This document shows, in pieces, positions 1 to 28,586 of a stretch of 28,586 nucleotides of DNA (position 1 is its first letter; each line of letters opens with the position of its first letter). The notes beneath the pieces are model-generated. The model ran no database searches and was not told the origin of the DNA. It saw only the letters and a list, made by a program, of their open reading frames with translations. Source of the stretch: Kalaharituber pfeilii (Eukaryota > Ascomycota > Pezizomycetes > Pezizales > Pezizaceae); assembly GCA_015179045.1 (NCBI GenBank), contig WHUZ01000210.1, positions 1-28,586 on the forward strand, read 5' to 3'. Position numbers and translations under genes: made by a program.

Positions 1-51
1 TTTCTCTGGTCTATCTAAGTGAAAAAGAGTAACCTCCGAGCCAAGTACCGT

Positions 52-579
52 CTATTTCCTTCCTCTGTCCGCCTCGTACAGGCTCGTCCGCAACCACCTT
101 CCCTCCAGTTTAACTTTCCCGATGCCTTTCTGTGTCTCCAAGTATACTACCGCCGAGCTTGTCTTCTTGCCTTCCTCCAATAAAATTGACTTCTTCCGCA
201 GCCATCTAATTCCTGTAGTCTTTCCTATTTCTGTATTGGAAGCCTCCAACCATCTTCTGACATTCCCTAAGACTTTCCTCAGGGCTATGCCGTGGACGAC
301 AATGCCGTGTTTTGTGGTGGTGTTGTCGGGGTGGTCGGGGCGAGTGATCTGGCTTTGGAGCGTGGTGGTGAGGTCTAGGGCAGGGAGTTGAGGTCTGGGG
401 GCGGGGGAGGGGGTGTCTTGACGACAGGCACCGCGGGGGATGTCTTCTTGGGTGACCGCAGGTGCTGTGGCAATTTTCTTGGCCTCTTTGTCGTCGAGTT
501 GTCTCTTGAGGGCGTACGGGGTGGCAGACACCGCTTTACCCTTTCGTTTCCTGGTGTTTGCGGGCCCTGGGGTGGGCAC
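52..579 (-). pseudogene. LINE ORF1-like (RRM-type) protein fragment
   Basis: A 175-residue open frame from a GTG codon to TGA. It is preceded in frame by a TGA, so the N-terminus is broken or starts in another frame. The first about 90 residues are basic, Pro/Thr-rich and low in complexity. From about residue 92 a compact domain follows: a strand with IVVHGIAL, a helix with RRWLEASN, the motif GIRWLRKK, an EEGKKTSSAVVYLE strand and a final GRWLRTSLYEADRGR. This resembles the RRM-like domain of LINE ORF1 (gag-like) RNA-binding proteins. The frame ends right after it, without the CCHC zinc knuckles that usually follow in fungal Tad-type ORF1 proteins. It may have coded for an RNA-binding retrotransposon protein; this copy is probably not functional. 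Confidence 0.6.
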
Positions 580-592
580 CGGCGTGGTTCAC

Positions 593-655
593 AATGGAGT
601 GCAAAGGGCGGCATGCGATTAATGAAATTAAAAAAAAAAAAAAATGGAGTGCAAA
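593..655 (+). mobile_element. micro-retroposon, family 1, truncated inside the hairpin
   Basis: AATGGAGTGCAAA occurs at 593-605 and again at 643-655 (perfect 13 bp TSD). Between them lie only 37 bases: GGGCGGCATGCG, ATTAATGAAATT and a run of A. The body therefore starts just after the loop of the family-1 hairpin, so only its 3' arm was copied. It is nested inside the half-LINE ORF1 at the left window edge and is younger than it. Confidence 0.9.
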
Positions 656-992
656 ACATGAACTGGGCACCATTGGGGCCTGACTACTGAAGCAGTATAT
701 AAGTAAGTAGTACTATAGCTATGTAATCTCCTAACTACAACCTCTGACCTATCATCTAGTATCGAATACGTACACAATATGTATGTAGGGGCAGCATCAC
801 ATTTCGGCTTCATTCTGGAGCATACAACACCAATCATGATTACTAAAGGTATTCAATTCTGGCATGGCACGGACTACGATCCCGCAATAGGAGTATCAGA
901 ATTACAGCCTAACTTTGAATGCCCGCATAGCTAATTTTGTGGCCATTTAAACGACGCAGGTCCTCATCAAGAACTCCATGGTAATCCAAGCT
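656..992. other. intergenic, no gene seen
   Basis: AT-rich sequence with no convincing reading frame. The left end may still contain 5' sequence of the half-LINE. Nothing else is recognised. Confidence 0.5.
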
Positions 993-1069
993 CAGAGTCG
1001 TCATTTTTCATTTTTTTATATCAGTACTCGCATGCCGCCCCATGGGCTATGGCGAGACAGAGTCGGCAT
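993..1069 (-). mobile_element. micro-retroposon, family 1
   Basis: Imperfect 12 bp TSD (CAGAGTCGTCAT at 993-1004, CAGAGTCGGCAT at 1058-1069, one mismatch) flanks a short T-rich tail and the full family-1 hairpin on the minus strand. The body begins one base before the outer stem arm CTCGC. The mismatch in the TSD and the short tail suggest an older insertion. Confidence 0.8.
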
Positions 1070-1203
1070 CTCGTCTCATCTGCTGCGCGCCCCACGGTAA
1101 CCAATATGCGTACCTCTGCTATGAAAAACTTTGAAATATGGATGCTCCAACCATGGTCATACGAACCGCAATTTTTTATTGACCGCCCGTTAACCAAAAA
1201 GTA

Positions 1204-2031
1204 TCACAAGAACGTCACGAATATGAGATAAAAACTCTCACAATCGCGCCTTGTACCCTGTAGAGTTACAATATTGCTATTGGCATCCAGGCTCAGATAC
1301 CTGCCCGGAAAGGCCACTGGCTCAATTGCTACCTGCCCATTATTTCCCAAAGGATGAATCCGAAACTTTTCTTGAATGCTACAGCCACCGGAGCCTTCAC
1401 TGATATACTGGCAATTCACAACCGCCTCTACATCTGCTGTTACAGCTCCGGGCATCAGGCGCCAGTGATTACAGGTAGCACGCAGATAGACATTCTGGAA
1501 ACAGATAGCCTTGAAAGCAATGATACCATCAGGGTAATGCTCAACCTCGAATGTTTCGTAACCCCAGAGGTGGGGTTGGATACCAACTTTACCGCTGCCG
1601 CTGGGTTCATATGAGGATGCTTTGGTTCCATCCATTGAGACGAATTTGTGCAAGGATGCCGCTGACATTATTGCCACATGGGGCGCGGATGGTGAGGATG
1701 GTGAACGAGTTAGCGGACTGCTTCTAAGTTGTGGATCCCCTTGACTTAGTTCTTGAAGGGCTGGCGATGCTGCTTGAAGCTTGGTCTGCAACACATGAAT
1801 CTCATTGCCTTGCTTTGCAAGGTCGGCTCTAGCATCCTCAAGTTGGAGTTTCAGCTCTTTGATTTGAGAGGTTAAATCTTCCAAATGCCCATCCTCGTGA
1901 GGCTGGGACTCTCCAGGTGCAGAGTCTGTTATCGTGCTGGGGGTATAGGAGGTACTAGTTCGCGACGGAAATAGGTTCCGGTTTGAATCAGCAAGATTGA
2001 GTCGGCAGTGGTCGAGATATGGTTTCCGCAC
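1204..2031 (-). CDS. coiled-coil plus fascin-like beta-trefoil protein
   Basis: Open frame of 275 codons ending in TGA at 1206-1204. Residues about 48-100 form a heptad-like, Leu/Lys/Glu-rich stretch (LTSQIKELKLQLEDARADLA...), very likely a coiled coil. A Ser/Pro-rich linker (about 101-118) follows. Residues about 125-270 look like a single fascin-type beta-trefoil: a start HKFVSMDG, then YETFEVEHYPDG, a VYLRA strand, EKFRIHPLGNNGQVAIEP and GRYLSLDANSNIVTL. Such folds bind actin or carbohydrate, but no specific ligand can be named. The frame opens at GTG directly after AACAG, which looks like a 3' splice site, so an upstream exon is likely; 2531-2355 joins in phase. If there is no upstream exon, the first ATG is at 1668, which would keep only the beta-trefoil. 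Fold assignment is by eye. Confidence 0.6.
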   Translation of the reverse strand: MRKPYLDHCRLNLADSNRNLFPSRTSTSYTPSTITDSAPGESQPHEDGHLEDLTSQIKELKLQLEDARADLAKQGNEIHVLQTKLQAASPALQELSQGDPQLRSSPLTRSPSSPSAPHVAIMSAASLHKFVSMDGTKASSYEPSGSGKVGIQPHLWGYETFEVEHYPDGIIAFKAICFQNVYLRATCNHWRLMPGAVTADVEAVVNCQYISEGSGGCSIQEKFRIHPLGNNGQVAIEPVAFPGRYLSLDANSNIVTLQGTRRDCESFYLIFVTFL

Positions 2032-2221
2032 CTGTTACGAGGGACCGATAATTTGTCAGTCAACAAAAAACTTCGACAGGTCCGCTGCTGCCCGGCACAT
2101 GCACGTATAAAAACACATCCAAATTTCACTGCCAAACCTATGCGCGGTCTTCCACGCGTGAGGAATCATAAAACGTTTCATACGATCTCGGGCCATGGAG
2201 TATCACTGCAAGTGCTACGGC

Positions 2222-2270
2222 AAAGGCTGGAAGATTGATATATAAAAAAAAAAAAAAAAAAGGCTGGAAG
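2222..2270 (+). mobile_element. ultra-truncated poly(A) retroposon
   Basis: AAAGGCTGGAAG is found at 2222-2233 and 2259-2270 (perfect 12 bp TSD). The inserted 25 bases are ATTGATATAT followed by A only, similar to the last bases before poly(A) in family-1 tails (AATGATATA). The body is about 10 nt. It would lie inside the predicted intron of the coiled-coil/beta-trefoil gene. Confidence 0.85.
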
Positions 2271-2309
2271 AGCAAAGAAAAGGCCTGACAATTGCTTATG
2301 ATGGTGTGA

Positions 2310-2531
2310 TTAAGGACGAGAGTGTGATGAATGAAACTTGAAGGCAGCACCCACCGAATTGACAAGCTTGACAAAAATAAGCTGTCGGTCTACATTGGCC
2401 TCAACTGCGGAAGCAAACCAATCCCATAAATTGTCGAAATCGGCGTCACTCAGGATCTCGTCCGGCACGAGAAGGTCTCGATCACGTTTTGGATGACTTG
2501 CCGGACCTCGTTCTACTGGTAATGAGGACAT
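2310..2531 (-). CDS. short acidic open frame, possible first exon of the 1204-2031 gene
   Basis: An ATG at 2531-2529 opens a 73-codon frame with balanced, acidic, protein-like composition (PDEILSDADFDNLWDWFASA then VEANVDRQLIFVKLVNS). A donor-like GTGGGT begins at 2354 in phase 0. Joining codon 59 (ending at 2355) to the GTG at 2031, which follows AACAG, keeps one frame and gives a protein of 334 residues. The intron would be 323 nt, long for this kind of genome, but it includes the 2222-2270 insertion. Seen: ATG, composition and phase match. Inferred: that it is one gene. It matches no family I recognise. Confidence 0.35.
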   Translation of the reverse strand: MSSLPVERGPASHPKRDRDLLVPDEILSDADFDNLWDWFASAVEANVDRQLIFVKLVNSVGAAFKFHSSHSRP

Positions 2532-3054
2532 GTTGTTTGCCGTACATACAAGACTGTGAGGTAGCTGATATCGAAGCTTGCAACACCGATAAGTCAGAAG
2601 ACGGTGCGCGGGTGTCTACTAATCAGCAGGAGAAAGCGGGGAAACGCCAGGTTGATCTGGGTCAGGCGCCAAGAAGTCAACCGCCGATCGAGCGTAGGGT
2701 AACTGTCACCTTCACTATACAGGGCTGTAAACAAAAGATTTACTAGGTACGAGAACAAAAGATTCATAAGTGCAACGTTATATTTGTCCATGTTTCGTAT
2801 CCTTCAGTGATGCTTACCGTCCCTTACTAATTCGGCCAGTATACAAAAGTGGAATGAGTTATGCAGTACTGGGATTTCCAGGTATCACGAAATTTCCAGG
2901 TTATTCTGTTTTTTGGAAGACGATTATACCGCTCGCAGTTACTAGTAATAACGTTAACCAACTCAGCTCAGATGAGACATCCAACTTGGGTAAATCCTGA
3001 TGCATGGACTACCAAGGAGTTCAGTCTTTGTGCGAGTCAAGATAACAATGTTAG
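2532..3054. other. intergenic, no gene seen
   Basis: No convincing frame, repeat or RNA gene. If the upstream exon is real, this holds the promoter of the minus-strand gene. Confidence 0.4.
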
Positions 3055-3284
3055 GCCCCGGGCCTGCTGAAGGAACCGACGAAGAAAGACGGGGAAGGAG
3101 ACACGGTGGCGGAGGTCTTGGACTGGGCGGCGGAGTGAGGCATGCTTCTCCTTTCTATTTCTATTCTATCCCTGTTCTCTCTTTTTTCACAGAATATTTG
3201 TTACATAACCTCTCGCCATAGCCTGTAAGGCGGCATGCGAGTAATGAAATAAAAAAAAATAAAAAAAAAAAAAGCCCCGGGCCT
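3055..3284 (+). mobile_element. 5'-truncated family-1 LINE copy with ORF2 end and 3' UTR
   Basis: GCCCCGGGCCT at 3055-3065 and 3274-3284 is a perfect 11 bp TSD around 208 bp. The copy starts with what reads as the last 24 codons of a protein (LKEPTKKDGEGDTVAEVLDW then AAE, stop TGA 3136-3138). An 80-base T/C-rich 3' UTR follows, then the family-1 hairpin, then mixed A and AAAT tail. In this hairpin the inner stem is GCCT/AGGC instead of GCCC/GGGC, so pairing is kept. This is the only copy whose coding end differs from the ORF1-type ends, so it may show the 3' terminus of the autonomous element that owns this tail. That the 24 codons are ORF2 is an inference. Confidence 0.8.
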
Positions 3285-3309
3285 CACGGACCAGTGACTA
3301 TAAGACAAG

Positions 3310-3694
3310 AACCAAATATATCCACCATTGCATCAAGAACCTTCGTAATTTTGATCGCCCAAGGCACATTGGAATGCCTTCAGCTGCAATCCATCCCATC
3401 GCTCTCCGCTGTCCTACCATCTTTGCACTCTCCCTCCAAACGTCCTTATCCGATATTCTTCAATTGCAATTTTTGCCTCAATTTTCACAAATTGCAGCTT
3501 GTGCTTTGCCCTCTCGATCTCGGCTGTCACACCTCGCCATAGCCCATAGGGCGGCATGCGAGTAATGATAAAAAAAAAAAAAAAAAGATCTCGGCTGTCG
3601 CCTCTAAATTTGTCTTTTCGACGATACCAACAGGATCGGGCGTGCCCTGCATGATACATCCCAGAGTTCCCCAGAGCAGCTGGATAGTCGCCAT
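3310..3694 (-). pseudogene. small broken gene of unknown function
   Basis: Read on the minus strand from an ATG at 3694 (MATIQLLWGTLGC...), one frame runs through an alpha-helical, charged stretch (EKTNLEATAEIERAKHKLQF, then VKIEAKIAIEEYRIRTFGGR). It reaches an in-frame TAG at 3416-3414 and continues in the same frame with protein-like sequence (SGERWDWIAAEGIPM) to about 3310. The 71 bp retroposon plus TSD at 3529-3599 breaks the frame in the middle of the helical part, since 71 is not a multiple of three. One insertion and one stop make this a likely decayed gene. It belongs to no family I can name; the helical segment could be part of a DNA-binding or coiled-coil protein. Confidence 0.45.
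3516..3599 (+). mobile_element. micro-retroposon, family 1 (type example)
   Basis: Perfect 13 bp TSD GATCTCGGCTGTC at 3516-3528 and 3587-3599. The 58-base insert starts four bases before the outer stem arm CTCGC. It has the inner stem GCCC-ATA-GGGC, the closing arm GCGAG, then TAATGAT and 17 A. It is the cleanest example of the hairpin-plus-poly(A) class and disrupts the small minus-strand gene. Confidence 0.95.
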
Positions 3695-3699
3695 TGAAG

Positions 3700-6237
3700 T
3701 TACTAGTATAAGGCAAATGTACCGCGGGAGGACGACGCTGGAGTTTCAAAAATGGCAGTGGTAGCTTAACATTGGGTGACTTGCGAGGGGAATTTTCGAA
3801 TGGAAGGGTAGGCCGAAACTGATGAAGCCCTCTCAAGCAGCACTGTTGGGTGTGTATTTACGTGGTGTCATGGACTAGCGCAAGTATGGAAGTAAAGTTC
3901 AAGGCTACTGTACTCCTTTAACTTGCTATATTAAAGAAGTCAAATCCGAACTTAAGCTTGTTGCCGCAACTTGCCGCCTCCTGCTTTCTCTGCAGCCTGT
4001 CCAGTCACGCTGAACAAGAGTATGACGTCAGTGAAGAGGCTGCAAATTATAATCTTACATAGATTGTAATGTATAAAGTGTAGTTCTGGTATTTATACGG
4101 AGGCATAATGCATATAACTGACATATACTGTAATTCACTACCACCTCGGCACCCTATCTGCGTAACTTTCGCGTTCAGTATCTTAAAAACCAGAACAGAA
4201 GGTTTTATAAAATTCACTTCACAGAGGCGCTAATCTACAAGCTATTTTATGCATATAGCACCTCTACTATCCCCGAAAAAAAGCTCTGAAGGAATTGTAG
4301 CACAGCACATTATCAGATCTGATGTGGTGCGTTTAGATAGGAAGTGAGGTGTCATTATTTAACCACGGAAGTCCTGTTATCAGGGTGGGAAGGGTGGTTT
4401 GCGACAGTGTGCCATGAACGCAGAGGAGACGGAGGTAGTAATTGGTTAGTCAGTCAATGCAGCCCGCATCTGACCCATGTTGAGATTTGCGGGGAGTAGT
4501 GCCGCAACTACGGATACTAGTATCCAAGGTGGCGGCATGGTACCGTAATGTATCTTCAATTAGACGAGATCCTTATAGTGCGCAATGAGTGTTGAGACGC
4601 ATCGGAAGCTTACATGAATGGCTCGTTAGGCGAGGGCAAGTAATCATATGCTAGTACACAAGCATGCTCTGATCCTAGCAGTGTAACATTTTCGAGCTAA
4701 ACTCATTTAGGCTCAGTGCCCAAGGTAAGAAACCCTCCTGAACTTTGCAGCCTTATCAATATTGGGAAATATACGCGAGCCCTGCAGGCGAGTTACCACT
4801 TCTGCTGTCCAGTCTGCTGCCGCTAAAACTGCTGCTACTCCTCACTCTGAATGCGCATTTAATATATCTGATAACCTCGCATACAGCTCTTCGCCATGAC
4901 AGGGCAGGCTGACTCTAACACGCACGTGGTTGGGCAGGAGGCCAATTGTGATATCTTACGGTTACGTAAGTGGGTGGATTTTACCTCTTACTCCATCGTA
5001 TGACTTATAATGGTGGACCATGGTGGACCATTCCTGCAATATTCCTAATTCCCACAACTGCATTGGGTGAGCGTGAAGACATGAAGGTCCACATGAATCA
5101 ATAGAGATATGATAAGCGACTGAAGTGTCGCGTAATAACGCCCACTGGCACTAAAAGTGTTTCTCCTCCCAACTATTGGGACTCCAGCAGCCCTGGGGAC
5201 GCCACTAATTACCGCTTGAAGGAACTGAGCTGGAAGCAATGGCACGTGCTGTATTAGTAGAAGCGCGCTCGTTAGGGAGATATGCAGATTATCAACCGAG
5301 GTCGGGTCTAGGGCACAGCAAAATTGGCTTTTACTAGGCCATACACCATTAAGACCAACTATGGAGCTTCTGTCTATCCCCACCACTGTTGAGATAGTCG
5401 AATATTTGCTGCTGCCACAAAGTGCGGTACACGTATTATCGATAGATGATTGGACTAAATTCTTGCTCGTAGTCGCTATCGGACTCTAACATTAATTAGT
5501 GAGGCCGAATCCTTAACAACGTCTGCATTTCATACCACTTACAATATTGTCCCTAGGTGAGTAGGTAGCATGTATATTTTCAACTGTTTCACTAGCCGAA
5601 CGCACGTGCTCGCAGCAGGGTAGTTTAGGTATGTCGCCTGCGTTAAACTACTCTTAGCGCACAAGCTCCCAGTAACCTGGGTTCGGCGACGCAGCCGCCA
5701 AACCTGGATTCTCCTTCCCCCCTGTTGGAGGCCTGAATGTGGGTCACAATAGCAAGATCTGCATCTCTGACCACCTGATGCCGAACAATTTGAGGTAATT
5801 CACCCCGGTCAAAAGGACTGCTAATGCCACACCGGAAGGGCAGCGACCGGCACTCATGCGGGAGTCCCGGCTGTCATGATCAGTCAAGTCAAACATTCAG
5901 TTTCACAACGACAAATTCCATTCCATTCACGTGCATGAAAAACAATAATTCATGCTTATTGGCATGTAAAATTGAACTAGAGGGTAACATACCATACAGG
6001 TGCATGCAATACGTTAAGCTTTTTGGACCACGTGTGTGCTGATCAAGTTTTCGCTTCCCGCTAGACCAGGTCAAACTTCGTGCCATCTCGTTTGTACATG
6101 CATAGCTACCCCACTTCAATTCCGTGATTACTACACCACGTCCAGGCATAACCTAACCTAAGTTAGTTGCCACAATCAGCCCCAGATCTGGTAGGTTACT
6201 TAAGAAATTCCTAGCATTTATTCGTTACGTTCTGCAC
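3700..6237. other. long gene-poor stretch
   Basis: About 2.5 kb with no convincing reading frame and no domain-like translation. It holds a degenerate family-2 tail (4870-4906), a perfect 12 bp palindrome ATCAGATCTGAT near 4312-4323, and a doubled 10-mer TGGTGGACCA near 5012-5032. The last few hundred bases are presumably the promoter of the transporter gene; no clear TATA box is seen there. Confidence 0.5.
4870..4906 (-). mobile_element. old degenerate family-2 tail
   Basis: The reverse complement reads GCCCTGTCATGGCG, AAGAGCTG, TATGCGAGGTTAT. It aligns base for base with the family-2 hairpins at 10895, 11094 and 21500 but carries several substitutions. No poly(A) and no TSD remain, so this is probably an old insertion that has decayed. 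Confidence 0.55.
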
Positions 6238-8152
6238 ATGTACGACGGCGCGCCGCAAGCTGTGCCCAACAGTCCTGGAGTTGGGGAAGATAGCAGCAGT
6301 CCTACAGATTCCTCTGCTCCTTTACTCCCAATTCGCGACAAGATTTCCGACGGCGCCGCTCCCGAGGACAGCCTCCAACAAGCCTCCGAGTTCAGTCGTG
6401 GCTCCGGCGAAGAAGATCGTTTTGATCTCGAAGACATTGACGATAACGAACACGAAGTCCACGCAACTCCTACCACATCCCTTCTTCGCCGTTGCCCCAC
6501 CGACACCTGCGCAATGAAAAGATTCTCAGGGACACATATCTCGTCAGCCACCCCCGACGACCCCAACTCCGACCTTGATGCCCAACGCGTTTCCGAGCCT
6601 GATCTCCCTATCTTCAGCCGCTCTCGATACTCAGGCGCCGTCCTGTTCAACGCCATAACCTTCCTCCTCCCGGCAATCCATGGCACGCTTGCCAAGCTCT
6701 GGATCGCGAACATCGATAGCTCGATGGTTGCCACAACCGACATCTACACCTACATTGGGGTTGTCGCCGAAGTTCTGAACGAAGGCCTCCCGCGCGTCGC
6801 GTACCTGGTTATCGGGAACAAGTCGACGCAATCTGTCCGGGCGCGAATCCAATTCTCCAACACTTTGATTGTGGTTCAAATGTTGCTAGGCTTAATCATG
6901 TCGGTTATCTTTGTCTCATGCGCCACAAACTTCGCGGACGTATTTGTGCCAGAACCTATCAGGAAGGTGTCGATAACGTATGTGCGAATTGCGTCCTTCA
7001 CGTGTCTTACTAGCGCTACTGAGGTGGCGGTGGCGGCCGCCACGAGGGCCCTAGACAAGCCGGATGTGCCACTTGCAATAAGCGCGGTAAGGACGACGGT
7101 GAATATTGTGCTGGAAATGCTGTTTTTGTCGACATTCAGGGTATGGAGGCGTACCCCGCCGACACCGAATATGCAGGCGTGGATTAGACTCGTGTGTGAG
7201 GCGGCAGCAGCGTTGACAGGGCTTGCATTCTATCTTGTCAAGTCGCGACGGTTGGTGGTTGGGGCGCGCAGTGAGGAAGACCAAGGTCCGCCGACGGGGC
7301 CTTCTATGAACGCCCTATTGACGCTGGCAAAGCCTGGTGTATTCACATTTTTGGAATCGGCGATGCGGAATGCAATCTATCTGTGGTTGATCAGCGGAGT
7401 CATCAAGATGGGCCTGACGTATGCAACGGCATGGGGAGTATTCAACACCATTCGGTGGGGCCTCGTAATGGTGCCAGTGATGTCACTCGAGGCAAGTAGC
7501 GCAACATTTGTCGGGCATCGGTGGGGAGCATGGAAGCAAATAGTCGGCGTTGCTGGGGCGAGGGATCCAGGGAAGGCAAAGGCGACCAATCGGGATTTAT
7601 GGTGTAAGTGCTCTTATGTCCCTTATTGATCGATATCCGGGACAATCAAGGGCGTCAGGCTAACGGGGTACCGGCCACAATGGCCATGTTGCGACAGTCA
7701 TTTGCCGCCCAGCATTCCTTTCCATTTGCCTTGTGCTTGTCGTCGAAATCCCCTTGCTTCTATTCTTCACTTTCTTCGCCATCCAGCCATTTGCATACTA
7801 CATCTCGGCCTCAGACGATGTTGCTGTCGTAGTCAAGAAGATGTGGCGCACAATCGATTGGTGCTACATCTTTTACGGCGTCTCTACGCAGCTATCAGCA
7901 ATCCTAATTGCAACCCGTCCCGGGATGTACTGGTGGAAGTCTTTCATATCGAACCTCATCTGGGACTTTCCATGGGCGATTGCAGTGAGTAGGATTCCGG
8001 GCATCAATGAGAATAATGCGTGGAAGTGGCATGCGATAATCTTTGGAGGTAGTTTGGTGCAGGGTTTTTTTGTCACTGTGGCGATGGTCGGGTTATGGGG
8101 CTGGTTATTGAGGAGAGGTAAGGTTGTGTTTGGTTTAACGGCATTGGAATGA
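6238..8152 (+). CDS. MATE-type membrane transporter, one intron
   Basis: Exons 6238-7603 and 7698-8152 give 606 residues. The 94 nt intron (7604-7697) has donor GTAAGT, branch-like GCTAAC near 7660 and acceptor GACAG. Splicing keeps the frame across W-F-I-C. Residues 1-125 are acidic and Ser/Pro-rich and probably cytosolic. From about residue 129 there are about twelve hydrophobic segments in two halves, with NEGLPR in the second helix of the first half and a conserved-looking WRTIDWCYIFYG in exon 2. This layout fits the MATE branch of the MOP superfamily, which exports drugs or metabolites using an ion gradient; the substrate is unknown. It stands alone, with no linked biosynthetic genes, and there is no sign of decay. 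The family call rests on topology and motif feel, not on a search. Confidence 0.75.
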
Positions 8153-8917
8153 TCTGGTACGTGTTGAGAGTGCTTCTGTTTGATAACGTTAAGGGATGCG
8201 TGGGCTCCTTTACCATATTGTTAGCCAATTTTCATATCGTTGCCTATGTAATGACGCGAAAAAGAACCATGTGATCCAGCATTGCTAAGGAATGCATATA
8301 TAATTTTGACAATCATGAAAACGTTCAGATGGATTCAATACTTTCCCTTCTGGTTGCGTCCAATGATGCTGTGATGTCACGCACTCTGACCAGCACAAAC
8401 TGAATGCCGCCATGGTTCGTTAGGACTCTCCATGTCCCGTTGCCCCTTGTGCACCCTCGGCCCTTCCTGTGTGTTCGTAGCGTGAGAATGTGCGAAATAC
8501 TGATCAAACCGTACCGGTACTACCTTCAGGTGACATGGAAATTAACACCCACTCAGCTAGACACCCACTTTGTACGTATGCGCTTTCACATGGTCAAACA
8601 AGAGTTTGACAAATGTGTCGAATCCAAGTATTGGAGGTATGTTGCAAATTTTGCGAGAAGGGCGCAACGACACAATTATGAAAAATAAAATAAAATGGGA
8701 TTTTTGCAATGAGCTGCGTACCTGGCTGCCGTCACGGCGAGCAGAGCCACACCTTTCAATAGACATCTTGCACTTTCGTATTGTCGTAGATCTAGGCTGA
8801 ATCCAATCGATGTCGTGGGTGCGCTTACAGTGCGGGTGTGGTGCAAAGGTGGTGGATTCAGAAAAATGGGCTGCAGTTTGTGGACCACGTATTTCGGGAC
8901 ATAAAAATTCAACGTCC
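8153..8917. other. intergenic, no gene seen
   Basis: The 3' flank of the transporter gene. A canonical AATAAA signal was not identified with confidence. No other gene is supported. Confidence 0.4.
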
Positions 8918-8981
8918 TTACAGCAACGGTCGGCATGCGAGTACTGATAAAAAAAAAAGAAAAAAAAAATTACAGCAACGG
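8918..8981 (+). mobile_element. micro-retroposon, family 1, truncated inside the hairpin
   Basis: Perfect 12 bp TSD TTACAGCAACGG at 8918-8929 and 8970-8981. The body is only TCGGCATGCGAG, TACTGAT and an A-rich tail. Its 5' end lies just after the hairpin loop, almost the same place as in the copy at 593-655. Confidence 0.9.
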
Positions 8982-9258
8982 CACTGTTCCAACCGATGTA
9001 CTAATGAATACGATTTGCCAATTGGCCAACCAATTCACCCATTCACTAATCATTCGTACATCTTTCAAATGATATAGCAATGTAAGGCATTGTGGACCGA
9101 TAGACCAATATCAGTAGAGAATGCACTAACTAGCACCAGGTTCGTGACGTACTAATATGTCCCGCGCTTAGCGACTCACGTATTATATAAATATAATATT
9201 TTAGAGGGCGAAGCATTCCAAATATCACTCACTCGCAGTATATTAAGGGGGACTGTTC

Positions 9259-9318
9259 CGGTCTGCTCGTGAATTGACCGGTCCACTCGTAAATTGAGCC
9301 GTCCGCTCACAAACCACA
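9259..9318. repeat. three imperfect 20 bp tandem units
   Basis: Three consecutive units begin CGGTCTGCTCGT (9259), CGGTCCACTCGT (9279) and CCGTCCGCTCAC (9299). The first two continue with GAATTGAC and AAATTGAG. A run of 19 T follows at 9326-9344, with no TSD that I can find around it. Confidence 0.75.
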
Positions 9319-9451
9319 GCTTCAGTTTTTTTTTTTTTTTTTTTCCTCTCCCTCTCTTCTCGATCATGGGAGATGCTCCTCCAGGCATTCCTCAACGTTT
9401 CAGCCTACAGTAATGCCCGGACTGGAATAGATGTAATATCAAAACAAATAC

Positions 9452-9515
9452 AAGGAACCGCCATAGCCCTCAGGGCGGCCTGATATTAAAAAAAAAATAA
9501 AAAATAAAAGGAACC
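9452..9515 (+). mobile_element. micro-retroposon, family 1
   Basis: An 8 bp TSD AAGGAACC (9452-9459, 9508-9515) encloses a body that starts three bases inside the hairpin, at GCCATAGCCC. The inner stem is GCCC-TCA-GGGC. The 3' flank is altered (CCTGATATT), and the tail is a mix of A and AAAT. Confidence 0.8.
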
Positions 9516-10348
9516 TATGGTATTCATGATTAACATCCAACGACAATCGCCTCCCCGGTGCTGTCAACATTCATTTCATTTTGTGAACTATAACGGCGAG
9601 TGTAAACGGCACAGTGAGTATTCAGGAGTCTTATAGGTAAGGCCATCAACATAACATAAATTGATAGCTGGCTTTCTTTGTAATTCAACCTTCTTAATAT
9701 TCCAAGATATGAGCTGAAGTATGACAAATTATTGTCATATTGAACAACACAAGAAGTGAGACGTAAGCTGAACCCACTTCATTGTCACCATAGTTCTATG
9801 AGCTACACCATTATTACCTCATAATAGCTCCGGAGTGCTACACGAGCAGCAATTTTTCAACAGTAAAGTATTATAGCAGGTGAGAACTTCAGCCGCAGTA
9901 TGGCGGTATTATAATTATAATGTCTTAGCTCAGATACTATTATGCTTGTGATAACATCGTAGTTGCTATTTTGTATATAAACCAGTAGAGCCACACTTGC
10001 CATAAGCCAATTATAATACTTAATCTAATATGCATAGCTGGTATGAGGTGGCAGGCGCAGCAGGGTGGGTGGAACGGACTTGTTGAGTCCACCAGTGATA
10101 TACACCGTTGAGGCAATATCACCACTTTGGGTAATGAAATAAGGAATCTAATGCAGCACAAAACAATGTGTAAGTTAATGCAAGATACAATAAGCATCGT
10201 TTACGACAGGCGCACGATAGCCTAAAAGATGATCCGTTTCCACAATAAGTGAAGCCAATTGAGCAATCGTATGCATTCGTGTACAGTAGGGGTCGAAACA
10301 GTGTGAACTTATCCCGCAGAGTTGATCCCATAAAATCCCTCTTTAAAA
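9516..10348. other. AT-rich intergenic, no gene seen
   Basis: About 830 bases of AT-rich sequence with only short frames of poor composition. No feature is supported. Confidence 0.45.
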
Positions 10349-10403
10349 TTTTTTTTTTTTATATCATTAATCACATGCCGCCCTATGGGCTATGGCGAGA
10401 GCC
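10349..10403 (-). mobile_element. micro-retroposon, family 1, no TSD found
   Basis: T12 at 10349-10360, then on the minus strand the family-1 hairpin with outer arms CTCGC and GTGAT (one mismatch) and inner stem GCCC-ATA-GGGC. No TSD was found, so the body may extend to the right or the target was altered. A short reading frame (EPGIERSVEDVHSAFKNFLE, plus strand) follows immediately at about 10398-10460; its origin is unknown. Confidence 0.7.
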
Positions 10404-10851
10404 GGGGATTGAGAGGTCGGTGGAAGACGTCCACAGCGCGTTTAAGAACTTCCTTGAGTAGATAGAGGAGAATTTGTTGTTTTCTTTTTTTTTTTTGGTC
10501 ACGTAACCCCGTATAGTGGCTCTCAGCCTGTGGCAGGGCCCCTTTATTACCCGGAGGCAAGTCTGTGACACCGGAATGTAGACTGGATCACCATACTACA
10601 TATCCATCCACACGGCTTCACCCGTGGCTGCAGATGAACAAATGCAGACAGACAGTAGACCAAGCACAATAATACATACAATGGGTTCTTGAACAGTCTC
10701 CATTGCATCCTCCCAGCCCTACCCACCTGCTTTCCTTTGTCTTTCCTTCCCCTAACCTACTCATATGCATCCAATCTGTACTTTTTACCTCTAATGCGTA
10801 GAGTCTCTGGTATTTGACCAGTCCTACCTGCCCCCTCCAGGTAAACAACAA

Positions 10852-10967
10852 CTGAACTAGCCTCCGAGTATCGAGGGTATAGACCTAGGCCCTGCCATGG
10901 CGAACAGCTGCAAGCGGGGTTACGTGAAATATTAAAAAAAAAAAAAAAAAAAAAAAATCTGAACTAG
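10852..10967 (+). mobile_element. short family-2 retroposon
   Basis: 9 bp TSD CTGAACTAG at 10852-10860 and 10959-10967. The body is about 73 bases (CCTCCGAGTATCGAGGGTAT, then the hairpin with arms CCCTGC and GCGGGG, TTACGTGAAATATT) plus about 24 A. It starts about 32 bases upstream of the hairpin, in 3' UTR sequence similar to the LINE end at 20519. It is nested in the decayed half-LINE ORF1. Confidence 0.9.
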
Positions 10968-11081
10968 TCACCTTTCCCTCCTACCTCTCTTGCTTCAACC
11001 CATCATGCCCTAGCGATCTCTGTGCCCATTTCATTATCCAGCTCCAACCACTTCCAAACATTCCTCAGTGTCTTGGTCACT

Positions 11082-11158
11082 TATAAACTAGCTCTGCCAT
11101 GGCGGACAGCTGCAAGTGGGGTTATGTGAAATTAAAAAAAAAAAAAACCTATAAACTA
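11082..11158 (+). mobile_element. micro-retroposon, family 2
   Basis: 9 bp TSD TATAAACTA at 11082-11090 and 11150-11158. The insert starts one base before the hairpin arm CTCTGC, with partner GTGGGG that pairs through G-U wobbles, and ends GTTATGTGAAATT and A. Its start at the hairpin base is the same behaviour as in family 1. Confidence 0.9.
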
Positions 11159-11328
11159 CTATTGCTGAAGTGGCAGGTCATAGTGCCAGCTTTTTTTGTA
11201 AAAGGGGCTTGCTCTTTGTAGTACAAGTGGCTCTGGAGGTGATAGTCTTCCCTTTGGCACAGTCAGGTGGGTCTCTCTTCTTAACACTGGGTGGAGTGGG
11301 AGGGGCTGGCTTCATCTTAGGGCGGGCT

Positions 11329-11452
11329 GCAGAGGTTTGGGCAGTTGCTTCTGCATATAATAGTCACTCTGTTCATGTATCCACATACGTAATATAGAGG
11401 TTTGGGTGGCTGCTTCCACATATGATGGTCACTCTGTTTGCGTATCCACATT
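11329..11452. repeat. two diverged tandem copies of about 62 bp
   Basis: GCAGAGGTTTGGGCAGTTGC at 11329 and ATAGAGGTTTGGGTGGCTGC near 11393 begin two adjacent units. They stay similar through GTCACTCTGTT and GTATCCACAT. The duplication lies at or beyond the 5' part of the decayed half-LINE. Confidence 0.7.
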
Positions 11453-11836
11453 ATTCTTTTGGTAGAGTCTAACTCCTTATCTCCAGAGTACATTTTGCGA
11501 ATAGCACTTGTAAAGAGTTGTATATTCTTAAATGCTAATGTACCAGCTCATATTTATCCTCAAGATCTGCTCTTTTGCTATCACTATCTCATATGAAAAT
11601 TTGTGCATGACATCTAAAACAAAAGCTTGCAATGTCTCCTGAAGTTGGACTGCCTATTCTTTGACTGAGGAGTTGAAGTGGTAAGCGAGCATGTGGCAGT
11701 ATTCATTGGTTAGGTGGTAGCGATGGTGGCGCTGGTGGCTGTGGAGTAACCGGTACAAACTGATTTCCTCAATGGCCATCCCTTGAGCCTCTATGGAGGC
11801 GTGTTTGACCGATCAGTGGGTGGGTGTTCGTAAGTC

Positions 11837-11846
11837 ATGTTGCATG

Positions 11847-11891
<45 letters not shown>

Positions 11892-11903
11892 GTTGCATGC
11901 AGA
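11837..11903 (-). mobile_element. poly(A)-only insertion with perfect TSD
   Basis: ATGTTGCATGCAGA occurs at 11837-11850 and 11890-11903 (perfect 14 bp). Between the copies are 38 T and one A, nothing else. In the minus orientation this is a poly(A) tail with no body. The TSD length matches the other insertions here, which argues for target-primed reverse transcription rather than simple slippage. The family cannot be assigned because no body is left. Confidence 0.9.
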
Positions 11904-12597
11904 GGGAACGCGTCACGTGTAGCCGATATGGCAAAAACATTTTTCGGGATAAAAATTTGATCAATACAATTAGCATACTGAAAACTATTGATGCAAGTTC
12001 ATGAGTAATCCTATTGTAGTTGCGAAGTCGCTCCAAAAATTCGTTCTATGGAGGTTGTTGTCGGTGATCCTGTAGATAGAGGAATAATTTGGCTTATTTT
12101 CACAATTACTTGATGTAAGCAACTTCAAAAATGATCTTTGTAGGAATTTTACTACATTCAGGTCAGTTTTCCTGTTTTCGGAAGGGAATTTTTCAGGACT
12201 TGGCAATATTAAAAACTTTGTTGCTAAGGCAGAGCATTCTGCCTGCTGAGAAATTAGAGTTTGGGTTGTATAACACGATTTAGAAAGTCGGTTGCGATAT
12301 CCGGTCTTTATAATTCATTTTATTCCGTATACTCAGAAATTGATACTCCGAAACCTCCTAATACGTATTGAGAAATACCCTATAGCGCTATAGCCGCAGG
12401 GAGAGGTTTCTGGAAGAGCTGGGAACGAGAACAGAGTAACTCCTGCAGAGTATATCTACTGAAGACTGAGTTGCTTCACGCAAGCTTTGTTGGAGGATTG
12501 GCTACAGACGCGACTTGGAGCGGGGGGAAAAGAATCCCTAAAGGCACGTCTGAATTTTCAAAGGTTGACTTGACTTAGCGTCCCAACCTCAGTGAGC
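11904..12597. other. intergenic, no gene seen
   Basis: About 690 bases without a convincing frame or repeat. It lies downstream of the minus-strand membrane fragment. Confidence 0.45.
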
Positions 12598-12968
12598 TCA
12601 ACCTGCGGCTTGAAGTAATGCTGCACTACAGAGTGGGTCAGCCTTTAACTTGTACTCCCCCACGAGACCCTGCACGCCGGCCGGGAAAGTCCCCCGGCTG
12701 CCACCATGCCAAGCCTCACCTTGCGAGTACGTGTACTTTCCAAATCGTCTGGACCGACCTGGGATATTCATCTGCTGATTGATTGCTGGTGATGACTCAG
12801 CAAAAGGTATAACGATGATATACAGCGCTAGCAGGGTCAGTTGCAGCAAGGGTCCTGAGATTATGAGCACGTATCGTGCGGGGTTGTCAAGCCGTACAGC
12901 AAGTGAGTGTGCTATGATAACTTCAGGTGGAAGTCCCGCACCAGATTTACTAGAGCGAGCCGGAATTT
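12598..12968 (-). CDS. membrane-protein exon or fragment, unknown family
   Basis: A minus-strand frame is open from about 12968 to a stop at 12600-12598 and has no good ATG. It contains GLPPEVIIAHSLAVRLDNPA, then a strong hydrophobic segment (YVLIISGPLLQLTLLALYII then VIPFAES). A polar, Gly/Arg-rich end of about 60 residues with one Cys follows. A CTCTAG just inside the 5' edge could be a 3' splice site. This could be the last exon of a membrane protein or a relic. Its upstream part would run into the F-box gene promoter at 13.0 kb, which favours a truncated fragment. No function can be given. Confidence 0.35.
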
Positions 12969-13079
12969 ATTCAGGAAACGTATCAGTTACAACTCAGTCG
13001 AACGTATTATACGCTCAATAAAACAAGACACCTATGCGCACCAAAGCATCTTAATGTTGCCCTAAGCGTGCTATACATC

Positions 13080-15875
13080 ATGACTCTCTTTTCAACCTTA
13101 CCTCTTGATATTTTAGTCGAGATTATTAAGAACCTAAGTCCACGAGATCTGATTGCCTTACGCCTTGTTGACAAAACCCAATACGCAATTTTCACCAGTG
13201 ATGCGGTCTGCCGCGACGGGATCAAAATTTTTTTTGGATCAAGTTTCTTGTCCACTCCCTCCCGCACAATCAGAAGTATTGAATCACCTAGTGCAAAAGA
13301 GATATTTGACAGGCTAGTTTCCCTTTGCCTTAATTTCATGAAATACCCTTCATATGGCATGGCAATTTAATGCTTGTAGTTCGAATTCCTGCAAAACAGC
13401 ATTTACCACCGCCGAGATAGGTTTCGTCGAGGCTGCCCAACGGGTTTCACCTGTATTGCGAATCAACCCGTGAGAGAGAAAGAAAGTCACCTAATCGCAA
13501 GAGACCCAGATGTGCTCATTATCGCACATAAATTTCATTTGAAACTTTTTCCACTTACTCCAGGGCGCACCCTCTGTGAGCTTCACCATCATGGCAGCTT
13601 CTCTGCCCCTCCTCTAGACCCTGACCGCAGTACCAACACCAGTTCCCACTTGCCTTGCGTGACTGGATACACGATCGAGTTCGACTGTGCGGTAAACCGG
13701 GCACGGGCCTTGATTGAACAGGCTGATCTACAGGCTGGTCACAGACCATTGACGCATGCTTTAATGGGGGCCCTGGAACCTGTGGCAGACGAAAACGTAC
13801 ACAAAGCTGCTAGGCACTTGCACGAGCAAAAATCCATCCATCCGAAACAATGTGAAGGAGCCAAAATCGAACGCCTCGTAGCGGCACAAGATGGGCGATT
13901 GTTAGTATTGTCGTCAGAATGGCAAACTAGAAATTCAACTGGCGAATGGTTGGTGACTCCAGCCATCTATCCGCAGATCTTCACCAAAATAGAGGACTGA
14001 ATCTTACCAGGACGAAATGGGCTTCAACTAATCCTGGTAATATGCAAGCTGGTGAGCGGATTGATGACCGAGATGCCGGGCTGGGCATATATAAACATGT
14101 GCCACTACCTCCATTGTTTGCCGTCATCGATATCGACCTAGATTTAGGTAAGGAAAGCCTACAATTGAACTCCGCCACTCCAGACTCCATTCTGCAGATG
14201 TGGCAGTTAGACATCTTGAATGAATCCTTGTTCTACCAGCAGGTCGGCTCCCGCCATGTGCAACGTGATAGTCATACGATTGTGGCTGCGGTCAACCAAC
14301 ATTACACCATTTACAAGACTTGTGCGCTTGGCTGGATACCATGCTCCCAAAATGCACAAGCAACCCGCGTGGACATCGTGATTGTGCGTCACACCGATGC
14401 TGGAGGCGTTCTGTCAAAGAGCGAGCTCAATGCACGAATGCAAGTTGTGCGTGGTGCTGGCGCGGACTGGCCGCACCATTCACGCCGTGGAGCTCTGGGG
14501 GCAGATCATGACGGCGTCCTTTTTTTTCATTGTTATGAGACCATGAGGGGTTCTAGGTTGTTGGATGAAGCACACAGTTACCAGCAGGTAGTGTTAGACG
14601 TGTACAAGCTGAGCACATGTTGGGGGATAAACAGTGTCGACAATAATGAATCCTCATTAGGACCGACCAAAATTGCAACCATGCCATTATGGGGCACACA
14701 TGACATTCACTGGGACCGCGATGGAACGCACAAGCTCAACGCCAATTGGTGAGTCTTTCACCCCCTCACCCTTTACAAAAGTCTTAGCATCGTAATTTTT
14801 TTTTTTTTTTTTAATATATATGGAGTCGCATGCCGCCCTATGGGCTATGGCGAGTGTCATCGTCATTGATCGCCATCCTCTGCCTAACAACGTTAATAGC
14901 TGTCCCACTGATGGTGAGCTAGCCTCTAAACCTCGACAGGGACCGCGTTGCTGCGACCCATTACTATCACAATCTTGCAATTCATGTGCCGCAGCATATC
15001 CCTCCTAGTAGGATCGCGACAACAGTATCACCGTTACAGTGACTGATAGGATACTACTGGGAACGCGTATACAAAACAGCAGCAACCTCCAGCCACTGAA
15101 CTGGGTTTATGCCACACAACGATTCACTCTACCTTGCTCTGAGATAGCTCTCCGCTCGCTCATTGCAAACTCGAACCGGACCAGCAGCAGGTGGAAGCGT
15201 CTTCCCGCTGTCGGCAATTGTGTGTCAGGGCAGCCCAGCATCGGACTTTGCTGTGACAATGAAATGATGCTGCTATTAACGTCGGCATATCTGCCACTCA
15301 GTCGCTGGCGTTATGTGACCCTTGACATCAACTACCCCGTTTTTGCTTTGCCACATGAATTCCCAGGGCTTTCTATGGAGATATCGGAACCTCCACCGAA
15401 CACAGCGCTGGGGTTCTATTTAGGGGAGCAAAGTTGTAATAGGGGACGCGGGTTTATCACAGGGATTATCACACCAGTAGAACTTATCGGCGGCCATTGC
15501 AATCCGTATATTCTACAAGCCGTTCCGTATATCAGAGGTCGAAAATGCCCAATGGTTAGATTAGGCCGAATCCCTTGGCTTGTGAAACTTGAATTCAAGG
15601 GAGGGTACGATGTTCTCACGAGAATGGGAATGACTCACTACACTGAATATTTCAGGCAGCTGATATTGGGAAATTGTTTTAATAACACTTCCGGGCACGA
15701 GGAGCAGAGCCCTACTTTGGTCTTGATGACTAAGGGAGTGAGATTGCCAGGAGGCAATTCCGTGTGGATTCGGGGAGCAGGCGACGGTTGGCTAATCTAT
15801 ACAGTGGAAAGTCTAGTGCCAGCCCGCACGCCGCTGATTGCGGAAAATGCGTGGGTTATTGTTCGCTATGATTGA
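13080..15875 (+). CDS. F-box protein with long unrecognised C-terminal region, probably five exons
   Basis: ATG at 13080 opens an F-box: FSTLPLDILVEIIKNLSPRD then LIALRLVDKTQYAIF. F-box proteins link substrates to SCF ubiquitin ligases through Skp1. The remaining about 750 residues match nothing I know. A continuous frame needs four introns: 13317-13379 (GTTTCC..GTAG, weak donor), 13949-14010 (GTTGGT..CCAG), 14749 to 14787 or 14854 (GTGAGT), and 14914-15039 (GTGAGC..TTACAG). Each removes stops or a frame change and keeps phase; with the 14854 acceptor the total is 813 codons including the stop. The second half is protein-like throughout (HDIHWDRDGTHKLNAN, WRYVTLDINYP, GRGFITGIITPVE). A micro-retroposon sits at the third intron's 3' end. 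It could instead be a decaying gene, or an F-box gene next to a separate one; the first two introns are the least certain. Confidence 0.5.
14788..14867 (-). mobile_element. micro-retroposon, family 1, at an intron-exon junction
   Basis: TSD CATCGTAATT (14788-14797) and CATCGTCATT (14858-14867), one mismatch. The insert is a T-run and the hairpin in minus orientation, starting three bases before CTCGC. It begins directly after the TAG that would be the original 3' splice site at 14785-14787. Using that old acceptor now gives an in-frame TAA within the T-run. A GCGAG acceptor at the right edge of the insert (14854) restores the frame. Confidence 0.8.
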
Positions 15876-15909
15876 ACTTTCAGTTCAGAGGGTTTGATGA
15901 GAAGGTACA

Positions 15910-17370
15910 TGTAGAGCCATTGTTTTTTTTTTTTTTTTTTTTTTTTCTTTCATTACTCGCATGCCGCCTAAAAGGCTATGGCGAGGTATAAGTAAACTGC
16001 CTAACTATCCAACTAGGTACAAGAGAGTGTCTGAAACAAGGGAGGGATGTCTGACGCATGGTGTCGAGCCCGTCTAAACCCTTTTCCTGTCTGGCTCGTA
16101 CACCTCCGACTTCAACCATTTCCCGCCAAGCCTGACCTTTCCGGGCTCCACCTTTGTCTTCGTGTATAAGACTATGGAGCTAGCCGTCTTGCCTTCTTCG
16201 TCAAGTGTCTGCTTCCGTCGCAACCATCGGATGCCCGATGTCTTTTTGTCTAGGGTCTGGTTGTCTTCCTCAAGCCATTTTCTCACCTTCTCCAAGTTTC
16301 TCCTGGTGGCGACGCCATGGATGACGATGCCTGTGGTTTGGGGAGAGGGACGGCTGTGTGTCTGGCTTCGGGGGCGTGATGGTGCTTGGGGTTGTTTTTT
16401 GTCGTGGTGCAGGGGTGGGAGTTGATGTCGGTTCGGGTGTTGGGGAGGCTGGGGAGACCTCCCGTTCGACCGGGACCAGCGGTTTCTTTTTTCCCTTGGT
16501 CCTTTTCCTCCTGGTGGACTTGGGAGGGGTCGGGTTGGTGGGGTTGGGTGTTGCAGGAGGTGTTGTCGCTTTGGGGATGGGTTCCTGCGATAATAATTGG
16601 TAGTGGTGGAAGTCGGAGGCTTCCGGTCTTGGTTCCGCCGGTGGTGTGTCTACGTTCGTTATGGGGCTGAACCCCAGTGGCTGAGTCTCTTGAAGCTCTG
16701 GTGCCGTGGCTATGGTTGTGATGGGGCTAAACCCCATTGGCTGAGGCGGAGGTGGGGCCAGGATCCCGTGTTCCTCGGAGGGGAGGCACTGTCCCGGCTT
16801 TAAGCCGTATACCGCTGCTGAGCGCTCTTCGATCCGGATGAATAGTGTCGCGCCTGGTCCCGGGGGATTGTTGTCTTGTGCTCTGTATTTCCATAATGCC
16901 GCGATGACTGCCTGCCAGCTTGTGCCTGCGGAGGCTAGTTTGTCTAACTGATCCAGCCACTGTTTGTCGAAGTCCGGCGGGTCCGTCGCCTGGGGAGAGG
17001 ACACCGTCGCTTGGGGAGGGGGCGGCGGGGGGAGGGTCGAACTTTTCTTCTTTCCCTTAGGCATGATTGGCTGTAAGTCCTTATCCGTGGATGTTGATAG
17101 GCGCTTGGCACCAGCGGGGTGTGGGTGATGTGTTGGCAACGGAGGTGGTGAGCTGAGGGATTCTCGAGATTTCGCCCCTCGGGGGAAAATCGCACTGTCC
17201 GGTATTTGAGAATAAAAATTAGATCAAAAGACTCAGCTCGCTGAGAGCTTTCGATCTATGTAGGTTTCAGCGGGGGGAGCGTTGTGGTTGTGGAGTCACT
17301 TCCAAACGCTCTTCCTGTGGTGGTTGTCGGCGGTGTTCCGCTCGTGAGAACTCTGTTGTAGAGCCATTGT
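15910..17370 (-). mobile_element. complete ORF1-only half-LINE, 1,433 bp, perfect TSD
   Basis: TGTAGAGCCATTGT at 15910-15923 and 17357-17370 is a perfect 14 bp TSD. In minus orientation the element has a 5' region of about 290 bases with a 37-nt hairpin (17257-17221), one ORF1-type gene (17064-16074, frameshifted once), a short 3' UTR, the family-1 hairpin with inner stem GCCT-TTT-AGGC, and poly(A) (T-run at 15923-15946). No reverse transcriptase or endonuclease is present. This is therefore a full-length non-autonomous element carrying only ORF1, comparable in layout to mammalian HAL1 elements. It inserted just downstream of the F-box gene stop codon. Confidence 0.85.
16074..17064 (-). pseudogene. 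LINE ORF1-like protein of the half-LINE, one frameshift
   Basis: The start ATG at 17064-17062 gives MPKGKKKSSTLPPPPPP. A helical segment (FDKQWLDQLDKLASAGTSWQ) and an ERSAAVYGLKPGQCLP stretch follow. Next come a Pro/Thr-rich region with two copies of GFSPIT (60-base period, DNA copies at 16661-16685 and 16721-16745) and a basic patch (RRKRTKGKKK). Near 16345 the reading shifts to the frame that encodes GIVIHGVATRRNLEKVRKWL, the RRM-like domain, ending VRLGGKWLKSEVYEPDRKR and stop at 16074. No CCHC knuckles follow. The domain order fits a LINE ORF1 RNA-binding protein lacking its C-terminal zinc part. The shift may be a simple indel after insertion; a programmed shift is possible but not supported by an obvious slippery site. 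Confidence 0.65.
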
Positions 17371-17388
17371 GTAATACTGTTCGAACAT

Positions 17389-17464
17389 GGTATCCATTAT
17401 CGCCATAGCCCACAGGGCGGCATGTGATTAATGATATAAAAAAAAAAAAAAAAAGGTATCCATT
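17389..17464 (+). mobile_element. micro-retroposon, family 1
   Basis: 10 bp TSD GGTATCCATT at 17389-17398 and 17455-17464. The body begins exactly at the outer arm, here ATCGC, which pairs with the changed partner GTGAT. The inner stem is GCCC-ACA-GGGC. The tail is ATATA then 18 A. It lies 18 bases from the half-LINE's right TSD. Confidence 0.95.
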
Positions 17465-18090
17465 TCCTCTTCCGTTGAATTTTTTATTCTTCTTTTCCTT
17501 TCTTTCATTAGGACATCGTCCTTGTTACTACGTTACTCCGTGGGGTGTTAATTCTGGGATGTGCTTGTGACACTTTTTCTTCGTCTACCAAAAAACCTCT
17601 CTGGACAAACATTATGCATGTATACGTATGTAAACTAACTGCCTACCTCGAAGGGAAGTGTTGCACATTTAGAAGTTAACTTAACGAGATCTGGTTACTC
17701 TCTTCGAAAGTGGCATTCGTTATACGCAACCCTCTCGAGCTGTAACTTCTCCAGTGTCGTTCGTTCTTGTTCGAAGAATTTACTTTCTCCGAATATTCCT
17801 GGCCTGTAGTTCATAGAATCTTGGTGGGAGCGCTGTGGAAGGCGTCGCGCCTAAGCCACTACAACCCTGGGCTCATACACCACAGGTAATGTGGTTCTAT
17901 GGCTACATAGGCTGTAGCTCGGTTACATACACACGGTCCGGGTAAGCCTGAGGGTATGGGAGATGCTTCGAAATGACAAGTCTGGCAGCGACTGGTATAA
18001 GAAGGGTGTCCTTTGTACATAGCATTCATATTCGTCTTCATCTTTATCTTCCATCTTTCCTATTCCCTGTTTATTCATTCATCCGTTCAT
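17465..18090. other. intergenic, pyrimidine-rich in part
   Basis: No gene is supported. The last 60 bases before the LINE fragment are T/C-rich. I find no target duplication for the LINE here. Confidence 0.4.
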
Positions 18091-18237
18091 ACTCATTTTC
18101 CGTTGGGGAGAGAATTGCAGGAGTAGTCAGGGAGGTTGCTGAAGCTCACGGTCTACCACTGGAGACCTCAAAGGAGGAGGTCCTAGTCATGGGTAAGAAG
18201 GCCAAGAGAAGGGCAGATGTTGAGAGGTGCAAGTGGC

Positions 18238-18568
18238 TAGGGGTGATTTGTTTTTTTTTATTTTTTTTTTAATTTCATTACTCGCATGCCGCCCTATGGG
18301 CTATGGCGAGGTTTTATTTCAGAAAAGAAAGTAACTAACTAAACTTAACTACATGGGGCCTGCGGGTCTATATGTGTGTTACGGGGAAAACGGCCAGCAA
18401 TCTGTCTCATCTCCTTCCTCTCTCCGCCTCGTACTGGCTCGCCTTGAGCCATCTCCCTCCAGGTCGCACCCTGTCAATGTCTTGAGGGTCTTCCAAGTAG
18501 ACCACGACGGAGCTGGTCTTCTTGCCCTCTCCGATGAGTATGTCTTTTTTCCGATAGGGGTGATTTGT
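18238..18568 (-). mobile_element. 5'-truncated family-1 half-LINE inside LINE ORF2
   Basis: 14 bp TSD TAGGGGTGATTTGT at 18238-18251 and 18555-18568. The 303 bp body, read on the minus strand, starts in the ORF1 RRM-like end (KKTSSVVVYLED, then RWLKASQYEAERGR). It continues through a 120-base 3' UTR into the family-1 hairpin and a poly(A) broken by one T. It is oriented opposite to the host LINE. Confidence 0.9.
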
Positions 18569-18985
18569 GATAGCACTCTTTTTTTTTTTTTTTTTTTATA
18601 TCAATACTCGCAGACCGCCCTAAGGGCTATGGCGAGGGTTTTATCTTAACAGAAATAAAAACAAGTCAACGTCTAGTTACATGTAGTACCCGCGAAACTC
18701 CTTCATGGTGCGGGTGGCAGGCCCGGTATGTCCTACTTCCGTCCCCTCTCCGATTCATACCGGTCCGACCTTAACCAACGTCCCCGAGCCTCACCCTCCC
18801 AACCTCGGTCTCCTTCTCCAAGAAAACTACCGCCGAGCTGGTTTCCTTTCCTTCCTCAACCAGCATAGTCTTCTTCCTCAACCAGCGAATTCCGGTGATC
18901 TTTCCCAATTCCTTATTCGCTGCCTCCAACCATTGTCTGACCTTCCCTAGGTCCTTCCGTAGGGCGATCCCGTGATAGCACTCTT
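18567..18985 (-). mobile_element. second 5'-truncated family-1 half-LINE, adjacent
   Basis: 14 bp TSD GTGATAGCACTCTT at 18567-18580 and 18972-18985. The 391 bp body has the ORF1 end (one frameshift before WLRSDRYESERGRK and stop), a 3' UTR, the hairpin with inner stem GCCC-TTA-GGGC and poly(A). Its target overlaps the first insertion's right TSD by two bases, so the two elements stand side by side within the same ORF2 codons. Confidence 0.9.
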
Positions 18986-20449
18986 GATTTCGACCTCCAC
19001 TGGAAAAGCCGGATCGAGAAAGCCAGGAAACTCATGGGCGCGCTGTCTGGGCTAGGCAACTCTCGTTGGGGTATGAGTCCTATCTCATGGAGAAAGGCTT
19101 ATACAGGCATGGTAAGGGCAGTGGCCCTTTGGGGGTCCCAAATTGGGTGGAGAGGCCAGAAGCAGTGGAGAGAGGAGTTTGAGAAGTTGCAGTATCAAGC
19201 ACTCCGCAAATGCACTGGTGCAGTCCGAGGGGCAGCGAGAGTAAAGGTCGAGGCCATTGCTGGAGTAGAGAGTATAACGACGATTCTTGATCAAGGCCAA
19301 GCAAGGTATGCACTGAGATCAGTGAGGGACCCTACAGGAGTCGGAGATCTGTGGCCGGAAAGCTTCACTGGAATGGTAGCCCCAGACCCAGACAGAGAGG
19401 GTGAGAGGGGGAGGGACTGGAGAGACTTTAGCTTGGGTTATGCTACAGACAAAAATGATGGGTTTGAGTCAGTAGCTGGAAAGATTGCCAGCACTCTCGA
19501 GGTCAATGAGGAGGAGAGAGTGTCCTGGGGGCAAGATGTACACCTACCGCAGACAGGCATTGAGGTCATTGACCTCAAGCTGTGTAAGGAAGACGCCCCA
19601 GCCAAATGGGAAAAGGCCATCAATGAGGCTAAGGGTGACTCGGTGGCTATTTTTACAGATGGCAGCCGCAGTGAGGAAGGCGGTGTTGATGGCGGATGGT
19701 GCTGGAGGCAGGTGGTAGCAGGTGAGTCAGAAGGGTCCCAGTGGGTAGGCACAAAAGCAACTGTGTGGGACGGTGAGGTCTCAGGAATGAGGGGTGCCCT
19801 TGAAGCAGTTGATGGCAGTACAAAAGTACTACTACTCGCAGACTCTCAGGCAGCTATCAGTGCAGTCCAGAAAGCAGGAAAAACTGGCAAGGCAAGAACT
19901 GCAGACCTAGCGCGGGTGATAGAGCTGATTGCAGAGAGGCGGCAAAGGTTAAGGGAGGCGGATGCAGTGAAGCTGGCATGGGTCAAGGCCCACGTAGGGA
20001 TAGAAGGCAATGAGAAGGCAGATGAGTTGGCCAAAGAAGGGGCCAAGTGCATGAGGTATGATGGGCAGGCCACTGAGGGGGGGCTGCGTCAAGAGTTAGT
20101 TCGACAAAGAAAAGAGGAGAGGGAGCGTGCAGGGTTTGGGAAGGGCAAATTCGTGAAGTGGGGCAGGAGAGCACTCACAAATTACACATGGCTGCGGACT
20201 GGAAAAGGCGGAGCTATGTGGAGGAGAATGGTCAGTGGCGAGGAGGTACAATGTACATGTGGTGAGGCATGGAGTGGTGAGCATGTGGTGTTCAGGTGCA
20301 CCGAACTGGAGCGACCCCAGAGGAAGGACAAAGATGGGGCGCATGTCACCTGGCAGTCCTGGGAGGACCTAGAGGAGAAAGGGTGGAAGCAAGAAGGTGT
20401 GGAGGGCGACCCGGTCGAGTACTGGTTTGCCTGCCTCGATCTGGGGTAG

Positions 20450-20596
20450 CCGGGGACGGAGAGCACTGAGTGCTCAAAATGTGCATGTAGATTCCGTAGT
20501 TAGGTGTTCCAAACCTGGCCCGGGTATATGGGTCCCTGCCATAGGCTGATAGCCTGTATGCGGGGTTACGTGAATAAAAAAAAAAAAAAAAAAAAA
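20450..20596 (+). mobile_element. 3' UTR, family-2 hairpin and poly(A) of the LINE
   Basis: After the ORF2 stop there are about 125 bases of 3' UTR. They end in the hairpin with outer arms CCCTGC (20534) and GCGGGG, and inner arms GGC and GCC, then TTACGTGAAT and 21 A. The same hairpin is the body of the short family-2 insertions. This ties those short copies to a LINE with RNase H. No TSD longer than GTTCC was found for this copy. Confidence 0.85.
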
Positions 20597-21005
20597 GTTC
20601 CTTCTCCTTCCGCTTTCTGTCCACCTCTGTTCTGTTCCAGTCATACAGGCACGAATAGTACCACTTGCCAGACAACCTTACCTTCACTGGTGTTTGGCTA
20701 TCCGATTCCACCTCCCCCTCCAGGTAGATAACAACCGAGCTAGCCTTCTTTCCCTCCCTCCTCTCTTTCTTCACCAACCATCTTGCTGCAACAATCTTTC
20801 CCATCCCTGGGTTCACATTCTCCATCGAATCTCTTACTTTCTCGAGTTTCTTTGTCACCGCAATTCCATGCACTACGATCACACGACCAGATTGTGGGTT
20901 TTTTTTTTTTTTTTTTTTTAATATCATTGCTCGCGTGCCGCCTGATAGGCTATGGCGAGGTCAGATTGTGGGAGTGTCCTTTCCTTTGGGATTGGCTTCA
21001 AGTGA
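20597..21005 (-). pseudogene. LINE ORF1-like fragment, family-2 type, interrupted
   Basis: Minus-strand frame with the RRM-like ORF1 domain: GRVIVVHGIAVTKKLEKVRD, ARWLVKKERREGKKASSVVI, VKVRLSGKWYYSCLYDWNRT, then a basic EVDRKRKEKE. It breaks off at 20597, where the plus-strand LINE's poly(A) begins, so its own stop and tail are not adjacent. The micro-retroposon at 20888-20973 interrupts it: removing insert and one TSD joins PKERTLPQ to SGRVIVVHG in frame. The ORF1 family is the same as in the half-LINE at 10.5-11.3 kb. Confidence 0.65.
20888..20973 (-). mobile_element. micro-retroposon, family 1
   Basis: Perfect 11 bp TSD CAGATTGTGGG at 20888-20898 and 20963-20973. The insert is a T-run plus the hairpin in minus orientation, starting two bases before CTCGC. 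The inner stem is GCCT-ATC-AGGC, so both arms have changed together. It sits inside the family-2 ORF1 fragment. Confidence 0.95.
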
Positions 21006-21475
21006 TACAAATATGGGTGCTATAGATTCAGTATCAGCACTATTAATTTCATATAGATTTACTTTATCAGATATACCAGAGATCTATTCTGTGAGTCATT
21101 GAGTGCTAAAACTGCAAACTTGGTGTCGCGAAAAGTGCCCAGGTGTTGCCTCGCTACCCATACGCCGCCGCTCGTTACTACGACGGGACTGGTAATTTTT
21201 GTTGTGGTGCTGCGGGCGTCGCAACGGATTAGGCAATTTGTAATCCCAGGCCACTGTACTGAGTACATACTGCTGTACAGTCTCACACGAGCTACAGTAG
21301 GGACTAGTGGAATGGGGAAGTGTGTTTTGATGGCCAGGTACCGGTACCGGCATGAGAACTAGGCACAAAACTAGGCCAAGTAAACGCAGCCTTAAGAACT
21401 CGCCTGTAGTCGCTGATTGGACTACGATGATGAACACAGACGTGCATACATGAAACGAAACCTCAATACAGAAGA
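21006..21475. other. intergenic, no gene seen
   Basis: No convincing frame. A short palindromic GGTACCGGTACC lies near 21337. Confidence 0.4.
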
Positions 21476-21565
21476 CAGCTGTGACTCTTTTTTTTTTTTT
21501 TTTTTAATAGATATATCATGTGACCCCGCGTGCAGTTGTTCGCCACGGCAGGGCCAGCTGTGACT
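21476..21565 (-). mobile_element. micro-retroposon, family 2
   Basis: Perfect 11 bp TSD CAGCTGTGACT at 21476-21486 and 21555-21565. In minus orientation the body begins one base before the hairpin arm CCCTGC, closes with GCGGGG and ends GTCACATGATATAT plus A. Like the 11082 copy, it starts at the hairpin base. Confidence 0.95.
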
Positions 21566-22111
21566 TAGCAAACTGTCCCCGATGCTGTCACGCCCTAGCG
21601 CCCTCTACTAGAATCGCTGTGAAGTCCTCCACTAATAACATGAATGTATGTCTCTTAAAATACTTTTAATTTAAAATTAACAGCTTCGCCTAAGAGACAT
21701 CCCAGCCTACCGACCCGTCTCTCCTACATCAGCACATACCAGAGCAGCGGGTAGCCCCCCTCGCGATCGCAAGCGGTTTTCTAGGTGTGTTTGACCACGC
21801 GCATCCTCCCTAGAGGATCCCACTCACCTCGCGCAGCCGGTGGCCAATACACTCCTAGGAGGTGACGAGCCAAGGGTGTGCCAAGTGCAAGCGAGAGCGT
21901 CAATCTGCGTGAAAACTGTAGAAATCCTGCGGTTCTTCGTTTCACTCTGGGCTGAGGGGATAAAAGTGCATTTAATTGGAGGATATACATATTATGATAT
22001 GACATAGCAAATGAAGGAAACGGATGAGTGAATTGAAGAGCAACAAAAATAAGTGGAATTCAAATACAATTCAGCCCCGCCGATATGGAAACATTCCTTA
22101 TGCACTCAGGA
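21566..22111. other. intergenic with one inverted repeat
   Basis: A perfect 10 bp inverted repeat, ATGTCTCTTA (21648-21657) and TAAGAGACAT (21691-21700), encloses 33 AT-rich bases including TTTTAATTTAAAATTAA. It could be an RNA hairpin downstream of the membrane-protein gene or a chance structure. No gene is seen. Confidence 0.5.
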
Positions 22112-24187
22112 TCAGGAATAATCTTCCTGTTCCGGCCGTTGAAGTGTCGATGCGCTCACGTGCTGTGTGCTGGTGGTCATCATCTTGGCAGGGTTGTACA
22201 AATTCGGGAGGGTGGTGTCACTGAGATGGTACTGTGGTTGACCTTGCAGTCTAATGACAATGCGACGACCGGTTGGGTCGTCACTCGCTACAACCTGTGG
22301 CTCTGGTACTGGTAGCTGCGATGGACTCCGACTAGAAACGAATGGAACCGATCCTGACTCGTCGGACCAGATTGGTTGTCTGCCTTGTTCGGCTAGAGCT
22401 TGATCAAGTAATCTGTATAGTTGTGTGGCCTGCAAACTGGAAGCATACAATGCCAAGCGCTGCCATTTCCCTGGCTTACCGGTGCTTAGTTTTGTATGTC
22501 TCCTCGCGAAGCCTACCCCTGAGACTATGAGCAGTAAAAATACCAAAGCAGATGGGACCGCTAGCAGTTGGTGAAAGCTCAGAGCAACCACATTGCTGCT
22601 GACCACAACAAAGTCACCAGTACCTGGCAGATAACCTCCGTCTGTCTTCCGTAGTAGATTACGCGTTCCGTTAGTGGACCTTGGCTCGTCTGTATCCCCT
22701 GCTACCGCTGCATCACGGAAAAGATGTCTGGTCGCCAGGAATGCCGAGGAAACTAGCCTTCTCATGTCTTCCTCTACTGAGGAGCTGCCGGCGTCAATTG
22801 CATTTTCGGGACCTATAGCGCGGGTTGCAGACTTCAGGGCACCAGCCATGCTGGACGCGCCAATCTGGACAATAACAGGGGTGTCAAAATGTTTCCATAA
22901 CATCTGCTTGATTGCGTCCGGGATTGTGACAGGTGGTCCGGATCCATCCCCTGCAGTATTGCCCAGATTTGCTATTTTACCCCGCCAATGTTTGTAGGAC
23001 CAGTCGTTATCTTCCCTACATTTGAGTGGCGGTCTACCTGTCTTCACTTCAAAGTCGTACTTACGCGTCAACCGAGGATGGGATTGGGCTTTAGTAGCGT
23101 ACCAGGGGTCCCTGCTTGCTGTGTAAGATGTTCGCCAGGCAGTGGATGGCACAATTGAATAGTAGCTCTGTCCAGTCTCTTGATTAATGTAGTTTTTCCT
23201 TGAGGTTTGAACAGGCATTGTGCCGACAAACTTTGCAAAAGGTGGCTGTGTTCGGCCGATTGGTACTCCTGCCCATGCACCATATGAACTGTTCCCAAAT
23301 AGACCTTCAACTTCTGTGCTGTTATGTGGTGGCCAGACGTAGTAAACCTCCCAATCTCCCTCTGTCGCATTTGTCGTTTGGTTATACCAACTATCCTCAA
23401 ACGTACACTGTCCCATGACGTGTAAGGTAAGGTGACTGAGATGCTGTAGACCCATGTCTAGCCCAGTTACCTTGTAACTGTAATGAATTTGGTAGCGATC
23501 CTCAGACTCACCGAATGTGCTATTGCTGGTGGTCACGTTGACGAGCTTTGCAATTTTCTCCTCATATTCATCAACGCTTGCTACGGCTCGCACGGCAATT
23601 CTGCTGTGGAACCGCCTGACCGCAGACATAACAAGATTGGATTCAGTCATGTCATGCGGTATCACCGGATAAAATACTGCCATTGGATTGACGGGCGCTG
23701 CAGCCCCAAGGACCAAGAGGTCTGGAAATTTCAACCCAGCCGCTAAGCTACCTAGGAAACCACCCAAAGCTAAAAGCAAAATGACTGTATCGAGTCCAAA
23801 CGACTTCCATGTTGATTCACTCAGATTTCTATTCCTAAGAATATCCAAGCCAATTTTTGAAGCATGCTTAGCCAACACAGGTATGGCATGGAGAGGATCA
23901 GGGGAGTTCCAAGTCGCAATCAGGGTTATGTAGTTGGTTCGCGTTGGATGGTTAGGGGTATAAAGGAGGATGATTAATGAAAGAATAAGATCCCAAGTGA
24001 TGGAGAAGATAACTGTGATGAGAAGGATATACAATGCAGTGATCACTCTTCCATGTGCTTCAGACATTGCAATCGCCTTTTTGCCGTCATCTTCGGTGGG
24101 AAATGTGAATATGGTCCATGTGAGATATGTTGCTGGAGAGATGTCGGATAAGGAGAACGGATCAAACGTTCCAGAGTTCGATGCCAT
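22112..24187 (-). CDS. 691-residue orphan membrane protein with glycosylated ectodomain
   Basis: ATG at 24187-24185, no intron needed, stop at 22114-22112. The N-terminal about 45 residues are polar. A hydrophobic segment at about 48-75 (YILLITVIFSITWDLILSLI) and another at about 130-155 (TVILLLALGGFLGSLAAGL) follow, then a segment with PDLLVLGAAAPVNPMAVFYP. The large central part (about 180-545) has many N-x-S/T sequons (NVTT, NSTF, NQTT, NATE, NSTE, NSSY, NGTR) and looks extracytosolic. One more helix at about 555-580 (VPSALVFLLLIVSGVGFA) precedes a C-terminal tail rich in Gln, Ser and Pro. I recognise no family. A cell-surface or endomembrane role is inferred from topology only. The length without stops and the sequon pattern make it a real gene. 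Confidence 0.8.
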   Translation of the reverse strand: MASNSGTFDPFSLSDISPATYLTWTIFTFPTEDDGKKAIAMSEAHGRVITALYILLITVIFSITWDLILSLIILLYTPNHPTRTNYITLIATWNSPDPLHAIPVLAKHASKIGLDILRNRNLSESTWKSFGLDTVILLLALGGFLGSLAAGLKFPDLLVLGAAAPVNPMAVFYPVIPHDMTESNLVMSAVRRFHSRIAVRAVASVDEYEEKIAKLVNVTTSNSTFGESEDRYQIHYSYKVTGLDMGLQHLSHLTLHVMGQCTFEDSWYNQTTNATEGDWEVYYVWPPHNSTEVEGLFGNSSYGAWAGVPIGRTQPPFAKFVGTMPVQTSRKNYINQETGQSYYSIVPSTAWRTSYTASRDPWYATKAQSHPRLTRKYDFEVKTGRPPLKCREDNDWSYKHWRGKIANLGNTAGDGSGPPVTIPDAIKQMLWKHFDTPVIVQIGASSMAGALKSATRAIGPENAIDAGSSSVEEDMRRLVSSAFLATRHLFRDAAVAGDTDEPRSTNGTRNLLRKTDGGYLPGTGDFVVVSSNVVALSFHQLLAVPSALVFLLLIVSGVGFARRHTKLSTGKPGKWQRLALYASSLQATQLYRLLDQALAEQGRQPIWSDESGSVPFVSSRSPSQLPVPEPQVVASDDPTGRRIVIRLQGQPQYHLSDTTLPNLYNPAKMMTTSTQHVSASTLQRPEQEDYS

Positions 24188-24627
24188 CTAATTGTCCAGA
24201 ATATCAGTAAATATACAAATGCCCGGCATTCATCACCTAACCGCACATTCGAAGACGTCAGTTCTTCTCGGAAGATATCGATGCCTGTGAAGCTCGGACA
24301 ACAGCTGCGAGCAAATTAGGAAAGAAGGTTTGCCTTTGCAAGCACGTCAGGAGCACGCCTAACCTAGAGGTCAAGAAAAACGTTTGCTCAAAAAAACACA
24401 CTCCCACGAAATGGCCGGTATTGGTCCTTACCAATCTGATATATGAACATTCACAAGGAAAAGCGAGGAAACTCGAGAATGACGGAATTAAGTTGAGGTG
24501 GAAACGGCTCGAGAAGGGGTTGGCACTAGAGAAGGGGGAAGTGGAAAGATCTGAAAGCTCGTGGAGGTCGTGGCGAAGGCACTCCAAGGAAGTTAATATG
24601 TAGTTTAACTTCTGTCATGCGGGTTAA
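24188..24627. other. promoter side of the membrane-protein gene
   Basis: No clear TATA box. A plus-strand frame at 24421-24603 is Lys/Glu-rich, but nothing else supports it as a gene. Confidence 0.35.
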
Positions 24628-24873
24628 CCGTGCTTCGTCATTGTCCCGCGGGGTTGTGTAGGAGTATTCGAGAAAAAAATAAGGGACGGAGAGTTAACAG
24701 CTTCTTTATCAGCAAACCGGCATAGCGAAGCTGGAGAAAGGGACGAAGAAGGGGTAACAGATGTTACAGGTGTATTCTTGTTTATTGCAATTGGAATGAT
24801 TCCTGATTTGATTGATATTGCACATGAATGGTGTATCAATTCGTACACAGCAGGCCATTTTAATTGGGACTAG
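24628..24873 (+). CDS. possible exon or relic with one hydrophobic segment
   Basis: An 81-codon plus-strand open frame without a good ATG at its start, ending in TAG at 24871-24873. The translation looks protein-like: an acidic stretch (GERDEEGVTDVTG), a hydrophobic FLFIAIGMIPDLIDIA, then HEWCINSYTAGHFNWD. It could be the last exon of a small gene or a relic. I could not connect it in phase to an upstream exon. Confidence 0.25.
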   Translation, partial: PCFVIVPRGCVGVFEKKIRDGELTASLSANRHSEAGERDEEGVTDVTGVFLFIAIGMIPDLIDIAHEWCINSYTAGHFNWD

Positions 24874-25499
24874 GCTAGGGCAGTTTGCCTGTATGTGGCC
24901 CCAGCAACAAGTAAATCGCGGACTATATATACGATCAGAAGCATGGTATGTATAGAGTGTAATCTCCTAGTTTTGTCACACAGTCATTCATAGGTAGAAG
25001 GATTTTGCCTAAGCCAGCAGTCCCTTGGTTGATTCCAGATTCCTGGGAACGGAATGTCTTAGGCGTTTTTAAGGATGATCACGTCGAACGTATCAAATTT
25101 TTAGGAAGTTTGGAAAGAGGTAAGGCCAACGTTTAGCACTTCGGACTCCTCAGCTTCGAAATCTTAGGGGCAAATCCCAGGATTTTTAGGCTGCAACTTC
25201 TTATCATTGGAGGGTTGGCCATATTAGATCGGAATTACCGTTCGGGCTGATCCAATCCAAGGGGTACGAGTGTAGAGCTTTAAGGTAGCAGAAGCGCTTT
25301 GACCTTCGCCGACAGATATTATAGGCAATTCTTCTGTATCGTAATCTTTACAACCTTCAGCTAATTTCGGGATATAAGCATCAATTAGCCAATCTATTTG
25401 TTTACACCACTAACCACTAAGTGCTAGTGTACCACATACGTTTCCCAGTAGCGTATTGTGCTAGTATCTGAGGGAATGCTCTAATGTTATCCCTGACTG
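24874..25499. other. intergenic, no gene seen
   Basis: A stretch near 25120-25190 has a vaguely tRNA-like look (GGGGCAAATCCC), but a cloverleaf could not be built. Nothing is annotated. Confidence 0.4.
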
Positions 25500-25541
25500 T
25501 GTACTACATTTTTTTTGGATATCATTACTCCTGTACTGCAT
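25500..25541 (-). mobile_element. ultra-truncated family-1 retroposon
   Basis: Near-perfect 10 bp TSD TGTACTACAT (25500-25509) and TGTACTGCAT (25532-25541). The 22-base insert in minus orientation is GGAGTAATGATATCC plus seven A, that is, only the last bases of the family-1 tail. Confidence 0.7.
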
Positions 25542-25691
25542 TCATGATTGGAGACCCGAAAAAGCTAACAATCCAACACTTTGAGATATCCAATATACAC
25601 AAAATTGCCTATAACACCGAGGTGTGGAGAATTCGTATTATCCAATAACCGGGGATATCTAATAATAGTGTATCCAATGTGAGAGCTTCCC

Positions 25692-25745
25692 CGATCATAG
25701 ATAGAGGGTAGCATGCGAGTATTAATATTTTTAAAAAAAAAAAAA
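25692..25745 (+). mobile_element. diverged family-1 tail, no TSD
   Basis: From 25692 the sequence aligns without gaps to the family-1 hairpin and end (CATAG..AGGG..GCATGCGAGTA) but with many changes in the 5' arm. It is followed by ATTAATATTTTT and 13 A. No TSD is visible, so this is probably an old copy. Confidence 0.6.
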
Positions 25746-25874
25746 TGTCCGTGTATTAGGTACACTATCCATAGAGAAAGCCTTACTATGATCCACAAAC
25801 GTGGTACAGAAATCTTCCATTATTGGAACCAATTACAAAATAGTTGAGATTATGGGTATTAATGCATGCAGCTC

Positions 25875-26042
25875 AATAAACCCCACTTTTTTTTCTTTTT
25901 TTTTTATATCATGACCCGCGTGCCGCCTCAGGGGCTATGGCGAGGTTAGTTAATTACATCATAAGAAAGGGAAATAAATCCATAATCATCAGTAATGAAA
26001 TAGATAGTCCGTAATCGCCGGGGATGGAAATAAACCCCACTT
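25875..26042 (-). mobile_element. 140 bp family-1 retroposon with 3' UTR
   Basis: Perfect 14 bp TSD AATAAACCCCACTT at 25875-25888 and 26029-26042. The minus-strand body has about 85 bases of 3' UTR, then the hairpin (outer CTCGC/GCGGG with a G-U pair; inner GCCC-CTG-AGGC with one mismatch) and poly(A) broken by G. Confidence 0.95.
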
Positions 26043-26998
26043 GAAATTAGCAGCCGCCAAGGCTTCTTTCCGAATCGGTTCTTTCCTTGCCTACGATTTC
26101 TTCCTTGTATTGACAGCACCGATTCTCCTTACTACTGCTGCCCTGCCTTCCGCGTGAGATTGATGGTGAGCTTGCATGCGGCATGTGATAAGCATTGCAA
26201 TTAGTAGAGAGCTAACTTCGGTGTGGGAGTGCTGAAGCCAGCTGCACATTCTTGTAGCCATTGCAATAGCGTAAGTGATGGTACACTGAAGTCTTAACAC
26301 GCGCCTTTATATTGATTGGCAACAGCCTTCCCAAGCTTGTACAAGCAGTATGGTCGTATCGTGAGTATCGCCGGTATCTTAAGCTTGGCAGTAATGAAGT
26401 GTATGTTACGTGGGAACTGCTAAATGTCAGAAGGACGGATAGCATCTAACTCCAGCTGGTATGCAACAAGTTATGAATCTAAGACCTACACTTAATAGTG
26501 TTTTTTTTTTGTGTTTGTTTATTTAATGGTCGTTGTCTGACAAATTAAACGAGGCGTTTCCTGATACAGTTCCTGTGGCCAGACCCTTAATATAATTTAC
26601 TGGAATTGTGCCCCTGATTGGCTAGCTGGATTTACTGGCGGATCGTTGAATCTATTAGTCTATTAAATGAAATGTGTAACATAAGGTGAATGCATACATG
26701 AAATGCAGATCGGAGAACAAGGTTACACAATATAGTGTAACGACTGGCATGGGAATAGCACAAAGTACCATTAGAAAGGAAAGGTCAACGGCTGACATGT
26801 TATGGCACGAACTGCTTTGATATCATCTAGCATTTCTATGAGCGCAACCAGTGAATTCGCTCTGCGAACTCGAGGAATTGTGCAAAAGCGATTTATTGGT
26901 AGGTTTTTGTATTATTATGCGCACGAAACGGCTGTCTTATGTTGGAGGGCAGAAGGAGTTTCAGCGCAGTGCTCTTCAGCCCTTGCAAGCATGTGGCC
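26043..26998. other. gene-poor; one short frame with presequence-like start
   Basis: Mostly AT-rich without genes. At 26802 an ATG opens MARTALISSSISMSATSEFA then LRTRGIVQKRFIG, basic and Ser-rich like a mitochondrial targeting sequence, followed by GTAGGT that could be a splice donor. The frame is cut by the insertion at 27011. I cannot name a mature protein, so this is not called as a gene. Confidence 0.35.
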
Positions 26999-27079
26999 AT
27001 GTTACGGCGCCATCGCTATAGCCCACAGGGCGGTAAGCGATAAATGATATAAAAAATAAAATAAAAAATGTTACGGCGC
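26999..27079 (+). mobile_element. micro-retroposon, family 1
   Basis: Perfect 12 bp TSD ATGTTACGGCGC at 26999-27010 and 27068-27079. The body starts one base before the outer arm, here ATCGC, and the partner arm is GCGAT. The outermost pair is thus A-U where most copies have C-G. The inner stem is GCCC-ACA-GGGC. The tail is A with interspersed T. Confidence 0.95.
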
Positions 27080-27173
27080 ACCGCTATATCACGATAGCGT
27101 CGGGTTGAGGCTTAGAGGATACAGGGTAGTAGTGGCTGCTTTGGGGTTCTGGTGTCGGTGTTGACCAAATCTA

Positions 27174-27181
27174 CTATATAT
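27174..27181 (+). promoter_or_regulatory. probable TATA box of the FAS1 gene
   Basis: CTATATAT about 110 bases before the ATG at 27291, the only good TATA-like site in that interval. No regulator site is recognised. Confidence 0.4.
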
Positions 27182-27290
27182 TTCGCAGGTTTCTCTCCAA
27201 CTCAAGATTCACAACTGGGTTGAGTAGCTTTCATGAGCACTACCACACTGAAAAACCCCTTTCGTTCTGACAGTCATTGAAATTGCACGG

Positions 27291-28357
27291 ATGGCCCTTC
27301 CCAATTTTGTGTTTTTGGTTGCGATAACGCTTCTGCTGCTGGTCTCAAATGTCTCAGCACTGTTGTCTCTGGACGAGACGCTGAGGAGATATGGCCTCGA
27401 CCAGTGGGCTAATTTTCTTGCAGAGAATCCTCATCCAATCTATAAACTCAAAGACATCACTGTCTTTGCACCAACAAACGACGCTGTATATGCATATCAA
27501 AAAGATCCGCGCATAGTTTTCCTCACGGGAAACTCCAAGAAGAGAGATACTCTGTCGAAAGAGATACCAATAAATCATTTTTGCTATCCAATCTGGTGCG
27601 GGGGTGGAAAGCCTATGACTCTGAGAGTCGAAGGAAATGCGCAGACAATTAACCCACGAGGGGTGCTCTTCTATACAGGTGACATGACAAGCGTCGGAGA
27701 CCCGATTAACGCGAAAGTGATGCGGCGAAAGGGACAAACGCAACGCTACTCCTACGGTGAGATAACTTCTGGTGGCGGAGTGAAAGCACAGATCCTGCGA
27801 AAAGCAATACAGTTCCGGAATGGATGGATTTACCCAATAGATAGGTAAGTGTGTATGCCGCAAGATCGAAGGCGCTCGTTAAAATCGCATATCACACAGT
27901 ATGCTACCTGTCCACTAACAAATGTGCATGTACTTCTAGGCTTTTCGTCTTCCCCTCCACCTTTGCAGCCACCATCGAATGGCTAGGCTACAGCTACCTG
28001 GATGAAATTTTTGAAAGGATCCCCGAATCACTAAAATCCATATCCAGTGCAAAGGGTGCCACATTTTTTGCCCCCACACCTAATGCCTTTTGGGCCTGGG
28101 CCCGCCCAGGTTTTTTTAATTCCACCAAGGAGGAATTGCAGGCTTTCATAGACGACCACACTATTATCGGCGATTTTATCGGATATACCCCCAAGCTACG
28201 GCACGAGGTAACTTACAGAACCCAAAGCGGCAATAGGATCATAGTGAGATGGCAAGGAAACGCTACATTTCTCAATGATTCCCTTATTGTCGGTGACAAT
28301 TACATCACAAGCAATGGCGTTATTCAAATCATTAATAAGGTTCAAACACGTATCTAA
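27291..28357 (+). CDS. secreted protein with two FAS1 (fasciclin) domains, one intron
   Basis: Exons 27291-27844 and 27940-28357 give 323 residues. The 95 nt intron (27845-27939) has donor GTAAGT and acceptor TTCTAG, and splicing rebuilds an Arg codon. Residues 1-23 (MALPNFVFLVAITLLLLVSN then VSA) are a signal peptide. The first FAS1 domain (about 25-160) has ITVFAPTNDAVYAY and a late INPRGVLFY strand. The second (about 187-323) has GATFFAPTPNAFWAW, HTIIGDFI and the closing GVIQIINKVQ typical of FAS1 ends. FAS1 domains mediate adhesion at the cell surface or wall; fungal members are often cell-wall or secreted proteins. No GPI-type C-terminus is seen, so it is probably released or wall-bound. 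Length is usual for a two-domain member. Confidence 0.85.
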
Positions 28358-28586
28358 CTAAGAATCGATAAGCAGATGCTAACTGAGAGCTAGGTCCTTA
28401 CATGACCTTCGTATTGTGGAGGAGGGGATGGCTCGGGGGGCTGGGAGCGATATAAAGGCCCCCGGCCAGAGGCGGGGAATAAGGGGACGCCTTGGTGAAA
28501 CTACTAAGGTGGATGGAGACAGGATTTGAAGGGGGTTTATATCTTTTTTCAGTTATCGTCTGCATGGTTTACCTTTATTTTCTTAT
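28358..28586. other. 3' flank; TATA-like site near the window end
   Basis: GATATAAAG at about 28449 on the plus strand, followed by GC-rich sequence, could be the promoter of a gene beyond the window. No coding sequence is visible. Confidence 0.3.

Follow-up and report, generated by a model that had tools for sequence, protein, structure and literature searches.

Hairpin-plus-poly(A) micro-insertions carrying the 3′ end of LINEs in the truffle Kalaharituber pfeilii

What causes the 5′ truncation of LINEs is an old question, for which RNA decay and enzyme failure have both been proposed. An insertion at positions 3516-3599 of contig WHUZ01000210.1 of Kalaharituber pfeilii (assembly GCA_015179045.1) raises it anew; the stretch analysed, positions 1-28,586 of this contig, is referred to here as the window. 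The insertion consists of little more than a hairpin and a poly(A) tract between two copies of a target-site duplication (TSD), and the question is what it derives from and what sets its 5′ end. Its parts are as follows:

3516..3528, + strand: 5′ TSD, 13 bp, sequence GATCTCGGCTGTC, an exact repeat of 3587-3599
3529..3586, + strand: family-1 hairpin-base micro-insertion, ACAC + CTCGCCATAGCCCATAGGGCGGCATGCGAG (30-nt hairpin) + TAATGAT + A17, called from sequence and TSD
3533..3562, + strand: hairpin CTCGC-CATA-GCCC-ATA-GGGC-GGCAT-GCGAG, outer stem 5 bp, inner stem 4 bp, -13.9 kcal/mol
3587..3599, + strand: 3′ TSD GATCTCGGCTGTC, an exact match to 3516-3528

The hairpin 36-mer of this unit occurs 267 times genome-wide. 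The window holds further insertions of this family (family 1) and of a second hairpin family (family 2), namely:

3516..3599, + strand: family-1 micro-insertion described above, 5′ end 4 nt 5′ of the stem, 13-bp TSD
993..1065, - strand: family-1 micro-insertion, 5′ end 1 nt outside the stem, 8-bp TSD
9452..9515, + strand: family-1 micro-insertion, 5′ end 3 nt into the 5′ arm, 8-bp TSD
14788..14866, - strand: family-1 micro-insertion, 5′ end 3 nt outside the stem, TSD of 6 bp exact or 9 bp with one mismatch
17389..17464, + strand: family-1 micro-insertion beginning at the stem, ATCGC/GTGAT variant, 10-bp TSD
20888..20972, - strand: family-1 micro-insertion, 5′ end 2 nt outside the stem, 11-bp TSD
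26999..27079, + strand: family-1 micro-insertion, 5′ end 1 nt outside the stem, 12-bp TSD
593..655, + strand: family-1 insertion of 3′ arm and tail only, beginning right after the loop, 13-bp TSD
8918..8981, + strand: family-1 insertion beginning in the 3′ arm, 12-bp TSD
11082..11158, + strand: family-2 micro-insertion (GCTCTGCCATGGCGGACAGCTGCAAGTGGGG...), body 43 nt, TSD TATAAACTA
21476..21565, - strand: family-2 micro-insertion, body 49 nt, 11-bp TSD

The first-pass annotation had placed seven family-1 starts within four bases of the stem base (993, 3516, 9452, 14788, 17389, 20888 and 26999) and two more just after the loop (593 and 8918, with TSDs of 13 and 12 bp). All nine were re-derived here, each with a TSD of its own as had been stated, the one at 14788 being imperfect by one mismatch. 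A tail scan of the window returned 16 family-1 3′ ends, two of them doubtful (2243, and 3070 on the minus strand), and missed the copies at 9452 and 26999. At 11837-11903 on the minus strand, a poly(A) tract of 38 with a single other base lies between 14-bp repeats (ATGTTGCATGCAGA), apparently an insertion of the tail alone. Elsewhere in the window, a gene for a MATE-family transporter, whose first part matches Pfam MatE at E 4.6e-07, lies at 6157-8152 (+ strand) and may contain an intron near 7600, and 27252-28357 (+ strand) holds a possible two-exon protein whose first part is weakly fasciclin-like (E 2.5e-04, just under the Pfam cut-off).

The assembly comprises 78 Mb in 360 contigs. Our sample of 319,426 bases consisted of the window, 30 stretches of 3 kb around exact family-1 tails, and 20 stretches of 10 kb picked randomly on contigs in which family-1 tails were already known (stretches labelled L001-L050). 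A scan blind to family found 205 poly(A) tracts, of which 107 were flanked by a TSD (exact, 9 or more), compared with 19, two of them with a body under 120 nt, when the downstream sequence was moved by 300 nt as a control. With individual TSDs, and with chance excluded by this control, the copies are separate insertion events, as previously proposed. Bodies of the 107 measure less than 30 nt in 12 cases, 30-59 nt in 44, 60-119 nt in 4 and more in 47; the 12 shortest are partly unbelievable, and a low-complexity pair in L048 that is counted there is not believed. By eye, 43 of the 44 bodies of 30-59 nt belong to family 1 or 2. Family-specific scanning gave 140 tails (111 of family 1 and 29 of family 2, several doubtful), 101 of them with a TSD against 12 in the shifted control. 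It should be noted that shares of micro-copies are upper estimates, since short copies are over-represented in the sample: a long TSD requires 10 exact bases, and upstream sequence in L001-L030 extends no farther than 1.5 kb. The bias leaves the peak within about 110 nt unaffected. Genome-wide, there are at least 3,952 matches to the family-1 3′ end and at least 3,602 to the family-2 3′ motif (each with up to 2 mismatches), and 1,039 exact family-1 hairpins with a free loop.

A 5′-end histogram, called for in the first-pass annotation and made here on the genome sample, is not smooth and has a narrow peak at the stem base. Among 82 family-1 copies with a TSD, 32 start between -4 and +2 of the first stem base (14 at -2 and 8 at 0), 14 between -160 and -5, all of these at -11 or farther out, and 24 farther upstream; 11 lack the 5′ arm, i.e. 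end inside or after the hairpin (two of these, the tails at 2243 and minus-strand 3070, are doubtful), and one is an artefact. About 9 convincing copies, the two doubtful tails not among them, terminate in the 3′ arm or loop. Nested hairpins in L001 at 471 were set aside in these offset counts and in the paralogue count below. Per base, the density of family-1 ends in the peak is 51-fold that of the next 156 nt upstream. Family 2 behaves alike: 12 of its 19 copies with a TSD start at -3 to 0, 3 at -85 to -29 and 3 farther upstream, and one lacks the 5′ arm. Ordinary random 5′ truncation of LINEs would agree with the longer copies, which end at scattered positions, but we regard it as practically untenable for a peak only a few bases wide (binomial p about 2e-33 against an even spread over -160 to +2); the clustering is unlike such truncation, as had been argued from the window.

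The share of family-1 copies that start at the stem base is 12/30 at loci chosen by exact tail and 4/32 for tails in the random 200 kb. With exact CATAG hairpins, 3 of the first 30 matches listed start there, the other copies of those 30 showing no TSD at the stem base within the flank available. The share depends on subfamily and sample, and micro-copies, where present, mostly share one end position. As a separate observation, family-1 copies of 161-199 nt from several subfamilies (L008, L011, L025, L029, L032, L042, L050 and window 3250) seem clustered with 5′ ends at about -120 to -156, a grouping of small numbers that was noticed post hoc (7 copies at -136 to -156).

The position of the peak draws attention to the hairpin itself. 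The family-1 unit reads (A)C + CTCGCCATAGCCC-ATA-GGGCGGCATGCGAG + TAATGATAT + poly(A). Its fold has an outer stem of 5 bp and an inner stem of 4 bp, separated by an asymmetric internal loop and capped by a loop of 3 nt, with an energy of -13.9 kcal/mol that is equalled in 7 of 200 shuffles. Family 2 (GCCCTGCCATGGCGAACAGCTGCAAGCGGGG + TTACGTGA + poly(A)) has a predicted fold on the same plan; for two of its hairpins, 9 and 31 of 200 shuffles fold equally well. Covariation was scored on 80 of the 82 family-1 rows, with L001 494-531 and one duplicate L032 row omitted, which gave 58 distinct sequences. In these, 98% of stem cells are paired, and two-sided changes occupy 26 cells compared with 5.5 in shuffles, a number that none of 500 shuffles reaches. 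Two of the five covariation measures do not rise above chance, namely the pairs with a two-sided change (3 vs. 2.1 in shuffles; 101/500) and the further pair types (10 vs. 9.0; 91/500). In the first 100 free-loop copies listed from the genome, the uppermost inner-stem pair is C-G in 61, T-A in 33, T-G in 3 and mismatched in 3, so that 97 are paired against a shuffled mean of 77. The family-1 hairpin looks conserved as an RNA structure, and it displays the 3′ tail trait of stringent-type LINEs, a conserved stem-loop with compensatory changes. Two hairpins without the inner stem-loop (CTCGCCATAGCGGCATGCGAG type) were also seen (L042 minus 8725 and L002 1005-1048), one in a long-looking copy without a TSD call and the other in a micro-copy that still begins 2 nt before the stem.

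The target sites of stem-base micro-copies show the same TSD length and nick preference as those of long LINE copies. Over both families, the median TSD is 12 nt for stem-base copies (n = 41), 13 nt for long copies (n = 43) and 12 nt for in-hairpin copies (n = 9, some doubtful rows included), and a pyrimidine precedes the nick in 93%, 84% and 100% of the same groups, respectively. The TSDs span 8-16 bp, and such variable-length duplications around a poly(A)-ended body are a trait of LINE-derived target-primed reverse transcription (TPRT). A MITE or foldback DNA transposon was ruled out on the poly(A) end and on TSDs of 8-16 bp rather than of fixed length.

The insertions also have insert-free counterparts, a comparison that had been suggested for related strains and that was made here with paralogues. 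For 58 short copies, the two flanks were joined and matched to the window and L001-L050, the filled site's own matches being excluded; 10 of them have a non-self match that crosses the insert-free junction at 70-94% identity and with 0 to 6 small gaps. Five of these alignments were read (L011, L022, L003, L017 and L008). The L011 copy has an insert-free relative in L049 (93.75% over 160 nt), the L003 and L017 alignments are clean at the junction, and that of L008 is weak there. In L022, a copy with the CAGAG loop variant lies antisense within a LINE RNase H frame, and the interrupted frame runs gap-free in the window (19877-20036) and in L018. The LINE in the window comprises:

18992..20449, + strand: C-terminal portion of a LINE ORF2 that includes an RNase H domain (Pfam PF00075, E 8.9e-16); its best match is a K. 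pfeilii protein at 94%
20534..20596, + strand: family-2-type hairpin and poly(A), the end of this LINE

The four best matches of its protein are K. pfeilii proteins (94-96% identity). RNase H, the domain read in these copies, is also found in long family-1 copies in L018 (E 1.1e-13; a subfamily other than CAGAG) and, weakly and below the Pfam cut-off, in L040. In addition, TSD-flanked elements of 1.41-1.50 kb with a family-1 3′ end occur at three places (window about 15908-17370, - strand; L042 about 6125-7598, + strand; L013 about 26-1523, + strand). The one in the window has a frame without a Pfam match, which we would guess to be ORF1 only, and these elements are perhaps non-autonomous half-LINEs.

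Do the micro-copies derive from such LINEs, or do they form a lineage of their own? The CAGAG variant provides the cleanest test, because here long and micro-copies share a source. It has 25 exact copies genome-wide, of which 24 were read: 11 start at -2 to 0 with a TSD, 2 at -33 and -39, and 11 beyond -60. Upstream sequence is constant among the long copies, and the CAGAG body is common to micro- and long copies, i.e. the micro-body is the 3′ end of a LINE. Judged by its sequences, CAGAG is a young LINE subfamily that yields both outcomes, and the micro-copies are evidently LINE-derived and not a separate micro-SINE. A self-standing micro-SINE, in which hairpin-plus-poly(A) loci are transcribed and spread independently, had been raised in the first-pass annotation. 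It could draw on the first sample, in which 4 of 4 CAGAG copies were micro, and on the lack in 24 of 25 CAGAG copies of the A/T context of other LINEs. CAGAG was rejected as a micro-only lineage when 20 further copies were read and 11 long ones were found within the subfamily. The A/T context, present at -3 to -5 in only 1 of 25 copies, misled as a shortcut only because CAGAG copies carry a G at the third base before the stem; an estimate of the micro share across the genome from this context was discarded on account of that G. No Pol III head (tRNA, 5S or 7SL) was found, an Rfam scan of the window was empty at gathering scores, and no SINE lineage distinct from a LINE was found, the candidate tested, CAGAG, including long LINE copies. 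The independent micro-SINE is left unsupported, and we consider it very unlikely.

Taken together, the repeats are insertions of the last ~40 nt of LINE RNA, which comprise a hairpin that covaries and the poly(A) after it. As to how they arise, we give an even chance to the reading that the LINE's own enzyme copied a short template RNA predicted to start at the hairpin base. By analogy with stringent LINEs, the enzyme would bind the hairpin as a recognition tag; the LINE RNA would be cut, or its 5′-to-3′ decay would halt, at the bound or folded hairpin; and the resulting stub of hairpin and poly(A) would retain what TPRT requires and be copied to its end. Human L1 ORF2p holds a stem-loop that lies 5′ of a poly(A) tract and opens the base of the stem into a fork (PMC10830416). 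If the truffle LINE acts likewise, a bound hairpin would shield the RNA end from decay.

Reverse transcription proceeds from poly(A) through the 3′ arm and the loop to the 5′ arm. The main peak lies past the copied hairpin, a position that favours a short template RNA over a stall at the hairpin entrance. A template beginning at 0 to -2 would account for both the sharpness of the peak and the abrupt drop upstream. Stalling at the hairpin, the mechanism suggested earlier, can claim the roughly 9 convincing ends in the 3′ arm or loop, which are outnumbered by the 32 at or just past the 5′ base; on the short-template reading, ends within the 3′ arm would reflect genuine stalling or decay that went further. 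Against a short template stand these same copies and the apparent poly(A)-only insertion, which resemble early enzyme stops, and also the difference in stem-base share between CAGAG (11/24) and CATAG (3 of the first 30 matches listed; Fisher p 0.004).

Those early ends are what a series of early stops would give if the enzyme began on full-length LINE RNA and often quit after copying the hairpin, in an abortive phase before escape. It might, for example, run up against the 5′ strand of the stem base that it is itself gripping, or lose its anchor; the splaying of the first stem base pairs by L1 ORF2p points the same way (PMC10830416). A structural block, however, predicts stops on the 3′ side, whereas 32 copies end at the 5′ base or past it, compared with about 9 inside the hairpin, and upstream ends drop 51-fold per base with no tailing off. 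We hold an abortive phase to be a serious possibility, though one that we would sooner doubt than adopt. Host repair or cDNA folding, in which the fresh cDNA would fold back into its hairpin and be joined at that point, would fit the position, since a cDNA ending at the stem base could self-fold; it seems improbable given that the junctions read contain no inverted duplications and that junction microhomology is by eye no rule (up to 3 nt in L011 and L027). A fixed-length ruler from the tail may also set the 5′ end, as the distance from stem base to poly(A) is nearly equal in families 1 and 2.

Carried further, the short-template reading would mean that cutting or decay regularly turns LINE mRNAs into a free hairpin-plus-poly(A) stub, ~40 nt long before its tail, which serves as a normal TPRT substrate, and that the 5′ ends of a large class of insertions are set by a structural RNA end and not by enzyme failure. 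We advance this wider proposal tentatively, at somewhat short of an even chance; within it, the stub may be the smallest template that still carries the recognition tag of the enzyme.

Conserved 3′ stem-loops are known in LINEs and their partner SINEs, fungal Tad1 included (PMC5135761, PMC4176376 and PMC3747384), and compensatory changes in monocot LINE/SINE pairs and the frequency of 5′ truncation among LINEs are both described in PMC3747384. What would be new here is a distinct size class of insertions that ends at the hairpin base; 3′ stem-loops and 5′ truncation as such are known. Hairpin-bounded LINE insertions were not found in the literature searched, most subscription journals lying outside its reach, in agreement with the earlier impression that fungal micro-elements of this kind are undescribed. 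A fixed, structured break point, present in two hairpin families and in one young subfamily, makes the truncation question directly testable and would indicate the minimum size of a retroposed unit. Ordinary repeat annotation may well overlook repeats this short.

Among known systems, Alu is the product of a Pol III gene, whereas the truffle unit comes from the LINE's own 3′ end. Alu RNA mobilised by L1 resembles it in that the template is in both cases a stem-loop followed by poly(A) (PMC10830416). In stringent-type LINEs and their partner SINEs (UnaL2, ZfL2 and the fungal Tad1 pairs), a conserved 3′ hairpin likewise adjoins the tail (PMC5135761 and PMC4176376); here, hairpin and tail are the whole insertion, with no tRNA-like or 5S-like head. 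The fungal SINEs AfuSINE2-1a and Mg-SINE have the LINE-type 3′ end and the TSDs in common with the truffle units and, unlike them, carry a tRNA-related head (PMC5063351 and PMC3747384). Finally, the truffle units are like 5′-truncated LINEs arising by TPRT in their poly(A), their TSDs of ~12 bp, their nick context and their source subfamily, but differ from them in that truncation peaks within a few nt of the hairpin base and leaves a body of ~40 nt.
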